The notes beneath the pieces were generated by a model, which was not told the origin of the DNA, searched no databases, and saw only the letters and a list, made by a program, of their open reading frames with translations. Made by a program: the position numbers and the translations under genes. From an uncultured delta proteobacterium (lineage in GTDB: Bacteria; Desulfobacterota; Desulfobulbia; Desulfobulbales; Desulfurivibrionaceae): a stretch of DNA of 64,000 nucleotides. Positions 1-64,000 of this stretch are shown piece after piece. The stretch is taken from the NCBI GenBank assembly GCA_903869265.1, contig CAIPYE010000014.1, forward strand, positions 372,001-436,000, read 5' to 3'. The first letter of the stretch is position 1. Every line of letters starts with the position of its first letter.

Positions 1-2
1 AG

Positions 3-1955
3 CGCTATGAGAAATTTCCAAGCTACCTCACCATTGTGCATCAGGGCAACGGGGCAAAGGATTCTGTCGTCCTCACCTTTGATGACGGCCCTGATCCCAA
101 GTGGACCCCGAAGATCCTCGATATTCTGAAAGCCAAGGGGGTGAGCGCCACGTTCTTCATGGTTGGCACGAACATGGAGAAATATCCCGACCTTGTCCGG
201 CGCATCGTCCGCGAGGGGCACACAGTTGGCGTCCATACCTATTCCCACCCGAATATCGCCCTGGTCTCCGAGGAGCGGGCCTACCTGGAATTCAATGCGA
301 CCCAGCGGTTGATCGAGGCCATCACCAAGCATTCCACCATTCTTTTCAGGCCGCCCTATAATGCCGACACCAACCCCCATGATCCGGAAGAGCTGGTCCC
401 CATCAAGCTTGCCCAGAAACTTGGCTACATCACGGTGACCGAGGATATCGATCCGGAGGACTGGTCCCAGCCAGGGGTTGACGCCATGGTGGAGAATATT
501 AAAAAAGGCCGCCAGCAGGGCGGGAATATTGTGTTGCTCCATGATGCGGGCGGGGATCGGAGCCAGACCATCGAGGCGTTGCCCAAGATCATCGATTACC
601 TGCAGGCAAGGGGGGACAACATCCTTTCCCTCTCCGCACTGCTTGGCATTCCGCTGGAGCAGCTGATGCCGCCGGTTCTCAGGAGTCAGCGGTCCATGGC
701 CAGGGTGGTGAGCGAAAGCGGGTTTGCGGCCATCCATGCGACGGCGCAATTTTTCTGGGCCTTCATGATCGTGGCCACCACCCTGGTGGTGGTGAGGACG
801 TTAACTGTGGCCTGGCTGGCGATTAGGAGCCGAAGGGCGGGCGAGTCTGGGTTGCCAATTTCGGCCCCTGGCCCGTGTCCGCCGGTAAGCGTCCTGATCG
901 CCGCCTATAACGAGGAAAAGGTTATCGAGCAAACTCTGCGGGCGGTATTGAACAGCGTCTACCCCGGCGAGATCGAGGTGGTGGTGGTCGATGACGGCTC
1001 ACAAGACACAACCGCCGAGGTCGTGGCTGGGATGGCGCATAACGATGACCGCATCCATCTGCTCAGACAAATCAATCTTGGCAAGGCCACGGCCTTGAAA
1101 ACCGGGTTTGACGCGGTTCGCCACGAAATTGTGATCAGTCTGGATGCTGACACCCAATTCACCCCCGCCACCATTGGCGAGCTTGTCCCGCCCTTTGCCG
1201 ATCCTAACGTGGCGGCGGTTTCCGGGCGGGCCAGGGTCGGCAATCCCAAGACCTTTGTCGCCAAGTTCCAGTCCCTCGAATATACCTGCGGCTTCAATCT
1301 GGATCGGAGGGCCTATCACCTGCTCAATTGCATCACCGTGGTGCCGGGGGCGGTCAGCGCCTTTAAGAAAAGCGCGGTCTTCGCTGCTGGCGGGATCAGC
1401 ACCGACACCCTGGCGGAGGACACCGACCTGACTTTAACCCTGCACAAATGTGGGCTTAAAATCTGTTATGCCCCCCGCGCCGTGGCCTGGACCGAGGCTC
1501 CCGAAACCATCCGGGCCTTTGCCAAGCAGCGGTTCCGCTGGGCCTTCGGCACCTTGCAGTGTCTCTGGAAACATCGGGAGATGTTGTTTGATGTAAAGTA
1601 CAGGGCGCTGGGCTGGTTCAGTCTGCCGAGCGCCTGGTTTTTCAACATCCTGTTGGTGGCCCTCGGGCCGATTATCGATGCCATTCTTCTGGTCTCATTG
1701 CTGATGAGTCCTGCCAACAGCATTCTCTATTTTTATTTTTTGGTCTTTCTCGGTGCCGACCTGCTGCTGGCAGCGGTTGCCTGCCTCATCGAGAGGGAGC
1801 CGTTGTCCCAGATCTGGCTGGTTCTGCCCATGCGGTTTGTCTACCGGCCCGTGCTGAGTTATGCCGTAATAAAGGCCATTGTCAAAGCGAGCAAAGGGGT
1901 GCTGGTCGGTTGGGGCAAACTCGACCGCACCGCCTCGGTCACTTATAAAGCTTGA
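3..1955 (+). CDS. Polysaccharide deacetylase / family 2 glycosyltransferase fusion (5' end outside window)
   Basis: The frame is open to the left edge, so the true start lies upstream; the first possible start inside is GTG at 36. Counting from there, a NodB-type deacetylase domain occupies about residues 10-215, with TFDDGP (metal-binding Asp), HTYSHPN and RPPY motifs and a late LLHDAGG motif. After a membrane segment (about 235-260) comes a processive GT2 domain: VVVDDGS, SLDADT, AEDTDLT and QRFRWAFG (the QxxRW signature of cellulose/hyaluronan/poly-GlcNAc synthases), then several C-terminal membrane helices. Proteins of this build often carry an N-terminal GH18-like domain; that part would be outside the window and cannot be checked. 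Likely role: synthesis and N-deacetylation of an exported polysaccharide at the inner membrane. The next gene, a GH26 lipoprotein, follows 16 bases later and probably acts on the same polymer. Confidence 0.85.
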   Translation, partial: RYEKFPSYLTIVHQGNGAKDSVVLTFDDGPDPKWTPKILDILKAKGVSATFFMVGTNMEKYPDLVRRIVREGHTVGVHTYSHPNIALVSEERAYLEFNATQRLIEAITKHSTILFRPPYNADTNPHDPEELVPIKLAQKLGYITVTEDIDPEDWSQPGVDAMVENIKKGRQQGGNIVLLHDAGGDRSQTIEALPKIIDYLQARGDNILSLSALLGIPLEQLMPPVLRSQRSMARVVSESGFAAIHATAQFFWAFMIVATTLVVVRTLTVAWLAIRSRRAGESGLPISAPGPCPPVSVLIAAYNEEKVIEQTLRAVLNSVYPGEIEVVVVDDGSQDTTAEVVAGMAHNDDRIHLLRQINLGKATALKTGFDAVRHEIVISLDADTQFTPATIGELVPPFADPNVAAVSGRARVGNPKTFVAKFQSLEYTCGFNLDRRAYHLLNCITVVPGAVSAFKKSAVFAAGGISTDTLAEDTDLTLTLHKCGLKICYAPRAVAWTEAPETIRAFAKQRFRWAFGTLQCLWKHREMLFDVKYRALGWFSLPSAWFFNILLVALGPIIDAILLVSLLMSPANSILYFYFLVFLGADLLLAAVACLIEREPLSQIWLVLPMRFVYRPVLSYAVIKAIVKASKGVLVGWGKLDRTASVTYKA

Positions 1956-1971
1956 GGAAAAAACAGGAACC

Positions 1972-3102
1972 ATGAAGGCAATGATTACGAAAGGTTCGGT
2001 CGCCGGAACGAAAACCGTTTTTGGTTGTGTCGCAGTGTTGCTCTGTGTTGTGCTCCTATGCGCTGGCTGTCGGCACGAGGAGGGTGCCAAGGCCAAGGAC
2101 CAGGGCTTGCAGGAACTCATGATGCCGAGCAAGGGGGCCTACACCGGAGCGTATGTGGATTTTGGCGAGGGTGAGGACCATGTCACCTACGATGCGATAA
2201 CAGCCTTTGAGAAGATGACCGGCAAGCATCTTGCCGTTGTGGGTTTTGGTAATTTCTGGGGTGAACAGGCCTTTCCCGCCAAAAAGGTGCGCATCATTTC
2301 GGGATACGGAGCGATCCCGCTGATCTACTGGTCGCCATGGGACCGGCCCTACGTGGAAAATCATGGGCCGGACCGTTTTAATCTGCCTGATATCGTGGCG
2401 GGCAAATGGGACGCCTATATCGACCAGTGGGCGGATGCGGCGCGGAACTATGGGAAACCCCTTCTGGTGTCCTGGGGGGATGAGATGAACGGCACCTGGT
2501 TTCCCTGGTCAGGCGTCTATTATGGCGGGGGCAAGGTTATAGGCAAGAAAAACGGCCAGCCCCTGTATGCCGGGCCTGAATTGGTGAAGCAGGCTTACCG
2601 GCATGTGGTTGATCGGGTAAGGGCACGGAAGGCGACCAATGTCCTTTGGGGGTTTCATGCCAACCATTACACCATGCCCCATGCGCCATGGAACATGATG
2701 GCCAATTACTATCCTGGGGCGGACTACGTGGACTGGCTGGGGTTGAGCGTTTACGGAAAGATGCTCAAATCCGAGGACTGGAACTTGTTTGATAAGGTGA
2801 TGGACGCCCCGTATCAGGAAATCTGCCAGTTGGACCCGCACAAACCTCTAATCCTGGCGGAATGGGGCGTTGCTGAATCCCCGTCGGACAGCAAGGCGGA
2901 ATTCATCGCCAAGGCATTTACCGATTTGCAGACGAAATACCCCAGGGTAAAGGGGGCGGTCTATTGGCATGAACGCTGGGAAAACACGGACGGAAGCTAC
3001 AGCAATCTTCGGGTCAATTCTTCCCCCGAGACCCTTGACGCCTACCGAGGCGGGGTGGCCGGTTCGTACTGGCTCGACCGTCCGCAATTTCGTTCGCGCT
3101 AA
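1972..3102 (+). CDS. GH26-family glycoside hydrolase lipoprotein (beta-mannanase-like)
   Basis: 376 aa from ATG 1972, preceded by GAGGAAAAAA; longer upstream starts overlap the previous gene. A hydrophobic N-terminus (about residues 16-32) ends in LCAGC, so Cys33 is a likely lipidation site. The catalytic domain has the two glutamates expected of clan GH-A family 26: acid/base E171 in SWGDEMNGTW and nucleophile E297 in LILAEWG. GH26 enzymes cleave beta-mannans or related glucans; the real substrate is unknown here. Its tight linkage to the deacetylase/GT2 synthase suggests it trims or releases the exopolysaccharide made by that enzyme, in the periplasm or at the outer membrane. I am confident of the fold and family, not of the substrate. 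Confidence 0.8.
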   Translation: MKAMITKGSVAGTKTVFGCVAVLLCVVLLCAGCRHEEGAKAKDQGLQELMMPSKGAYTGAYVDFGEGEDHVTYDAITAFEKMTGKHLAVVGFGNFWGEQAFPAKKVRIISGYGAIPLIYWSPWDRPYVENHGPDRFNLPDIVAGKWDAYIDQWADAARNYGKPLLVSWGDEMNGTWFPWSGVYYGGGKVIGKKNGQPLYAGPELVKQAYRHVVDRVRARKATNVLWGFHANHYTMPHAPWNMMANYYPGADYVDWLGLSVYGKMLKSEDWNLFDKVMDAPYQEICQLDPHKPLILAEWGVAESPSDSKAEFIAKAFTDLQTKYPRVKGAVYWHERWENTDGSYSNLRVNSSPETLDAYRGGVAGSYWLDRPQFRSR

Positions 3103-3312
3103 AAATCTCTCGCTATCCCCTGGCGGGCAGGGAATGCCCGTCCGCCACTCCAGCGCCCCCTCTTTGTGCGCGACCGGAATGCGCGTCGGGTTGTGCCGCT
3201 ATCCCCATATTTTCCTTGACTTCATTTTTGAAACAGCCGTAGGCTTTTGAGAGAGCGGGTGTCTGTCGGCTTCATCCAATTGAAAAGCGACGGGAAGATC
3301 AGGGAGAAAAAA

Positions 3313-4764
3313 ATGCAACCATGTGATTTTGTCGTCTTCGGAGCCCATGGCGATCTGGCCACCCGCAAGCTGGTGCCGTCGCTCTACCAGTTGGACAAGG
3401 CCGGGCTTCTTGAACCGGGCCTGCGGATTGTCGGGGTGGCGCGCCGGGAGATGACCTCGGAAGAATATGTCGCCATGGCCAGGGAAAGTCTGGCCACCTT
3501 CATGAAGGAAGAGGTGGATGCTCAGGCCTGGGAGCGGTTTGCCGGGCGTCTGCGCTATGTGCAGATCGATCTTGCCAGCCATGACCAGTACAGCAAGCTC
3601 TGTGAGATAATCGATCCGGGCCAGCGGGTTATGGTCAACTACTGCGCCGTGCCGCCTTCCATCTATGGCGACATCTGCAAGGGCTTGGCCCGGGCCGGGC
3701 TGATCACCGAACAGACCCGAGTGGTGCTGGAAAAACCCCTGGGCACTGATCTTGCCTCCTCAAAGGTCATAAACGATGCGGTGGCCAAGTTTTTCCAGGA
3801 AAAGCAGGTCTACCGGATCGACCATTACCTGGGCAAGGAAACAGTACTCAACCTGGTGGCGCTGCGCTTTGCCAACTCCATCTTCACCACCAACTGGGAC
3901 AACACCACCATCGACCATGTACAGATCACCGTGGCCGAAGAGGTTGGCATCGAGGGGCGCTGGGGGTATTTCGACAAGTCCGGCCAGCTCCGCGACATGG
4001 TGCAGAACCATCTTTTGCAGATCCTTTCCCTGGTTGCCATGGAGCCGCCGGTCACCCTTGGCAGCGAGAGCATCCGCAACGAAAAGCTTAAAGTGCTCAA
4101 GGCCCTGCGCCCCATCACCCGCGACAACGTCGAGGAGAAAACCGTCCGGGGCCAGTACTCCGCCGGGTTTCTCAAGGGCGGATCGGTGCCGGGCTACCAT
4201 GAGGAAGAAGGGGGCAACCCCCGGAGTTTTACGGAGACCTTTGTCGCCCTGAGGGTGGACATCGACAACTGGCGTTGGGCCGGAGTGCCTTTCTATCTGC
4301 GCACCGGCAAGCGTATGACCCAAAAGCTCTCCGAGGTGGTGATCTATTTCAAGCGGCTGCCCCACAATATCTTTCGGGAAAGCTACAAGAACCTCCCTTC
4401 CAACAAGCTGATCATCCGCCTCCAGCCCAACGAGGGGGTGGAAATCGAGATGCTGAACAAGGTGCCGGGCATTGCCTCGGGGGTTAAGCTGCAACGGACC
4501 ACCCTCGATTTGAGTTTTTCCGAGGCCTTTCAGGCGGAGCATGTTGCCGATGCCTACGAGCGACTGCTCCTTGCGGCTCTGGAGGGGAGCCAGTCCCTCT
4601 TTATCCGCCGCGACGAGGTGGAGCAGGCCTGGACCTGGGTCGACTCCATCCAGGATGCCTGGCAGGCCAGCAACGAGGCCCCAATGCCGTATCCGGCAGG
4701 GACCTGGGGGCCGGTGGCCTCGGTGGCGCTGATGGCACGGGATGGCCGGGCTTGGGATGAGTAA
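3313..4764 (+). CDS. zwf: Glucose-6-phosphate 1-dehydrogenase
   Basis: 483 aa, the usual length for bacterial Zwf. The NADP-binding motif GAHGDLATRK is at about residues 10-19 and the active-site RIDHYLGKE motif is intact. I chose ATG 3313 because it follows AGGGAGAAAAAA and the protein then starts just before the nucleotide-binding motif; an in-frame GTG-type start at 3247 would add a non-conserved stretch. The enzyme oxidises glucose-6-phosphate to 6-phosphogluconolactone in the cytosol, the entry to the Entner-Doudoroff and oxidative pentose-phosphate routes. It is followed by pgl, edd and eda on the same strand, so the block supports glucose oxidation through KDPG. A weak possible promoter (TTGACT at 3216) precedes it. 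Confidence 0.96.
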   Translation: MQPCDFVVFGAHGDLATRKLVPSLYQLDKAGLLEPGLRIVGVARREMTSEEYVAMARESLATFMKEEVDAQAWERFAGRLRYVQIDLASHDQYSKLCEIIDPGQRVMVNYCAVPPSIYGDICKGLARAGLITEQTRVVLEKPLGTDLASSKVINDAVAKFFQEKQVYRIDHYLGKETVLNLVALRFANSIFTTNWDNTTIDHVQITVAEEVGIEGRWGYFDKSGQLRDMVQNHLLQILSLVAMEPPVTLGSESIRNEKLKVLKALRPITRDNVEEKTVRGQYSAGFLKGGSVPGYHEEEGGNPRSFTETFVALRVDIDNWRWAGVPFYLRTGKRMTQKLSEVVIYFKRLPHNIFRESYKNLPSNKLIIRLQPNEGVEIEMLNKVPGIASGVKLQRTTLDLSFSEAFQAEHVADAYERLLLAALEGSQSLFIRRDEVEQAWTWVDSIQDAWQASNEAPMPYPAGTWGPVASVALMARDGRAWDE

Positions 4765-4802
4765 GGGCGTGGCAAAAAGTCCGAAATTGCTTCACGCCGG
4801 TG

Positions 4803-4873
4803 CTTCGACAGGCTCAGCACGAGCGGAAAATAATCCATTAAGACAACATCCGTTCGCCCTGAGCCTGTCGAAG
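4803..4873. repeat. REP-like inverted pair between zwf and pgl
   Basis: Two 15-base arms, CTTCGACAGGCTCAG (4803-4817) and its exact complement (4859-4873), face each other across 41 bases. Beyond the arms the similarity continues (GCACGAGCGG versus GGCGAACGG on the complementary strand), so these are two copies of one REP unit in opposite orientation. This sequence family is widespread in intergenic regions of proteobacteria and is thought to be spread by RAYT-type Y1 transposases. It can fold into a long hairpin in mRNA and could shield or attenuate the zwf-pgl transcript. Confidence 0.85.
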
Positions 4874-4919
4874 GGCAGTTGTTCCGAGTCCACCATGAAG
4901 AAGAGAATGGATATGAATC

Positions 4920-5615
4920 ATGCCTGCATTCAAGGAATTTAAGGATTCCGCCACCTTGGTGGCGGCGCTGGGCGATCAGGTTGCCGAATTGCTGCGGGCT
5001 GGAATCAGGGCACGGGGTCGGGCCAGTCTGGTGGTGTCCGGCGGTTCCACCCCGGTGCCGTTTTTCGCCGTCCTCTCGGAGCGTGCACTTGACTGGGAGA
5101 AGGTGTCGATCACCCTGGCGGACGAACGTTGGGTGGATCCGGCAGATGCGGCCAGCAATGAACATCTGGTGCGGCTCCATCTTTTGCAAAACCGGGCGGC
5201 TGCGGCCAGTTTTGTGGGTCTCAAAACCGAGGCTCCCACCGCCGTCCAAGGTGAGAAAGAGTGCGGTGAGCATCTTGCGTTGCTGCCCAGGCCCTTTGAT
5301 GTGTTGATCCTGGGCATGGGCAACGACGGTCATACCGCCTCGCTGTTTCCGCAGGCGGCGCGGCTTGACGAAGCCCTTGCCCTGGACTCCGGCCAGCTTT
5401 GTATGGCCATCACTCCGCCAGCTGCGCCCCATGAGCGGATGACCCTCACCCTGCCCGCCCTGTTGCAAAGCCGTCAGATTATTTTGCACCTTGTCGGGCC
5501 GGGCAAGCGAGAGGTGTACGAGAAGGCGCTGGCCAAGGGGCCGGTGGTGGAGATGCCCATTCGGGCGGTGCTGGGCCAGGCAACCGCGCCGGTTACGGTT
5601 TTCTGGGCACCATGA
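4920..5615 (+). CDS. pgl: 6-phosphogluconolactonase
   Basis: 231 aa, typical DevB/Pgl length. The SGGSTP phosphate-binding motif (about residues 41-46), LADERWV, and GMGNDGHTASLFP are all present, the last two being the glucosamine-6-phosphate isomerase/lactonase family signatures. It hydrolyses 6-phosphogluconolactone, the product of the upstream zwf, to 6-phosphogluconate, which the downstream edd dehydrates. The ATG at 4920 is the only start that leaves the N-terminal helix intact; the ribosome-binding site is weak. The 155-base gap to zwf holds a REP-like inverted pair. Start of edd lies 13 bases after the stop, so pgl and edd are probably cotranscribed. Confidence 0.95.
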   Translation: MPAFKEFKDSATLVAALGDQVAELLRAGIRARGRASLVVSGGSTPVPFFAVLSERALDWEKVSITLADERWVDPADAASNEHLVRLHLLQNRAAAASFVGLKTEAPTAVQGEKECGEHLALLPRPFDVLILGMGNDGHTASLFPQAARLDEALALDSGQLCMAITPPAAPHERMTLTLPALLQSRQIILHLVGPGKREVYEKALAKGPVVEMPIRAVLGQATAPVTVFWAP

Positions 5616-5628
5616 ACAAGGAGCAGCC

Positions 5629-7485
5629 ATGAACAGCATCGTCGAGAAAGTCACCGACCGGATCATCAACCGCAGCCTGGCCCATCGTGAAAGCTATCTG
5701 CGCCATATGGAGCACGCCAGGGTGGCCGGACCGTTTCGCCACCATTTGCCCAGCAGCAATCTGGCCCATGGCCTGGCGGTTTGCCAGGGCGGAGAATGCC
5801 AAACCCTGCGCGGCGGGTTGGCCCCCAATATCGGGATTATCACCTCGTACAACGACATGCTCTCAGCCCACCACACCTACGAGCACTACCCGGCCATGAT
5901 CAAGAAGGCAGTGGCCGCAGCGGGCGGCACGGCCCAGGTGGCCGCAGGAGTCCCCGCCATGTGCGACGGTGTCACGCAGGGGGAGCCGGGCATGGATTTG
6001 AGCCTGATCAGCCGGGACGTCATCGCCATGGCCACGGTGATCGGGTTGTCGCACAACGTGTTCGACGGCGCCCTGCTCCTAGGGATCTGCGACAAGATCA
6101 TGCCCGGTCTCTTGATGGGGGGGTTGCAGTTCGGGCATCTGCCCATGATCCTGGTGCCGGGCGGGCCCATGCGCTCCGGGCTTCCCAACCGGGAAAAGGC
6201 CCAGGCCAGGGAGCAGTTTGTCCAGGGCAAGATCAGCAAGGAGGAGATGCTAGGGGTGGAGTGCGCCTCCTACCACGGAAACGGGACCTGCACCTTCTAC
6301 GGCACGGCCAACAGCAACCAGTTGATCGCCGAGATCATGGGGTTGCACCTGCCCGGCGCCTCCTTTGTCAATCCGGACGACCCGCTGCGCGAGGCGCTGA
6401 CCAATGCGGCCTCGGCCAGGGTCTGCGAGCTGACCCATCTGGGCGGCAACTATACCCCCATCGGGAAGGTGGTGAGTGAACGCTCCGTGGTCAACGGTAT
6501 CGTGGGCCTTTTGGCCACGGGCGGTTCCACCAACCAGACCATGCATCTGGTTGCCATTGCCAGGGCCGCAGGCATCCGCATCAACTGGGACGATTTTTCC
6601 GAACTCTCCGAGGCGGTGCCGATGCTGGTGCGGATTTATCCCAACGGACCCGGCGATATCAACAGCTTTCAGCAGGCAGGCGGCATGGCGGTGCTGATCG
6701 GTGAATTGCTGGCTGGCGGATTTCTGCACAACGAGGTGATGACCGTGGCCGGGGAGGGGTTGGAGCGATACACCCAGCGTCCCACTCTGGTGGCTGCTAA
6801 GGCCCAATGGTCCGATGGTCCTGGGCACTCGCTGGAGCCCGAGGTTATTGCTTCGGTGTCCCAGCCGTTTTCCCCCACCGGCGGACTCAAGGTGCTGGAC
6901 GGCAATCTCGGAAGGGCGGTGATCAAGGTCTCCTCCCTGGCAAACGGCGCGGCGACCTGCATCGAGGCCCCGGCCATGGTTTTCCATACCCAGGCCGGAC
7001 TGGAAGAGGCCTTCCGGGCGGGCAAACTGGACCGCGATCTCGTGGCGGTCATCCGCTTTCAGGGTCCGCAGGCCACGGGCATGCCCGAGCTGCACAAGCT
7101 GATCACCCCGCTGGCCGTGGTTATGGGCCGGGGATACCGGGTGGCCATGGTCACCGACGGCAGGCTCTCCGGGGCGTCGGGCAAGGTGTCGGCTGCCATC
7201 CATGTGACCCCGGAGGCCTTGTGCGGCGGCTTGCTGGCCAAGGTGCAGGATGGGGATCTGATCCGGATCGATGTGGGGGCTGGGAGCCTGGAGTTGCTGG
7301 TGGATGCGGCGGAGCTTGCCAGGCGGGAGTATGCCGAGGCTGAGCTCGGGGAGCAGCGGTACGGGGTGGGGAGGCAGATATTTGCCGCCCTGCGCAGTGA
7401 TCTGTTGGGGGCCGAGGAAGGGGCGAGTTCGTTGTTCACCTATGTGAATGAGAAATGTAAGGTGAATTTTTCGACAGAGACGTAG
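5629..7485 (+). CDS. edd: Phosphogluconate dehydratase (6-phosphogluconate to KDPG)
   Basis: 618 aa, close to the family norm of about 605. ATG 5629 sits behind AAGGAG. Belongs to the IlvD/Edd family; the segments MCDGVTQGEPG, NGTCTFYGTANSNQ and TGGSTNQTMH are present and supply the [4Fe-4S] cysteines and the substrate site. GRLSGASGK near the C-terminus is the second family signature. It converts 6-phosphogluconate to 2-keto-3-deoxy-6-phosphogluconate, the committed Entner-Doudoroff step; Edd rather than DHAD is clear from the length and the company of pgl and eda. The iron-sulfur cluster makes it oxygen-sensitive, fitting an anaerobe. Its partner eda lies 1.2 kb downstream, separated by an inserted gene cassette and a small membrane protein. 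Confidence 0.96.
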   Translation: MNSIVEKVTDRIINRSLAHRESYLRHMEHARVAGPFRHHLPSSNLAHGLAVCQGGECQTLRGGLAPNIGIITSYNDMLSAHHTYEHYPAMIKKAVAAAGGTAQVAAGVPAMCDGVTQGEPGMDLSLISRDVIAMATVIGLSHNVFDGALLLGICDKIMPGLLMGGLQFGHLPMILVPGGPMRSGLPNREKAQAREQFVQGKISKEEMLGVECASYHGNGTCTFYGTANSNQLIAEIMGLHLPGASFVNPDDPLREALTNAASARVCELTHLGGNYTPIGKVVSERSVVNGIVGLLATGGSTNQTMHLVAIARAAGIRINWDDFSELSEAVPMLVRIYPNGPGDINSFQQAGGMAVLIGELLAGGFLHNEVMTVAGEGLERYTQRPTLVAAKAQWSDGPGHSLEPEVIASVSQPFSPTGGLKVLDGNLGRAVIKVSSLANGAATCIEAPAMVFHTQAGLEEAFRAGKLDRDLVAVIRFQGPQATGMPELHKLITPLAVVMGRGYRVAMVTDGRLSGASGKVSAAIHVTPEALCGGLLAKVQDGDLIRIDVGAGSLELLVDAAELARREYAEAELGEQRYGVGRQIFAALRSDLLGAEEGASSLFTYVNEKCKVNFSTET

Positions 7486-7535
7486 TCTGATGATGGATAT
7501 CCCTGTTTTTTTAGCATTGACCAGACAACCAATAG

Positions 7536-8324
7536 TTAGGCGGTGTATACGCAAATGGAATTCCGTTTAGATCGTCCCCGTACAAATCAATACCCAACCG
7601 AGGCAATCCTCGACGAACTGCGCCGGGTCGCCGCTGTATTCGAAAACCGCAGGTTCACACGCCACGAATTTGACGCCGAATCCAAATACTGCAAGGGCTC
7701 AGTGGTTCTCGCGAGATTTGGTTCTTGGCAAGCAGCTCTTGATGCTACGGGCCTTGAATTGGCGGCTCCGGTTAAGAAAGATCGATCTTTTATTTCAAAC
7801 GAAGAACTGTTTTTGGAGTTGGGTCGAGTTTGGCGCCTCATTGGACACCGACCATCGAAAGATGAATGGGATCATTCAGAACCACGCTATTCATACACTA
7901 CTTACAAAACGCGCTTCGGAGGCTGGGTCAACGCTTGCGCGGCATTTATTGAGCACACCTCAGAATCTGCTAATCCGTTGGCCGTAGGTGTTGTTTCAAC
8001 GCAGCTTCCACCAATATCCAAATCCACCGTCACGCCTATCGATGCTTCCGAAAAACGCGGCATTCCAATGAAGCTTCGGTATCAGGTCCTCATGCGAGAT
8101 TGCTTTAAATGTGTCAGTTGCGGGCGAAGTCCGGTCACACATGTTGGTGTTGTTCTGCACATTGACCATATCACTCCGTTTTCAAAAGGTGGCAAGACTG
8201 TGCGAGAGAATCTGCGCTCTCTTTGTCAGGACTGTAATTGGGGTAAAGGCGGTGATCATGAACCACAGCCTAACCTCGCGCTCAACAAGGGCGCGCCGAC
8301 AAGCGGCGCGATTTAATTCAAACG
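7536..8324 (+). mobile_element. Single integron-type gene cassette inserted downstream of edd
   Basis: The left edge carries a core site GTTAGGC (7535-7541). The right edge is an attC-like hairpin starting with GCCTAAC (8268-8274) and ending TTCAAACG at 8324, followed by ATGGGC. Circularising 7536-8324 joins TTCAAACG to TTAGGC and rebuilds GTTAGGC, exactly complementary to GCCTAAC. That is the structure of an excised integron cassette. The one gene inside starts 7 bases from the left edge and runs into the attC, as is typical. Removing the cassette leaves a GAT at the join, matching the degenerate GWT consensus of secondary integron sites. No integron integrase gene is visible in this window, so this is a solitary cassette. 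Confidence 0.82.
7543..8316 (+). CDS. HNH endonuclease with homing-endonuclease-associated repeats (cassette gene)
   Basis: 257 aa from GTG 7543, or 253 aa from ATG 7555; no clear ribosome-binding site is seen for either. The N-terminal half has two repeats of about 60 residues (each ending RFGSWQAAL or RFGGWVNAC), the HNH-associated repeat found in homing endonucleases and thought to bind DNA. The C-terminus is a zinc-ribbon HNH nuclease: CFKCVSCG, HIDHITPFSKGG, then RSLCQDCN. All catalytic His/Asn positions look intact. Codon usage is visibly more AT-rich than the flanking zwf-pgl-edd-eda genes, consistent with transfer. It sits inside an integron-type cassette, so it may be a defence or selfish nuclease rather than part of sugar metabolism. 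Confidence 0.85.
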   Translation: MYTQMEFRLDRPRTNQYPTEAILDELRRVAAVFENRRFTRHEFDAESKYCKGSVVLARFGSWQAALDATGLELAAPVKKDRSFISNEELFLELGRVWRLIGHRPSKDEWDHSEPRYSYTTYKTRFGGWVNACAAFIEHTSESANPLAVGVVSTQLPPISKSTVTPIDASEKRGIPMKLRYQVLMRDCFKCVSCGRSPVTHVGVVLHIDHITPFSKGGKTVRENLRSLCQDCNWGKGGDHEPQPNLALNKGAPTSGAI

Positions 8325-8330
8325 ATGGGC
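8268..8330 (+). other. attC (59-base-element-like) recombination site of the cassette
   Basis: GCCTAAC (8268-8274) is the outer left box. An inner perfect 7-base hairpin CGCGCCG / CGGCGCG (8292-8298 and 8304-8310, loop ACAAG) forms the core, followed by TTTAATTCAAACG. The outer right box in place is GATGGGC (8324-8330), imperfect because its last six bases belong to the target; the cassette's own half, TTAGGC, is now at 7536-7541. The stop codon of the HNH gene (8314-8316) lies inside the site. Confidence 0.8.
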
Positions 8331-8423
8331 ATAGAATAATCCGGAATAATCAGGGACACTCCCCGTTTTTTGACCGGGGCGGGGCGGCACACCTCTGCGG
8401 TTAGATGCCGAAGGAAGGAGACG

Positions 8424-8666
8424 ATGAACATCGAAGTCATCCAAAATTTTCTTTTGTGGTGTACGGCCATCAACTATGGAGTATTGCTGGTGTGGTTTCT
8501 GGTCTTCGTGTTCGCGCATGATTGGATTCAGCGCATCCACGGCAAATGGTTTCATCTGTCCCGTGACCAGTTTGACGCCGTTCACTACGCCGGGATGAGC
8601 ATATATAAAATAGGAATCATTCTGTTCAATCTGGTGCCTTTTGTCGTTCTGTCTCTCCTCTGCTGA
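8424..8666 (+). CDS. Small membrane protein, DUF6868-like
   Basis: 80 aa from ATG 8424 behind a strong AAGGAAGGAG site. Two membrane helices (about residues 8-32 and 58-78) flank a conserved-looking loop with HDWIQRIH, KWFHLS and FDAVHYAGM. This pattern matches the DUF6868 family as I remember it; the function is unknown. It lies between the integron cassette and eda. Before the cassette arrived it would have been the direct downstream neighbour of edd, so it may be a native member of the sugar block. Confidence 0.7.
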   Translation: MNIEVIQNFLLWCTAINYGVLLVWFLVFVFAHDWIQRIHGKWFHLSRDQFDAVHYAGMSIYKIGIILFNLVPFVVLSLLC

Positions 8667-8730
8667 GGGGAACATCACAGGGACGTCTTAACATTTCACC
8701 GGTGCGACGCGTGTTGCGAGGGAATCAGGA

Positions 8731-9381
8731 ATGGCGCTGACAAGAAACTGGAAGATGGAGCCTGCCGAGGTTTTTGCCCAGGGACCGGTGGTGCCGGTCA
8801 TGGTGATCAAGGATCTCGCCCATGCGGTGCCCTTGGCCCGTGCGCTGGTGGCTGGCGGGATCAGGGTGTTGGAGATTACCCTGCGGACCCCTGTTGCTGT
8901 TGAGGCTATTCGGGAGATTGCCCGTGCGGTGCCGGAGGCGGTGGTGGGGGCTGGGACCGTGACCACGGCGGAGGATCTTGCGGCGGTGAGCGAGGTCGGG
9001 GCGGTTTTTGCCATCAGCCCAGGGCTAACCCCGGAGCTGCTGGACGCTGCCAACCAAGGGGATATTGCCCTGATCCCTGGCATTGCCACGATTTCCGAAC
9101 TGATGACCGGGTTGCGCCGGGGGTATGATCATTTCAAGTTTTTTCCCGCCGAAGCGGCGGGGGGCATCCCCATGCTCAAGGCCATTGCCGGGCCGTTTCC
9201 CAAGGTGGTTTTCTGCCCGACTGGCGGAATTGGTGTGGAGAATTATCGCGACTATCTTGCCTTGGGCAATGTGGCCTGTGTGGGTGGTTCTTGGGTGGCG
9301 CCTGCTGAGGCGGTGGCCCGGGGGGATTGGGAGCTTATCACTCAACTTGCCCGTGATGCAGTTCTGGGCGCTGGGAAATAG
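8731..9381 (+). CDS. eda: KDPG/KHG aldolase
   Basis: 216 aa, the normal length. Schiff-base lysine K136 lies in HFKFFPAE, the general acid/base E48 in [15 protein letters not shown] and CPTGGI complete the phosphate-binding signatures. It cleaves 2-keto-3-deoxy-6-phosphogluconate into pyruvate and glyceraldehyde-3-phosphate, closing the Entner-Doudoroff pathway begun by zwf, pgl and edd. ATG 8731 is preceded by AATCAGGA. The GAP produced feeds the gap-pgk genes near 53 kb. Downstream is a repeat with a strong GC hairpin that could end transcription. Confidence 0.95.
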
Positions 9382-9385
9382 AATT

Positions 9386-9588
9386 TGTTCATTTCTTTGC
9401 TTGCCCAAAGAAACGAACCAAAGAAAGGGCACCCTGTGTCCCTTGCCCCGCCGAAGGCGGGGTGCCCTGTACTCCTCGATGCTGCCGGGGCTTTGCAAAC
9501 TCGGCTGCGCCTCAAACAGTGCAAATCCCCTTTTCGGCAGCCTCTCCGGTGCTCGGCTGCGTGCCAATGGGATTTTGACTGCTAACCG
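9386..9588. repeat. Noncoding dispersed-repeat-like sequence with GC hairpin, between convergent genes
   Basis: The stretch starts with TTTCTTTGCTTGCCCAAAG and AAACGAACCAAAGAAAGGGC, a sequence I recognise as recurring between genes in many proteobacterial genomes; it contains TTTCTTTG facing CAAAGAAA. It then holds a perfect stem CCCCGCC-GAA-GGCGGGG (9447-9463) nested in GGGCACC/GGTGCCC (9428-9434, 9462-9468). It separates eda (plus) from the ABC-F gene (minus), so the hairpin may serve as a two-way transcription stop, although no T-run follows. The open frames here have no protein-like character. Confidence 0.6.
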
Positions 9589-11226
9589 CTACAGACTGAG
9601 TGTCACCTCTCCATTGCTGAGCGATTCCCGCAGCTCCATCACCTCCTGGCTTTCCAGATAATCATCAAAATCCATCCTTTTGTCGATGATCCCGTTGGGG
9701 AGGATTTCGATGATCCGGTTGGCGGTGGTGGCCACCATCTGGTGGTCGTGGGTGGCGAACAGGATCACCTCCGGGAAGGCGATGAGCCCGTTGTTCAGGG
9801 CGGTGATCGATTCCAGGTCCAGATGGTTGGTGGGCTCGTCCAGGATCAGGGCGTTGGCCCCGGTGAGCATCATCCGGGAAAGCATGCAACGCACTTTCTC
9901 GCCGCCCGAGAGCACGCTGGTTTTTTTCAGGGCCTCTTCTCCGGAGAACAGCATCTTGCCTAAAAATCCTCGGGCAAAGTTTTCCCCCTCGCTGGGCGGG
10001 GTGTACTGGCTCAGCCACTCCACCAGGGTCATCTCCTTGTCGAAAAAACTGCTGTTTTCCTTGGGGAAGTAGGAGGTGGACATGGTGATTCCCCAGCGGA
10101 AGCTGCCGCGGTCTGGGGTCATCCCCTCGGTGAGAATTTCAAAAAGGGTGGTCTTGGGCACGGAGTTGGCGCCGATGAAGGCGATCTTGTCGCCCTTGTG
10201 GACCGTGAGGTTGAAGTCGTTGAGGACCGTGACCCCGTCCAGTTCCTTGCCCAACCCGATAACTTCCAGGATGATGTCGCCGCAGGGCCGTTCTGGCTTG
10301 AAGACCACGAAGGGGTATTTGCGCGACGAGGATGGCATGTCCTCGATGGTCAGCTTGTCCAGCAGCTTTTTGCGCGAGGTGGCCTGCTTGGCCTTGGAGG
10401 CGTTGGAGGAAAAGCGCTGGATGAAGTCGGTGAGCTCCTTGGCCTTGGCCGTGGTCTTCTTGTTTTCGTCCTGCTTTTGCTTCACAAACAACTGGCTGGC
10501 CTGGTACCAGAAATCGTAGTTGCCCACGTAGACCCGGATCTCGCCAAAGTCGATGTCCGCAATATGGGTGCAGGCCTGGTTGAGGAAGTGGCGGTCATGG
10601 GAGACGATGATCACCGTGTTCTGGAAGCGGAAGAGAAAATCCTCCAGCCAGGCGATGGACTTGAGGTCCAGATGGTTGGTGGGCTCGTCCAGCAGCAGGA
10701 TGTCCGGGTTGCCGAACAGGGCTTGGGCGAGCAGAACCCGCACCTTGTCGCCGCCTTCCAGTTCCTTCATCTTTTTGTCGCGGAACTCCTCGGGGATGCC
10801 GAGGCCCTTGAGTAAAACAGCCGCCTCGGATTCCACCTCGTAGCCGTTCATCTCGGCAAACTCCGCTTCGAGATCCCCGGCTCGGAGGCCGTCCGCTTCG
10901 CTGAGCTCCGGTTTGGCGTAGAGTGCTTCCCGCTCATGCATCAGCTCGTACAGCCGCTTATGGCCCATGACCACCGTATCGAATACGGTTTCTTCATCAA
11001 AGGCGAAATGGTCCTGGCGCAGCATGGCGATCCGCTCTTTGGGGCCGACCACGATCTCGCCCTTGTCCGCCTCTTTTTCCCCGGCCAGGATCTTGAGGAA
11101 GGTGGATTTGCCGGAGCCGTTGGCGCCGATGAGCCCGTAGCAGTTGCCAGGGGTGAACTTGATGTTGACGTCCTTGAAGATAATTCGCTTCCCGTAGGAG
11201 AGGGCGATATTGACTGCGCTGATCAT
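9589..11226 (-). CDS. ABC-F family ATPase (YbiT/EttA-type), ribosome-associated
   Basis: 545 aa, two ABC domains in one chain and no membrane helices, the ABC-F layout. Domain 1 has Walker A GANGSGKST, a modified signature LEGGDK and Walker B LLLDEPTNHLD. The linker (about residues 240-310) is charged, as in ribosome-binding ABC-F proteins. Domain 2 has signature LSGGEK and LILDEPTNHLD, but its Walker A reads GANSVPKTTL, lacking two of the usual glycines (one replaced by Pro); the lysine and threonines remain. ABC-F proteins act in the ribosomal E site in translation control or antibiotic protection; nothing here tells which. The start ATG at 11226 has AAGGA upstream. Single gene, no operon partner. 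Confidence 0.88.
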   Translation of the reverse strand: MISAVNIALSYGKRIIFKDVNIKFTPGNCYGLIGANGSGKSTFLKILAGEKEADKGEIVVGPKERIAMLRQDHFAFDEETVFDTVVMGHKRLYELMHEREALYAKPELSEADGLRAGDLEAEFAEMNGYEVESEAAVLLKGLGIPEEFRDKKMKELEGGDKVRVLLAQALFGNPDILLLDEPTNHLDLKSIAWLEDFLFRFQNTVIIVSHDRHFLNQACTHIADIDFGEIRVYVGNYDFWYQASQLFVKQKQDENKKTTAKAKELTDFIQRFSSNASKAKQATSRKKLLDKLTIEDMPSSSRKYPFVVFKPERPCGDIILEVIGLGKELDGVTVLNDFNLTVHKGDKIAFIGANSVPKTTLFEILTEGMTPDRGSFRWGITMSTSYFPKENSSFFDKEMTLVEWLSQYTPPSEGENFARGFLGKMLFSGEEALKKTSVLSGGEKVRCMLSRMMLTGANALILDEPTNHLDLESITALNNGLIAFPEVILFATHDHQMVATTANRIIEILPNGIIDKRMDFDDYLESQEVMELRESLSNGEVTLSL

Positions 11227-11452
11227 GGTGTTTCCTTAGGATGCAAGAGGAAGCAGGGAATGTTTTCGGCACCCTTCATGGAGATGAGGGGACGGAGGCT
11301 ACTGTAAACCTCGCAATATACTGTAGATGGGTGAAAATAACAATGGGTGGCGTGTTTTTTCCGGGATCGAAAGAACGCGGAACTGGTTCAACGAAGTTGC
11401 TCGTTTTCGGCCGGGCACTACACCCGTCAACTCCCAGGGTGACTGTTACTGC

Positions 11453-14134
11453 CTAGGAGATCACCAGTTTTTCAAGTTTATCAAGGGTGTATGTTTTGTT
11501 TTTTTGTAGGTCAATATGTTGGAGTTCAACCAATATTTCCAGGCCTGCCAGGCTGGTGAAGGAGTCAAAGGTGTTGGCTTCAAGATCAAAATGTTTTCTG
11601 GTGAGAATGGCAAAATCATTTCCGTAGGCCCTGAAAAGCTGGGCATCAGGATAATGTGCCTGTAGTTCGATGGCGAACTCCTGGAAGAGGTGATTCCCTC
11701 GCGCCCATCCCTCTCGTTTATTGTATTCCAGAACATTTTTCAGATGCAGGATATGGAGGCATGGATATTCCTGGAGATTCTGGTTGTTCTGCAGGAAAAT
11801 TCTCAGATAATCTTCATTGAACAGCCCGGTCAGCCGGTCATTAAAGAAATAGGAAAATCGTTTTTTCTCAATATCCGTGGTTGGTTCCTGGGTGACGGCC
11901 ACCGGGCTGGTTGTATCCTTGAGCGCTTTCATGGCCGCAGTGACAACTTCAGGGTGAAACTGGCTGCCGCTGAGAGATTCAAGTTCAGCCAAGGCTTCCG
12001 GGATCTGTTTTCTTGCTTTATAAATACGATTGGTGGTCATGGCGTCGAAGGCGTCGGCCACGGTCAGTATGCGGGAGAGCGGGGGGATATCATTACCCTT
12101 CAGTCCGGTGGGATAGCCCAGCCCATCATGCCGTTCATGATGATAGCGGATAATCTCAGCCAGCTCTTTGTACATCTCAATGTTGGAAAGCATTTCATAG
12201 CCGGCCGAGGCGTGGAGTTTGATCAGGTCATAGTCCAGACTATTGAGTTTTCCTGGTTTGAGCAGTACCGAATCCGGGGTGGCTATCTTGCCGATATCAT
12301 GGAGGATGGCCGCCTTATAAAGGCTCTCTATGTCTCGTTCCGCAAGGCCCATTGTCTTGGCTATCTTCTGACAATACTTGGCCACGCGCTCGGTATGGCC
12401 TGCTGTATAGGTATCCCTTTGCTCAATCATGTTCACAAAGGTGAAGATGGTTTCTTGGTAATTGGCCGTTCGTTCGAAGGTCAGTCTGGCGACTTCCTCC
12501 CTGTGGCGAAAGGAACCAATGGCGAAACCGAGATCCCCGGCAAGCTCTTCAAGCATGGCGATCTCTTCCTGCTCAAATCCCTCATGCAGCCAGGTATAGA
12601 TCGTGAGCGCACCAAGCGGTTCAACCGACGCCCTGGTCCGAAGAGGGAGGGCGACGACAGACTGAAAGCCCTTCATTTCAAGCTGATCCCGCCAAGGGGT
12701 AAGATCCTTGCCTTGGCTGGAGTCATGGATCACCGTGGTGTCTTCCCGGATGCATCTGGCGGTGGGGCTTTGATAAAATGGTAATTCCGGGGTATCGACA
12801 GCATATGGCGGTTCTGCCAGATATTTTTCGACCTCGTCGGAACTGTATATTGTCTTGATTTCTTTTTGATCCAGAAGGCCAATCCAACAGAAACCATAGT
12901 GTCCATGTTGGACGAATCGTTCACAAGAGTTTTTCAGCAGGACCACCAGGTTCGGGGAGGTGATCAATAATTTGTTGATATCGGCCACGGTCTGCAAGAT
13001 ACCCTTGAGATAGATCTGTTGATCGAGAAGGGCGTTGATCTTTTCTGTCCGTTGTGCCACCTTGCTTTCAAGGCTGACGTTGAGTCTGTCCACCTCAAGT
13101 TTTTTCTTCCGCAGAGTTCGATTCAGGAGAAGGATATACCAGGCGACGGAGATCACCAGAAAGACCCCCACGCCCAACAGGGTAAATTGCCGCCAATAGC
13201 GGGTAAGAACATCCCTGAGGGAGAACTTGCCATAGTCTTTATAGGGGCCGATCTTCAGGTCAAACAGGCAGTCATGCACGGGTTGATAATTAAGGGGGAT
13301 GGTCCAGCCTGCCGATTGACTAGCCAGGGCCGCAGGATGACTGCTTTCCATGGTCATCAGGGCGCCGGCAACCAGGCGGGAAAGCCTGTTCGGCGTGGTC
13401 TTGATTGCGGCCATGGGCCATTCCGGATAGAGCGCGGTGCTGAGAAGAAAGGGGAAGCCGCTTTCTCGCTGCTGATTGAGAATTTTAATCTCTTTCAGGC
13501 GGATACCCCCTTTCTCCGCCATTCGTTCAAGAGTATCGGTGCGCGCTGTGCCAGCGTCAACCGTACCTGCAAGCACGGCCAGGACGACACCTTCGTGGGT
13601 TCCGGCATAGCGTAGGGATGAAAAATCAGTGAACGGGTCAATATTTTTTTTGTAGAACTCCCTCCAGGCCACGATCCAGCCCCCGAGAGAAAGCGAATCA
13701 ACAGCCATGAAGGACTTTCCCTTGAGGTCGGCGAGGGTATTGATGTCGTTGCGGTTGGCTTTCGTGAAAATTACGCCGCCAAAGGTGGTGGTCTGCTGGC
13801 CGGGGAGATTCTGGTTGATCAGGGTGGCAATCCGGCTGACCCCATAGAGCTGCTCGAGTTCCACATAAAAAGCGGGATTGGTCAGTACAAAATCGACCCG
13901 GCCCTGTTGTACTGCCTGGTGAATCTCTTTAAATCCCAGAGGGGTTATGGTGAAATGGTAACCGGGGAGTGCGGAGGAGAGATAGTCGGCGGTTGCGGAC
14001 CATTTTTCTACGGCGATTCCCTCTCCGCTTTTGGCGAGGACGCCTATGGAAATGGTCTGGGGGGCTGCCCATAGCAGTTGCGACGGGATCAGGAGAAACA
14101 AAAACAAACAGGTCGTCCGGAGAATCACATTCAT
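11453..14134 (-). CDS. PhnD-type sensor / GAF / HD-GYP c-di-GMP phosphodiesterase with degenerate GGDEF-like tail
   Basis: 893 aa from ATG 14134, where a signal peptide begins (MNVILRTTCLFLFLL); longer starts add a non-hydrophobic stretch. A PhnD/TAXI-like periplasmic binding domain (about 25-280) is followed by a transmembrane helix near 310-335, a coiled coil, a GAF domain, and an HD-GYP domain with HTERVAKY, AILHDIGK, HHERHDGLGYP and VADAFDAM all intact. The C-terminal 120 residues resemble a GGDEF domain (RLTGLFNEDYL) but the active site reads YGNDF, so cyclase activity is unlikely. The protein probably senses a periplasmic anion or small ligand and degrades c-di-GMP. It is transcribed alone, divergent from the glycan operon. 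Confidence 0.85.
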   Translation of the reverse strand: MNVILRTTCLFLFLLIPSQLLWAAPQTISIGVLAKSGEGIAVEKWSATADYLSSALPGYHFTITPLGFKEIHQAVQQGRVDFVLTNPAFYVELEQLYGVSRIATLINQNLPGQQTTTFGGVIFTKANRNDINTLADLKGKSFMAVDSLSLGGWIVAWREFYKKNIDPFTDFSSLRYAGTHEGVVLAVLAGTVDAGTARTDTLERMAEKGGIRLKEIKILNQQRESGFPFLLSTALYPEWPMAAIKTTPNRLSRLVAGALMTMESSHPAALASQSAGWTIPLNYQPVHDCLFDLKIGPYKDYGKFSLRDVLTRYWRQFTLLGVGVFLVISVAWYILLLNRTLRKKKLEVDRLNVSLESKVAQRTEKINALLDQQIYLKGILQTVADINKLLITSPNLVVLLKNSCERFVQHGHYGFCWIGLLDQKEIKTIYSSDEVEKYLAEPPYAVDTPELPFYQSPTARCIREDTTVIHDSSQGKDLTPWRDQLEMKGFQSVVALPLRTRASVEPLGALTIYTWLHEGFEQEEIAMLEELAGDLGFAIGSFRHREEVARLTFERTANYQETIFTFVNMIEQRDTYTAGHTERVAKYCQKIAKTMGLAERDIESLYKAAILHDIGKIATPDSVLLKPGKLNSLDYDLIKLHASAGYEMLSNIEMYKELAEIIRYHHERHDGLGYPTGLKGNDIPPLSRILTVADAFDAMTTNRIYKARKQIPEALAELESLSGSQFHPEVVTAAMKALKDTTSPVAVTQEPTTDIEKKRFSYFFNDRLTGLFNEDYLRIFLQNNQNLQEYPCLHILHLKNVLEYNKREGWARGNHLFQEFAIELQAHYPDAQLFRAYGNDFAILTRKHFDLEANTFDSFTSLAGLEILVELQHIDLQKNKTYTLDKLEKLVIS

Positions 14135-14473
14135 AGTTTGCCAGAGAAACCGTGATAAGACGAGAAGCGTTCGGGCTCTAGGGGTGAGCGCCTCGGTTGT
14201 GTGCAGGGATCTTCGCGGAAGCGTCGCTCCAGTGTTGTTATACCCTAACACCAGGGGTGTCAGGGAGTCAAGTCGCTGTCAGCCGTGCGGATTCCCCTTG
14301 ACAGTCTCAAGAAATTTTTTGTATTATTTCGGGACGATCCAGCCTGGGGCAGGTGTTTTCTCAAGGGGCGCAGCGCCACTGCCAAAGCAGGTGACGGTCG
14401 GTGTCTATTTCCCTTAAATCTCCCAACGGGCTTGCCCTGTTCCCATCCTGCCGACTACGGACCCGAGAGCGCA
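14135..14473. other. Divergent intergenic region with plus-strand promoter
   Basis: 339 bases between the minus-strand HD-GYP gene and the plus-strand glycan operon. Apart from the promoter at 14298-14327 I see a CTAACACCAGGGGTGTCAGG stretch (imperfect inverted repeat around 14246-14266) that may be an operator or weak hairpin. No protein-like frame. Confidence 0.5.
14298..14327 (+). promoter_or_regulatory. Sigma70-type promoter for the glycan operon
   Basis: TTGACA (14298-14303), 18-base spacer, TATTAT (14322-14327). Transcription would start near 14334, which rules out the longer in-frame start at 14285 for the next gene and leaves a leader of about 140 bases. Confidence 0.65.
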
Positions 14474-16138
14474 GTGACTATCTTGCCAACCACCCCCCCC
14501 ACGCAGAAATGGCTTTTTCGCGGCGCTGTACTTCTGCTCGCCGCCACCATCGGCACCCTAGGATTTTATATCTTTTGTTCGTACCAGGCGTTTTTTAACT
14601 CCGACGCAGCCGTTGCCAATATCTTGGCCGAAGAAATCGTCCGCTCCGGGGAGTTTTTTCCGAAAACCTGGTGGTATGTCAACAACGATCTTTGGGTGTT
14701 TTACAAGCATCTGCTGCTGATCCCCTGGGTCATGGCCGGGGAAAACAGCTTCTTTGCCCATGGGGTTTCCGTTGCCCTGGTAGTCGGGACCACCATGATG
14801 CTGCTTGCCCTGCTGCTTCGAGCATTGGGGCTTTCACGAACCGCCGCGGTGATGGGGTGTGTCGTCGTTGGTTTGGGGTATTCCCCCATGTATCTGCGGG
14901 AGGTTTATGGCGAGGCGGCCTACACTTGGTATTTTGCTTTCATCCTCTCCTTCTTGCTCCTCTGGCTCCGCGTCAACAGGCCGGGAGCCGGAAGGTTTGT
15001 GAGACCGGCGCTGTTCTCCCTTCTGCTCGTTTTGCTGTATCTGGTGGTGATCGAAAATCCGGTGCGGTTTCTGGTGTACTACATGGTGCCGTTTTTCTGT
15101 GCTTTTTTGGTGCTTCTCTATCCGGAACGGGAGGCGCTGCTCGGGCACGGAAAAACAGGCTGGCGGACAGTGCTTCTTCCTAAAAGCATATCTGCGGCAG
15201 CCATTGCCGGGGTGTTCCTGCTGGCGGCGGTCTCCCACAAGTTGCTGTTTGCCGGACTTCACCTTGCCGGGGGCGCCAACAATGCGCTTCTGATTCCGCT
15301 TGAGAAACTGCTGTTTCATCTCGGTTATTCGCTGTTGGGGCTGCTGAATTTTATCGGCGCGGAGTGGGGGGACAATGTGGTGATGGACTCCGTGGAAGGT
15401 GTGGCTTCCCTGCTGAAGCTGGGCATCTACCCCGTGGCCCTGGTCATTCCCGCCTATTATGCCAGGAAGAATTTTCCGCGTATGGAGCAGGGACAAAGGT
15501 ATTTTGTGGCGCTCTCCTATCTCGGCTTTGGTCTGATCTTTTTTCTGTTTTCGGTGAGCACCCTGCACGGCGGAGAGGCTTACGGTGCTCGCAACAACAT
15601 CCGCTACATCATCCCGTATCTGATGATGATCCTGGTCTGCCCGGTGATAATGTGGCGTTTTTTCCCCCCGGTTGCCAAGGCGGTGCTGGTCGTGGCCTTT
15701 GTACTCGCCCTCGGCGGTATCTGGAAAAATATCTCCACTGAGGGTTGGCGGGATACTGTCAAGGCACGAACGGAAGTGATCGCTACCCTCAAAGGACGCG
15801 GGCTTACCTGCGGCTATGCCCCATACTGGGATTCGCACATCTACACCGTGCTGAGCAAGGGCGAGGTGTGCGTTCGTCCCATTGACATCGACTGGCGCGG
15901 GGTCGGCCTGTGCTTGTGGCTAACAAGCGATCGGTGGTACGATAAGGGATACGCCGACTGCAAGGTTTTCTTTCTGGTGCCCAACGACAAGCTCGACAAC
16001 TGGAGTGGCGGACTCAAAAGTCATTCCATGCCAAAAGCCGCCGAGGAATTTCCCCTTGGCGGCTACACGGTGTTTGTCTTTGCCGAAAACCCGATTCGCC
16101 TGCTCGGAGAAGAACGATGCTCCTTGAAAGAGAGATGA
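14474..16138 (+). CDS. Polytopic membrane protein, GT-C glycosyltransferase-like
   Basis: About 554 aa from GTG 14474, chosen because the mapped promoter excludes earlier starts and the first membrane helix follows shortly; the exact start is uncertain. About ten to twelve hydrophobic segments are visible, with an acidic periplasmic loop after helix 1 (FFNSDAAV), then a C-terminal soluble region of about 130 residues. Asp in the first loop and this topology resemble GT-C lipid-linked-sugar transferases (ArnT/PMT superfamily), but I recognise no diagnostic motif. It leads an operon with a GtrB-like GT2, so a polyprenyl-phosphate-sugar-dependent transfer to a surface glycan is a reasonable guess, not shown. 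Confidence 0.6.
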   Translation: MTILPTTPPTQKWLFRGAVLLLAATIGTLGFYIFCSYQAFFNSDAAVANILAEEIVRSGEFFPKTWWYVNNDLWVFYKHLLLIPWVMAGENSFFAHGVSVALVVGTTMMLLALLLRALGLSRTAAVMGCVVVGLGYSPMYLREVYGEAAYTWYFAFILSFLLLWLRVNRPGAGRFVRPALFSLLLVLLYLVVIENPVRFLVYYMVPFFCAFLVLLYPEREALLGHGKTGWRTVLLPKSISAAAIAGVFLLAAVSHKLLFAGLHLAGGANNALLIPLEKLLFHLGYSLLGLLNFIGAEWGDNVVMDSVEGVASLLKLGIYPVALVIPAYYARKNFPRMEQGQRYFVALSYLGFGLIFFLFSVSTLHGGEAYGARNNIRYIIPYLMMILVCPVIMWRFFPPVAKAVLVVAFVLALGGIWKNISTEGWRDTVKARTEVIATLKGRGLTCGYAPYWDSHIYTVLSKGEVCVRPIDIDWRGVGLCLWLTSDRWYDKGYADCKVFFLVPNDKLDNWSGGLKSHSMPKAAEEFPLGGYTVFVFAENPIRLLGEERCSLKER

Positions 16139-16187
16139 GTGCCATGATTATCCCCACATCAGGCCGCACCGCGCAGGGGGCATAGCA

Positions 16188-17132
16188 ATGGCTGCCCCCG
16201 TAAAAATCAGCGTCGTTTCGCCTGTCTACGGATGCAGGGAGTGTCTGGGTGCGCTCTGTGAAAGGGTCGCCGCTACGCTTGAACCCATCACCGATGATTT
16301 TGAAATCATTCTGGTCAACGATGCTTGCCCTCAGGGTTCCTGGGAGAGTATCCAGGCGCTTGCCCGGCAGGATGGCAGGATCAAGGGCATCAACCTCTCG
16401 CGCAATTTCGGTCAGCATTACGCCATCACCGCTGGGCTCGACCATGCCCAGGGTGATTGGGTGGTGGTGATGGACTGTGATCTGCAGGACAAACCCGAGG
16501 AGATCGCCAAGCTGTATGCCAAGGCCATGGAAGGCTATGACATTGTTTTTGGGCAACGGGTGGAGCGGCAGGACAGCTTTTTTAAAAAACTCGCCTCCCG
16601 GATGTTTTACGGGGTGTTGGAATATTTCACCGACACGGAGCATGACAATACCATTGCCAATTTCGGCATCTTTTCACGCCAGGTGATCGCGACGGTCAAT
16701 CGCTACCGGGAGCAGAACCGCTCCTTCCCCCTGTTTGTGAAAATAGCAGGATTCAAGAGAACCCAAATCCCGGTGCAGCACGATGACCGGTTGTACGGCA
16801 AATCGTCCTATAATTTTGCAAAGCTGATCAATCTCGCCATAGACTCCATCGTGGCCCACTCCAACAAGCCATTGCGGCTCTTCATCCAGTTTGGCTTCTT
16901 TATTTCCCTGGGCAGTATGCTCTATGCTTTCTGGCTTTTCCTGAGATTTTTTCTCTACGGCGACGTCACGGAGGGGTGGACCAGCCTGATGGTCTCGATG
17001 TTTTTCATGTTCGGGCTTCTTTTCGGAATTCTGGGTATCCTGGGGTTGTATATCGGCAAGATCTTTGACGAGGCCAAGAATCGGCCGCTCTACATCATCC
17101 AGGAAGCCGTCAATATCGAGCCAAACCCATGA
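16188..17132 (+). CDS. Family 2 glycosyltransferase, GtrB/ArnC/DPM1-like
   Basis: 314 aa. GT2 core in residues 1-215: VSPVYGC, VNDACPQGS, INLSRNFGQHYA and MDCDLQDKPEEI (the DxD-type metal site), HDDRLYGKSSY. Two C-terminal membrane helices (about 230-255 and 265-290) match polyprenyl-phosphate glycosyltransferases, which load a sugar from a nucleotide donor onto undecaprenyl phosphate at the cytoplasmic face. The upstream GT-C-like protein would be the natural consumer of that lipid-linked sugar. Stop and the next start overlap by 4 bases (ATGA), so translation is coupled to the WbqC-like gene. Confidence 0.88.
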   Translation: MAAPVKISVVSPVYGCRECLGALCERVAATLEPITDDFEIILVNDACPQGSWESIQALARQDGRIKGINLSRNFGQHYAITAGLDHAQGDWVVVMDCDLQDKPEEIAKLYAKAMEGYDIVFGQRVERQDSFFKKLASRMFYGVLEYFTDTEHDNTIANFGIFSRQVIATVNRYREQNRSFPLFVKIAGFKRTQIPVQHDDRLYGKSSYNFAKLINLAIDSIVAHSNKPLRLFIQFGFFISLGSMLYAFWLFLRFFLYGDVTEGWTSLMVSMFFMFGLLFGILGILGLYIGKIFDEAKNRPLYIIQEAVNIEPNP

Positions 17133-17821
17133 AGAAAATAGCCATTCTCCAGTCCAACTATATCCCCTGGAAGGGATATTTCGATATCATCCGCAGCGTT
17201 GACGAGTTCGTGCTCTACGACGACATGCAGTACACCAAAAACGACTGGCGCAACCGCAACAAGATCAAGACCCGAGAAGGCCTTGCCTGGCTGACGATTC
17301 CCGTGCGACAGGAGACGCTGAACCAGACGATCCGGGAGACCAAAATCAGCAACCCCGTCTGGCACAAGCAGCATTGGAAGACCCTGGCCCAAAACTACGC
17401 CAAGGCTGCGCATTTCAAGGAGTACAAGGATGTTTTCGAGGAGCTGTACCTGGGGGCCACCGAGGAATACTTAAGCGAGATAAACCGCAAGTTCCTGCTG
17501 GCCATCAATGCGATGCTGGGGATCACCACCATCATCCGTTGCTCCAGCGAGTTCCCCCTGGCACCGGGCAAGAGCGAACGGCTCCTGGAACTCTGTCAGA
17601 AACTGGGGGGTACCACCTACCTGAGCGGCCCCGCTGCGGCCACATATCTCGAGGTCCCGATCTTCACCGCAGCAGGAATAGAGGTGGAATGGATGGATTA
17701 CAGTGGCTACCCGGAATACACCCAGCTCTTTCCGCCCTTTGAGCACGGGGTGTCCATTGTGGATCTGTTGTTCAACGAGGGCAAGAACGCCATCAATTTC
17801 ATGAAGCGAGTGCAACGATGA
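17129..17821 (+). CDS. WbqC-like family protein
   Basis: 230 aa. The N-terminal ILQSNYIPWKGYFDII, VDEFVLYDDMQYTKNDWRNRN and the later TYLSGPAA are the hallmarks of the WbqC family, found in many O-antigen clusters next to sugar aminotransferases. The biochemical role is not firmly established; some members are annotated as acyl or aminoacyl transferases acting on amino sugars, which would fit the aminotransferase that follows. Overlaps both neighbours by 4 bases, so it is fixed in this operon. Cytosolic, no membrane segment. Confidence 0.85.
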   Translation: MKKIAILQSNYIPWKGYFDIIRSVDEFVLYDDMQYTKNDWRNRNKIKTREGLAWLTIPVRQETLNQTIRETKISNPVWHKQHWKTLAQNYAKAAHFKEYKDVFEELYLGATEEYLSEINRKFLLAINAMLGITTIIRCSSEFPLAPGKSERLLELCQKLGGTTYLSGPAAATYLEVPIFTAAGIEVEWMDYSGYPEYTQLFPPFEHGVSIVDLLFNEGKNAINFMKRVQR

Positions 17822-18954
17822 TCCCCTTCAACAAGCCCCCGCACACCGGCAACGAAGAGCAGTACGTCCTCGAGGCCATGAAGAGTGCGCAGATCTCCGG
17901 CGACGGCCCGTTCGGCAAGCGGTGCCAGCGCTGGTTCGAAGAGCAGCTCGGCTGTAGGAAAACCCTGCTCACTCCCTCCTGCACCCATGCCCTGGAGATG
18001 GCGGCGATTCTTATCGGCATTGAGCCAGGCGATGAAGTGATCATGCCCAGCTATACCTTTGTCAGCACCGCCAATGCCTTTGCCCTGCGCGGGGCGCGCA
18101 TCGTTTTTGTCGATATCCGCCCCGACACCATGAACATCGACGAGACCCGGATCGAGGCGGCAATCACCCCGCAAACCAAGGCCATCGTCCCGGTGCACTA
18201 CGCTGGAGTGGGCTGCGAGATGGACGTGATCATGACCCTGGCTGAAAAATACAGCCTGTTTGTCATCGAGGATGCGGCCCAAGGCATGATGAGCCGCTAC
18301 AAAGGCAGGCCGCTTGGGACCATCGGCCATCTCGGCGCCTACAGCTTCCACGAAACCAAGAACTACACCAGCGGCGGCGAGGGCGGTCTGCTGATCATCA
18401 ACGACGGGCGGTTTGCCGAGCGGGCCGAGATCATCCGCGAGAAAGGGACCAACCGCAGTCAGTTCTTCCGCGGCATGGTGGACAAGTACAGTTGGGTGGA
18501 CATCGGCAGCAGTTACCTGCCTTCCGAACTTCAGGCGGCCTATCTCTGGGGACAGTTGGAAATGGCGGAGGGGATCAACTCTGACCGGCTCACCAGCTGG
18601 CTGGCCTACCGCAACAAACTTGCGCCCCTCGCGGCGGCTGGGGTCATCGAGCTTCCGGTGGTCGCGGAAACCTGCCAGCACAATGCCCATATGTTCTATA
18701 TCAAGGTTAAGGATCTGGAGGAGCGCACCGCGCTTTTGGAGCATTTTAAAAAGTATGTCATCTGGGCGGTGTTCCATTATGTGCCGTTGCACAGCGCGGT
18801 GGCCGGTCTGAAATACGGGCGTTTTTCCGGCAGGGATATCTACACCACCAGTCAGAGCGAACGGCTCATCCGGTTGCCCCTGTATTATGGTATTACCGGG
18901 GAAGAGATTGACACGGTCTGTGAAAAGATCAAGGAATGGAGCGAGAAAAACTGA
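17818..18954 (+). CDS. wecE: dTDP-4-amino-4,6-dideoxygalactose transaminase-like (DegT family)
   Basis: 378 aa, matching WecE/RffA (about 376). The N-terminus IPFNKPPHTGNE, the segment SYTFVSTANAFALRGA, DAAQG and SFHETKN (PLP lysine in the last) are characteristic of RffA rather than other DegT aminotransferases. It would transaminate dTDP-4-keto-6-deoxyglucose to dTDP-Fuc4N, a precursor of surface glycans. No dTDP-sugar synthesis genes (rmlAB) are in the window. Sits between a WbqC-like gene and a small transporter, with overlapping starts and stops throughout, so all five genes form one operon. Confidence 0.85.
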   Translation: MIPFNKPPHTGNEEQYVLEAMKSAQISGDGPFGKRCQRWFEEQLGCRKTLLTPSCTHALEMAAILIGIEPGDEVIMPSYTFVSTANAFALRGARIVFVDIRPDTMNIDETRIEAAITPQTKAIVPVHYAGVGCEMDVIMTLAEKYSLFVIEDAAQGMMSRYKGRPLGTIGHLGAYSFHETKNYTSGGEGGLLIINDGRFAERAEIIREKGTNRSQFFRGMVDKYSWVDIGSSYLPSELQAAYLWGQLEMAEGINSDRLTSWLAYRNKLAPLAAAGVIELPVVAETCQHNAHMFYIKVKDLEERTALLEHFKKYVIWAVFHYVPLHSAVAGLKYGRFSGRDIYTTSQSERLIRLPLYYGITGEEIDTVCEKIKEWSEKN

Positions 18955-19316
18955 TGGCGCATCTCTATATCTTCGGCACGATACTCTTTACCGTTTACGG
19001 CCAGTTGATCATCAAGTGGCGGATCCCGTTTCACGGGGCTTTGCCCGGCGAGATGTTCCCCAAGCTGATCTTTTTGCTCAAACTGTTTTTCGACCCCTTT
19101 ATCATGAGCGGTTTCGTCGCAGCCTTTCTCGCCTCGCTTTGCTGGATGGCGGCCATGACCGCGTTTGACCTCAGCTATGCCTATCCGTTTATGGGCCTCA
19201 ACTTTGTCCTGGTCTTCCTGGCCTCCGCAATCCTGCTCAGCGAACAGATCACCATGTACAAGGTGGTCGGCCTGATCCTCATCGTGCTGGGGATCGTCAT
19301 CTCAAGCCGGGGTTGA
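18954..19316 (+). CDS. Small EamA/SMR-like transporter, possible lipid-linked sugar flippase subunit
   Basis: 120 aa from ATG 18954, which overlaps the previous stop (TGATG); an in-frame ATG at 18936 is less likely. Four membrane helices, with YGQLIIKW in the first and SYAYPFMGLNFVLVFL in the third, resemble ArnE/ArnF-type four-helix members of the DMT superfamily. As the last gene of the glycan operon it may flip the undecaprenyl-linked sugar made by the GtrB-like enzyme. Substrate is unproven. Confidence 0.75.
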   Translation: MAHLYIFGTILFTVYGQLIIKWRIPFHGALPGEMFPKLIFLLKLFFDPFIMSGFVAAFLASLCWMAAMTAFDLSYAYPFMGLNFVLVFLASAILLSEQITMYKVVGLILIVLGIVISSRG

Positions 19317-19354
19317 AAAGTAGCCCCACCTCGTCTTTTCCGCGATTTTTCAAA

Positions 19355-20545
19355 TTACAGAGCCGGATCCCGGTTGTAGATATCGGATCGGAATTGGACA
19401 ATCCCATCCGGATCAACCCAGGCGGTCATGTAGACGATATGGACCGCGATGGGCGAGGGGATAACGATCTGCTGCGTCTTGCCGCGGGCGATCGCCTCGG
19501 TCAGGGCATCCATGGAATTGAGCTTGGTGCCTTGCAGGAGGTACACGGCCAGATCTAGAGGCTTTGCGATGCGGATGCAGCCGGAGCTGAAGGTGCGTGC
19601 GTCTTTTTGAAACAGCTCCCGGGCCGGGGTGTCGTGCAGGTAGACATCGTAGGGGTTGGGAAAGAGGAACTTCACGCGGCCCAGGGCGTTGGTTGGTCCG
19701 GGGTCCTGGCGAAGCCGGTAAGGAAAGTGCGTCGTAGAGAGATTCTTCCAGTCGATGGAGGCCGGGTCGATCTCTGCGGCACCCTTCCAACCTTGGAACA
19801 CCCGGAGGTGCAACTGGCTCAGGTAGTTAGGATTTTTTTTGATCTTCGGAAGAATATCCTTGGTGGCGATGCTGTGCGGCACCTCCCAGTTCGGATTGAG
19901 CACCAGGGAAGAGATGCGTCCGTTGAACACCGGGGTTTGCCGGTAGGTTTTACCGACAATCACGGGCATGGAGAGCAGGAGGTTGCCATCCTCGTACAGC
20001 TTGAGGGTAAAATCGGCGATGTTCACCAGGATATGACGCGGCTCCAGAAGAGGCGGCAGCGGCTGGCAGCGTTCGAGGCTTGCGGCGAGTTGTCGGATGC
20101 GTTGGTTGATGGGCACGTTGAGCTCTGTCAGGGTTTTGACCCCGACGGCCCCATCGGCTGTAAGGCCATGGCGGGTCTGGAATTTCTGTATTGCCTCCTT
20201 GAGGGTCCCGTCGAAACGATCTCCCTGGCTCGCTGATGCGGCCAGATCTCCGCTTACGACAAGGCGTTGTCTTAGAAGAGGGATGCGTGCATTGCGGTCG
20301 TCTTCGTGCAGGGTGGGGCCGTCAGGAACCTGGGGCCAGCCGCCGTGCGCGGCAAGTTGCCGATACTGGGAGAGGGCGTTTTCCAGTGCGGGCAGCACGC
20401 AGAGCTCTCCTGTCGCCGGGGTGACGTCGGGTGCTGCCATTGCGGGAACAGAAAGCAGGGCTGCGATAAGGGCGTAGCAGAAAAAACGGAAGAGGTTCAG
20501 CACAATCGGCAAGGGGGCAGATAATTTTTTCAGACAGACTACCAA
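19355..20545 (-). CDS. L,D-transpeptidase (YcbB/LdtD-like)
   Basis: 396 aa from TTG 20545; the start is uncertain (a GTG 14 codons in is an alternative), but a hydrophobic signal ending VPAMAA near residue 38 follows either. A peptidoglycan-binding domain (LKEAIQKFQTRHGLTADG) precedes a YkuD catalytic domain with HDTP and SSGCIRI, giving the His and nucleophilic Cys. It would form 3-3 meso-diaminopimelate crosslinks in periplasmic peptidoglycan. The upstream gene is a YcbK-like peptidase overlapping by 7 bases; the same ycbB-ycbK pairing is found in Enterobacteria, so the two probably work together on the cell wall. Confidence 0.9.
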   Translation of the reverse strand: MVVCLKKLSAPLPIVLNLFRFFCYALIAALLSVPAMAAPDVTPATGELCVLPALENALSQYRQLAAHGGWPQVPDGPTLHEDDRNARIPLLRQRLVVSGDLAASASQGDRFDGTLKEAIQKFQTRHGLTADGAVGVKTLTELNVPINQRIRQLAASLERCQPLPPLLEPRHILVNIADFTLKLYEDGNLLLSMPVIVGKTYRQTPVFNGRISSLVLNPNWEVPHSIATKDILPKIKKNPNYLSQLHLRVFQGWKGAAEIDPASIDWKNLSTTHFPYRLRQDPGPTNALGRVKFLFPNPYDVYLHDTPARELFQKDARTFSSGCIRIAKPLDLAVYLLQGTKLNSMDALTEAIARGKTQQIVIPSPIAVHIVYMTAWVDPDGIVQFRSDIYNRDPAL

Positions 20546-21093
20546 GTGCGAAATGCTCCAGAGTCGATATGGACGAAATCCTCGCTTGGGTAATAGCCGA
20601 CCCCGCCAACGCGGAGCGAAAGGGCGGTGCGGTGCAGCGTGGCCAGGGCTGTACCTGGGATGCGGATGTCGATGGCGCGGCCTTCCAAATGCAGGCTGTG
20701 TTTTGCCACTTTGTGACCCTGGCTGATGAGGTACTCGTTGTATTTCGGCGAACGGTAGCCGGAGATGACATGGATTTCGTTGGTGCAGCCCAGCCGGGTG
20801 TTTACCTGGTCGAGAAAATCCAGGGTCTGGAGAGCAATGGGGTGCTGCTCATTCGTATAATGGCAGCGCAACAGCCAGTTCAGTTCGTTGATGGCTTGAG
20901 TATTGTATTGACCGTCCTGGCCGCGATAGATGGTGCTGATTTTTTCGCCGGTATGGATGTTGTACAGATTCAGTCGGCCTGACGGTTGGTTTTCCGCGGG
21001 GAAATTGGCCAGCGCCTTTCCGGGGCGGAGAAAAGCAAGGGTTGTCAGCAGCGAGACTTTGAGGAAAGAGCGTCGGCTGGAGGGACGATGCAT
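20539..21093 (-). CDS. YcbK/DUF882-type peptidase M15-like protein, Tat-exported
   Basis: 184 aa. A twin-arginine signal (SSRRSFLKVSLL, cut near ALA) leads into a DUF882 domain with SGYRSPKYNE, the HSLHLEGRAIDIR motif (His and Asp zinc ligands) and a C-terminal HIDSG His. The family is related to zinc D-Ala-D-Ala/D,D-carboxypeptidases and to MepK, a murein endopeptidase acting on L,D-crosslinks, which would match the adjoining L,D-transpeptidase. The start ATG is at 21093, preceded by GGAGAATTGTTCC. Exported folded to the periplasm. Confidence 0.88.
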   Translation of the reverse strand: MHRPSSRRSFLKVSLLTTLAFLRPGKALANFPAENQPSGRLNLYNIHTGEKISTIYRGQDGQYNTQAINELNWLLRCHYTNEQHPIALQTLDFLDQVNTRLGCTNEIHVISGYRSPKYNEYLISQGHKVAKHSLHLEGRAIDIRIPGTALATLHRTALSLRVGGVGYYPSEDFVHIDSGAFRTW

Positions 21094-21246
21094 GGAACAA
21101 TTCTCCTGGGTTATTGAGGGGGGAGTTTGTGCGTTTGCAGAGAGACTGCACCGCGGAACCCGTCACCATGCCTGGCATTTTAACCGTATTTGTCTGGAAT
21201 TGCCCATTTTTTTCACACATGAGGGCCGGGCGGCGATCGGAGAACG

Positions 21247-21277
21247 AAAAAAAGGGCCTAGAGGATTTCCTAGGCCC
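21247..21277 (-). terminator. Rho-independent terminator of the tRNA-Arg gene
   Basis: Read on the minus strand: stem GGGCCTAG / CTAGGCCC (21270-21277 and 21254-21261) with an 8-base loop, followed by seven T (21253-21247). It lies 10 bases beyond the tRNA 3' end. Confidence 0.85.
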
Positions 21278-21287
21278 TTGCTATTTC

Positions 21288-21364
21288 TGGTGCGCCCGGC
21301 ACGATTCGAACGTGCGACCTGCGGATTCGTAGTCCGACACTCTATCCAGCTGAGCTACGGGCGC
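21288..21364 (-). tRNA. tRNA-Arg (anticodon ACG)
   Basis: 77 nt including the encoded CCA. The acceptor stem GCGCCCG/CGGGCGC closes perfectly, the D arm AGCTCAGCTGGATAGAGT and T arm GTTCGAATC are standard, and the loop CTACGAA gives anticodon ACG. Followed by its own terminator. Confidence 0.95.
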
Positions 21365-21450
21365 ATAAATGAGATGGGATTTATAACGCACATTGTCCTG
21401 TTCGGCAACAAGTTTATAAGAAAGCTTTTGCTGAAATTTTTTTCAGATAT

Positions 21451-22257
21451 TCAGGCGGTCTTGAGGGTGTACGGGACGAGAAAGGCAAATCCGGTGCGGT
21501 TGAGCACATCCCCAAACCGTTCCCCCTGGCTGTTCTCCGCCTTGAAATGGGCGAGGCAGGTGTCGATGATGGCCAGGGTGGTTTCCGCGCAAAATATCCC
21601 GGAAAGCTCTTGGCCAAACTGCGGGTGGCGGCCCAGTTTGCCGCCCAACAGGATGCGGTAGCCGGTAAGCCCTTGGGTGATGGTCCCGGTTGGGCAGACC
21701 CTGGCGCATTGGCCGCAGGCCAGGCAGCGTTGCCAGTCGAACTGTGGGCCGGGTTCCGGACCGGCAAGGGTGATGGCCTCCTCTTTACAGGCGGCAAGGC
21801 AGTCCCCGCATTCCGAACAGGGGGCATCGCTTAGCCTGGGGAGAGAGGCGCTGATCAGGCCGATATCGACAATCTGGGGACGGGAGCAGGAATTAGGGCA
21901 GTCGGCCAGGGTTACCCGGAACTCGTGGTGCAGTTTGAGCGGGCCGGACACCCGGCCTTGCATGAATTTCTTCAGGTTGTGGGCACGCAGCAGGGTCTCA
22001 AGCCGTTTGGTTAGATCCTTCCCGGTGCCGATGCGGTTTGGGCAGCCGCTCTGTCCGAAACAGGATTCCACGGTAAAGCCTTGCATCTCGTCCTCCTGGT
22101 GGTGCAGATAGTGTTGCCGACAGGCTGCAACATGCTCCATTGTTACCTTGTCGGCTCCAGCCTGTTGCGCCTCGGTCTCCACCCTTTTCTGCACACGCTT
22201 GCGAACAAAAAAAGGCACCTTGGCCACCGCTTGTTCCGCATCTTTTTCCCACTGCAT
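21451..22257 (-). CDS. Siroheme/[4Fe-4S] sulfite- or nitrite-reductase-like protein with ferredoxin insert
   Basis: 268 aa. A helical start containing a PCP-red-like segment precedes a siroheme-site motif CFGQSGCPN (about residue 66) and DCPNSCSRP, the four cysteines that bind a coupled [4Fe-4S]-siroheme. Between this and the C-terminus lies a two-cluster ferredoxin unit: CSECGDCLAACKE and CLACGQCARVCP. This matches small sulfite reductase-like proteins of strict anaerobes, distinct from DsrAB. The substrate may be sulfite, nitrite or another oxyanion. It lies downstream of a LysR regulator on the same strand, 80 bases away, which may control it. A second, shorter siroheme protein is at 50.4 kb. 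Confidence 0.85.
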   Translation of the reverse strand: MQWEKDAEQAVAKVPFFVRKRVQKRVETEAQQAGADKVTMEHVAACRQHYLHHQEDEMQGFTVESCFGQSGCPNRIGTGKDLTKRLETLLRAHNLKKFMQGRVSGPLKLHHEFRVTLADCPNSCSRPQIVDIGLISASLPRLSDAPCSECGDCLAACKEEAITLAGPEPGPQFDWQRCLACGQCARVCPTGTITQGLTGYRILLGGKLGRHPQFGQELSGIFCAETTLAIIDTCLAHFKAENSQGERFGDVLNRTGFAFLVPYTLKTA

Positions 22258-22337
22258 GGCTCACCTTAAATATGCTTGTCTAAAAATAATAGCGCGGAAA
22301 GCGGCGAGGGGCCTTGATCCAAGTCAAGGACGGAGAA

Positions 22338-23228
22338 TTAATCTGGCGTTTGTTGTAAAAAATCGAGAAAGGTTGCGCAAATGGGGGAAGGCTGCCGATT
22401 TTTCCGGGTTATCAGATAAAATGGACGGGAGAGGCGGATGTTGTTCAAGGGGACCGCCACCAGGGAACGGCGTTCGATATCCTCGGCCACGGCCCGGCTT
22501 GAGAGTATGGCGATGCCGACCTCTGCCTTGACGCCTTGGCGGACCGCCTCCGTGCTGCCCATCTCGGCAACGATCTGGAGCCGGCTGAGATCCAGGTGTT
22601 TTTCGAGCAACTGGGTCACGACCCGGCGGGTGCCGGAGTCCCGTTCCCGGATGATCATCGGCTCGTTGAGCAGCTGGGCGGGTTCCACGGTCTTTTTTTT
22701 GGCAAAAGGATGGGTGGGATACACAGCCAGGACCAGTTCATCTTCAAGTATCTCGATCCACTCTAGGGCCGGGTCGCTCCAGCGGGCGCCGACCACGCCG
22801 AATTCGGTGTCGCCGGCCAGAACTCCGTCCGCCACCGTGCGGGAGTTGCCGATGGAGAGGGTGATCTGGATGGCGGGATGGAGTTTTTTGAAGGCGCCGA
22901 TCCGTTGCGGCAGGACATAGGCGCCGGGGATGGTGCTGGCCCCGAGGGAGAGATGTCCGGCCAGGGTACCGCGGTAGCTGGCCATGGCCTGCATGGTCTC
23001 CTGGCGAAGGCGGATGATCTTTTTGGCGTATTTGTAAAGAATCTGTCCTGCCTGGGTTGGCAGAGCCTCGCGGCCCAGGCGGTCCACCAACCGTTCCCCG
23101 AGAATCTCTTCCAGGCTGCGGATATGTTCGCTCACCGTGGGTTGGGAAAGAAAACTTGCCTCTGCGGCCTTGGTAAAACTCTTCAGATCAACGACCTTGC
23201 AAAAGACCTCGAGACGATGAATATCCAT
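22338..23228 (-). CDS. LysR-family regulator, selenium-metabolism-associated type
   Basis: 296 aa. N-terminal winged helix-turn-helix (FTKAAEASFLSQPTVSEHIRSLE) and a substrate domain with LGASTIPGAYVLP, a segment typical of the LysR subgroup that co-occurs with selenocysteine and selenium genes in anaerobes. The subgroup assignment is from memory of that motif; CysB/CysL-like regulation of sulfur genes is the alternative. The siroheme protein lies directly downstream on the same strand and FeoAB upstream, so its target may be either or itself. Start ATG 23228; no strong ribosome-binding site is seen. Confidence 0.75.
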   Translation of the reverse strand: MDIHRLEVFCKVVDLKSFTKAAEASFLSQPTVSEHIRSLEEILGERLVDRLGREALPTQAGQILYKYAKKIIRLRQETMQAMASYRGTLAGHLSLGASTIPGAYVLPQRIGAFKKLHPAIQITLSIGNSRTVADGVLAGDTEFGVVGARWSDPALEWIEILEDELVLAVYPTHPFAKKKTVEPAQLLNEPMIIRERDSGTRRVVTQLLEKHLDLSRLQIVAEMGSTEAVRQGVKAEVGIAILSSRAVAEDIERRSLVAVPLNNIRLSRPFYLITRKNRQPSPICATFLDFLQQTPD

Positions 23229-23292
23229 GGGGAAACTGGCCCTCGCGACTATAGGTTTGGATAGTTATAGCCGATATAGATCATTCATCATC

Positions 23293-23469
23293 TTAATGCA
23301 AGGTGTGTGTGATTTTTGTCTCGCAATCTTTTGTTTTTGCGGAGGGATCATCGCAGCCAGTGCAGCCGCCGCAGGTTGGTTTGCTTCCGCTGAGCTGGCG
23401 GCGGATGCGACGACCGAGGAAAAACATGCAGGCCACGATGATGAAAAGGATGATGATGTTCTGCCACAT
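23293..23469 (-). CDS. FeoB-associated Cys-rich membrane protein
   Basis: 58 aa: one membrane helix (IIILFIIVACMFFLG), a basic patch RRIRRQ, then a cysteine cluster CGGCTGCDD. This is the small partner protein often encoded right after feoB in anaerobes. ATG 23469 is preceded by a good GGAGG-like site and lies 26 bases after the feoB stop. Likely helps ferrous iron uptake or metal delivery. Confidence 0.85.
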   Translation of the reverse strand: MWQNIIILFIIVACMFFLGRRIRRQLSGSKPTCGGCTGCDDPSAKTKDCETKITHTLH

Positions 23470-23495
23470 GACGCTCCTCCTTGGTTTCGGTTGGT

Positions 23496-25679
23496 TTATC
23501 CGGCAAACCCCATCAGCCGACCGCCCTGATAGACCAGGGTGGCCAGCAAAAAGGCGAAGGTGGTGTTGAAACAGATGGAAAACAGCCCCCACTTCCAGGA
23601 GCCGGATTCCTTTGAGATGCACACCACCGTGACAAAGCAGGGTGCGTAAAACATGACAAAGACGATGAGGGCCAGGGCCACCACTGGGTTCCAGTGCGGG
23701 TCTTTTGCCAGGGTTTCGGAAAGGGAGGCATTGTTTTCCGGGTCGGTCTCGCCTAGGGAGTAGGCTGTACCCAGGGTGGTGACAATGACCTCCTTGGCCG
23801 CAAAGCCGCCCACCAGGGCAATATTGGTCCGCCAGTCAAAGCCGGGCAGCCAGCTGACCGATTCCATGGTGATGCCGATCCTGCCAGCGAGGGAGTGGCG
23901 CAGAGTGCTGCCCGCCTGGGCGGTGTCGATGGCGGCAAGTTTTTCTTTGAGTTGTTGATTGTCCACGGTCTGTGCGGTAGAGGCGGTTACCTCTTGGCGT
24001 TGCCGGGCGAAGTTTTGCTCTTCCGATTGCGGCAGGCCTGGAAAGGTCATCATGGCCCAGATCAGGATGGAGATGGCCAGAATGGTGGTACCCGCCTTCT
24101 TGATATACTGCCAGGTCCGTTCCCAGGTATGGATCAGCAGCCCCCGAAAGGTGGGAAAGCGGTAAGGCGGCAGCTCCATGACAAAGGGGGTGGATTCGCC
24201 GCGCAACACGGTGAGCCGCAGGATCTTGGCGGCGGTGAGCGCCACGACCCAGGCCAGCAGGGTAAGGAGGAACATGAGCTGGGCCTGGCTGCGGGAAAAG
24301 AAAGTGGCGGTGAGCAGGGCAAGCACCGGCAGCTTGGCGCCGCAGTTCATGAAGGAGACGGTGAGCAGGGTGGCCAGCCGCTCGCGGGGGGAGCGTAGCG
24401 TGCGTGCGGCCATGACGCCGGGCACGGCACAACCCCCGGCAATGCCGCCGGAAACGATGTAGGCCATGACAGAACTCCCGTGCAGCCCGAAGATGCGAAA
24501 GACCCGGTCCATCATGAAGGCGACCCGGGCAAGGTAGCCGGAGTCCTCAAGGATGGCGATGCCGAAAAACATGAACATGATCAGCGGTACAAAGCCAAGT
24601 ACCCCGCCCATTCCGTGGATAACTCCGGAGATGAGCATGGACTTCAGGTGGCCGTCCGGCAGGATGGTGGACAGGTGGGCGCTTAGCCAGCCGAAAAATG
24701 CCGCAAACCAGGCGACGGGCAGTTGACTGTAAGTGAAGGTGAATTTGTAGAGGCCCAAAAGAATTGCCAGCATGATGAGCGGCCCCATAAATCGGTTGGT
24801 CAGAACCTTGTCGATCCGGTCCGAGGCATGGAGCCGGTCGATGTCGAATTTATGGGCGATCACCTCCTGCCGGAGCACGGACTTGATGTAGCCGTACCGG
24901 TGGTCGGCGATGATGGCCTCGGGATAGGTTTCCATGGTTTTATGCAGATGCTCGCCGACTTTGGCCACGATCTCCTGGAGTTCCTTGTCCACAGCAGGAT
25001 TGTTCCGGCGGCCCTTTTCCTGGATCTGGCTGTCGCCCTCCAGGTACTTGAGCGCCAGCCAGCGCGGAGTATAGCTGTCTTGCAGGAATCCGGCGGTGGT
25101 GATGCATTGCGCCATGGTTTGCAAGGCGAGGTCAACATCTTCGCCGTAGGAGATGTGCAGGGGATTCCAGGGGGATTTCCGGCGGGCCAGTTCCAGGGCT
25201 GCGGCCATCAGCTCGGCCGTACCCTTGCCGGAGCGGGCGATGATGGGGATAACCGGCACCTTGAGCAGGGCTGAGAGCCTGTGCGCATCAAGGCTGATGC
25301 CGCGATCCCGAGCCACATCGATCATGTTGAGGGCGATGACCATGGGCACGCCAAGCTCAAGAAGCTGGGCGGAAAGATAGAGGTTACGCTCCAGGTTGGA
25401 GGCGTCGGTGATGTTGATGACCACATCGGGCTTTTCCTGCACCAGATAGTCGCGGGCCACCACCTCTTCCACCGAATAGGCGGTGAGGGAATAGGTGCCT
25501 GGCAGATCGATGATCGTTGCTTCCTCGCCGGAGGGAAAGGTGTAGGCACCTGCTTTTTTCTCAACGGTGACGCCGGGGTAGTTGCCCACATGCTGGCGGG
25601 CGCCGGTCAGGGTGTTGAACAGGGTGGTCTTGCCCGCATTGGGATTGCCTGCCAGGGCGAAGGTGATGGGGTTTGACAT
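23496..25679 (-). CDS. feoB: Ferrous iron transporter B
   Basis: 727 aa. The N-terminal G domain has G1 AGNPNAGKTT, G3 DLPGTYSL and G4 NMID; the transport part has paired Gate repeats, each with a cysteine in a membrane segment (GGCAVPGVMAAR, NCGAKLPV, APCFVT). FeoB imports Fe2+ across the inner membrane in a GTP-dependent manner, the main route in anaerobes. Encoded between feoA (21 bases upstream) and a Cys-rich FeoB partner, all on the minus strand under one promoter at 25979-26007. Confidence 0.96.
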   Translation of the reverse strand: MSNPITFALAGNPNAGKTTLFNTLTGARQHVGNYPGVTVEKKAGAYTFPSGEEATIIDLPGTYSLTAYSVEEVVARDYLVQEKPDVVINITDASNLERNLYLSAQLLELGVPMVIALNMIDVARDRGISLDAHRLSALLKVPVIPIIARSGKGTAELMAAALELARRKSPWNPLHISYGEDVDLALQTMAQCITTAGFLQDSYTPRWLALKYLEGDSQIQEKGRRNNPAVDKELQEIVAKVGEHLHKTMETYPEAIIADHRYGYIKSVLRQEVIAHKFDIDRLHASDRIDKVLTNRFMGPLIMLAILLGLYKFTFTYSQLPVAWFAAFFGWLSAHLSTILPDGHLKSMLISGVIHGMGGVLGFVPLIMFMFFGIAILEDSGYLARVAFMMDRVFRIFGLHGSSVMAYIVSGGIAGGCAVPGVMAARTLRSPRERLATLLTVSFMNCGAKLPVLALLTATFFSRSQAQLMFLLTLLAWVVALTAAKILRLTVLRGESTPFVMELPPYRFPTFRGLLIHTWERTWQYIKKAGTTILAISILIWAMMTFPGLPQSEEQNFARQRQEVTASTAQTVDNQQLKEKLAAIDTAQAGSTLRHSLAGRIGITMESVSWLPGFDWRTNIALVGGFAAKEVIVTTLGTAYSLGETDPENNASLSETLAKDPHWNPVVALALIVFVMFYAPCFVTVVCISKESGSWKWGLFSICFNTTFAFLLATLVYQGGRLMGFAG

Positions 25680-25700
25680 GATCTGCCTCGTTACGGGAAA

Positions 25701-25934
25701 TCAGGCGATTTCCACTTCGATGTGGTCTGCTTCGCTGTTGCGCAGGGTCAGGGTGCCGCCCATGATCCTGATTGCCACCGGATCGAAGAGGGGAGCACGG
25801 CCCATGATGGTGATGCGGGTGCCGGGGACAATGCCCATGTCGCGGATGCGGCGGCCAAGCTCGCCACCGACCTTGACCGCAGTAATGGTGCCTGACTGGT
25901 CTTTTTGCATTTGGCGGAGAGGAACTGTTGGCAT
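25701..25934 (-). CDS. feoA: Ferrous iron transport protein A
   Basis: 77 aa from ATG 25934 with GGAGA upstream; an in-frame longer start would cross most of the leader and is less likely. SH3-like FeoA fold with GRRIRDMGIVPGTRI and the basic/hydrophobic C-terminus. Small cytosolic partner of FeoB. First gene of the feoA-feoB-Cys-rich operon. Confidence 0.92.
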   Translation of the reverse strand: MPTVPLRQMQKDQSGTITAVKVGGELGRRIRDMGIVPGTRITIMGRAPLFDPVAIRIMGGTLTLRNSEADHIEVEIA

Positions 25935-25978
25935 GCGCGGTCTCCAGGGTGCTGGGGGGTGAGTGCTGATGAGGGGCA

Positions 25979-26007
25979 ATAATAAAAAGTGGCGATTAAG
26001 ATGTCAA
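25979..26007 (-). promoter_or_regulatory. feoA: Promoter of the feoAB operon
   Basis: On the minus strand TTGACA (26007-26002), 17-base spacer, TATTAT (25984-25979), with a start near 25972 and a leader of about 38 bases to feoA. I see no convincing Fur box, though the AT-rich stretch around it could hold one. Confidence 0.75.
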
Positions 26008-26149
26008 TATCTTTTTTAGGCTATAGAATAAAATTATGTAACCCAAACTTTTTAACTAAACGTGACCTCGCGTTGACAATAACTGGGTGCGGGCGGAGTT
26101 TTCGGCCCTGGCAAGGGAGTTTCAGAAGAGATGATGCCTGGAGAATGCA

Positions 26150-26183
26150 GCGCCCCACTCTCAGGTGCAAGAGAGTGGGGCGC
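26150..26183. repeat. 13-bp perfect inverted repeat downstream of the cytochrome operon
   Basis: GCGCCCCACTCTC (26150-26162) and its exact complement (26171-26183) with an 8-base loop, 8 bases past the stop of the octaheme cytochrome gene. It would form a very stable RNA hairpin and could protect or end the transcript, but there is no T-run on the minus strand. Confidence 0.7.
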
Positions 26184-26190
26184 GTTGGTG

Positions 26191-28839
26191 CTACTCCCGG
26201 GTGTTGCGCATCATACCCAGGGAGTTGGGGTGGTGCATGTCCGTATTCATGTCAATGGTGTGGCAGACCTTGCAGTTGCGGTTGGCTCCCAGCGGGTATG
26301 GATTGCCCTGGTACTGTCGGGGGCCGAAGTTGTCCCGCTCTTTTTCGTAGGGGTTGGTGGCAGGATACTCGGCATGGGGGCTGCCGTGACAGGCAGCGCA
26401 ATGGATGCTGCCCGAGTCATCATGCCGGTTGCGGTAAAGGGTGTCGTTCCCGGTGGTCCAGACGCCAAAGGCGCTGTCTACCTCTGGCGGGGCAAAATTT
26501 ACATGGCAGGTAAGGCAGTCCGGTTGCAGCCGCCATGGGGTGCGGGGTTGTATTCCGGCAAGATCAGCCGCCAGCCGCGGTTTGAGGTGCTGCATCAGTC
26601 GGTCCGCCCCGGCCTTGCCTGCCTTTTTCTCGGCCAAAAGCAGCGCCAGGGCGTGGTCTTCCAGGGCGCCGTGGCAGTTGGTGCAGTCAAGCCCGGCATC
26701 GTGATGGATGCCGCGTAAAAAACGGGTGACGCCCTGCGGGTTGCTTGGGTGACAGAGGGCGCAAGCCTCGGCACCACGCCCGCCGAGGAAGTTGGCATGG
26801 AAGCCATGGATGGAGGCGGAGAGGTTGAGAAGTCCGGGCTTGCCGGGGGCCTTCAGCAGCGGGTCCGGGTGGCAGCTCTGGCAGAGGACGGGCTTGCCAG
26901 CTTTGGCCAGGGCCACCAGTGTGGTCTTGTTGAACCGGTCGTGCATGGTCAGGATGTCTCGGGCCGTGGCGACAGAAAGTCCAGTCGTTTCCCTGCGCCA
27001 ACCCCCGCCATGGCAGGTCTTGCAGCCCATCTCGGTTGAGACCGGAGCCACCATGCGGGTGGTGGCGAGAAGGGCGTTGGTACCCTTGTCCCGGGCCTCG
27101 ATGGTAAAAGTCGGATAGGGATGATAACCTCCTTGCGCGGGATAGGGAACCACCGGAACCTTCTCCGCAACAAAGGCCTTGCCGCCTTTTTGGAGCAGCA
27201 TGGCGCCGGAAAGCCCCTGGCCGGAAAGGCCTATATTGTCGGGCAGGCTGATGCCGAACAGGGACGGCGCTTTCCAGAAGTTCACCTGCCGGGCGGGTTT
27301 TTCAAACCCCGGCCCCACACGGAAGGAAAGAACCACGCCCCCGGTGACCACCTCCGGGGTTGGCCCGCGTTTGATGAGCTGGGCAAAGAGATCGTTTCCT
27401 GGTGGCATGAGGCTGAACGAGCCGTCCGCGTCGCTTATGCTGTGCATGCCAAGGTTGTTCCAGGCAAGGAGAACGTAACCGCTCTGCTCCGGGTCAAAGG
27501 GTAAAGGGGACAGGGGGGGGGCGCTGAGTTTTGTTGGGGGAGCTGGCAACTTTTTGCCCTGCAACCCTTCGATCAGAAATGTGGCCAAAGCATTGCGCTC
27601 TGCCTCGGTGCCGGGGAATGGCGGCATGCAGCCGCTGATGAGTTTGCCCTGGCCGCTGATCTCGCTCTCCATCACGTAGACGGATTCGTATTTGAGGCTC
27701 AATTTTCGGATGTCGCGAATGGGCCCGCCGATGGAATGGCAGGAGGAGCACATGATATTGAAGAGCTGCCGGCCCACCACCAGTCGGTTTTCCCCGGTGA
27801 TCTCCTTGTTGGCCCATTTGGCCGAGGCCAGGATGCCCTGGGCCTGGACCGTATTGAGATTCTTTGCCAGGATGGAATTGGCGTAGATGTGACCGTAGAG
27901 GGTAAAGGGTCGGCGGCTGCCTTCCCGGATGTATTCAAAGGAACCCATGTAGGTGATGCCGAGAAGCAGAAGGACCACGGCCAGGGAGCGTGTGGCTGTC
28001 TGCGGTAGCCGGATCACCATGAGAAGGCCGCCGAGAAAAAGAAGCGGGGACGCCCAGAGAAAGAGGGTGAGAAAGGGGGCCAGTTCCGGGCTGAAGTTTG
28101 CAATCCAACCCCTTTGCGGCTCTGGCAGGGCCTGGATATACCACCAGGCCGAGGCCAGGAACAGCAGAAAGGGGGCAAGGAGCCAGGTGGCACAATAGCG
28201 GACCATGCGCAGGCGCAGGGTTTGTTCCTTGATGGCGGTGGAGGTCAGGAAGCCGTAAATGCCTGCCAGCATCAGACAGAGGAAGGTCCGGAAAAAGAGG
28301 GCTGGCCAGAAGGTGGGATTGAAGAACCCGTCCCAGAAGTTGTGAGTGCGCAGCCACTCGCCGGGGGTGAGCATGAAGCCGATGATCCCGTTGATGGCAA
28401 AGAGGGAGAGCCAGGCAAAGATGAAATAGAGCCAGCCGATGATCAGATGGTTCCGCCGTTCCATGCGGCCAAAGGTCTGATAATAGATGAGGATGGAAAC
28501 GATCTCCGCGAGAAAAAAGACCCATTCAATGGCCCAGGCGAAAACAAAATTGTGGATGAGGATGGAGGTGGCGGCCGGGGCGATGAGGGCGATGGTGAAC
28601 CAGATGCCCACTCCGGTGATGGCGCCCAGCACCAGGGTGAGAAGCAGAAAGAATTTGGTGTGTTTCCGGGTGTAATCGAGAATGGGCTGCGAACCTTCCC
28701 GGTAGCCCTTCATCTCGGTGAGTACGAGAAAGAGGCCGCCGCCGATGGCGAAATGGGAGATGTAGACATGGAGGATGGCGATGCAGGCGATGAGCAGACC
28801 GCCGCCGGAAAAATCCAACTGCCAGACCGGATAATTCAT
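26191..28839 (-). CDS. CydA-like membrane cytochrome fused to an octaheme c-type domain
   Basis: 882 aa. Residues 1-310 hold about eight membrane helices with LHVYISHFAIGGG, RKHTKFF and an FAWAIEWVFF stretch resembling subunit I of cytochrome bd-family quinol oxidases. The rest is periplasmic and carries eight CxxCH heme c sites: CSSCH, CKTCH, CQSCH, CALCH, CTNCH, CLTCH, CAACH, CKVCH. The first sits in a mono-heme cytochrome c-like segment, the other seven form a multiheme block. This suggests quinol-linked electron transfer to a periplasmic acceptor rather than simple O2 reduction. It is translated from an ATG that overlaps the stop of the next gene upstream (TGATG), so the two products form one complex. 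Physiological acceptor unknown. Confidence 0.75.
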   Translation of the reverse strand: MNYPVWQLDFSGGGLLIACIAILHVYISHFAIGGGLFLVLTEMKGYREGSQPILDYTRKHTKFFLLLTLVLGAITGVGIWFTIALIAPAATSILIHNFVFAWAIEWVFFLAEIVSILIYYQTFGRMERRNHLIIGWLYFIFAWLSLFAINGIIGFMLTPGEWLRTHNFWDGFFNPTFWPALFFRTFLCLMLAGIYGFLTSTAIKEQTLRLRMVRYCATWLLAPFLLFLASAWWYIQALPEPQRGWIANFSPELAPFLTLFLWASPLLFLGGLLMVIRLPQTATRSLAVVLLLLGITYMGSFEYIREGSRRPFTLYGHIYANSILAKNLNTVQAQGILASAKWANKEITGENRLVVGRQLFNIMCSSCHSIGGPIRDIRKLSLKYESVYVMESEISGQGKLISGCMPPFPGTEAERNALATFLIEGLQGKKLPAPPTKLSAPPLSPLPFDPEQSGYVLLAWNNLGMHSISDADGSFSLMPPGNDLFAQLIKRGPTPEVVTGGVVLSFRVGPGFEKPARQVNFWKAPSLFGISLPDNIGLSGQGLSGAMLLQKGGKAFVAEKVPVVPYPAQGGYHPYPTFTIEARDKGTNALLATTRMVAPVSTEMGCKTCHGGGWRRETTGLSVATARDILTMHDRFNKTTLVALAKAGKPVLCQSCHPDPLLKAPGKPGLLNLSASIHGFHANFLGGRGAEACALCHPSNPQGVTRFLRGIHHDAGLDCTNCHGALEDHALALLLAEKKAGKAGADRLMQHLKPRLAADLAGIQPRTPWRLQPDCLTCHVNFAPPEVDSAFGVWTTGNDTLYRNRHDDSGSIHCAACHGSPHAEYPATNPYEKERDNFGPRQYQGNPYPLGANRNCKVCHTIDMNTDMHHPNSLGMMRNTRE

Positions 28840-29909
28840 CAGCGCACCTCCTCAGGTACCCGTGCCGCGAGTCTGAGCATGTAAATGACCACCGCAACCC
28901 CAATCACCAGGATTGCCACAAAAAGAAGCATCGGCGACCATTGTGGCACGAGCTGCAGGTCGGCGGGATGGAAGTATCTGGCCAAATAGGCCTGCCGGGC
29001 CAGATCCCGCACCAGAACCATAAAGAGGACGGTTATGGCCATGGCGGCGGTGGTCGGCCAGACCCGCTCCTTGTTTCCATAGTAAAGGCAGAAAACGGCC
29101 GCGACCAGGGCCGCCACGAAAAGAGCGGTATGCAGAGCCGAGCCGCCAACAAAGAGGCGGTGCACGTTTTTAGGCAGGGAAAAAAGAAAGGGGATGCCCG
29201 TGCCGATTTCAACCACCGTGGCGTAGGTAAACCATTTCATTCCAGTACTCAGACGTTTTGCGGCCTCGGGGGCACCCTTTTTTTGTTGAAAAAAGGCGAG
29301 GATCGCCAGAAAAATGCCGCCTGCGGCCACAGAAGCCACCACAAAATGCAGGTAGCGGGGGAGGAGAGTGGGGTCGGCAAGGTTTAGGAAGGTTCCATCG
29401 GGGCTGTGAAAATAGACGCTCCATATGTGCGGCGTCTGCATCAGGGTTATATTGTTGACAAAGAGAAAGGCGATTGCCAGCAGGAGCAAGAGGCTTGTGG
29501 CCAGTGCTCGTTTTCTGGCGGTGGCGGGCAGGTCGGCAGCCATTTTATAGAGATAGGCGCTGTAATAGGCAAGAATGAGCAGACCGACAACGGAAAGCCA
29601 GTAAGCCCCCATGAGGATGGAGCTGGTATAGATGAAATGGCCGTAGAGTACCTGGAGAAAAAGAAGGGGCGCCACCCCGAAGTTTACGGCAAAGGCGATG
29701 GTGTATGGCAGTTTGGAGGCAATATCCTGGCAGGGGGGCGGGTCGGTGGGTTTGGTTCGTATCTCCCTGACCAGGGCGATTATGGCGCTGCCCAGCATGG
29801 CGTTCATGAAAACAAGGTGGCAAAAAAAGGTCAGGATAAGGAGAAGCTCGAAAAAACCCCAGGGCGCCGGAATGGTGTCGGGAGTTGGGATAAGATAGGC
29901 TGGGTCCAT
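28839..29909 (-). CDS. Polytopic membrane partner of the cytochrome (bd-like second subunit)
   Basis: 356 aa from ATG 29909 (GGAGA upstream); the frame extends further but without coding character. Nine or so membrane helices, with APWGFFELLLILTFFCHLVFMNAMLG at the start resembling the helix layout of its partner. His residues in helices (FFCHLVF, LYGHF, HFVV) could bind heme b. It starts the two-gene unit and its stop overlaps the cytochrome start by one base. Together they look like a divergent bd-type quinol dehydrogenase module; the exact family name is uncertain. Confidence 0.65.
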   Translation of the reverse strand: MDPAYLIPTPDTIPAPWGFFELLLILTFFCHLVFMNAMLGSAIIALVREIRTKPTDPPPCQDIASKLPYTIAFAVNFGVAPLLFLQVLYGHFIYTSSILMGAYWLSVVGLLILAYYSAYLYKMAADLPATARKRALATSLLLLLAIAFLFVNNITLMQTPHIWSVYFHSPDGTFLNLADPTLLPRYLHFVVASVAAGGIFLAILAFFQQKKGAPEAAKRLSTGMKWFTYATVVEIGTGIPFLFSLPKNVHRLFVGGSALHTALFVAALVAAVFCLYYGNKERVWPTTAAMAITVLFMVLVRDLARQAYLARYFHPADLQLVPQWSPMLLFVAILVIGVAVVIYMLRLAARVPEEVR

Positions 29910-30387
29910 GGCTGGTCTCCGTATGGATAAAATTTTCTTAAGTATAGCATAAAAAGGATTTGCAGGAAAAAAATCCGACAGAACAGGGGCATGCCGAGAA
30001 CAGAAAAAATGGCTGGAGTTGCAAAGAAGATAAAATGAGATAATAGCAGTAATATGGAGATATGAAGAGAAAAACATGATATTTAGTGGTTAATGAAATG
30101 ATATGTTGCTCTTGTGTTTCGGGTGTAACCGCATGGAATTTTGCGCTTTTTGAAGCGGATTGCAAAAGGAGCGAAATATCCAGTTGTTAGAGGGTTTTCA
30201 GGATATTTTCGCCCGTTTTCCTGGGGTTGTGGGCTGTTGAAAACTTGCGCGGCAACGGGAGGAAAATTCGGCGAGACCGGTTTTGACAGGGGGCATGGTT
30301 TCTTTTAAAAAAACGGGCAGAAATTATCTTATCGGTCTCAATTCGCTTTAATCGGTTGTTTTTTCGTGACTGCACCAGGGGAAAAAG
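29910..30387. other. Divergent intergenic region upstream of dnaA
   Basis: 478 bases between the minus-strand cytochrome operon and dnaA. It is AT-rich in 29930-30120. I looked for DnaA boxes (TTATCCACA type) and found none convincing, so I do not call an origin. A candidate dnaA promoter is at 30283-30311. Confidence 0.5.
30283..30311 (+). promoter_or_regulatory. Candidate promoter of dnaA
   Basis: TTGACA (30283-30288), 17-base spacer, TAAAAA (30306-30311), about 75 bases before the dnaA start. The -10 is only four of six to consensus. Confidence 0.45.
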
Positions 30388-31728
30388 ATGCTTTGGCAGC
30401 GAGTTAAGAGTGTTTTGTCGCAAAAAATTTCGGATCAGGATTTCAAGCTGTGGATCGAACCCTTGCAATGTGTGCATGACGATGCGCAGAGCATTGAACT
30501 GGCGGGGCCGGATCCGTATTTCTGTTCCTGGATCAGGGAGAACTATCTGACCGATATTCAGGGTGCCTTGCAGGAGGTTGGTTTTACCGGGAAGGCGGTG
30601 CGGCTTTCGGTGAGCGAGACCAGGCCCAAGCAGCCGCTTTTGCCGCAACAGGCAAAGAAACAGAGCCAACTTCGGCTGCCCAGCATGCCCGTGGCGCGCT
30701 CCACGGTGCGGACCCTGCATCCGCGCTATACCTTTTCCGAGTTCATGGTTGGCGAGTCCAACGCCCTGGCCTATTCGGCTTGCGAGGCCATTGCCAACGG
30801 CGATTCATCCCTGAGCCCCTGTCTATTTATTGAAGCGGGCACAGGTTTGGGCAAAAGCCATCTGACCCATGCAGTGGCCCACCATATCACCAGCCACTCC
30901 CCCGGCACCCGGCTGCATTATGTGACTTCCCAGCAGCTCACCTCAGAAATGGTGCGCAGCATCAAGAACAACACCATGGAGCAGTTCAAGGAAAAATATC
31001 ATAACCAATGTGACGTGCTGTTGATGGAGGATGTGCAGTCCTTGGCCGGTCGGACCAAGACCCAGGCCGAGTTGGCTGAGGCCCTCGATGTCCTGATGGA
31101 TTGCGGGAAAAGGGTTATTTTTACCGGGGCTGTGTCCCCGCGCAATATCCCGGATATCGATGACGGCGTGCGTTCCCGGCTCTCTTCCGGGTTGGTTACC
31201 ACCATCAATCCTCCGGACCGGCGGACCCGTTGCCTGATCATCGAGCGTAAAGCCCGCAACAGCAAGCTGGATCTTTCCGGGGAGATCGTCGAGTTTCTGG
31301 CCGACCGAATCCAGGGCGATATCCGGCGGGTGGAAAGCGCCATCATCGGCCTGAAGGCCAAGGCCTCCCTGCACAAGACCGTGCCGGATATGGACATGGT
31401 CAAGGAGATCGTCACTGCGATCATCGGGCAGCGACAGGAGTTGTCAGCCGTGCTGATCCGTAATTTCGTGGCCGGTCAGTTCAATGTCTCCAGCGAAGAC
31501 CTGCAGTCAAAGGGGAGGAAAAAAACGATCGCCTTTCCCAGGCAGGTTTCCATGTATCTGGCCAGGAAACTCACCGAGGAGGCCCTGTCCGAGATCGGCA
31601 AGGCCTTTAATCGGGATCATTCAACAGTGGTGCATTCCATCCGAGTCATTACCGAAGCCATTGTCCGCAGCGGCAGCATTCGGGGGCAGGTGGAGCATCT
31701 GGTGGAACGTTTAAAAAATCAGGGTTGA
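30388..31728 (+). CDS. dnaA: Chromosomal replication initiator DnaA (possibly a second, divergent copy)
   Basis: 446 aa, typical length. Domain I (about 1-80, with FKLWIEPL), a short linker, an AAA+ domain with Walker A GTGLGKSH and Walker B LLMEDVQSLAGR (usual DDIQFLAG; the first Asp is Glu here), and domain IV with FPRQVSMYLARKLT and NRDHSTVVHS for DnaA-box recognition. ATG 30388 follows AGGGGAAAAAG. It is not beside dnaN, recF or rpmH, and no box cluster is nearby, so this may not be the origin-proximal gene. A zinc-ribbon protein follows. Confidence 0.85.
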   Translation: MLWQRVKSVLSQKISDQDFKLWIEPLQCVHDDAQSIELAGPDPYFCSWIRENYLTDIQGALQEVGFTGKAVRLSVSETRPKQPLLPQQAKKQSQLRLPSMPVARSTVRTLHPRYTFSEFMVGESNALAYSACEAIANGDSSLSPCLFIEAGTGLGKSHLTHAVAHHITSHSPGTRLHYVTSQQLTSEMVRSIKNNTMEQFKEKYHNQCDVLLMEDVQSLAGRTKTQAELAEALDVLMDCGKRVIFTGAVSPRNIPDIDDGVRSRLSSGLVTTINPPDRRTRCLIIERKARNSKLDLSGEIVEFLADRIQGDIRRVESAIIGLKAKASLHKTVPDMDMVKEIVTAIIGQRQELSAVLIRNFVAGQFNVSSEDLQSKGRKKTIAFPRQVSMYLARKLTEEALSEIGKAFNRDHSTVVHSIRVITEAIVRSGSIRGQVEHLVERLKNQG

Positions 31729-31791
31729 GAAAAAATGGGTATCAGATTCCGCGCGGGGGCGGTTTCAGTGATACGCACAGGGGGGGGAAAT

Positions 31792-32004
31792 ATGCGTACG
31801 GTCTGTTGCGTGTGTCGCCGGGTAAAGTGCAAAGGGGACTGGCTTGAGCAGATGCTTGAGTCCGAGGTTCGGGTATCCCATGGTTTCTGTCCGGAATGCT
31901 TTGACAAAACCATGGCGCAGTTTGCCCGCTCCTGGTCAACCGAGCGAGCGGCACAGCCCGCGTTTAAGCCGTCGCCGCTAATCGCTGTTGGGGGAAAGTC
32001 ATGA
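31792..32004 (+). CDS. Small zinc-ribbon-like protein
   Basis: 70 aa from ATG 31792 (GGGGGGGGAAAT upstream); ATG 31735 is an alternative that adds 19 residues. Cys pairs CCVC and CPEC are spaced by a KGDWLEQ segment and VSHGFCPEC, a pattern also seen as a C-terminal extension of response regulators in this phylum. Probably a metal-binding or signalling adaptor; function not known. Follows dnaA and may be cotranscribed. Confidence 0.6.
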   Translation: MRTVCCVCRRVKCKGDWLEQMLESEVRVSHGFCPECFDKTMAQFARSWSTERAAQPAFKPSPLIAVGGKS

Positions 32005-32092
32005 CGTCTCCGGGCGGTCAAAACGGCATGAAGTGCCGTAACGAAAAGGCTCAGAACGCAAGGTTACTTCGTCGCCGTTAACACTTTCGGCT

Positions 32093-33457
32093 CTAAAAAT
32101 AGACCGGCCTGACCTCGGGCGCTTGCCTCTTTCCGCCTACCCGGTGCACTATCCTGTCGGCCACTGTCTTGGCCGTCTTCATCATGTCGTTCATACCGAT
32201 TCCTTCCCAACCAAAACCGCAGAGATGCAAGCCGTCCAGGCCCTGTTCCAGGGATTCCTTCCAGCTCAAAAGCGCGGGGTAGCCCATTTCCAGTTGGGGG
32301 ATAGAGCCGTCGCCGCGCAGCACCCTGCTGAAACAGGGGGGCTCGGGCAGGGGGATCAGTTGCCGGAGATCATCATAGATGCGGCTGATCAGCTCTTCGT
32401 CGGAGAGCTCCAGCCGTTCGGGATGGCGGCGGCCTCCGACCAGCCCCTCCATCAGCACCGAGCCTTTGGGGGCGCGGCCAGGAAACATATGGGTGGAAAA
32501 AAGCGCGCCCATGGCGAAGCGGTTTTCCCGCTCCGGGGCCAGATAGCCAAAGCCAAAGGGCACCTGCGCCTTGTCCGTGAAGCCCAGGGCCACGGTGGCG
32601 ATGCGCGCCGTGGGGATGGCGGCCAGGGGTGGGGCATGGTCGGCCAGCAACGCCAAGGCGCGGTTGACCGGCAGGGCGACAATGACGGTGGCTGCCCGGT
32701 AGGTTTTGGCTTCGGTGTGTATCTTCCAGATCTCGTTTTCGCGGGTGATTGCCCGCACCGGGCTCTGATAGAGGATGTTCGGTCCGGTTGCCAGGGTGGT
32801 GACGAGCTGCTCCATTCCTTGGGGAAAGCTGGTCATGGCGGGCAACATCCCGGCGCCCGCCCCTTTCTTTTTTCTAAGCAGTCCTTTAAGCACCGAGCCT
32901 GCTTCCTTTTCCAGGGCGCGCACCCCCGGCATCACCGCATCGATACTGATCCGTTCATAATCTCCGGCAAAGGTGCCGGTGATCGCAGCATCCACCAGGG
33001 GCAAGATCTCAGGACCGAAGCGGTATGCGGCCCACTGCCCGACGCTTTGCTCTTCGGCCCGAGGCTTTTTGAAAAGATCGCCCAGCAGCCGCAATTTTCC
33101 CAGCGGGGACAACAGCGGGGTCGTGAGCAGGGCCTGCGGACTCTGCGGCAACTGCACCAGTCTCCCTTCATGGCAGACATAACGGACAAAGTTGCCCAGA
33201 GGGGCTTTCTGGGCAATGCGATCCAAGCCGGTTTGGCTGAGCAGGGCGCGGCTGGCCTCGTTGTTGTCCAGAAAGCCGTGCGGCCCCCATTCTGCCAGGT
33301 ATCCATGCTCCTGAAAGGAGCGCACTGCGCCGCCAGGGCGGGTGTCCTGCTCAAGAATGAGGATGTCCAGGTCCGGTGCGCTTGTGTGCAGGAAATGGGC
33401 GGCGCTCAAACCGGAAAGGCCTGCGCCGACAATGATTATTTCGTGTGTTTCAGGCAT
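32093..33457 (-). CDS. hemG: Protoporphyrinogen oxidase, HemY/HemG (FAD) type
   Basis: 454 aa. FAD-binding motif IIIVGAGLSGLSAA at the N-terminus, RPGGAVRSF, GPHGFLDN and a C-terminal GFGWEGIGMNDMM segment typical of the flavin monooxygenase-like PPO family. Oxidises protoporphyrinogen IX (or coproporphyrinogen III) in heme synthesis. Although such enzymes classically use O2, many anaerobes carry them; the acceptor here is open. Start ATG 33457. Minus strand, alone, beside an unusual palindromic intergenic element. Confidence 0.88.
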   Translation of the reverse strand: MPETHEIIIVGAGLSGLSAAHFLHTSAPDLDILILEQDTRPGGAVRSFQEHGYLAEWGPHGFLDNNEASRALLSQTGLDRIAQKAPLGNFVRYVCHEGRLVQLPQSPQALLTTPLLSPLGKLRLLGDLFKKPRAEEQSVGQWAAYRFGPEILPLVDAAITGTFAGDYERISIDAVMPGVRALEKEAGSVLKGLLRKKKGAGAGMLPAMTSFPQGMEQLVTTLATGPNILYQSPVRAITRENEIWKIHTEAKTYRAATVIVALPVNRALALLADHAPPLAAIPTARIATVALGFTDKAQVPFGFGYLAPERENRFAMGALFSTHMFPGRAPKGSVLMEGLVGGRRHPERLELSDEELISRIYDDLRQLIPLPEPPCFSRVLRGDGSIPQLEMGYPALLSWKESLEQGLDGLHLCGFGWEGIGMNDMMKTAKTVADRIVHRVGGKRQAPEVRPVYF

Positions 33458-33604
33458 GGATCGCGCATCCGGGGTTGAAGGAATCGGGGGGAGGTGGCTT
33501 TTGAGAATCGCCTTGTGCCGGGCTGGTTTCTCTCTTCAGGGTTGCCCGCATATATGGTATAAGGGATTTTACCCGATATCGTCCGGGCCTGTAATGAAAA
33601 AGTG

Positions 33605-33747
33605 TAAACGTCCAGCAGCACCGCATCTGCTTCGCAGTTTCGCTGCGCTCGCTTAGCTGTCATCAGTCTGTTTATGTGCAATAGCACACTTCGCAGACCT
33701 CTTCCGCGCATCTACGGCAGTAGCGAAACTGCGCTGCTGAACGTTTA
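33605..33747. repeat. 143-bp nested palindromic element
   Basis: Outer arms TAAACGTCCAGCAGC (33605-33619) and the complement of TAAACGTTCAGCAGC (33733-33747) differ at one base. Next inside, GCAGTTTCGCT (33634-33644) pairs exactly with AGCGAAACTGC (33722-33732), and a small TGTGC/GCACA hairpin lies at the centre (33675-33688). The whole would fold into a long cruciform or RNA stem. It fills most of the 407-base gap 33458-33864, for which I see no gene. It looks like a non-autonomous mobile repeat or a large structured RNA. Confidence 0.7.
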
Positions 33748-33864
33748 TATTTCAGAGATTGAGTTCCGTTTTTTGTTCCTGGTAAACGATTACAAAAAAG
33801 AGCAACCGCAAGGCGGGGGGCGAAGGAGTCCTCGGCTTTTCCATCAATGGTGCCGTGAAAAAGA

Positions 33865-34563
33865 ATGCAGCCTGCAGATTCCCAGCCGAAGAAGATCCTT
33901 ATCCTCTATTATTCGCTCAGCGCCCAGACCAGCGGCCTTGTGCACCGGCTCGGCGCCGGTCTTGAGGAGCAGGGGGTGCATCTGGTCTGCGAGCGGCTCC
34001 AGCCCCTGGCCCCCCGCCATTTTCCCATCGGCACCGTGCCCGCCACCCTGTTCATGATGCTCATCACCTTTTTGCGGACACGGATGCCCATCCAGCCGCT
34101 GCCGCCCAGCTGCTGGGAGCACTATGATCTGATTGTCCTGGCCGGACCTACCTGGTCCTATAATCCCAGCGGCCCGGTTCTTTCCCTCCTTGACCGGGAG
34201 GGGGCAAGGCTTTTTGCCGGCCAGCAGGTTCTGCCGTTGATTTCCTGCCGGGGCTACTGGCGGATGCACTGGCTGAGCCTGCGCTGGCAGCTTGCCCGTT
34301 GCGGGGGCAAGGTGGTGGGCAGGATGATCTTTGCCCATCCCAGCAAGGAGCCCTGGCGGACCATCGGGGTATTTTTGAAGCTTGCCGGGCGGGTGCCGGA
34401 ACGGTCCAGATGGCTTGGGCAACATTATTCCCGCTACGGTCATAGCCGGGAGCAGCAGGATCAAGCCTTCGCCTTTGGCCAAGCCATCGGTCAGGCCCTG
34501 AAGTGCGGGAGTTCCCTGGCGGAGCTTTCGTTTGTCTCAAGGCCTGGGCAGGGTGGAGCATAG
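33865..34563 (+). CDS. Flavodoxin-fold protein (dialkylresorcinol-condensing-enzyme/NAD(P)H-oxidoreductase-like)
   Basis: 232 aa. N-terminal ILILYYSLSAQTSGL is the flavodoxin FMN phosphate loop; LIVLAGPTWSYNPSGP is the second FMN-binding loop. A hydrophobic segment (TLFMMLITFL) sits between, and CRGYWRMHW follows, as in a group annotated as dialkylrecorsinol condensing enzyme. That name is probably misleading; a flavin-dependent redox function is all that can be inferred. Stands alone between a repeat and minus-strand cobO. Confidence 0.7.
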   Translation: MQPADSQPKKILILYYSLSAQTSGLVHRLGAGLEEQGVHLVCERLQPLAPRHFPIGTVPATLFMMLITFLRTRMPIQPLPPSCWEHYDLIVLAGPTWSYNPSGPVLSLLDREGARLFAGQQVLPLISCRGYWRMHWLSLRWQLARCGGKVVGRMIFAHPSKEPWRTIGVFLKLAGRVPERSRWLGQHYSRYGHSREQQDQAFAFGQAIGQALKCGSSLAELSFVSRPGQGGA

Positions 34564-34579
34564 CCAGCCCGGTCAACCC

Positions 34580-35104
34580 TCAGAATTCAATGCCTTTCTG
34601 GGCCTTGATCCCCTTTTGAAAGGGATGCTTTATGGCCCGCATCTCGGTGACCAGATCCGCGTAGTCGATGAGTCCCTGGCTGGCGTCGCGGCCGGTGATC
34701 ACCAGGTGCAGTCGTTTGGGCCGCCTGCGAAACAGACCGATGACCTCCTCTTGCGAAACAATGCCGAAGCCGATCAGGTAAGTGAGCTCGTCGAGAACGA
34801 TTAGGTCATAGGCGGCGCTTAAAATCTTTTCCTTGGCGAGTTCCCATCCTGTTAGGGCCGCCGCTTTTACGGTTTCCTTGTCCTCTTGCCAGGTAAAGCC
34901 GGTGCCGACGAGATGCAACTCAACCTGGCCGGGAAAAGCGGAGGTAAAGGCCAGTGCCTCGCCGGTGTCGCTCTGCCCCTTGATGAATTGAATGATGCAG
35001 ACCCTCAGGCCATGGCCCGCCGCCCGGACCGCCTGCCCGAAAGCCGCCGTGCTTTTTCCCTTGCCGTGCCCCGTGTTGATGATAACCAAGCCCTGTGTCG
35101 TCAT
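34580..35104 (-). CDS. cobO: Cob(I)yrinic acid a,c-diamide adenosyltransferase
   Basis: 174 aa from ATG 35104 (GGGGGGAAC upstream). P-loop GHGKGKSTAAFGQA, CIIQFIKG, and LDELTYLIGF are the CobO/BtuR signatures. It transfers the 5'-deoxyadenosyl group from ATP to the reduced corrinoid, making adenosylcobamide. The rest of cobamide synthesis is not in the window. The gene begins 14 bases after the stop of the M48-TPR protease, so the two are likely cotranscribed. Confidence 0.93.
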   Translation of the reverse strand: MTTQGLVIINTGHGKGKSTAAFGQAVRAAGHGLRVCIIQFIKGQSDTGEALAFTSAFPGQVELHLVGTGFTWQEDKETVKAAALTGWELAKEKILSAAYDLIVLDELTYLIGFGIVSQEEVIGLFRRRPKRLHLVITGRDASQGLIDYADLVTEMRAIKHPFQKGIKAQKGIEF

Positions 35105-35118
35105 GTTCCCCCCAAGCC

Positions 35119-36966
35119 TCAAGGAATATCGGTGCTCTGCCCTGCTTCCGGGAAGCGGGTGAAGGCTGAATATTGGGTGGTGCGGAATTTTTCCATCTGA
35201 CTGCGGTAAAAATCCTTGTGTGCGCCCGCCCTGGCGAAGGCCTTCGCTTCAAGAGCCAGAGCTTCTTTGCGGTTGTCATTTGCCCAGTATGCCGTGGCCA
35301 GGGTGTCAAGCACATGCGGCGTTCTTGTTCCCTCCGCTGCTTTGTGGGCGAGGAGCAGCGCTCTTTCCGGGTCGCGCAGCGTTGGTTCCTGGGCGGTGAG
35401 CAGGAGCCAGGCCAGATTGTTCAGGGCTTCCGTGTTGGCGGGGGCAAGGAGCAGCGCCTGCTCGTAGGAATTGCGGGCACCCTGCTCTTGGTTGAGAGTG
35501 TATTGCAGATCGCCCAAGAGTTGGAGCCAAAGGCCATTGTCCGGTTGCTCCCGTATTTTTTGCCGGATAAGCGCCTCGGCGAATCGGGCTTTTGGCGCTT
35601 CGCCGAGAAGGTCTGGGGGCATGTGCCAGGCGGCAAGGGCACCGGTGAACATGACAAGAGCGTAGAGAAGCAAGGCTAGATGGACTTTGCGGTGATGGCG
35701 GGGGATCAAGACAGGATTTTCTTCGCAGCGGCGCAGGTAGTCGATGCGCTGCCCCAGGCCGAAATGGTGCCAACTGGGCAGATCCCTGATGTTCCCGCTG
35801 AGCAGGGCGATTTTTTCAAAGACTCGGATCAGGGGGGAGGCGTGGCCCATGGCCTTCAGGGCATGGAGATCGGCTTGGCGCTCAAAATTGCGCATGAAAA
35901 AACCAAAGATGAAACGGAAATAGCCCAGCATCAGGGCGAAAAGAATGCAGGCGCTGGCCAGGGCAAGGATGGTGTCCGGAGATTTTCCGGTCAGGGCGAC
36001 CAGTTGGTAAAAAAAATCCGAATTGAGCAGGAGCAGAAGAAGAGGGGCACCGCCCACCTGGCTCAGCAGGCCAAAGCCGAGAAAGAGAAAGAGGTAGAGC
36101 TGGAGATGGTAGCGTTTGACATGCCCCAGCTCATGGGCCAAGACCGCTTCGATTTCTTCAGGGGTCGTGGCTTCGAGCAGGGCGGGGGTAATCAGGATGT
36201 AGCGGAAGCGGCGGTTGATGCCCATGACCCCGGCGGTGAGCATGCGGCCCTCAAAGAGTGGCCAGAGCAGGATGTCGGCAAATCGTAACCGCTGGCTGCG
36301 GCAGAATTCCTCCAGGCGTTGTCGTGTCGGGCCCGGCGGGAGTGGGGTGCAGCCCCAGAGGCGGACAATGGCCAGGGGGAGAAAAAAGAGCAGGCCAAAA
36401 AGAGAGAGCAGCACCAAGAGGGGTTCGCCCCATGGTGAGGCAAGGAATTCTTTGAGTCGGGGAAAGGGGACAAGCTGGATAAGGTCGAAGAGGACGGAGA
36501 TGATGAGCCAGGGCAGAAGAATGGCGAGATTGATCTTGAGGTTTGCCGCGAGAAAAGAACGGGTGGTAAGGGTTCTGGCGAAGATGCTCTGGTAGCTGGG
36601 GCGAGCAGCAAGCCAGAGGAGGCAGAGATAACCGAAGAAGATGGCGATTCCCGCAAGATGGGCAAGAACCGGGATTTCTTGGGTAAGCGGCAGCCTGTTC
36701 AGGTAGTAGCGGCCCTCCAGCAGGAAGATATCCACGGCCAGAAAAACGATGGCCAGGATGGAGAGGCGCTGTTCCACGGCAAAATAGCGGGCTGCCGTGT
36801 TGTCGGGATTGCGCCGGAAAAAATAACGGGCCAAAAGGCTAAAGAAAACGCCCTTGCCGCAAAAGAGTAACAGGGCGACAGGCCATGGGATCTGGGGCTG
36901 CTCGGGAATGGACCCGGTGGTGAGAATCAGGATGACTACCAGGAGATACAGGAGGTTGTTGTACAT
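35119..36966 (-). CDS. Membrane M48 metalloprotease with C-terminal TPR repeats
   Basis: 615 aa. At least six N-terminal membrane helices, then an M48 catalytic site AVLAHELGHVKRYH with the downstream Glu in NFERQADLHA, further helices, and a C-terminal domain (about 450-590) with two or three tetratricopeptide repeats (NGLWLQLLGDLQYTLNQ; NTEALNNLAWLLL). M48 proteases degrade damaged membrane proteins; the TPR part could bind partners. Encoded between a J-domain protein and cobO; the J-domain neighbour points to protein quality control. Confidence 0.85.
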   Translation of the reverse strand: MYNNLLYLLVVILILTTGSIPEQPQIPWPVALLLFCGKGVFFSLLARYFFRRNPDNTAARYFAVEQRLSILAIVFLAVDIFLLEGRYYLNRLPLTQEIPVLAHLAGIAIFFGYLCLLWLAARPSYQSIFARTLTTRSFLAANLKINLAILLPWLIISVLFDLIQLVPFPRLKEFLASPWGEPLLVLLSLFGLLFFLPLAIVRLWGCTPLPPGPTRQRLEEFCRSQRLRFADILLWPLFEGRMLTAGVMGINRRFRYILITPALLEATTPEEIEAVLAHELGHVKRYHLQLYLFLFLGFGLLSQVGGAPLLLLLLNSDFFYQLVALTGKSPDTILALASACILFALMLGYFRFIFGFFMRNFERQADLHALKAMGHASPLIRVFEKIALLSGNIRDLPSWHHFGLGQRIDYLRRCEENPVLIPRHHRKVHLALLLYALVMFTGALAAWHMPPDLLGEAPKARFAEALIRQKIREQPDNGLWLQLLGDLQYTLNQEQGARNSYEQALLLAPANTEALNNLAWLLLTAQEPTLRDPERALLLAHKAAEGTRTPHVLDTLATAYWANDNRKEALALEAKAFARAGAHKDFYRSQMEKFRTTQYSAFTRFPEAGQSTDIP

Positions 36967-37020
36967 TTGAGTCGGGTCAGAGGATGGCGCTATTGCGCCG
37001 GAATGAAAGGGGTAAGAGCA

Positions 37021-37908
37021 TCAGCGGCGGGAAGCTGATCCATATATCTGAGCGGAGATGCTGGCGTTGTGCTCCTGATATTGCTGGAGCAGGATGCGCA
37101 ACTCGTTGGCTTCGAGGAGCTGTTTTTCCAGAAAAAATTCGCCGAACTTTTTCTGCAGCCGTTTTTGGTGGGCAACGAGCATCTGGAGCTGCGGCTGTGA
37201 CAGCAGGCCCAGATCCATGGCGGTCTGGCCAAATGGCTGTAATATCGGGCGGTTGCGGAGGATATGGATAACGTCCGCCTCGTTGAGCAGGCCAAAGCGC
37301 TGGCCGATTTCTCCCAGGCGCGGGCGTTCGGTGCGTTGCCAGATCAGGGCCTGGATGATGGTCCGCCAGTTGATCAGACCGGAGTAGTAGAGGAAATGGC
37401 CAAGCAGCAGGCGGCGGTTCGGCAGGGGGCCCTGGTAGAGGCTTTCCGTATCCCAGAAAACAGAGGGCTGGCTGGAGGTGTTCCGAAAACCGGCTTTTGT
37501 CTGGGCTCCGGCCCTGGTATGCTGGCGGGGTCCGGCTTTGCCCTGGTTTGGTTTTGCCGGTCGGACTCTCTGGGGTGTGGCTGGGGCCGGGCGGGGAGGC
37601 TGGGTGCGAGGCTGCGTCTGGCGGGCAGGGGGAGGCAGGCAGTAGCCTTTTTCCTTGGCGTCAAGAAAGGTGATCAGGTTTTCGTAAGCCTCCTGCACGG
37701 AGTGGAACAGGTCGTGACGTTGTCGTTGCACCCGCTCATTTTCCAAGGCGGCTCGATCCGGGTGGGTTTCCATGGCCCGCTTGCGGTAGGCGCTTTTGAT
37801 GCCGGAGTGTTGGAGATAGTCGAGAAATTCGCGGGAGATGGTGAGCTCGGGTCCAAAAATGATCTCGCAGGAGCGAAAGAGTTCCTTTTCAGCGGCAACT
37901 GTTTCCAT
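37021..37908 (-). CDS. J-domain protein with C-terminal helical domain
   Basis: 295 aa. An N-terminal J domain with AYRKRAMETHPDRA (the HPD tripeptide needed to stimulate DnaK), a Pro/Arg-rich linker (about 95-140), and a C-terminal region with two short repeats resembling the N-terminal domain of type II secretion ATPases (LGEIGQRFGLLNEADVIHIL; LGLLSQPQLQML). The linker is low-complexity. A DnaK co-chaperone with a custom binding domain, probably cotranscribed with the M48-TPR protease 54 bases downstream. Confidence 0.75.
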   Translation of the reverse strand: METVAAEKELFRSCEIIFGPELTISREFLDYLQHSGIKSAYRKRAMETHPDRAALENERVQRQRHDLFHSVQEAYENLITFLDAKEKGYCLPPPARQTQPRTQPPRPAPATPQRVRPAKPNQGKAGPRQHTRAGAQTKAGFRNTSSQPSVFWDTESLYQGPLPNRRLLLGHFLYYSGLINWRTIIQALIWQRTERPRLGEIGQRFGLLNEADVIHILRNRPILQPFGQTAMDLGLLSQPQLQMLVAHQKRLQKKFGEFFLEKQLLEANELRILLQQYQEHNASISAQIYGSASRR

Positions 37909-38204
37909 GGCGTGTATCGTGCTCCCTGGAGATTAGAGTGAAAAAGGAAAACCGTGCTACAGTCAACGCTCTTGGGTTGGTGGAAGGCGGGACCCTTTTG
38001 CTGGCTCCCGCAGGAAAAAAAATACGTTGCCGTGTTAAGTCTTATGCAATGATATGACCCGGTTGTGATAAGATACACTCGCAAACGGGCAGTCAGCATC
38101 AGATAATAAATAATTAACGTTATTATATAGCAGATAACATCTTATTTTTTAACATATTTTAAACGTATCTCCATGAAATTCTGAAGTGAACGGGGATTTT
38201 TTTT
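37909..38204. other. pgi: AT-rich leader upstream of pgi
   Basis: 296 bases with an AT-rich core (38100-38165) and a TAACGTTA palindrome near 38114-38121. No convincing -35/-10 pair, although TATTAT at 38121 is a possible -10. No gene seen. Confidence 0.4.
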
Positions 38205-39881
38205 ATGGAACAGCCAGCCGGAACCAGGGACCAACGCGATGTTTCGCCTTATTTTTCTCGTGATTTCAATGGGTTGTCAGCATGGGCAGAACTCGGGGAG
38301 CTCGCCCGCGCGCCCTATGACTTAACCGCGTCCGGCGCCCTTTCTCCGACACGAATCCGCAGTTACCGGACCCAGGCTGCCGGGTTTGATCTGTTGTATT
38401 CCACCCAGCGGGTGGATGAGGCGGTGCTTGCGGCTCTGCAAAGACTTGCCGAGGAAAGCGGGGCAGTGGCCCAGTTTCTGCTGATGAAAAAGGGTGCAGT
38501 GCTGAACAGGATCGAGGGGTATGCCAGCGAGGATCGACAGGTGCTGCACACCGCCTGCCGCGATATCTTTGGGCCGGTCAGTCTGGCGCCCGAGGCTTCG
38601 GCCCAGGCCAAAGGTGAGCTGGAAAAACTGGCCGATTTTCTCGCTGCCCTTGAGGCGGGGGATATTGTCAATGCGGCGGGGGAGCCGTTCACCGATCTGG
38701 TCCAGATTGGGATCGGCGGGTCCGATCTTGGCCCCCGGGCCTTGTATCTGGCCCTGGCTGCCTATAAAATCCCAGGACGGCGGGTACATTTTATCAGCAA
38801 CGTGGATCCTGACGACGCCGCCGCTATCCTGAGCGGGCTTGATCTTGCTAAGACCCTGGTAAATGTGGTGTCGAAAAGCGGCTCCACCCTGGAAACCATG
38901 ACCAACGAGGAATTGGTGCGCAAGGCCTTTGCCGAGGCGGGGCTGGAGCCAAACCTCCATTTTCTCGCCGTTACCGGCAAGGGCTCGCCCATGGACAATC
39001 CTGCCCGGTATCTCCGCTCTTTTTATATGTTCGACTCCATCGGCGGGCGTTACAGCGCCACCTCCATGGTCGGCGCGGTGATGCTCGGCTTTGGTCTGGG
39101 ATATGCACATCTTATGGATATACTCCGGGGAGCCAATGCCATGGATCTGGCTGCGGAGGAACCGGATATCCGGTGTAATCCTGCCTTGCTCCTGGCCCTG
39201 TTGGGCATCTGGAACCATAATTTCCTTGGCTGCGAAACCCTGGCCATCCTGCCATACAGCCAGGCGCTGGTCCGTTTTACTGCCCATCTCCAGCAATGCG
39301 ATATGGAAAGCAACGGCAAATCCGTGACCAGACAGGGCAAGCCCCTTGCCTGGGAAAGCGGCCCCATCATCTGGGGCGAGCCGGGCACCAATGGCCAGCA
39401 TGCCTTTTATCAACTAATTCACCAGGGAACCGCCATTGTTCCCGCCGAATTCATCGGCTTTCGCACCAGCCAGTATGGCCGCGACCTGCTCATTGAGCAG
39501 ACCACCTCCCAGGAAAAACTGGTGGCAAACCTCCTGGCCCAGGCTCTTGCCCTGGCCACCGGTCAGCCCAACGAAAATCCCAACCGACGTTTTGCCGGAA
39601 ACCGTCCCAGCGCCGTGCTCCTGGCAGATCGGTTGACGCCCTACACCATGGGAGCCCTGCTGGCCCTGTATGAGGCCAAGGTGGTGTTTCAGGGCTTTAT
39701 CTGGAACATCAACTCCTTTGACCAGGAAGGCGTGCAGCTGGGGAAAAAACTGGCAACCCGCCTGCTGACCCATTATGCTGGCCAGCGGCGGGACCCCGGT
39801 TACAGCGGGGAAGCGTCGGATGACCCCGGCAGGGCCTTGCTTGCCGCCGCGGGGATGCTGGCCAAGGGAGAGTCGGGATAA
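38205..39881 (+). CDS. pgi: Glucose-6-phosphate isomerase
   Basis: 558 aa. GIGGSDLGPRA, VSKSGSTLETMTNE, GGRYSATSMVGA, WGEPGTNGQHAFYQ (catalytic Glu/His) and SFDQEGVQLGK cover both PGI signatures and the active site. Interconverts glucose-6-phosphate and fructose-6-phosphate in the cytosol, connecting zwf with the glycolytic and cell-wall sugar pools. ATG 38205 follows CGGGGA and a run of T. Stands alone; the next gene is a signalling protein 85 bases later. Confidence 0.96.
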   Translation: MEQPAGTRDQRDVSPYFSRDFNGLSAWAELGELARAPYDLTASGALSPTRIRSYRTQAAGFDLLYSTQRVDEAVLAALQRLAEESGAVAQFLLMKKGAVLNRIEGYASEDRQVLHTACRDIFGPVSLAPEASAQAKGELEKLADFLAALEAGDIVNAAGEPFTDLVQIGIGGSDLGPRALYLALAAYKIPGRRVHFISNVDPDDAAAILSGLDLAKTLVNVVSKSGSTLETMTNEELVRKAFAEAGLEPNLHFLAVTGKGSPMDNPARYLRSFYMFDSIGGRYSATSMVGAVMLGFGLGYAHLMDILRGANAMDLAAEEPDIRCNPALLLALLGIWNHNFLGCETLAILPYSQALVRFTAHLQQCDMESNGKSVTRQGKPLAWESGPIIWGEPGTNGQHAFYQLIHQGTAIVPAEFIGFRTSQYGRDLLIEQTTSQEKLVANLLAQALALATGQPNENPNRRFAGNRPSAVLLADRLTPYTMGALLALYEAKVVFQGFIWNINSFDQEGVQLGKKLATRLLTHYAGQRRDPGYSGEASDDPGRALLAAAGMLAKGESG

Positions 39882-39966
39882 TAATGTTGAGGAGTACAGG
39901 CGCAGGCAAGGCCACAGACCGACAAGGTGTGCCCTTTACCAATCAGCGTATTTCGAGAGCAAGAAC

Positions 39967-42900
39967 ATGCCTTCTCTGAGACAATGGAAAGCCACCCTGA
40001 CAGTGCTGGGGACGATTTTCTGCCTGGCAGGGGTGTTTTTGTTTTGGGGAACCAGAACCCGGTATCATGATCTTGAAACACGGATTACCGTTGAGCAGGA
40101 ACATTTACACACGCTTTTTGACCTGACGACCACGCAGGCCTTTGCGCCTTACCGTTTAAGGCTCCACAGTCTTACAGCCACCCGGCCCCAGCTGACCGCT
40201 GATTTGGCCAAAGGCGACCGGGCCGCCTTGCTTGCCCAGTGTCTTCCCTTGCTTGAGGTCTTGCAGAGAGAAAATCCCCTGCTTATCGATTTTCATTTTT
40301 ACACGCCGGACAACCGCTCCTTTTTGCGGGTACAACAGCCCGAGCGGTATGGCGATAGCCTTTCCTCCCAGCCAATGGTTGCGGAGGTGAACAGTCGGCA
40401 TAAACCTCTGGCCGGGTATGAAACAGGGCACGGGGGTTTATTGTACCGGATCATCCAGCCGATTTTTGATGGGGAGCGCTACATTGGCGCCGCAGAGCTG
40501 GGTTTTAAGTCGGACCGGCTTGCGGAGCTTCTGGTGCCTGGGCATGGGGTACAGATGGCTCTGCTGTTTGACAAGGCAGTCTGGCAAGGGACGAAGTCTT
40601 CGTCGAGCTATCCAGTGCAGGAGTTGGGAAACCAGATTCTGGTGCAGTGCTGTGATAATGTCTTCCGGCACCTGCCGCGAGATTTTCGTTTTTCAGAAAA
40701 AAAATTCGTCCCGCAGCAAATCCAAGGACGTTGGTATGTTTTTGATACCAGCCTGGGCCTGTCGGATTTTAAGGGGGAGACCCTGGGCCAGGTAGTCCTG
40801 GCCATTGAAGTGACCCAATTTGTCGAGGAATTTAACACTTTTGTCGGCGTAAGCATTGTTCTGACTCTTGTGGGGGGGCTCATCGCTTTTCTGGTGCTGC
40901 ATTTCACCTTTGCCGCGGCACACCGGGAATTGCACACGGCAAATGTGGCCCTTTCCTCTTCCAAGGACGAAATTGGCAAGAATTATGCGGAACTTGAAAA
41001 ATACCGGCATAACCTTGAGGAAATCATTGTTGAACGGACGGTGGACCTGGTCAAGACCAATGAGGATCTCAATCTGGAGATTCTCGAACGGGGACGCATC
41101 GAAGAAAGCCTGCGGCGCAGCGAGAAAAGCCTGGCCAGGGCCCAGAATATCGCCAGGCTCGGGTACTGGGAGTGGGATATCGTCTCCAATAATCTCGTCT
41201 GTTCCGAACAGGCCTATCGTCTCTTCGGGGTGGGCAAGGAGAACAGAACTTACAGTTATGAAGGGTTTTTTCATTACGTTCATCTCGAAGATCAACCCCT
41301 GGTGCATAGCTGGTTACAGGCCTTGTTGGCAGGCGACGCTGTTGGGAACCTGGATTTTCGCATAGTCCGGTCGGATGGCGCGGAGCGGGATATCCACACG
41401 GAAGCCGAGGTCAAGCGGGACGAGCATGGCCGGGCGGTCCAGCTCATGGGTATTGTCCAGGACATCACCGAGGCGAAGCATGCCACCCGGCAGATGGTGC
41501 TGTCGGACAATGTTTTTGAAAACAGCATCGAAGGCATTGTGATCACCGACGCCGATGGCATTATCCAGCGAATAAACCCGGCATTCTCGAATATCACCGG
41601 CTATGGGGAACAGGAGGCGATCGGACAGAATCCCAGAATTCTCAAGTCGGATCGGCATGAAAATGATTTTTTTGCCGAGATGTGGCGTGCGCTGGTGGAG
41701 AATGGCCAGTGGCAGGGAGAGATATGGAATAGGCGTAAGGACGGGGAGGTCTATCCCCAATGGCTGACCATCACCTCCATTCGGGACGCACAGGGAGCTA
41801 TCGTCAACTATGTCGGCGTGTTCCATGACATGACCGAGATCAAGCTGCACGAAGAGCAGCTGCGTTATCAGGCGCACCATGACGCCTTGACCGGCCTGCC
41901 CAACAGGGTGCTGTTCCATGATCGGCTTGGGGTGGCCATGGCCCATGCCCGGCGGGGTGAAAATAAGGTGGCGGTCCTGTTTCTCGACCTGGACAATTTC
42001 AAACGGATCAACGACAGTTTGGGGCACACGGTTGGCGATCTCCTGCTCAAAGAGGTGGCGGTCCGGCTTGTTGGTTGCCTGCGGGAGATTGACAGCGTGG
42101 CCCGCTACGGAGGCGATGAATTCATCGTCCTTTTGGAGGGGGTGGATCAGGAGGAGGATGTGCTGCTGGCTGCGCAGAGAATCGTTGAGGGCATGGCCCC
42201 GGTGATCAGCATCCAGGGGCAGGACTTCTATCTCACCGTCAGTCTGGGGATCGCCTTTTACCCGGAGGACGGGCAGGATCAGGACACCCTGATCAAGAAT
42301 GCGGATACCGCCATGTACCGTGCCAAGGAAAGCGGGAAGAACACCTATCGGGTTTTCACTCAGGCCATGAACAAGCGGGTCACCGAATGGCTGACCGTGG
42401 AAAACAGCTTGCGCAAGGCCTTGGATCGGAAGGAATTTTTTCTTCATTACCAGCCCAAGTTGGATCTGGGCACGGGTGCGATTGTGGGGGTGGAGGCTCT
42501 TATCCGTTGGCGTCGTGGGGATGGAGAGATAGTCAGTCCGGTTGATTTCATTCCCATGGCCGAAGACACCGGGCTTATTGTGGAGATCGGCGACTGGGTG
42601 CTTGCACAGGCCTGCACGGATCTTGGCGAAATTCTCGGAAAAGGCTACGGGATCAAGATGTCGGTGAATCTTTCTCCGCGGCAGTTCCGGCAGGAGGACT
42701 TGCTGGGCAAGATCAGGGCGACCTTGGCGGCGACCGGGATAGGTCCGGAGGGATTGATCTTTGAGATTACCGAGGGGTCGGTCATGGAAAACGAGCAGAA
42801 GGCCATTGTCCTGCTCGGCGCGTTGCGGGGGATGGGGGCGGAGATTTCCATTGATGACTTCGGGACCGGGTATTCCTCTCTGTATTACCTAAAGCAACTG

Positions 42901-43233
42901 CCCATCGGCGAACTGAAGATAGATCGGAGATTTGTCAAGGATATCATGGGGCGTGGCGATAACGTGGCCATTGTCGAGGCCATAATCGCCATGGCTAAGA
43001 GTCTGGGCATGCGGGTGGTGGCTGAGGGGGTGGAAACCGGGGAGCAGCTGCATTTCCTCCGACGGCATGGATGTGATCAGATGCAGGGATTTTTGTTCAG
43101 CAAGCCGGTGGCCAAGGAGCAGCTGCTGGAAATGCTCGGCTGTGGCGTACAGCTTGATGTAGCGGCTTATGATAACAGCCAACAGCCGCTGCCCTTTGCC
43201 GCCAAGACGGAGGGCGAGACAGCCGTCGTTTAG
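39967..43233 (+). CDS. Membrane sensor with PAS-PAS-GGDEF-EAL domains
   Basis: 1088 aa from ATG 39967, where the first membrane helix begins. A periplasmic double-Cache-like sensor (about 40-280) lies between two membrane helices (about 12-32 and 295-320), then a coiled coil, two PAS domains (WEWDIVSNN; ENSIEGIVITDADG), a GGDEF domain with intact RYGGDEF and an EAL domain with VGVEALIRW, EITEGSVMEN and DDFGTGYSS. Both catalytic sites look functional, so the net c-di-GMP activity cannot be predicted; in many such hybrids the phosphodiesterase dominates. Follows pgi without obvious functional link. Confidence 0.9.
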   Translation: MPSLRQWKATLTVLGTIFCLAGVFLFWGTRTRYHDLETRITVEQEHLHTLFDLTTTQAFAPYRLRLHSLTATRPQLTADLAKGDRAALLAQCLPLLEVLQRENPLLIDFHFYTPDNRSFLRVQQPERYGDSLSSQPMVAEVNSRHKPLAGYETGHGGLLYRIIQPIFDGERYIGAAELGFKSDRLAELLVPGHGVQMALLFDKAVWQGTKSSSSYPVQELGNQILVQCCDNVFRHLPRDFRFSEKKFVPQQIQGRWYVFDTSLGLSDFKGETLGQVVLAIEVTQFVEEFNTFVGVSIVLTLVGGLIAFLVLHFTFAAAHRELHTANVALSSSKDEIGKNYAELEKYRHNLEEIIVERTVDLVKTNEDLNLEILERGRIEESLRRSEKSLARAQNIARLGYWEWDIVSNNLVCSEQAYRLFGVGKENRTYSYEGFFHYVHLEDQPLVHSWLQALLAGDAVGNLDFRIVRSDGAERDIHTEAEVKRDEHGRAVQLMGIVQDITEAKHATRQMVLSDNVFENSIEGIVITDADGIIQRINPAFSNITGYGEQEAIGQNPRILKSDRHENDFFAEMWRALVENGQWQGEIWNRRKDGEVYPQWLTITSIRDAQGAIVNYVGVFHDMTEIKLHEEQLRYQAHHDALTGLPNRVLFHDRLGVAMAHARRGENKVAVLFLDLDNFKRINDSLGHTVGDLLLKEVAVRLVGCLREIDSVARYGGDEFIVLLEGVDQEEDVLLAAQRIVEGMAPVISIQGQDFYLTVSLGIAFYPEDGQDQDTLIKNADTAMYRAKESGKNTYRVFTQAMNKRVTEWLTVENSLRKALDRKEFFLHYQPKLDLGTGAIVGVEALIRWRRGDGEIVSPVDFIPMAEDTGLIVEIGDWVLAQACTDLGEILGKGYGIKMSVNLSPRQFRQEDLLGKIRATLAATGIGPEGLIFEITEGSVMENEQKAIVLLGALRGMGAEISIDDFGTGYSSLYYLKQLPIGELKIDRRFVKDIMGRGDNVAIVEAIIAMAKSLGMRVVAEGVETGEQLHFLRRHGCDQMQGFLFSKPVAKEQLLEMLGCGVQLDVAAYDNSQQPLPFAAKTEGETAVV

Positions 43234-43244
43234 TGCGACCCGCG

Positions 43245-44519
43245 TTATCGGTACAGCAGTTCGAACCGTTTCCAGAAATCCGGGAATGATTTTACCACGC
43301 ATTTTTCTTCCTTGATCCGGACACCCGGCACCACCAGCCCGGCCACAGCAAAGCTCATGGCGATGCGGTGGTCGTTGTAGGTGTCAATCTCGGCGCCAAG
43401 CAGGGGGCTGTTTGCCTCCCGGCCCTCGATGATTATGGCGTCGGGCCGTTCCTCTGCCTTGATCCCCAGCTTGGCCAACTCCGTGACCATGACATGGAGC
43501 CGGTCGCACTCCTTGATCCGCAGATGGGCGATATTTTTGATCACTGTCCGTCCCTTGGCGAAACTGGCGACCACGGCCAGGGTCGGGACCACGTCCGGGC
43601 AGTCGCCCATGTCCACCTCAATCCCGCGCAGCTCCTTGCTGCCGGTCACGGTGATGCCCGCAGCAGAACGCTCCACCGTGCAGCCCATCCGGGCCAGGAT
43701 ATCCACCAGCACGGCATCCCCCTGTAACGATGGCGACGGCACGTTGGCCACGGTCACCCGTCCGCCGGTAACGGCGGCGGCGGCCCAGAAATAGGAGGCG
43801 CTGGAGGCGTCGCCTTCCACCGCATAGTTTCTGGCCTGGTAGCAGCCTTGGGGAATAATGAAGTGGTTGAGCTCGGTATTGGCGGTTACCGCAATGCCGA
43901 AATCCTTCATCACGGCCAGGGTCATGGTCACATAGGGCTTGGACAAGACTTCGCCTGCCACTGTGAGTTCGGCGGGTTGCGCGGCATAGGGCGCGACCAG
44001 GAGCAGAGAGGAGAGATACTGGCTGCTCTTGCCTTCGGGTAGCAGAGTTTTCCCGCCCTTGATGCCGTGGGCGGCGATGGCAACCGGCGGGCAGCCCGTG
44101 TTGTGGACGCTGCGGATATCGACCCCCCAGCCGGACAGGGCTTTCATCAGGGGCTTGATCGGCCGCTCGTGCATGCGCGCATCCCCGTTGATGGTAAAGT
44201 CTCCGTGCCCCAGCGCCGCCACCGAGGTGAGAAAGCGGGTGGCCGTGCCGTTGTTGCCCAGAAATATCTCCCGGGCCGGGGTGGCGATTGCCCCGCCTTT
44301 GCCTTGCACCCGCCATTGCTCCTGGCCGGGTTCGACGGTGATGCCCATGGCAGCCAGGGCATGGGAGGTGTATTCGGTGTCCTCACTGGCCAGGGGGTAT
44401 TGCAAAATGCTTTCCCCGTTTGCCAGGGCCGCGGCAATGAGGGCCCGCTGGGTCAGGCTTTTTGAGCCGGGCACGGTGAGGGTGGTATCGGTGGAACCAA
44501 GGGGGCGGATTTCTTTCAT
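43245..44519 (-). CDS. aroA: 3-phosphoshikimate 1-carboxyvinyltransferase (EPSP synthase)
   Basis: 424 aa. PGSKSLTQRALIAAALA, GNNGTATRFL, RIKECDRL and DTYNDHRIAM are the EPSP synthase signatures. Catalyses the transfer of enolpyruvate to shikimate-3-phosphate. Third gene of the minus-strand aroD-aroE-aroA unit, 13 bases after the aroE stop. Its stop lies close to the convergent end of the GGDEF-EAL gene. Confidence 0.95.
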   Translation of the reverse strand: MKEIRPLGSTDTTLTVPGSKSLTQRALIAAALANGESILQYPLASEDTEYTSHALAAMGITVEPGQEQWRVQGKGGAIATPAREIFLGNNGTATRFLTSVAALGHGDFTINGDARMHERPIKPLMKALSGWGVDIRSVHNTGCPPVAIAAHGIKGGKTLLPEGKSSQYLSSLLLVAPYAAQPAELTVAGEVLSKPYVTMTLAVMKDFGIAVTANTELNHFIIPQGCYQARNYAVEGDASSASYFWAAAAVTGGRVTVANVPSPSLQGDAVLVDILARMGCTVERSAAGITVTGSKELRGIEVDMGDCPDVVPTLAVVASFAKGRTVIKNIAHLRIKECDRLHVMVTELAKLGIKAEERPDAIIIEGREANSPLLGAEIDTYNDHRIAMSFAVAGLVVPGVRIKEEKCVVKSFPDFWKRFELLYR

Positions 44520-44532
44520 GATTTGGCAATCG

Positions 44533-45354
44533 TTAGGGGTTGCAGCCTAAGCTGGTGAGCAGGCTCTGGCGCATCACTTCCACCGGGGCCTGCTGGCCGG
44601 TCCAGAGTTCAAATTGGGCCGCTCCCTGATAGAGCAGCATGGCAAGGCCGTTGATGGTCTGGCAGCCAGCCTGCTCTGCCGCCTGCAATAAGCGGGTGGC
44701 TAAGGGGGCATAGACAATATCCATAACCACTTGGAAGTTGACCAGGGCTTCTTTGGCGATGGGCAGCAGGTCTTGCTGGGAGCCCATGCCCATGGAGGTG
44801 GCGTTTATGAGGATGTCGGCCTTGACGGTGGCTGTCTCGGCCAGGGGCAGCCAGGGGCAGCCGAGTAGCCCGGCCAGGGCTTGGCCTTTTTCAGGGGTGC
44901 GACTGGCAATGGTGAGCGAGGCCCCGGCCTCAAGCAAGCCAAAGCCGATGGCTCGTGCCGAGCCTCCTGCGCCCAGGAGCAGGACCGAAGCGCCTTTGAG
45001 TTTGATCTTTTCGCTCAAGGCCCGGTTGGCCCCGATCCAGTCGGTGTTTGCCCCGTGGATGGCGTTGTTGGCGATGACCAGGGTGTTCACCGCGCCGATT
45101 TTTTCGGCAACCGGGTCGATGGTGTCAAGGTATGGGATCACCGCCTGCTTGTGGGGGATGGTGACGCTCACTCCCTTGACGCCCAGGGCCCGGAAGCCTG
45201 TCAGAGCCTGGGCCACGTCCTGCACAACAAAGGGGAGATAGGCCTTGTTCAGACCCAGGGCTCCAAAGGCTCCATTGTGCATGACCGGGCTCAGGCTGTG
45301 GGCAACGGGATTGCCCATGATGCCGTAGAGTTCGGTGGCGCCGTTAATTGCCAT
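44533..45354 (-). CDS. aroE: Shikimate dehydrogenase
   Basis: 273 aa from ATG 45354. NPVAHSLSPVMHN, the catalytic lysine in VTIPHKQA, NTDWIG and the NADPH loop GAGGSARAI are all present. Reduces 3-dehydroshikimate to shikimate. Overlaps the end of aroD by 11 bases, so translation is probably coupled; a longer TTG start at 45360 is possible but less likely. Confidence 0.95.
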   Translation of the reverse strand: MAINGATELYGIMGNPVAHSLSPVMHNGAFGALGLNKAYLPFVVQDVAQALTGFRALGVKGVSVTIPHKQAVIPYLDTIDPVAEKIGAVNTLVIANNAIHGANTDWIGANRALSEKIKLKGASVLLLGAGGSARAIGFGLLEAGASLTIASRTPEKGQALAGLLGCPWLPLAETATVKADILINATSMGMGSQQDLLPIAKEALVNFQVVMDIVYAPLATRLLQAAEQAGCQTINGLAMLLYQGAAQFELWTGQQAPVEVMRQSLLTSLGCNP

Positions 45355-46054
45355 GGCCAAGTTCCGTGAAGATACGGCGCAGGGATGAGGCGGGCAGCTG
45401 GCCGGGCGCGGTGACCGGGCCGTTGTCCGGGGCGGCGTAGGTCATGTAGCCGCCCAGATCGGTGGTGGCCACCCGGCTGATCATGCCGAGCGGTCCCATG
45501 CAGAAGGCGATGAGGGGAAAGCCCAGCTCGGCGGCCTGTTCCTGTAGGGCAAGAACCCGGAACACGTCTTGAAAGCAGCGGGCCGTGGTGACGATCTTGC
45601 CGATGTTGGCTCCGCTTCTGCATTGGCGCTGGAAGATTTCGGTCAAGGCCTGCCTGGATGCGGTGCACTTGAAATCGTGCCAGGAGACAATGGTCTGGCA
45701 GTTGTTCGCCCGGGCTGCCCCGATGAGTTCGGTGGCCAGGATGGGGTCGGAGTTGAGTTCGATATCCACATAGGCAGCCCCGGCTGCGACAGCCTTTCCG
45801 AGCAGGGCGAGGCGAGCCTTTTCCTCATCCGCGCAGCTGCCGCCTTCCCAGGTGGGCCGGTTGGTGAACAGCAGGGGCTTGCTCAGACCATCGAGAAAAA
45901 GCGGGATGTCCGGGTCTGTCATGCTGTCCAACCGGATCTCGATGACATCGGCGACCGGTTCGGAATTTTTGGCCATGCTTAGCGCTTCGGCCTGGGTGGC
46001 GGCGGCGATGGAGACGCAGAGGCGGCGCAGTGCACTGGGCGTGGCGTTTGGCAT
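45344..46054 (-). CDS. aroD: 3-dehydroquinate dehydratase, type I
   Basis: 236 aa. VIEIRLDSM (Glu/Arg), VSWHDF (His) and GANIGKIVT (Schiff-base lysine) mark the type I enzyme, which uses covalent catalysis, as opposed to the type II AroQ. Converts 3-dehydroquinate to 3-dehydroshikimate. First gene of the aroDEA unit; promoter at 46127-46155. Confidence 0.94.
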   Translation of the reverse strand: MPNATPSALRRLCVSIAAATQAEALSMAKNSEPVADVIEIRLDSMTDPDIPLFLDGLSKPLLFTNRPTWEGGSCADEEKARLALLGKAVAAGAAYVDIELNSDPILATELIGAARANNCQTIVSWHDFKCTASRQALTEIFQRQCRSGANIGKIVTTARCFQDVFRVLALQEQAAELGFPLIAFCMGPLGMISRVATTDLGGYMTYAAPDNGPVTAPGQLPASSLRRIFTELGHGN

Positions 46055-46126
46055 GGTTTGCTCCGGGAAAAAAGACTGAAAAAAACTATAAAATAACGAA
46101 TAATAAACGCATAATAATGAAAAGCA

Positions 46127-46155
46127 AAACTATTCCATCGCGGATCGCTTGTCAA
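46127..46155 (-). promoter_or_regulatory. aroD: Promoter of the aroDEA operon
   Basis: Minus strand TTGACA (46155-46150), 17-base spacer, TAGTTT (46132-46127), followed by a very AT-rich leader to aroD. Confidence 0.6.
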
Positions 46156-46201
46156 CAGGCATGAGCAGGGCGGGCTTGTCTTGGGCCTTGGGAGGAGAAG
46201 C

Positions 46202-46744
46202 ATGTACCGATTGTTTGTCGCCATTGATCTGCCGCCGGATATCGCGGCCCGGCTACAGAACCTTTGCTATGGGGTGCCCGGCGCCAGATGGGTGCAACCG
46301 GAGCAGATGCACCTGACCCTGCGCTTCATCGGCGAGGTGGACGGCGGCATCTTCCGGGATGTCAAGGAGGGGCTTGCCGACATCAAATCGCCGCCCTTTT
46401 CGTTGCAGGTCAAGGGCTTGGGCTTTTTCCCGCCCAGGAAGACCCCCAGGGTGCTCTGGGCTGGGCTTGCGCCGGTGGAGCAGGTGAGCGGGCTGCGCAA
46501 CAGGATCGAAAACCTTCTTGTCGGCATGGGGCTTTCCCCGGAGGGCCGCAAATTCTCTCCGCACATCACCCTGGCCAGGCTGCACGACACGCCGCTTGCC
46601 AGACTGGGCCGCTTTCTGGCCGGCAACAGCCTCTTTGCCACGGAGCCGTTTCCAGTTTCCGAGTTTCACCTCTATTCCAGCCAACTGACCTCCAAGGGCG
46701 CTGTTCACACCATTGAGGCGTCCTACTCTCTCCAGGCGGGTTAG
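46202..46744 (+). CDS. thpR: RNA 2',3'-cyclic phosphodiesterase
   Basis: 180 aa from ATG 46202 behind GGAGGAGAAGC. The two HxTx motifs, HLTLRF (near 42) and HITLAR (near 127), define the 2H phosphoesterase family and bind the substrate. Opens 2',3'-cyclic RNA ends; formerly named 2'-5' RNA ligase LigT. Monocistronic and convergent with ispDF, whose stop overlaps it by 4 bases. Confidence 0.93.
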   Translation: MYRLFVAIDLPPDIAARLQNLCYGVPGARWVQPEQMHLTLRFIGEVDGGIFRDVKEGLADIKSPPFSLQVKGLGFFPPRKTPRVLWAGLAPVEQVSGLRNRIENLLVGMGLSPEGRKFSPHITLARLHDTPLARLGRFLAGNSLFATEPFPVSEFHLYSSQLTSKGAVHTIEASYSLQAG

Positions 46745-47922
46745 GCGAGGGGGTGGCTCGCCATCAGCACCACGGCATGGGCGCTGATCCCTTCTTCCCG
46801 GCCGGTGTAGCCCATCTGTTCCGTGGTGGAGGCCTTGAGGTTGATGGCTGCGGGGTCCACCTGGCAGGCCTCGGCAAGGATCTTTTGCATGGTTGGAAAA
46901 TGGGAGGCGAGCTTGGGGCGTTGGGCCACCACGGTGATGTCACCGTTGGCCAGGCGGAAATGTTTTTCCGCCGCCAAGCCGATCACATGGGCTAGCAGTT
47001 TGATGCTGGAGATCCCCTTGTACTGCGGGTCGCTGTCCGGGAAATGGCGGCCGATGTCGCCTGCGCCGATGGCTCCCAGGATGGCGTCGCACAGGGCATG
47101 GGTGAGGACATCGGCGTCCGAGTGGCCCAGTAGCCCCAGTTCGTGGGGGATTTCCAGGCCGCCCAAGATAAGCGGTCTGTCCGCGACCAGACGGTGGGCG
47201 TCAAAGCCATGGCCGATTCGCATTTGCTGGGTTGGTTGTTGCTGCATGAGGATGGCCTCCGCCATGGGCAGATCATCCGGGCGGGTGATCTTGAGGTTGG
47301 TTTCCGAGCCTTGCACCACCACAACCTGCCAGCCTCCGTGCTCAAGGAGCGAGGCTTCGTCCGTGCCGACAAAGGAGTCTTGATCCGCCTTGGCAAAGGC
47401 TGCTTTCAAAAGATCGGTTCGGGCGACCTGGGGGGTTTGCGCCTGCCAGAGCCCGTCCCGTTCCACGGTGTGGCGGATGGCGGTGTCCGCACTCACGGCC
47501 TTGAGGGTGTCCTTCACCGGCACAGCCATGATCGCGGCGCCATGGGTTGCGGCAGCATCGAGGCAACGCTGGATATTTTCGGGGGTGATGAGGGGCCGGG
47601 CGCCGTCGTGCACCGCCACCAGGGGCGAATCGTCGGCCACCAGGGCCAGGCCGATGCGCACCGAGTCCTGGCGGAGCTTGCCGCCGCTCACCACCGTGCA
47701 GTGGTCATCAAGCTGGTACTGGCTCAAGAGGGCAAGAGTGTGTTCCCGGTGTTGGGGTGGGGCCACCACGATGATGGCGCCAATGGCGGGAACCTGACGA
47801 AAGGCGCGGATGGCGTGGATCAGGATGGGAACGCCAAGCAGTTCGCTGAATTGCTTGGGGGTGGAGGTTCCCATGCGTAACCCTGCGCCGCCTGCGGCAA
47901 TGATCGCTGTTGCTTTCTGCAT
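46741..47922 (-). CDS. ispDF: Bifunctional 2-C-methyl-D-erythritol 4-phosphate cytidylyltransferase / MECDP synthase
   Basis: 393 aa. IspD part (1-230): AAGGAGLRMG, VVAPPQHRE, VAVHDGARPL and TNLKITRPDDL. IspF part (about 236-393): RIGHGFDAHRL, GHSDADVLTHALCDAILGA and the zinc ligands, with FPDSD. The fusion performs two steps of the non-mevalonate isoprenoid pathway in one chain, as in many alpha-, delta- and epsilon-proteobacteria. Lies 19 bases before the RNase P RNA on the same strand, so it is downstream of rnpB. Confidence 0.95.
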   Translation of the reverse strand: MQKATAIIAAGGAGLRMGTSTPKQFSELLGVPILIHAIRAFRQVPAIGAIIVVAPPQHREHTLALLSQYQLDDHCTVVSGGKLRQDSVRIGLALVADDSPLVAVHDGARPLITPENIQRCLDAAATHGAAIMAVPVKDTLKAVSADTAIRHTVERDGLWQAQTPQVARTDLLKAAFAKADQDSFVGTDEASLLEHGGWQVVVVQGSETNLKITRPDDLPMAEAILMQQQPTQQMRIGHGFDAHRLVADRPLILGGLEIPHELGLLGHSDADVLTHALCDAILGAIGAGDIGRHFPDSDPQYKGISSIKLLAHVIGLAAEKHFRLANGDITVVAQRPKLASHFPTMQKILAEACQVDPAAINLKASTTEQMGYTGREEGISAHAVVLMASHPLA

Positions 47923-47930
47923 GGTGTCAA

Positions 47931-47950
47931 AAATAAAAAAAGGGAGTGGG
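47931..47950 (-). terminator. rnpB: 3' end of rnpB with T-run
   Basis: On the minus strand the P1 3' strand CCCACTCCC (47950-47942) is followed by TTTTTTTATTTTT, giving an intrinsic stop. Confidence 0.7.
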
Positions 47951-48299
47951 CTATAAGCCGGATTCTGTACCCCTTTGCAGGGGCCATGATCATTTCTCTA
48001 TGGATGCCGGTTGCCCGGCATCTCCTGCAACCTACCCGGAAGCTTCGGGCGGGCCGCCCTCAAACGCTTCCCTATTTGGTTTTGCTCCAGGAGGGGTTTG
48101 CCGTGCCTTGCGTGTCGCCACGCAAGCGGTGGGCTCTTACCCCACCTTTTCACCCTTACCGGCTGCCCGGCGGTTTGTTTTCTGTGGCACTTTCCTCGGG
48201 GTCGCCCCCAGTTCGCGTTACGAACCTCCTTGCCCTGCGGAGTCCGGACTTTCCTCTGGCGGCCAAAACCGCCAGCGATCATGCACCCACTCCCCACAC
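47942..48299 (-). ncRNA. rnpB: RNase P RNA, bacterial type A
   Basis: Minus strand. The P1 helix pairs GGGAGTGGG near the 5' end (48286-48294) with CCCACTCCC (47950-47942) at the 3' end. The universal GAGGAAAGTCCGGACTCC block follows 5' P1/P2/P3, and the conserved 3' part ends ACAGAATCCGGCTTATAG. GGTAAGGGTGAAAAGGTGGG and AAACCCCTCCTGGAGCAA, typical of P7-P11, are also present. About 358 nt. It is the catalytic RNA that matures tRNA 5' ends. Ends are approximate. Confidence 0.95.
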
Positions 48300-48306
48300 T
48301 GACACA

Positions 48307-48333
48307 ACTATAAGCAGGACTGGTAAAGGTCAA
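48307..48333 (-). promoter_or_regulatory. rnpB: Promoter of rnpB
   Basis: Minus strand TTGACC (48333-48328), 15-base spacer, TATAGT (48312-48307); predicted start near 48300 agrees with the folded 5' end of the RNA. The spacer is short. Confidence 0.5.
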
Positions 48334-48394
48334 GGGTTTTCAGCGAGTTGCCCTTTCTTGATCCTGCGGTTTTCCCTGTTGATTGCAGCCTGCC

Positions 48395-49114
48395 TTATTC
48401 TTCTTCTGTTTCGGTCTCGTGGAACATGATGCGGTGACAGGTGGGGCAGGAAATGAGTTTATCTTCCTTCATCAGATCATTGTACAGCTGCGGCGGGATG
48501 TTCATGAAGCAGCCCCGGCAGACGCCGCCGGTCACCGGCACGATTGCCAGGCCGTTGCGCTTGTCACGGATGGCGGTGTATTTTTTCAGCAAACTGGCAG
48601 ATACGGCGCTGGCCTTGCTTTCGCGGGTTTTCAGAATTTTGTTTTTTTCCGCGTTGAATTGGCTGATTTTTTTCTCAACTGCGGCGACATCCTCGGCAAG
48701 CATTTTTTCATCTTCGGCGCAAATCTTGGTTTCTTCCTCGATCTGTGCGGTCAAGGCCTCGATCTGTTCCATGAGCTGAACAACAGCCTCTTCCCGCAGG
48801 GTATTTGCTTTTTTGCCGTCTTCCGTTTCCTTGAGAATGCTCTGATATTCACGGTTGGTCTGGACATTCATCAGTTTGGCCTGCCGGTCTTTGATCTTGA
48901 CCCCTTCATCTTCGAGTTCGGCTTCGAGTTCCCGGCGACGTTGTTCGTTAGCAGCGATTTTTTCCGCTAATTTGGCAAGGGTTTCTTTGTGGCCGTCAAG
49001 ACTGCGGCGGCGGCTGTCAATTTCGACGGATCCGGCCGAAATTCCTTTGTCCAGCGTGCTGATTTTTTGATCGATGGCCTGGAGTTCCCTGAGATGCGAG
49101 ATGTTTGCTTTCAA
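48395..49114 (-). CDS. Coiled-coil protein with C4 zinc ribbon (CdsZ-like)
   Basis: 239 aa. A long antiparallel coiled coil (about 1-175, with NREYQSILKE in the hairpin) ends in a zinc ribbon with CRGC and CPTCH. This family is common next to Nif3-like genes; its role is not settled, with proposed links to secretion or nucleic acid binding. Overlaps the Nif3-like gene by 4 bases, so translation is coupled. Expressed upstream of rnpB on the same strand. Confidence 0.85.
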   Translation of the reverse strand: MKANISHLRELQAIDQKISTLDKGISAGSVEIDSRRRSLDGHKETLAKLAEKIAANEQRRRELEAELEDEGVKIKDRQAKLMNVQTNREYQSILKETEDGKKANTLREEAVVQLMEQIEALTAQIEEETKICAEDEKMLAEDVAAVEKKISQFNAEKNKILKTRESKASAVSASLLKKYTAIRDKRNGLAIVPVTGGVCRGCFMNIPPQLYNDLMKEDKLISCPTCHRIMFHETETEEE

Positions 49115-49992
49115 TTGTGCTTCCTCAATGGTTCTATTGGTTGACAGAATCTGGGTTTGTTATCGTCTAAGACAACCCATTGCATGGGATTGTCCTGTTG
49201 GACGGTGGTTGTAATGGTCGGGGTGAACCCTCGGTCTGCGCAGGATTTTTTAAGAATCTCCGCCAGAACCGGCACGATGAGGTTTTCGGTTGGGTAATGG
49301 CCGGCGTCAATCACGCAAAAACCTGCATCCTCGGCCCAACGGGCCACGCTGTGTTTCACCTCGCCGGTAATATAGACTTGCGCGCCCATGCGCCAGGCTG
49401 TTTCGGCCAGGTCGGAGCCGCTACCTCCGCAGAGGGCCACGGTGTGGATGGTTTCCGGCAGGGTGCCCGCAATCTGTATTCCCGGAGCAGCAAGGGTGGC
49501 CAGCAGGCGGTTCAGAAAAAGCCCGGAAGACAGAGGGGCGGGCAGGGCGCCGATTTTGCCAAAGCCAGGGCCTTGTTCTTGCGCGGCAGACTCCTGGCCG
49601 GTGAGCGGCCTGGTGTCGCGCAAACCAAGTTTTTCCGCCAGGGCGTTGGAGACTCCGGCGGCCACAAGATCGAGGTTGCTGTGGCAGGCAATAAGGGTAA
49701 GATCGTGGCCCAGGGCAATTTTTAGCATGCGGCCCATGGAGGTGTTGCTGGGGATTGTTTTTAAGGGATGGAAGATCAGGGGGTGGTGGGTGAGGATGGT
49801 GTTCAGGTTCTGCGAGAGGGCTTCTTGGATAAGAGCCTCTGTTGGGTCGAGGGCGAGGAGAATCCCGTTGACCTGCTGGTCCGGATCCCCCACCATGAGC
49901 CCGACGTTGTCCCATGGTTCAGCCATGGCGAACGGGGCAATGGAGTTGAGAATCGAGAGAAGTGTGGTGGTGGAAAATGTTTTTTCCGGCAT
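49111..49992 (-). CDS. Nif3-like dinuclear metal-centre hexameric protein
   Basis: 293 aa. Metal-binding motifs LTHHPLIF, CHSNLDLVAAGV and the C-terminal DAGHYPTEN define the Nif3/YbgI family (GTP cyclohydrolase I type 2-like fold). Conserved but with unclear function; a hydrolase role is likely. Always found with the zinc-ribbon coiled-coil gene that follows in this phylum, and here the two overlap. Start ATG 49992. Confidence 0.9.
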   Translation of the reverse strand: MPEKTFSTTTLLSILNSIAPFAMAEPWDNVGLMVGDPDQQVNGILLALDPTEALIQEALSQNLNTILTHHPLIFHPLKTIPSNTSMGRMLKIALGHDLTLIACHSNLDLVAAGVSNALAEKLGLRDTRPLTGQESAAQEQGPGFGKIGALPAPLSSGLFLNRLLATLAAPGIQIAGTLPETIHTVALCGGSGSDLAETAWRMGAQVYITGEVKHSVARWAEDAGFCVIDAGHYPTENLIVPVLAEILKKSCADRGFTPTITTTVQQDNPMQWVVLDDNKPRFCQPIEPLRKHN

Positions 49993-50160
49993 CCTTTGTT
50001 GGTGTCCGTGGCAGCCTAAAATAAAAAAAAGGCGCTAACCGTGTATGGTCGCACCTTGTATCTGGAAACATGCCTTGGTTTTTCCAAAACATGTTCCTGA
50101 ATGAATTGATTTTCGTTGCGCGTACAATGCATTACCTGCTCAGTCGGTTCTGGCTTGGTG

Positions 50161-50237
50161 TGGTGGGCCTACCTGGATTCGAACCAGGGACCGACCGGTT
50201 ATGAGCCGGTGGCTCTAGCCAGTTGAGCTATAGGCCC
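50161..50237 (-). tRNA. tRNA with anticodon CAU (elongator Met or Ile2)
   Basis: 77 nt with CCA. GGGCCTA/TAGGCCC acceptor stem, loop CTCATAA gives CAT. The acceptor sequence GGGCCTATAGCTCAAC looks more like the lysidine-modified tRNA-Ile2 than elongator Met, but this needs the other CAU tRNAs of the genome to settle. It is not initiator fMet (the first pair is matched). Confidence 0.9.
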
Positions 50238-50348
50238 ATATCTCTAACGAAGAAAGAATCACATAAAATAGCCGATACTTCAAGATTGTCAATACTATTT
50301 GTGGCTGGCGCGGGGCTGCTCCGGAGAGAATGCAAGAGGTGCGGCCCT

Positions 50349-50381
50349 GATACGCCAGGGAAAATAAACCGTTGGCGTATC
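50349..50381. repeat. 9-bp inverted repeat downstream of the small sulfite reductase gene
   Basis: GATACGCCA (50349-50357) and its complement (50373-50381) with a 15-base loop, 15 bases past the stop of the minus-strand gene. May form a transcript-end hairpin; no T-run. Confidence 0.5.
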
Positions 50382-50396
50382 GGGAAACAGAGTTTA

Positions 50397-51056
50397 TCAG
50401 GCAAGCACGGCAGCCTTGAAGGTCTCGAAACCGACCCTGTCCATGAACCGGCCCATACGCTCACCCTTCTTGCCGTTTTCCTTGAAATAGGCGATGATCC
50501 GTGCACAGGTGGCCAGGGCCTCTTCGTTGGAAAGATTCTCGCAGAGGGTGACGCCGATTCTGGCCCGGGAAGCGGCATTGCCCCCGACCAAAATGGTCCA
50601 GCCCTTGGCCTTGCCGACCAACCCCAGATCTTTCACCGAGGTTTCGGCGCACTGGTTGGGGCAGCCGGAGACCCCCATCTTCAGCTTGCCGGGCAATTCG
50701 AGACCGTGGTAGCGCGAGTCAAGCTCAGTGCCCATGGTCAAGGCGTCCTGCTGGCCAAGGCGGCAGAGGGTGTTGCCGGGGCAGGCCTTGATGCTGCGGA
50801 CGCAGAGACCAATGGCTGCTCCGGGATTCATGCCCAGATCCTGCCAGGCCTGGTCGATGTCCTCTTCTTTGAGGCCGACCATGGCGATGCGGGCCGCGCT
50901 GGTGATCTTGAGGGCGGCTGTTTTGTATTTTTCCGCAACATCGGCAATTTTTCGCAGTTGCGCCGGGGTGATGAGGCCGAGTGGGAGATGGGGGACAATG
51001 GCATAAGTTTCTTTGTCGCGTTGGAGCACTGCCCCTTTTTCGCCGTCGTTCAACAT
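50397..51056 (-). CDS. Small assimilatory-type sulfite reductase (siroheme, [4Fe-4S])
   Basis: 219 aa, the size of the 24-kDa monomeric low-spin sulfite reductases of sulfate reducers. The ligands are in ACPGNTLCRLG and GVSGCPNQCAET (Cys-x5-Cys and Cys-x3-Cys). No ferredoxin domain, unlike the larger siroheme protein at 21.5 kb. Likely reduces sulfite to sulfide in the cytosol; the electron donor is unknown. Transcribed alone. Confidence 0.85.
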   Translation of the reverse strand: MLNDGEKGAVLQRDKETYAIVPHLPLGLITPAQLRKIADVAEKYKTAALKITSAARIAMVGLKEEDIDQAWQDLGMNPGAAIGLCVRSIKACPGNTLCRLGQQDALTMGTELDSRYHGLELPGKLKMGVSGCPNQCAETSVKDLGLVGKAKGWTILVGGNAASRARIGVTLCENLSNEEALATCARIIAYFKENGKKGERMGRFMDRVGFETFKAAVLA

Positions 51057-51367
51057 GGGTTTCTCCTTGGGAAATATCTTGCATTAAAAAAAGAAAAGGA
51101 CTCAACAGGTGAGCCCTTTCGGTGTCTGTGTTACAGTATGGGCAGGACGATATGGCTTGGTCTTTCGTTTGAAAAGGCCAAGACTGCCGTGGCTTGATTG
51201 CGTCGGCATGGTCATTTTTGTAAAAATAATAAGTTCCTTGAAAAAGTCAATCTTCATAATGTTCGAGCAGGTGCTCTGTGTATTGAGTTGAGCGGTGGTA
51301 AGGTTGCGGTAAAAGCCAAGTTTCAGAAGATAGCGGCTCGGTTAAATTCTGTATGCTTTTGAGGGAT
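51057..51367. other. Divergent intergenic region between small sulfite reductase and rmuC
   Basis: 311 bases. The part nearest rmuC is AT-rich (51210-51265) and should hold promoters for both genes, but no -35/-10 pair is convincing. No gene or long repeat seen. Confidence 0.4.
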
Positions 51368-52759
51368 ATGCCGGTGGATACATCTTTTCTTTTTTTTCTC
51401 GCAGGGGCGGGGCTGGCCGGGGTGTGTTGCGGCGGCATCTCGGTTTGGCTGCTCATGCGGGGCCGTTTGGCTGGGCAACGCGCCTTGGCCGACGAGCGAG
51501 TGCAGTTGCGGGAGGCGCAGCTTGTTGATTTGGAAAGGCGGTTGGCTGTAGGGGAGGATGAGTGTGCCGGGCTGCGGCGGGATAACGGACTGTTGCAGGC
51601 CAGAGCTGCGGAGCTTGCGGCAAGGCTTGAGGCGGAACAGCGGCAACTCCAGGAAAAACAGGAGCTTTTGCAGGAAGCCAGGCTGGAGCTGGCCAACGCC
51701 TTCAAGGCCATTTCCGCCGATATTTTTCAAAGCAACAGCCAGCGTTTTCTGGAGCTTGCCCAGCAGACCCTGGCGAAGTTTCAGGAAAGGGGCATGGCCG
51801 ACATGGAGACCAGAAAACGGTCCATCCAGGAGCTGCTCCTGCCCATGCATGAATCATTAAAAAAGGTCGATGACCAGATTCGGCAGGTGGAAAAAGAGCG
51901 GGTCGAGGCGTACGCAGGGCTCACCGAGCAGGTCAAATCCCTGGCCACCAGTCAGGTTCGGCTCCACGGGGAAACGGCGAACCTGGTCAATGCCCTGCGG
52001 AAACCCTCGGTGCGTGGCCGGTGGGGAGAGATGCAGCTGCGGCGGGTGGTCGAGATGGCCGGGATGGTGGAGTATTGCGATTTTGTCGAGCAGGGGTCGG
52101 TGGACACCGAGGCTGGCAAGTTGAGGCCGGATCTGATTGTCCGTTTGCCCAACGGGAGGAATATCGTAGTCGATTCCAAGACTGCGCTGTCCGCCTATCT
52201 TGAGGCCATGGAGGCGGAGGATGACGCCACCCGTCAGGAGCGGCTCAAGGAGCACGCCCGTCAGGTGCGCACCCATCTGGGTCAGCTGGCCAGCAAGTCG
52301 TACTGGGAGCAGTTCGGGCCCTCGCCGGAATTTGTGGTTCTGTTTCTGCCCGGAGAGAATTTTTTCAGTGCGGCTCTCGAGCAGGACCCGCAATTGATCG
52401 AATACGGGGTGGCGCAAAAGGTGATTCTTGCCACGCCCACCACCCTGATCGCCCTGTTGCGGGCGGTTTCCTACGGCTGGCGGCAGGAAAAGATCGCCGA
52501 ACACGCCCAGGTCATCGGCGAGCTCGGGCGGACGCTTTATGAGCGGCTGGGGGTGCTGGGCGATCATTTTCATGATATGCGCAAGGGGCTGGACCGGGCG
52601 GTGGAATCGTACAATAAGGCGGTGGGCTCCTTTGAGGGGCGGGTGCTGGTCACCGCCCGGAAGTTGCAGGACATGGACCCGGCTCTGGCCAAGGATATCG
52701 CGCCCATGGAGCCCCTGCACAAGATTGCCCGTCCTCCCCTGGCGCCGGAGAGCGACTAG
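51368..52759 (+). CDS. rmuC: RmuC-family protein (DNA recombination)
   Basis: 463 aa from ATG 51368; an ATG 15 bases upstream is possible. N-terminal membrane anchor ([17 protein letters not shown]), a coiled coil to about residue 130, then the RmuC nuclease-like core: [36 protein letters not shown] and [16 protein letters not shown]. RmuC limits inverted-repeat rearrangements in E. coli; the core is a PD-(D/E)XK-type fold. Upstream of gap on the same strand but with its own promoter between them. Confidence 0.92.
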
Positions 52760-52811
52760 GTTCTTTTACCTATGCGGCCAATGGCTGCCGGGTTGTGGTT
52801 GCAAAGTTTTC

Positions 52812-52840
52812 CTTGCCGGAAGCAGGCCCCTTTCGTATAA
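52812..52840 (+). promoter_or_regulatory. Promoter of the gap-rimI-pgk-tpiA-secG operon
   Basis: TTGCCG (52812-52817), 17-base spacer, consensus TATAAT (52835-52840). This gives a leader of about 195 bases before gap, with a small CAGGCA/TGCCTG hairpin (52856-52873). Confidence 0.6.
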
Positions 52841-53042
52841 TCGACGGATTGTATCGCAGGCAAGATTGTGCCTGTTCAATCAAAGCGATGTGCGCGTAAA
52901 AATTAGGGAAAAAGGTCACAGGTCCGTAACACAGGTAAGCGAGCCCGCGAGACTCCGAAATCAAAAAGAGCAAAGCAATAACCGTTGTAATCGCGGCTTG
53001 TTGCGATTTCAACAATCAAAGCGTAGAAGGAGATGTATCCCC

Positions 53043-54251
53043 ATGAAATTAGGCATTAACGGCCTGGGTCGGATCGGTAAGCTTTCACTCTGGCACCATG
53101 TTTCCCGCAAGCATTTTTCCGAGATTGTGGTCAATGTGGGTCGGCAGGTGGGCACGGGGCTTCAGGATATAGCAAGTTCCATCGACCGGGACAGCTCTTA
53201 CGGGCGGCTCGGCATGTACCTCCATGGCTGCAAGGGTTCCCAGGTTATTGAAAATCTCAATGACGCAGACGGCACCATGACCATCAATGGGGTGCCGGTG
53301 AAGATTCTGCGCGAGGCCAGAAATCCTGCCGGGATCCAGTGGAAGGAAAACGGGGTGCGGCTGGTTGTTGACACCACCGGCGCTTTTACCGATCCCACCG
53401 CAGACGCCGACAGTCCCAAGGGCGCCTTGCGGGGCCATGTCCAGGCCGGGGCCGAAAAGGTGCTCCTCTCCGCTCCTTTCAAAATCAAGAACAAGGGTTT
53501 GGAGATGCCCGCCGATGCCGTAACTACGGTGATGGGCATCAACGACGGCGATTTCAATCCGTCCCAGCACACCTTGATTTCCGCAGCCTCTTGCACCACC
53601 ACCTGTCTGTCCTTCATGATCAAGCCCCTGCTGGATCATTTTGGCGCGGAGAATTTTTTGAGCGCCTCCATGGTCACGGTCCATGCCGCCACAGGCAGTC
53701 AGCAGGTGCTTGACCGGTTGCCCAATGCCGGAGCCACTGATCTTAGGAAAAGCCGCAGCATCTTCAATAATATCATCCTGACCACCACCGGCGCGGCAAA
53801 GGCTCTGCCCCTGGTCATCCCGGAGATGAAAAGCATCGGCTTCATTGCCGAATCGGTGCGGATTCCCACCAATACCGGTTCTCTGATTATCCTGGTGCTC
53901 AACCTGCAGGATGAGAGTTTGGAAAACCCCATCAAACGGAAGCTGGTGAACTCCATCTATCGGGATTACGGCAAGAACAACCGTTATCTGGAGTACAGCG
54001 ACGAGCAGCACGTTTCCACGGATATCATTGGGATGCCTTTTGCCGCGGCGGTTATTGAGGGCTCGGAGACCCACACCCGCACGGGCAGCCTCAAGGTGAA
54101 TCTCGCCAAGCTCGGCTGTAACGGTGGACCTGCCAAGTTGGAAGTGCCGGTGACCCAGGTGGTGGTGTATGGCTGGTACGACAACGAGCTGGGCAGCTAT
54201 ACCAATATGCTGGGCGACAGGACTGTTACCATTGCCGAGCAGATGATCTAG
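53043..54251 (+). CDS. gap: Glyceraldehyde-3-phosphate dehydrogenase, divergent long form
   Basis: 402 aa, about 65 longer than a typical GapA. NAD motif INGLGRIGKLS, catalytic C184 in SAASCTTTC (usual SNASCTTNC) and H214 in TVHAATGSQ (usual TVHAYTNDQ). KSRSIFNNIILTTTGAAKA and WYDNELGSY match the rest of the family. The changes around the cysteine are unusual but leave Cys and His. Role in glycolysis is supported by its neighbours pgk and tpiA. ATG 53043 follows AAGGAGATGTATCCCC. Other possibilities, such as an erythrose-4-phosphate or arsenate-linked GAPDH, seem less likely given the context. Confidence 0.88.
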   Translation: MKLGINGLGRIGKLSLWHHVSRKHFSEIVVNVGRQVGTGLQDIASSIDRDSSYGRLGMYLHGCKGSQVIENLNDADGTMTINGVPVKILREARNPAGIQWKENGVRLVVDTTGAFTDPTADADSPKGALRGHVQAGAEKVLLSAPFKIKNKGLEMPADAVTTVMGINDGDFNPSQHTLISAASCTTTCLSFMIKPLLDHFGAENFLSASMVTVHAATGSQQVLDRLPNAGATDLRKSRSIFNNIILTTTGAAKALPLVIPEMKSIGFIAESVRIPTNTGSLIILVLNLQDESLENPIKRKLVNSIYRDYGKNNRYLEYSDEQHVSTDIIGMPFAAAVIEGSETHTRTGSLKVNLAKLGCNGGPAKLEVPVTQVVVYGWYDNELGSYTNMLGDRTVTIAEQMI

Positions 54252-54267
54252 TCAAGGCAGGCTCAAG

Positions 54268-54759
54268 GTGAAAGGCGAAAGGTCCAAGGAGGAACGCGAG
54301 CCTCCCGCCTTTTTCGTTCGGCCCATGACCGTTGCCGATCTTGGGGCGGTGACGGCCATCGAGTCTGAAAATCCTTCGCCATGGACAGCCGGACAGCTGG
54401 CCAGCGAGCGTGACCAGGACACCGGCTGGCAGTTCGTTGCCGAGGTTGGCGCTTCGGGGCTGGTGTGCGGCTTTGTTTGTGGTCGGAGCTGCGGAGGGGA
54501 AGGGGAGCTGTTGAAAATCTCGGTGGCTCTTGAACACCGGCGGCAGGGGATAGCGGCGCAGCTTGTGGAGTACACCCTTTGTTATCTGGGGGAACAAGGT
54601 GTGGACCGTTGTTTTCTGGAGCTGCGCGCTGCCAATCTTCCTGCCTTTGCCTTGTACGAACGATTCGGTTTTCGCCGAGTGGGGCTGAGAAAAAATTACT
54701 ACGCCTCGCCGTTGGAAGATGCGATACTCATGGAAAAGAAAATTCTGGTCGGCGCATAA
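54268..54759 (+). CDS. rimI: Ribosomal-protein-alanine N-acetyltransferase-like GNAT
   Basis: 163 aa from GTG 54268; the true start may be later, since GNAT homology begins near FVRPMTVADL. GNAT acetyl-CoA loop in EHRRQGIAAQLVEY and the C-terminal LPAFALYERFGFRRVGLRKNYY typical of RimI. Inserted between gap and pgk, probably cotranscribed. Acetylation target here is a guess from family. Confidence 0.8.
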   Translation: MKGERSKEEREPPAFFVRPMTVADLGAVTAIESENPSPWTAGQLASERDQDTGWQFVAEVGASGLVCGFVCGRSCGGEGELLKISVALEHRRQGIAAQLVEYTLCYLGEQGVDRCFLELRAANLPAFALYERFGFRRVGLRKNYYASPLEDAILMEKKILVGA

Positions 54760-54783
54760 TAAAGTTTGAGGGAGGGAAGCTCC

Positions 54784-55968
54784 ATGAAGAATATCCGGGA
54801 TCTTGACATCAAGGGGAAGAAGCTGCTCATTCGCGTTGATTTCAACGTGCCCCTGGATGAGCAGCTGAACATTACCGATGATATCCGGATTCGCGGGGTG
54901 TTGCCCACCCTCAACTATGCCCTGGATGAAAATGCCAAGGTCATCATCATGTCCCACCTGGGACGGCCAAAGGGAGAGCGAAAACCTCAGTTCAGTCTGG
55001 CCCCTGCGGCCAAGCGCCTTTCCCGGTTGCTGAACAAGGAGGTTGTTCTGGCTCCTGATTGCATCGGCGCGGAAACCAAGGCCATTGTCGAGGCCATGCA
55101 GCCCGGCAACGTGGTTCTCTTGGAAAATCTCCGCTTTCATGCGGAGGAACAGCAGAATGACGATGGGTTTGCCAGCCAGCTCGCCAGCCTGTGCGATATC
55201 TATATCAACGACGCCTTTGCCGTGGCGCATCGGGCCCATGCCTCCGTGGTGGGGGTGACCCAATTCGTCGAGCAATGCGCGGCCGGATTTCTGCTGCAAA
55301 AGGAGATGGATTATTTTCACCGCTCGGTGAGCAACCCCATGCGGCCCCTGGTGGCTGTAGTGGGCGGGGCCAAGGTGTCGAGCAAGCTCGGCGCCCTGGA
55401 CAACCTCATGGACCGGGTGGACAAGATGGTCATCGGCGGGGCCATGGCCAATACCTTTCTGAAAAGCATCGGCCATGACATGGGCAAGTCCAAGGTCGAG
55501 GATGAATTGCTCGATACGGCGCGGGAGTTGCTCAACAAGGCCAAACGCCTTGGGGTCAAGCTCTATCTGCCGGTGGACTGCATCGTTGCGGACAGGTTCG
55601 AGGCCCGGGCCGAATCCAAGCGGGTAACGGTGCAGGAGGTGCCGCCCGACTGGATGGTGCTCGACATCGGCCCGGCCACCACGGTTCTTTTTTCCGAGGC
55701 CATGGAGTCTGCCAAGACCATCATCTGGAATGGTCCCATGGGCGCTTTCGAGATGGACGCCTTTTCCCGAGGCACCATGGCCATGGTGCAGCATGTGGCC
55801 CGCTCCCATGCCCTGACTATTGTCGGCGGAGGCGACACCGATGTGGCGGTGCACAAGGCCGGGGAGTCGAGCAACATTTCCTACATCTCCACGGGTGGCG
55901 GCGCATTCCTCATGCTGATGGAAGGCAAGGAACTTCCCGGAGTTGCAGCCCTGGAAGCAAAGGAATAA
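54784..55968 (+). CDS. pgk: Phosphoglycerate kinase
   Basis: 394 aa. [40 protein letters not shown] and GGGDTDVAV are the substrate and ATP sites. ATG 54784 follows GAGGGAGGG. Transfers phosphate from 1,3-bisphosphoglycerate to ADP. Part of the gap-rimI-pgk-tpiA-secG unit, 10 bases before tpiA. Confidence 0.97.
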
Positions 55969-55978
55969 GGAGCAGTCC

Positions 55979-56737
55979 ATGCAGCGCATCCCTTTGATTG
56001 CCGGGAACTGGAAGATGCATACCTCGCTTGCCGAGGCCAGGGCCCTTGCCGGTGCCGTGGTCTCTGCCTGCAAGGGGCTGACTGACCGGGAGATTATGAT
56101 CGCCCCGCCCTTTACCGCTTTGGCGACGGTGGCCGAGGTGGTGCGTGGTTCACAGGTCCGGCTGGCCGCTCAGAATGTCTGCTGGGAAGAGCAGGGCGCC
56201 TTTACCGGGGAGATAGCCCCTTCCATGTTGCGGGAACTGGGTTGCAGCATGGCCATCATCGGTCATTCGGAGCGAAGGCAGATCTTCGGGGAAACCGATG
56301 CGCTCATCAACCAGCGGGTGGCCGGGGCCATGCGTTTTGGCATAACCCCGGTCCTCTGTTTTGGTGAAACCCTGTCCGAGCGTGAGGCAGGGCAGACCAT
56401 GGCCGTGCTTGAGCGTCAGGTTCGGGCCGGGCTTTCCGGCATTAACGTGGTTGAACCGGCCAGCATGGTGCTTGCCTATGAGCCGGTCTGGGCCATCGGT
56501 ACGGGCAAAACCGCCAGCGAGGAACAGGCCCAGGAAGCCCATGAATTCGTGCGGAATCTGCTGCTTACGATGTACGAGAAAAGTATTGCCCAGCAAATGA
56601 GAATACTGTATGGTGGCAGCGTTAATTCAGGGAATGTGGATGCCCTGTTGCACCAGCCCGATATAGACGGGGCCTTGGTTGGCGGGGCATCGCTCAAGGC
56701 CGATTCCTTTGAACGCATCATCCACTTTCGGCAATAA
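55979..56737 (+). CDS. tpiA: Triosephosphate isomerase
   Basis: 252 aa from ATG 55979. GNWKMH (lysine), GHSERR (catalytic His), AYEPVWAIGTG (catalytic Glu) and LYGGSVN are intact. Interconverts DHAP and GAP. Middle of the glycolytic operon. Confidence 0.97.
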   Translation: MQRIPLIAGNWKMHTSLAEARALAGAVVSACKGLTDREIMIAPPFTALATVAEVVRGSQVRLAAQNVCWEEQGAFTGEIAPSMLRELGCSMAIIGHSERRQIFGETDALINQRVAGAMRFGITPVLCFGETLSEREAGQTMAVLERQVRAGLSGINVVEPASMVLAYEPVWAIGTGKTASEEQAQEAHEFVRNLLLTMYEKSIAQQMRILYGGSVNSGNVDALLHQPDIDGALVGGASLKADSFERIIHFRQ

Positions 56738-56753
56738 CGGTAACCAAGAGAGA

Positions 56754-57095
56754 ATGACCACTTTACTGACTGTTGTTCATGTATTTGTCTGCCTGTTCCT
56801 CATCGTGATCGTGCTGTTGCAGCACGGCAAGGGCGCCGACATGGGCGCGGCATTCGGCGGCTCCAGCCAGACCGTGTTCGGCACGGAAGGTCCTGTGCCC
56901 CTGTTGAACAAGATCACGACCTGGGCAGCGGTTGTTTTCATGTTGACCTCCATTTCCTTGGCCTATGTGTCAACCAGAGTCGGGGATGGTTCGGTCATGA
57001 AAGAGATCGCCCCGATTACCGAGCCACAAAGTACGGCGATCCCACTTCCCGCTGCGGACGGAGCCGTTCCCCAACCGCCGGTGCAGGGCAAGTAG
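56754..57095 (+). CDS. secG: Preprotein translocase subunit SecG
   Basis: 113 aa from ATG 56754 with AAGAGAGA upstream. Two membrane helices (about 1-22 and 52-72) around HGKGADMGAAFGGSSQTVFG, the SecG signature loop, then a Pro-rich tail. Classic tpiA-secG-tRNA-Leu order as in many proteobacteria. Component of SecYEG at the inner membrane. Confidence 0.95.
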   Translation: MTTLLTVVHVFVCLFLIVIVLLQHGKGADMGAAFGGSSQTVFGTEGPVPLLNKITTWAAVVFMLTSISLAYVSTRVGDGSVMKEIAPITEPQSTAIPLPAADGAVPQPPVQGK

Positions 57096-57130
57096 CAGTT
57101 TTTGTTGTCTGATCTGAGAAAATAAGGATT

Positions 57131-57215
57131 GCCGAAGTGGTGGAATTGGTAGACACGCAGGCTTGAGGTGTCTGTGGGGCAACCCATGCCGGTTCGAGTC
57201 CGGCCTTCGGTACCA
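57131..57215 (+). tRNA. tRNA-Leu (anticodon GAG)
   Basis: 85 nt including CCA. GCCGAAG/CTTCGGT acceptor stem, a long variable arm, anticodon loop TTGAGGT giving GAG. Follows secG as in other proteobacteria. Its 3' end marks the start of the accessory island and could be an integration target; no downstream copy of the tRNA end was noticed. Confidence 0.95.
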
Positions 57216-57226
57216 TATTTATATAA

Positions 57227-57267
57227 GGCCCTGTAACCGGCAACGGTTACGGGGCCTTTCTTTTTTT
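57227..57267 (+). terminator. Rho-independent terminator after tRNA-Leu
   Basis: Stem GGCCCTGTAACCG (57227-57239) / CGGTTACGGGGCC (57244-57256), 4-base loop, then TTTCTTTTTTT. Ends the secG-tRNA-Leu transcript and separates core from island. Confidence 0.93.
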
Positions 57268-57355
57268 AGAATACTTTCCAGGCAAATCTGAACAAGGGCT
57301 TAAATCACTAAAGCAGGAACGTCCCCCGGCTCACCCTTAACACAGTATTTTTTTG

Positions 57356-57404
57356 ACATTTTTAATTTATTTTCTAATATATATAGAAAATAAATTAAAA
57401 ATGT
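57356..57404. repeat. 21-bp perfect inverted repeat in AT-rich leader of the defence island
   Basis: Arms at 57356-57376 and 57384-57404 are exactly complementary over 21 bases, with spacer ATATATA. Almost pure AT. A TTGACA (57353-57358) followed after 17 bases by AATATA (57376-57381) lies within, so it may be promoter and operator combined. Confidence 0.85.
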
Positions 57405-57416
57405 TTACACAATAAG

Positions 57417-57465
57417 TTGACAATATGTGCGACTATATATAAAAAATATAGTCATACTTTCGCAC
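57417..57465 (+). promoter_or_regulatory. Second inverted repeat and possible promoter before the methyltransferase operon
   Basis: TTGACA (57417-57422) followed after 15 bases by TATAAA (57438-57443). GACTATAT (57431-57438) pairs with ATATAGTC (57446-57453), and GTGCGA (57427-57432) pairs with TCGCAC (57460-57465), alternatives that overlap the promoter. Resembles an autoregulated restriction-modification operator, but no controller protein is known here apart from the small protein that follows. Confidence 0.5.
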
Positions 57466-57525
57466 TTATTTTTGTGATTTTTTTAAAAAATTTCCACAAA
57501 AAAAATCGTAAAAACGGAGGGGCAC

Positions 57526-57753
57526 ATGTCTGAAAAACTAGAGAAATTTGAAAGGCTAGCTGAGAGAAGAGTAAACGAGGCCATGAAAAAGATTAGGCTG
57601 ATCGGTAATTTGGCGAACAGAAACAATTATGAATATACCGAGAAGCACGCAAAAAAAATAATTGACGCATTGGAAGCTGAGCTCAGGACTTTGAAGTCCA
57701 GATTTAAGGATGAGGATGGCGAATGCGGAACGTTTACTTTCAGCAGCAAATAG
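57526..57753 (+). CDS. Small protein at the head of the methyltransferase/GHKL locus
   Basis: 75 aa, ATG 57526 behind GGAGGGG. Highly charged, helical (KLEKFERLAERRVNEAMKKI, then RLIGNLANRNNYEYTEKHAKK and ALEAELRTLKSRF). The RLIGNLANRNNYEYT segment recurs, as far as I recall, in small proteins that precede methyltransferase genes in other bacteria. Could be a regulator or a component; no helix-turn-helix is clear. Intact, unlike several neighbours. 22 bases upstream of the dcm start. Confidence 0.7.
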   Translation: MSEKLEKFERLAERRVNEAMKKIRLIGNLANRNNYEYTEKHAKKIIDALEAELRTLKSRFKDEDGECGTFTFSSK

Positions 57754-57775
57754 GAGAAGCCTTGCGCTTTTTTGT

Positions 57776-58794
57776 ATGATTGACAGCACCAATTCGATAA
57801 AGCAACTGACTGTTGCAAGTCTCTTTGCTGGGATAGGAGGCTTTTCACGGCCTTCAAGCAAGCTGGCTTCAAGGTGCTTTGGGCAAACGAGAATAATCAG
57901 TTCGCTGCGGAGACATATAGGCACAATTTCAAGGAAGTGAAGCTGTTCACGGATTCGGTTCGCGATCTCTCTGTCGTTCGCGACAATCTTGAGGAAGTGG
58001 ACGTAATGACGGCGGGTTTTCCTTGTCAGCCTTTTTCTGTGGCAGGGCCGAAGCAAGGCTTCAATGATCCTCGCGGGATGCTGTTTTTCGAGATAATGCG
58101 CCTCATAAGGGAATTCGGCATAAAAAAGCCGAAGCTGCTGGTGTTGGAAAACGTGAGAAACTTGTTGGACCATAATGGAGGAAAGACATTTGCTCGAATG
58201 TCTGAAGAGATCCAATTTGCAGGCTATTGGTTTCAGAGAAGCAATGTGGCCGTTTTGAACACCAAGGAGCATACGGATATTCCTCAGAATAGGGAGCGCG
58301 CCTATATGGTTGCCTTCTCGTGGGACCATTTTCCCACCGCAGATTTTGATTTTCCCCTTCCTGTGTTGGAAAAGCGTCCGGTCCGAGAATTTCTGGATTT
58401 GGACAAGAAGGCCTTGGACGATCTTTACTTTCCGGAAGACTCGAAGTACGGCCGACTGTTTGCCGATTCGATGGAAAAAGGCAATGCCGATTCGACTTAT
58501 TTGCTACGGCGATACTATGTTCGCGAAAACAAGAACGACGAAGTGTTCACCTTGACTGCGAACATGGGGGATGGTGGCCATAACGTGCCCGTTATTCGCG
58601 ACTCGTGGGGCATCAGGAAGTTGACGCCGGAGGAATGCCTGCGGCTTCAGGGCTTTCCCTCTGAGAGCTATTTCTTCCCCCCTACGATGTCGAGATCGCA
58701 ACGCTACAAGCAGGTGGGAAATGCTGTGACTGTGCCGCTGGTCGAGAAGATTGCGGCTGAATGCGCAAGGCAACTGCGCCAAGGGAGGTTTTGA
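57776..58794 (+). pseudogene. dcm: C5 cytosine DNA methyltransferase, frameshifted
   Basis: Starts at ATG 57776 with KQLTVASLFAGIGGF (motif I, SAM binding), but the frame breaks at about 57846: the downstream protein continues from TAFKQAGFKVLWANE in the next frame and runs open to 58794. One missing base in TTTTCACGG would restore about 339 aa. After the break all motifs are intact: AGFPCQPFSVAG (catalytic Cys), LVLENVRNLL, QNRERAYMV, a target-recognition region of about 90 residues, and RKLTPEECLRLQGFP, RYKQVGNAVTVPL. There is no long homopolymer at the break. The second half could in theory start at GTG 57874 but would lack motif I. Stop overlaps the next start (TGATG), so dcm leads an operon. 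Confidence 0.85.
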
Positions 58795-60680
58795 TGATTG
58801 CATGGAAGTTTCCTTCAAACAATTACGGCGAGGTGATGGGCGTCGACAATCCCGGAATTCAGACATTTCGGGGTGATCCGCTTTTGTCGCTTGCGCGGGA
58901 AGTTAACCAAAACTCTCTTGATGCTGCAGATCATGAATCCGGGCGTCCAGTTGAGGTCCATTTCACGCTTGACGAGATGGATGCGGATTTTTTTCCTGGT
59001 CGCGACAAATTCATGGAGGTACTACATTCCTGCCACGAATATTGGAAAGACAACAAGAAGGCGAAGCATTTTTTTGATCAAGCAATCAGTGTTCTGGGCG
59101 CACCCCGAGTCAAGGTGCTCAAAATCAGCGATTTCTCTACGACGGGCCTCAGGGGTTCTGACCGAATCAAGGGCAGTGATTGGGCCAACTTGATCAAGGC
59201 TGTCGGAGCATCCGACAAGGAAGGAGGGGCAGGCGGATCGTTCGGTATCGGCAAGCACGCCTCTTTTGTTTGCACGCCTCTCAGGACCGTTTTCTACAGC
59301 ACGCTTGACATTGACGGCAATCTGGCCTTGCAAGGTGTTTCCAAGCTGGTCGCCCATGAGGACTCTGACGGGGAGATCACTCAAGGCACAGGCTATTATG
59401 GCAAGACCCACAGGAATGAGCCGATCACGTCGAAAGATGAAATACCGGAATCTTTTCGCTGAACTCGTGTAGGCACAGATTTGTTCGTCTTCGGATTTGA
59501 GGATGGTGAGGCTTGGAAGGAAAAGATCATTCAGTCCGTGCTGGAGAACTTCTTTGTGGCAATCCACGAGCACAGGCTGATTGTTGTAGTGGATGGAACG
59601 CGCATCGACAACATGAGTCTTTCCGACCTGATGCGGGAGCATTTCGGCGATGATGGGGCCAATTCGGACTGCGCCAAATATTACGAATCCTTCACGTCTG
59701 ATGATTCAAAATTTTATTCGCTTGAAGACTTCGAGGGTCTCGGCGAAGTTGAGTTGCATATACTTCCTGGCCATAAATTTCCTAAGCGGGTTGCAATGGT
59801 TCGGCAGACGGGAATGCTTGTCTTCTACAAAGGGCACTTCCAAACGCCTATGAAATTTGCAGGGGTCATGCGCGCGAAAGGAAAGGAAATCAATGAGCTA
59901 CTGCGTTCGCTGGAGAACCCGAGCCACAACAGCTGGGAGGTGGAGCGCCACGAGAATCCCGCTTACGCAAAGAGAATAGTGCAGAATCTGTACGCATGGG
60001 TGCGCGATTGCGTCAGAAAAACTTCGCAAGAAGGTGGCGTGGAGGCGGAATACGATTTTGAAGGCATGCAGCAATTTCTTCCTGATGATGTTGAGGAAGA
60101 GCAGGCCAAGCCAAGCGATTCTGAGGGACTGAAGACAACACCTCAAGAGGTCGAGCTTGTCATTCGTAATACCAAAAAAGCTGCTCAGCCAGGGGCTCAC
60201 CAGCCCAGCCAGGAATCTGGAGGTGAAGATGGCGAGGGTACTGCAGCTACTGAACCTGGAGATTCTGAGGGAGGAGGCTCAACGAAGTCGGGGGGCGGAA
60301 ATGCAGGAGGTGTCGGTGGAGGCCCAGGCAATGACGGGACAGTGGGGCAGGACGGAGGTTCTGGCGCGCCGACTCGCGTCGACGTGTGCCTTAAAAAGAT
60401 CAGGGCATTTTGCAGCAATCCGTCCGCAGGAGAATACCGAGTGCTTTTCCAGCCGGAGAAAAGTGGAGAAGGTTTCATCCAGCTACGAATAATCGGAGAA
60501 GTGGAAGAGTCGGTTGCGCCGGTGGCTAGCGCCAGTTGCGAAGGCGTTTCCGTTGCCGTAAGCAAGGGAGGCGTGATCGGTCCCTTTTCTTTTCAGGAAG
60601 GCGCAAGACAAGAGCTTTCTGTGATTTTGGCAAATCAGTTTCACTGTGCCTTGGAGGTGGCTGCATATGAAAATCAATGA
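58794..60680 (+). pseudogene. GHKL (MutL/MORC-like) ATPase with in-frame stop
   Basis: Reads 628 codons from ATG 58794 (GGGAGG upstream), with a single in-frame TGA at codon 223 (59460-59462); both sides lie in the same frame. The Bergerat ATP site is intact: E36/N40/D43 in REVNQNSLDAAD, ISDFSTTGL near 113, and GGAGGSFGIGKHA (144-156). After the stop GTDLFVFGF continues the fold, then about residues 445-530 are rich in Gly/Ser/Glu, a flexible linker, and a C-terminal beta-rich domain of about 110 residues ends the protein. A CGA-to-TGA change would explain the stop, since related sequences have Arg-rich residues there. GHKL ATPases next to Dcm and Vsr were described as restriction-modification partners (Iyer, Abhiman and Aravind 2008). 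Confidence 0.8.
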
Positions 60681-61536
60681 GCGCTTGTACCCCCATCCGG
60701 TTCTTGCGCATTTTTCGGATGACCTGACGGGTTGCGTGTTCCAGATTACCCCCAAAGTCCATCCGACAAAAAATGCCTACAAGCTCCGCGTGCGCGCCCG
60801 GACAAGCAGTAGCGACCTCGCAGCATTAGTGGCCGACGGCAAGGCTGCTTATGGCATCCATGTCGAATGCGCAACGACCCGTTTCCGGAAGCTGTTCACC
60901 TCAAAGGATGTGGAATTTTTTGATGAGATTCCAGGAGAGAGCTTGGATGGCCGGGTCGAAATTTGTACGTTGATCGTTGCTACGGATGATATTCCCGCCT
61001 ACAAGAACAGCAACTTTCATCAAGATTATGGAGATATAGCCTTCTTTGTAAAGAAGGGCGACGTGCTTGCGGTCGGCAATGACATTTTTTTTGACGCGAC
61101 CAAAGATATCGACCCGCTCCAGAATGTCGCCTCCATCTTCCGTGTTCGTCCCAATCCGCTAGCGGATGCTCCTCCGTTTGCCATTGATTTGCAGGATCAT
61201 TACGTGGTCATCCTGCTGTCTCAGCAGAACTTTCATGCCTATTCGCAGTTGCGCGTGGATCAGGACAAGCAGGCCACATTGGCTTCGATGATTGTGACCC
61301 CCGCATTGGTGCATGTCATCGAAGAAATCAAGGCTGGCGACGAAAATGCATTTTTCGACCTGCGGTGGTTTAAAGTTATTTCTCGCAAGCTCAAGGCGTT
61401 GGATTGCGATCCTGCCGACCCGTCGGCTTGGAGCGAAGATTCGCCTCTGGTGTTGGCGCAGAAGCTTGTCGGAGACCCCTTGTCTTCTTCGCTTCAGGCT
61501 ATGCTGGATGCGGAAGACGAATGGGCGGATGAATGA
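60667..61536 (+). CDS. Unrecognised protein of the methyltransferase/GHKL locus
   Basis: 289 aa from ATG 60667 with GGAGG upstream; its first 14 bases overlap the ATPase stop, so it is translationally coupled. I recognise no family. The N-terminal half looks beta-rich (YPHPVLAHFSDDLTGCVF; GKAAYGIHVECATTRFRKL), with HVECATTRFR perhaps a binding strand, and the C-terminal half is helical and acidic (DPADPSAWSEDSP). No membrane segment, no nuclease motif that I can name. Complete, while the ATPase and dcm are broken. As the constant partner between ATPase and DUF6339-like protein it may be the sensor or effector of the system. Confidence 0.7.
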   Translation: MKINERLYPHPVLAHFSDDLTGCVFQITPKVHPTKNAYKLRVRARTSSSDLAALVADGKAAYGIHVECATTRFRKLFTSKDVEFFDEIPGESLDGRVEICTLIVATDDIPAYKNSNFHQDYGDIAFFVKKGDVLAVGNDIFFDATKDIDPLQNVASIFRVRPNPLADAPPFAIDLQDHYVVILLSQQNFHAYSQLRVDQDKQATLASMIVTPALVHVIEEIKAGDENAFFDLRWFKVISRKLKALDCDPADPSAWSEDSPLVLAQKLVGDPLSSSLQAMLDAEDEWADE

Positions 61537-61553
61537 TGGGAGAGGGTGGCGCA

Positions 61554-62366
61554 ATGGCAAAAATCAAATACTTGAAGCAAGACCGTATTTCTGAGCTGAA
61601 GGCGAACCTGAAAGCTATTGCAGAGAGATACGGCGAATCAGCCCCTTGGCTTGACACTTATTTTGGCGCCTCGTCCTGGTATGGCGCAACGAAAGGCGAA
61701 ATGCCGGAAGGAATCGAGCTGATGATCCCTGACGGCAAACAGCATTTTGACTTGGAGAACACGAAGGCCGTCTATTCCGCGTTGCGCGATCTTCCGCTTT
61801 CCCTGGCCATCGACGAGAGATTTTGGGCCTATCTGACGCATGTCGATTATTGGGACTACATGCGGGTCCGTTGGCCGCTCGAAAATGGAGTCAAGACCAC
61901 AAAAGGGCCAGCGAACTATATTCGGGAACATTATTTTTTCATGCCCAATCGAGATCGCGCGCTCATCCGAAACGGCATCTCTCGATTGTGGTGGTATGGT
62001 TACATTTCCTACGATGACAGTAGGAGCAACCCTTTTGAGCTGACAGAGGTCCTTCTCGAAAAGCTCGACATTGCTCAACAGTTGCTGGAGCGAAGCTATT
62101 CGCGCAATACGACCATCACCAAGACCATCCTCTCGATGCTTGTTGAAAAGAAAGCCGCCGGTACTCCTTTCTCGCACAGGGGAAAACAATTCAGACCCTT
62201 GATCATGCACTTGAACGCCATAGGAGGCGTTACGATTCTTGACGTTCTGGCAGAGACAGATATTCGCAATATTGTCGAAGGGAAGCTTGCTTTGTTGGAT
62301 GCTGATTTAGAAGAGGTGGAGGACGGTGCCGAAGAAGAGTCCGAAACTGAAGGCGAAATGGCATAG
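61554..62366 (+). CDS. DUF6339-like protein
   Basis: 270 aa from ATG 61554 (GGGAGAGGG upstream); ATG 61533, overlapping the previous stop, would add 7 residues. Segments ERFWAYLTHVDYWDYMRVRWP, IREHYFF, RNGISRLWWYGYIS and KQFRPLIMHLNAIGG match the DUF6339 family as I recall it, found in other methyltransferase/GHKL loci. Helical, with an acidic C-terminal tail (LEEVEDGAEEESETEG). Function unknown. Intact. Confidence 0.75.
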   Translation: MAKIKYLKQDRISELKANLKAIAERYGESAPWLDTYFGASSWYGATKGEMPEGIELMIPDGKQHFDLENTKAVYSALRDLPLSLAIDERFWAYLTHVDYWDYMRVRWPLENGVKTTKGPANYIREHYFFMPNRDRALIRNGISRLWWYGYISYDDSRSNPFELTEVLLEKLDIAQQLLERSYSRNTTITKTILSMLVEKKAAGTPFSHRGKQFRPLIMHLNAIGGVTILDVLAETDIRNIVEGKLALLDADLEEVEDGAEEESETEGEMA

Positions 62367-62420
62367 CCGCTACCTGCAATAAAGGCAAAGAAGCAGCTCC
62401 TTGAGGGCAAGCCGACCCGT

Positions 62421-62578
62421 AGCGAATTGATGGCCAGGGTTCGCTCGAAGGACACTTCCCCTGAAAGGCGCAGGTGCTCCGGGTGCTGTTTGCGATGGGC
62501 TATCGCTTCCGTATTCACAGGAGGGACCTGCCAGGCTACCCTGATATTGCATTCCTTGCCCGACGGGAGCCACCCTGA
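62421..62578 (+). pseudogene. vsr: Very-short-patch-repair endonuclease Vsr, frameshifted and truncated remnant
   Basis: SELMARVRSKDTSPERR in one frame continues as QVLRVLFAMGYRFRIHRRDLPGYPDIAF in the next (shift near 62466-62470). This is the Vsr N-terminal half with the PD metal-binding Asp, after which homology stops at 62578; the HGCFWH zinc/catalytic part is gone. Vsr nicks T:G mismatches made by deamination of methylcytosine, so it normally accompanies a C5 methyltransferase such as the dcm upstream. Confidence 0.85.
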
Positions 62579-62672
62579 GTGCATCCGAGGGACGTTGCTT
62601 GCTAATTAGCTATTTTTTAATTCCAGCGCCCATGTCGTTAAAAAGATGGTTGGACATGTACCCTTATCTCTA

Positions 62673-62701
62673 TTGACACCTGACCCGTTACAGGTTACAC
62701 T
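62673..62701 (+). promoter_or_regulatory. Promoter and operator of the HigBA pair
   Basis: TTGACA (62673-62678), 17-base spacer, TACACT (62696-62701). Spanning it, ACCTG (62678-62682) and CAGGT (62691-62695) form a palindrome, a plausible HigA operator for autoregulation. Confidence 0.65.
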
Positions 62702-62706
62702 CTGCC

Positions 62707-62985
62707 ATGATCAAAAGTTTCAATCATAAGGGTTTGCGCGATTTTTTCATGAATGGCAGCAGGAAAGGGATAATCGCCGAGCATGAAAAGAGGCTGAAGC
62801 TGATTTTGATCCGTCTGCATGCGAGCATTTCGCCTGACGATATGATTCTTCCTGGTTTCAAGCTGCATGCCTTGAAAGGGGAGAGACAAGGGTATTATGC
62901 GGTGGCGGTTTCCGGTAACTGGAGAGTGATTTTCAGGTTTGAAGGGAATGACGCCGTGAATGTCGATTATCTTGACTACCATTAA
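62707..62985 (+). CDS. higB: HigB/RelE-family toxin
   Basis: 92 aa from ATG 62707. [45 protein letters not shown] and YLDYH are typical of HigB, a ribosome-dependent mRNA interferase. The toxin-before-antitoxin order is the HigBA norm. Stop lies 11 bases before the antitoxin start. Confidence 0.92.
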
Positions 62986-62996
62986 TGAGGGTAACT

Positions 62997-63287
62997 ATGT
63001 TGATGCACGATCCCCCACATCCCGGTGAACTGATCCGGGACATATGCCTTGAACCTTTGGGGCTTACCGTTACCGAGGCCGCAACTGGGCTTGGCGTAAC
63101 CAGGAAAACACTGTCCAGCCTTTTGAACGGGCATTCCTGTGTGACGCCGGTTATGGCTATCCGTTTGTCCAAAGCCTTTGGTGGCAGCCCTGAAAGTTGG
63201 TTAAATCACCAGATGCAGTTCGACCTGTGGCATGCTCAACAAAAGGCAACAAGTTTGAAAGTGAAAGATTTTTGCCATGCCGCTTGA
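62997..63287 (+). CDS. higA: HigA-family antitoxin
   Basis: 96 aa from ATG 62997 with GAGGG upstream; longer start at 62985 is possible. [39 protein letters not shown] is a helix-turn-helix of the XRE/HigA type, ending in a short C-terminal helix. Neutralises HigB and represses the operon. Confidence 0.93.
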
Positions 63288-63288
63288 G

Positions 63289-63325
63289 CCCTATAGCATG
63301 CGCCCTCCTTTGGCATGCTATAGGG
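63289..63325. terminator. 13-bp hairpin after higA, between convergent toxin genes
   Basis: CCCTATAGCATGC (63289-63301) and its complement (63313-63325) around an 11-base loop. A T-run follows at 63337-63343, some distance away, so a two-way transcript stop is likely but not classical. Confidence 0.6.
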
Positions 63326-63341
63326 ACTCCTCCCCCTTTTT

Positions 63342-63647
63342 TTACTGATCCTCCGCCTCCGTTTCCGGGCTACCCGGCAACTGCGCGCCATGCCACACAG
63401 CCACGATCCAGACAACATTCTCTTTAACCCTGTAGAAAAAGCGATACGGGGGAACAATCACCTCTCGGTAGTGAATGTCGGGGAACTCTGGGAGAGTGCG
63501 CCCGGACTCCGGGAAGTTCTGGAGCCGCGAGAGCGCTTTTTCCGCCTGGTTGCGAAACGAAACCGCCGCTGACGGCTTGTCGCGGCGGATGTAAGCAAGT
63601 GCGCGTAAAAATTGATCGCGCGCTGATGGGGTAAAAACGATCTTCAC
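63342..63647 (-). CDS. ParE/RelE-family toxin
   Basis: 101 aa. FTPSARDQFLRALAYIRRDKPSAA, GRTLPEFPDIHYREVIVPPYRFFYRV and VWHGAQLP are the ParE/RelE fold. Stop near 63342; the start overlaps the antitoxin stop by 4 bases (ATGA). Probably inhibits translation or gyrase; the family alone does not say which. Confidence 0.9.
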   Translation of the reverse strand: MKIVFTPSARDQFLRALAYIRRDKPSAAVSFRNQAEKALSRLQNFPESGRTLPEFPDIHYREVIVPPYRFFYRVKENVVWIVAVWHGAQLPGSPETEAEDQ

Positions 63648-63922
63648 GGTTGTTCCGCCAGCAGGGCGTCCGCTTCTGCCAGCACGGTTTTTAGGTCGAA
63701 ACCGGTTCCGGCCTCGATTTCTTTTTCGCCACGGGCCAGTAACCGTAAAATTTCAAGCTCGTGTTGTGTGTGTTCGTACTCTTTCATGCTGACCATCACG
63801 GCAGTCGCACGGCCACGCTGGGTGATGAACAGAGGATCGCGTGAAGCCGTCATGCGCTTGAGGATGCCGCTTGCATCCTGACGGAAGTCTGAGATGGGAA
63901 TGATCTGAGGTGATTTTGACAT
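63644..63922 (-). CDS. Phd/YefM-type antitoxin
   Basis: 92 aa. IIPISDFRQDASGILKRM, DPLFITQRGRATAVMVSMKEYE is the Phd/YefM DNA-binding N-terminal fold, followed by a helical toxin-binding tail. Antitoxin first, toxin second, the usual ParDE/YefM order. Good AGGAGGT site before ATG 63922. Confidence 0.92.
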   Translation of the reverse strand: MSKSPQIIPISDFRQDASGILKRMTASRDPLFITQRGRATAVMVSMKEYEHTQHELEILRLLARGEKEIEAGTGFDLKTVLAEADALLAEQP

Positions 63923-63936
63923 TGTCTGTACCTCCT

Positions 63937-63965
63937 ATTGTATTTCAAGAAGTACCACTGGTGGT
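63937..63965 (-). promoter_or_regulatory. Candidate promoter/operator of the Phd-ParE pair
   Basis: On the minus strand TACAAT (63942-63937) is a good -10; the palindrome ACCAC-TG-GTGGT (63954-63965) covers the -35 position and may be the autoregulatory Phd site. The remaining bases to 64000 hold nothing recognisable. Confidence 0.5.
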
Positions 63966-64000
63966 CAGTGATGGCAAGATGAAAAAAACAGAGGGGTAGT

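Follow-up and report, generated by a model that had tools for sequence, protein, structure and literature searches.

A lone integron cassette between edd and eda and the probable dispersal of attI docking sites in its genus

Introduction

How a single gene cassette came to lie between edd and eda, within a block of Entner-Doudoroff genes, is the question raised by an insert in the 64,000-nucleotide stretch of DNA analyzed here (the window), which comes from an uncultured member of the Desulfurivibrionaceae. Integrons are described as one platform consisting of an integrase gene (intI), one attI site, and an array of which the first cassettes are expressed. A first-pass annotation, made from the letters of the window, had recognized the insert as a solitary integron cassette and had attributed it to integrase action outside an integron, at a secondary site with the GWT consensus, splitting a metabolic operon. 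We have examined the insert, the same locus in related genomes, and similar loci elsewhere in the genus. The genus set comprises 17 genomes, the window's own (G000) included, and most of the relatives are metagenome assemblies.

Boundaries of the Insert

The insert is 789 bp long, at positions 7536 to 8324, and contains one sense open reading frame (ORF); its boundaries were set by the G|TT crossover convention (Table 1). The left end reads G7535|TTAGGC. In the right part, GCCTAAC (8268-8274) is followed by the hairpin CGCGCCG...CGGCGCG (8292-8310) and by TTCAAACG up to G8324, after which the sequence continues with ATGGGC, so that the right junction reads GATGGGC as against GTTRRRY. The R' box is completed by the cassette's own TTAGGC (7536-7541), and G+TTAGGC is exactly complementary to the R'' box GCCTAAC. 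Complementarity of the boxes alone is not rare, because four exact GTTRRRY...RYYYAAC pairs at the cassette-like spacing of 300-2000 bp occur in the 64 kb, both strands counted; among these four, only the pair of the insert has a TCAARCG box 45-75 bases past R''.

Table 1. Features of the edd-eda block around the insert (window coordinates)
Feature	Position	Strand	Evidence
edd, 6-phosphogluconate dehydratase, upstream neighbor	5629..7485	+	Pfam ILVD_EDD_N and ILV_EDD_C
Putative remnant of attI 3' end, ATTGACCAGACAACCAATAG, last base the crossover G	7516..7535	+	16/20 identity to G010/G001 attI
Integron cassette, 789 bp, between G7535|T7536 and G8324|A8325	7536..8324	+	Sequence; box complementarity; G006 edd-eda spacer without the insert
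Cassette gene, HNH endonuclease with homing-endonuclease-associated repeats	7555..8316	+	Pfam HNH_repeat, HNH
attC, with R'' GCCTAAC at 8268-8274, apparently decayed L boxes, R' core G at 8324	8268..8324	+	Covariance model, folds
DUF6868 gene	8424..8666	+	Pfam DUF6868 1.7e-34
eda, KDPG aldolase, downstream end of block	8731..9381	+	Pfam Aldolase 1.8e-76

A promoter scan of 7400-8800 found none, the average for shuffled sequence being 1.1, and two terminator-like sites were found in the same interval, one of them the attC hairpin itself. The sequence GTTAGATGCC at 8400-8409, 24 bases ahead of the DUF6868 ATG, resembles a cassette start and is also present in G013; no attC was found behind the DUF6868 gene.

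The attC Site Appears to Be Decayed

An attC covariance model was built from 13 congeneric attC sites, with the window sequence left out of the training set. Application of an attC model to 8268-8330 had been proposed as a check, and that interval does rank first in the window, but weakly, with 12.9 bits and an E value of 0.49 (runner-up, 11.7 bits). Genus attC sites outside the training set reach 54.7 bits, far above this score, and the attC of the insert was missing from the hits at E ≤ 0.5 when the model was run on the whole genome. The description of the inner hairpin and TTCAAACG as canonical holds in part: with the cassette start put back, the R boxes pair in 7 of 7 positions, but the inner L boxes are unpaired and the fold barely improves on shuffled sequence (top strand, z −1.88 with 12 of 200 shuffles equally good; bottom strand, z −1.40 with 18 of 200). 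Because of the low model score, the unpaired L boxes, and this weak fold, we read the attC as decayed. An Rfam search returned a single match, at chance level (E 0.62), and the rebuilt attC used as a BLAST query against plasmids gave only partial matches, also at chance level.

The Cassette Gene Belongs to a Family That Travels in Cassettes

The product of the cassette gene matches Pfam HNH_repeat (8.8e-22) and HNH (8.7e-11) and gives a weak PADLOC match to a type II restriction enzyme (1.4e-5). Its ATG lies 19 bases past the junction. The last codons of the gene are attC DNA, since the stop codon (8314-8316) falls inside the attC, and the protein has a C-terminal extension, its relatives stopping shortly past the HNH motif. 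A match at E ≤ 1e-6 was found in 93 of the 395 phylum genomes searched, in most cases confined to the HNH domain; near-full-length relatives (E < 1e-34) were found in six of these 395 genomes besides the window's own. In three of the six, an attC lies 4, 13, or 32 bp 3' of the stop codon; the HNH family thus travels in cassettes. The full-length relatives share 35-39% identity with the window gene and are therefore not the same cassette. Among plasmid records, 49 contain HNH matches, all below 60% identity, the best being from Leptospira weilii (34.7%). Searches with peptide patterns found no relatives of the protein in collections of genome contigs and viral contigs, and no solved structure matched its sequence at E ≤ 0.01. 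The identification of a solitary integron cassette inside the edd-eda block is thus borne out by the exact outer boxes, by the attI-like left end described below, and by the cassette-borne relatives of the HNH gene.

The Left Junction Retains a Probable attI Remnant

The 20 bases to the left of the junction match, at 16 of 20 positions, the 3' end of an attI that adjoins intI in G001 and G010 and precedes G|TTAG, an attI being defined as the sequence beside intI that receives cassettes. This length of comparison was chosen after looking at the sequences; at that length, no equally good place exists among the 127,960 positions of the window on both strands. The match is not extendable leftward, 16 places scoring as high over 26 bases, and the junction carries only these last 20 bases of an attI, not a full site with L and R boxes and direct repeats. 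A search of the 17 genus genomes for the attI-end pattern with up to three mismatches found six places and none with forward or reverse control patterns. They are beside intI (G010, G001), behind the lon protease gene (G001, G004), behind edd (G013), and in the window, the last not being an independent match, since the positions at which the window differs had been relaxed in the pattern. A match to TTCAAGCGTTAGG in contig C11 was set aside, its stretch having no cassette visible by eye.

Longer attI copies are present at the same locus in two relatives. Just behind edd, the edd-eda spacers of G013 and G005 match an 88-base attI query over 84 bp at 87% identity and over 57 bp at 91%, respectively, both without intI, and a tblastn search for an intI remnant adjoining the edd copies found none beyond the overlap with attI itself. 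The word ATTGA occurs in the window, in attI, and in the G013 edd spacer, and a version with a single change occurs in that of G006; a deletion between such shared words could therefore have removed the 5' part of an attI.

The edd-eda Spacer Is a Recurrent Insertion Spot

An edd ortholog with 87-94% identity is encoded in 13 of 16 congeners, making 14 of 17 genomes with the window's own. Where edd and eda lie on one fetched stretch (11 genus genomes), the spacer measures 75 bp in G006 and at least 595 bp in the other 10, the length in G011 having been worked out from tblastn coordinates. The cargo of the spacer differs between genomes, and with such lengths in 10 of 11 genomes the spacer is a recurrent insertion spot; to speak of a metabolic operon split by the cassette is too strong. 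A DUF6868 gene is found behind edd also in G013, G004, G016, and G012. The spacer of G003 contains a different cassette, which starts CAATG|TTAGGC, has an R'' box GCCTAAC, carries an attC of 20.4 bits (E 9.4e-4), ends 12 bp before eda, and encodes a protein that by eye resembles an ACR3 arsenite transporter. In G015, an attC of 17.1 bits (E 0.0069) lies just before eda. Of the 14 genomes with edd, five (G000, G003, G005, G013, and G015) accordingly show integron traces in the spacer; in the other nine, neither attI nor attC was found in the spacer stretch read. Non-cassette cargo also enters the spacer in relatives, for example, a gene pair that by eye is antitoxin-like.

A relative with the predicted empty site, in which the edd side is joined directly to ATGGGC, was looked for as the first-pass annotation had suggested, and none was seen. 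The 75-bp spacer of G006 does not contain the predicted junction, and positions 8324-8400 share no 14-mer with 17 other spacer stretches.

These comparisons bear on whether the cassette entered at a secondary (attG) site, in this case any G-AT-GGGC that the spacer happened to offer. It is established that integration takes place at attG sites (Loot 2024, as cited in PMC12444791, seen in excerpt), and the same excerpt describes such sites as broadly distributed. With GWTMW or GNT as the secondary-site consensus (excerpt of PMC4618277), the rebuilt target G|ATGGGC fits partly, GAT agreeing with GWT and the following GG not agreeing with MW, and the shortness of the attI-like sequence at the junction also speaks for a secondary site. 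However, those bases match the end of a congener's attI, longer attI copies occupy the same spacer in two congeners, and repeated insertion in one spacer across the genus is unexpected from scattered single events. We consider insertion at an attG site unlikely, and the first-pass proposal of a GWT secondary site is probably wrong. A displaced attI is the most likely target, because the remnant matches the congener attI end and G013 and G005 carry copies in the same spacer.

Integron Integrases Are Encoded by Some Congeners

Integron integrases scoring over the NCBIfam TIGR02249 cut-off are encoded in 9 of 16 congeners. The window's genome, 99.2% complete so that absence is not proven, encodes none over this cut-off; its partial integrase matches are like those in all 14 control genomes. 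Since a complete integron requires an intI, adjoining the array or elsewhere in the genome, none was found there. The integron integrase genes at G007:C10:86427-87356 and G015:C9:330562-331491 each contain one in-frame TGA and are perhaps pseudogenes.

attI-Type Elements Likely Mark Docking Sites Across the Genus

At E ≤ 0.5, the attC model finds matches in all 17 genus genomes, many of them far from any intI. The genome of G008, with a main contig of 2.80 Mb, has no integrase match at E ≤ 1e-30 and contains nine attC-model matches. The window's genome has 13 distinct places at this threshold, 11 of which were inspected. As a control, 13 genomes of the family or order from outside the genus without intI (E ≤ 1e-30) gave a total of six hits at E ≤ 1e-4, with G021 accounting for four, and the window's genome alone has eight places.

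Several attC-bearing cassettes are preceded by an element of ~220 bp (element A) that ends GAGCTAGCTCGATAATATTATTG|TT. A DNA search with element A lacking the TT found it, whole or in part, in 13 of 17 genus genomes, and it also matched in 2 of 41 other genomes of the family or order. Twenty-seven search rows reach its 3' end; 26 were read, together with G002:C136, whose row stopped short, and the row left unread was G002:C122, at a contig start. In 26 of the 27 copies with a read 3' end, the element is followed by TT, and in 25 by G|TT. No intI was found near these 27 copies in the stretches fetched. The tie between element A and intI comes from one place, G015:C9, where the first 66 bp of the element, all that is visible before the contig end, lie 277 bp from the intI with one in-frame TGA; in G010:C139, a partial match adjoins an integrase remnant. 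From its position and from what follows it, we infer that element A is an attI.

By their upstream flanks, the 27 copies can be sorted into six groups, and 29 pairs match there at 78-96% identity over 56-608 bp. Past the junction, a single pair shares sequence within 900 bp, starting 583/639 bp on. This pair (L255/L264) has 1.3 kb in common from that point, which may be flanking sequence or a mobile element present in both.

At site I, the inserts give way to the right flank at +488 and +1605 in the two copies of G006, at +2197 in G005, and at +2663 in G008. All four inserts end at G|TTATGTTTACAA (G|TTATGT), with attC-model hits ending at the right boundary in three and a sequence that looks attC-like by eye in the fourth; the double occurrence in G006 may reflect a strain mixture. 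In both G008 and G002, the flank of site III reappears past attC ends at G|TTCYACACATGAAT. At site II, the right flank begins again at +30 in the window's genome but not until +1884 in G006, where no attC marks the boundary; the short interval is suggestive of a docking site that stands empty in the former genome. In groups IV and V, the fetched stretches contain no return of the right flank, and in group VI the return is limited to a 118-bp match. Seventeen copies were found through the attI search, not through attC, and have at least 1 kb downstream; in 11 of them, an attC hit at E ≤ 0.5 follows on the same strand. The two opposite-strand hits coincide with the same palindromic places, and since the fetched stretches extend less far upstream than downstream, a lack of attC upstream carries little weight.

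A second attI-like family in the window's genome (L125, L130, L132) ends GATAATATTAATG|TT and precedes solitary cassettes, and two of these three units share sequence past the attC. Elsewhere in that genome, a near-perfect inverted repeat (L129 2419-2480; G000:C15:316318-316379) matches the attC model on both strands, with 35.6 and 31.8 bits, and may be a terminator-like hairpin instead of an attC.

Sites Behind lon and the Possibility of a Relic Integron

Arrays were located with a loose attC scanner. In G001:C5 (L088 2399-5437), an attI of the edd type without intI lies directly behind the lon protease gene and is followed by four attC sites scoring 54.7, 54.4, 25.7, and 23.3 bits. In G004:C136 (L089 3760-4834), an attI without intI is again directly behind lon, with a different first cassette. 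Taking a CALIN as at least two attC sites with no intI, the lon site of G001 is one and the edd site, where a single attC was found, is not. Motifs AACAACGTCCCC and GGGGACGTTGTTGAT, in opposite orientation, adjoin some attI-cassette units (L089 3720-3760 and 4830-4860; the edd spacers of G013, G005, and G015) and are perhaps repeats that aided the spread of these units, or bound them. By eye, AACAACGTCCCC and GGGGACGTTGTT next to some units at lon and edd might be terminal repeats.

The lon copies bear on whether the edd site is the relic of a complete integron or CALIN, with attI in its original place and intI deleted. In Xanthomonas, CALINs are known to occupy conserved loci (excerpt of PMC12444791), and the lon copy in G001 stays close in sequence to the intI-adjoining attI as far as the start of intI, as would be expected of a relic. 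Against this stand the tblastn result at the edd copies given above and the number of sites per genome, each of which would need its own loss of intI; unlike flanks at six groups of sites around one common 220-bp element argue for the spread of attI itself. We regard a relic as quite unlikely. It is very improbable that the HNH gene arrived on some other small mobile element or by homologous exchange with chance attC-like ends: although the spacer takes non-cassette cargo too and the attC model score is low, the boxes, the attI remnant, the cassette-borne HNH relatives, and the traces in the spacers of four congeners would then all be chance.

Cargo of the Docking Sites

One cargo ORF was chosen at each of 36 sites, namely the longest in the sense direction with a start no more than 250 bases from the junction, the choice at L270 being doubtful. 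Pfam, applied to 30 of the 36, assigned families to 12, which include FRG, SIR2-like, TIR, DUF4062, DUF4435 with AAA, trypsin-like, and flavodoxin-like proteins. The window HNH gene and nine of the 36 cargo ORFs picked as likely were submitted to PADLOC, and the outcome is not a rate because the nine were picked by hand. The first gene behind element A in G002:C89 (L258 489-2054) encodes a PARIS-like AriAB fusion (4e-202). The TIR cargo protein matched PDC-S66 (5.6e-40) and ThsB (9.1e-27), the FRG cargo matched PDC-S15 (1.8e-9), and the SIR2 cargo had a match at 1.8e-8. Matches for L257, L254, and L135 were weak or partial, and PADLOC gave none for L142 and L133.

Discussion

By its boxes and by the company it keeps, the insert is a cassette, although its attC folds little better than shuffled sequence; it was probably not inserted at an attG site and is part of neither a complete integron nor a CALIN at edd. 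We find it quite probable that an integrase acting in trans placed this integron cassette at a lone attI in the edd-eda spacer. After that event, the 5' part of the attI would have been deleted, possibly between the ATTGA words of the edd spacer and of attI, leaving 20 bases; the attC would then have decayed, in a genome that has, or already had, no integrase. The cassette would now be fixed, because the attC appears decayed and no integrase scores over the cut-off. The HNH gene, which has no promoter of its own, would be read from the edd operon by presumed read-through. The edd-eda spacer would be one of many chromosomal docking sites, that is, attI copies without intI at fixed places, in which cassettes are exchanged.

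Somewhat less firmly, we think it likely that the genus runs a distributed integron. It would work like an integron with scattered attI sites, and in place of one array beside intI it would consist of many attI without intI at fixed places by housekeeping genes such as edd and lon. Single cassettes, several with phage-defense genes, would be exchanged there by an integrase that acts in trans and is frequently missing.

The insert resembles a cassette in an attI in its promoterless ORF beginning 19 bases past G|TT, its complementary 7-base outer boxes, its attC-like hairpin, and the attI end ahead of it; it differs in that here no integrase scores over the cut-off, the attI is cut to 20 bases, the L boxes are decayed, and the right boundary is GAT. 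The nearest published pattern that we met is that of CALINs at seven conserved loci in Xanthomonas (excerpt of PMC12444791), which likewise are cassettes without intI at loci conserved between species. In contrast, the sites described here usually hold single cassettes and have an attI or attI-like repeat at each left end, and the excerpt of that paper makes no mention of attI for CALINs. With attG insertions, the insert has in common that it is a lone cassette outside an integron, whereas the docking sites of this genus share an attI-type sequence and are used repeatedly. Fragments of attI outside their native place are also known as the delta-attI cassettes of class 1 and 2 integrons (excerpt of PMC12901181), and the delta-attI2 core AATAAAATG|TTRRRY given there resembles AATAAATATG|TT in this genus. 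However, delta-attI replaces the attC of a cassette inside an integron, whereas here attI stands alone in the chromosome. The open-licence literature in PubMed Central contained nothing on dispersed, multiple, orphan, or additional attI.

If attI sites are dispersed in this way, single cassettes could be expressed from many chromosomal promoters and retained after the loss of intI, and the sites would offer natural before-and-after pairs for the study of cassette exchange. A lone cassette in a metabolic operon should prompt a search for attI copies before it is called a random secondary-site insertion. Since their cargo includes genes that resemble known phage-defense systems, the docking sites may be places in which to seek defense genes.
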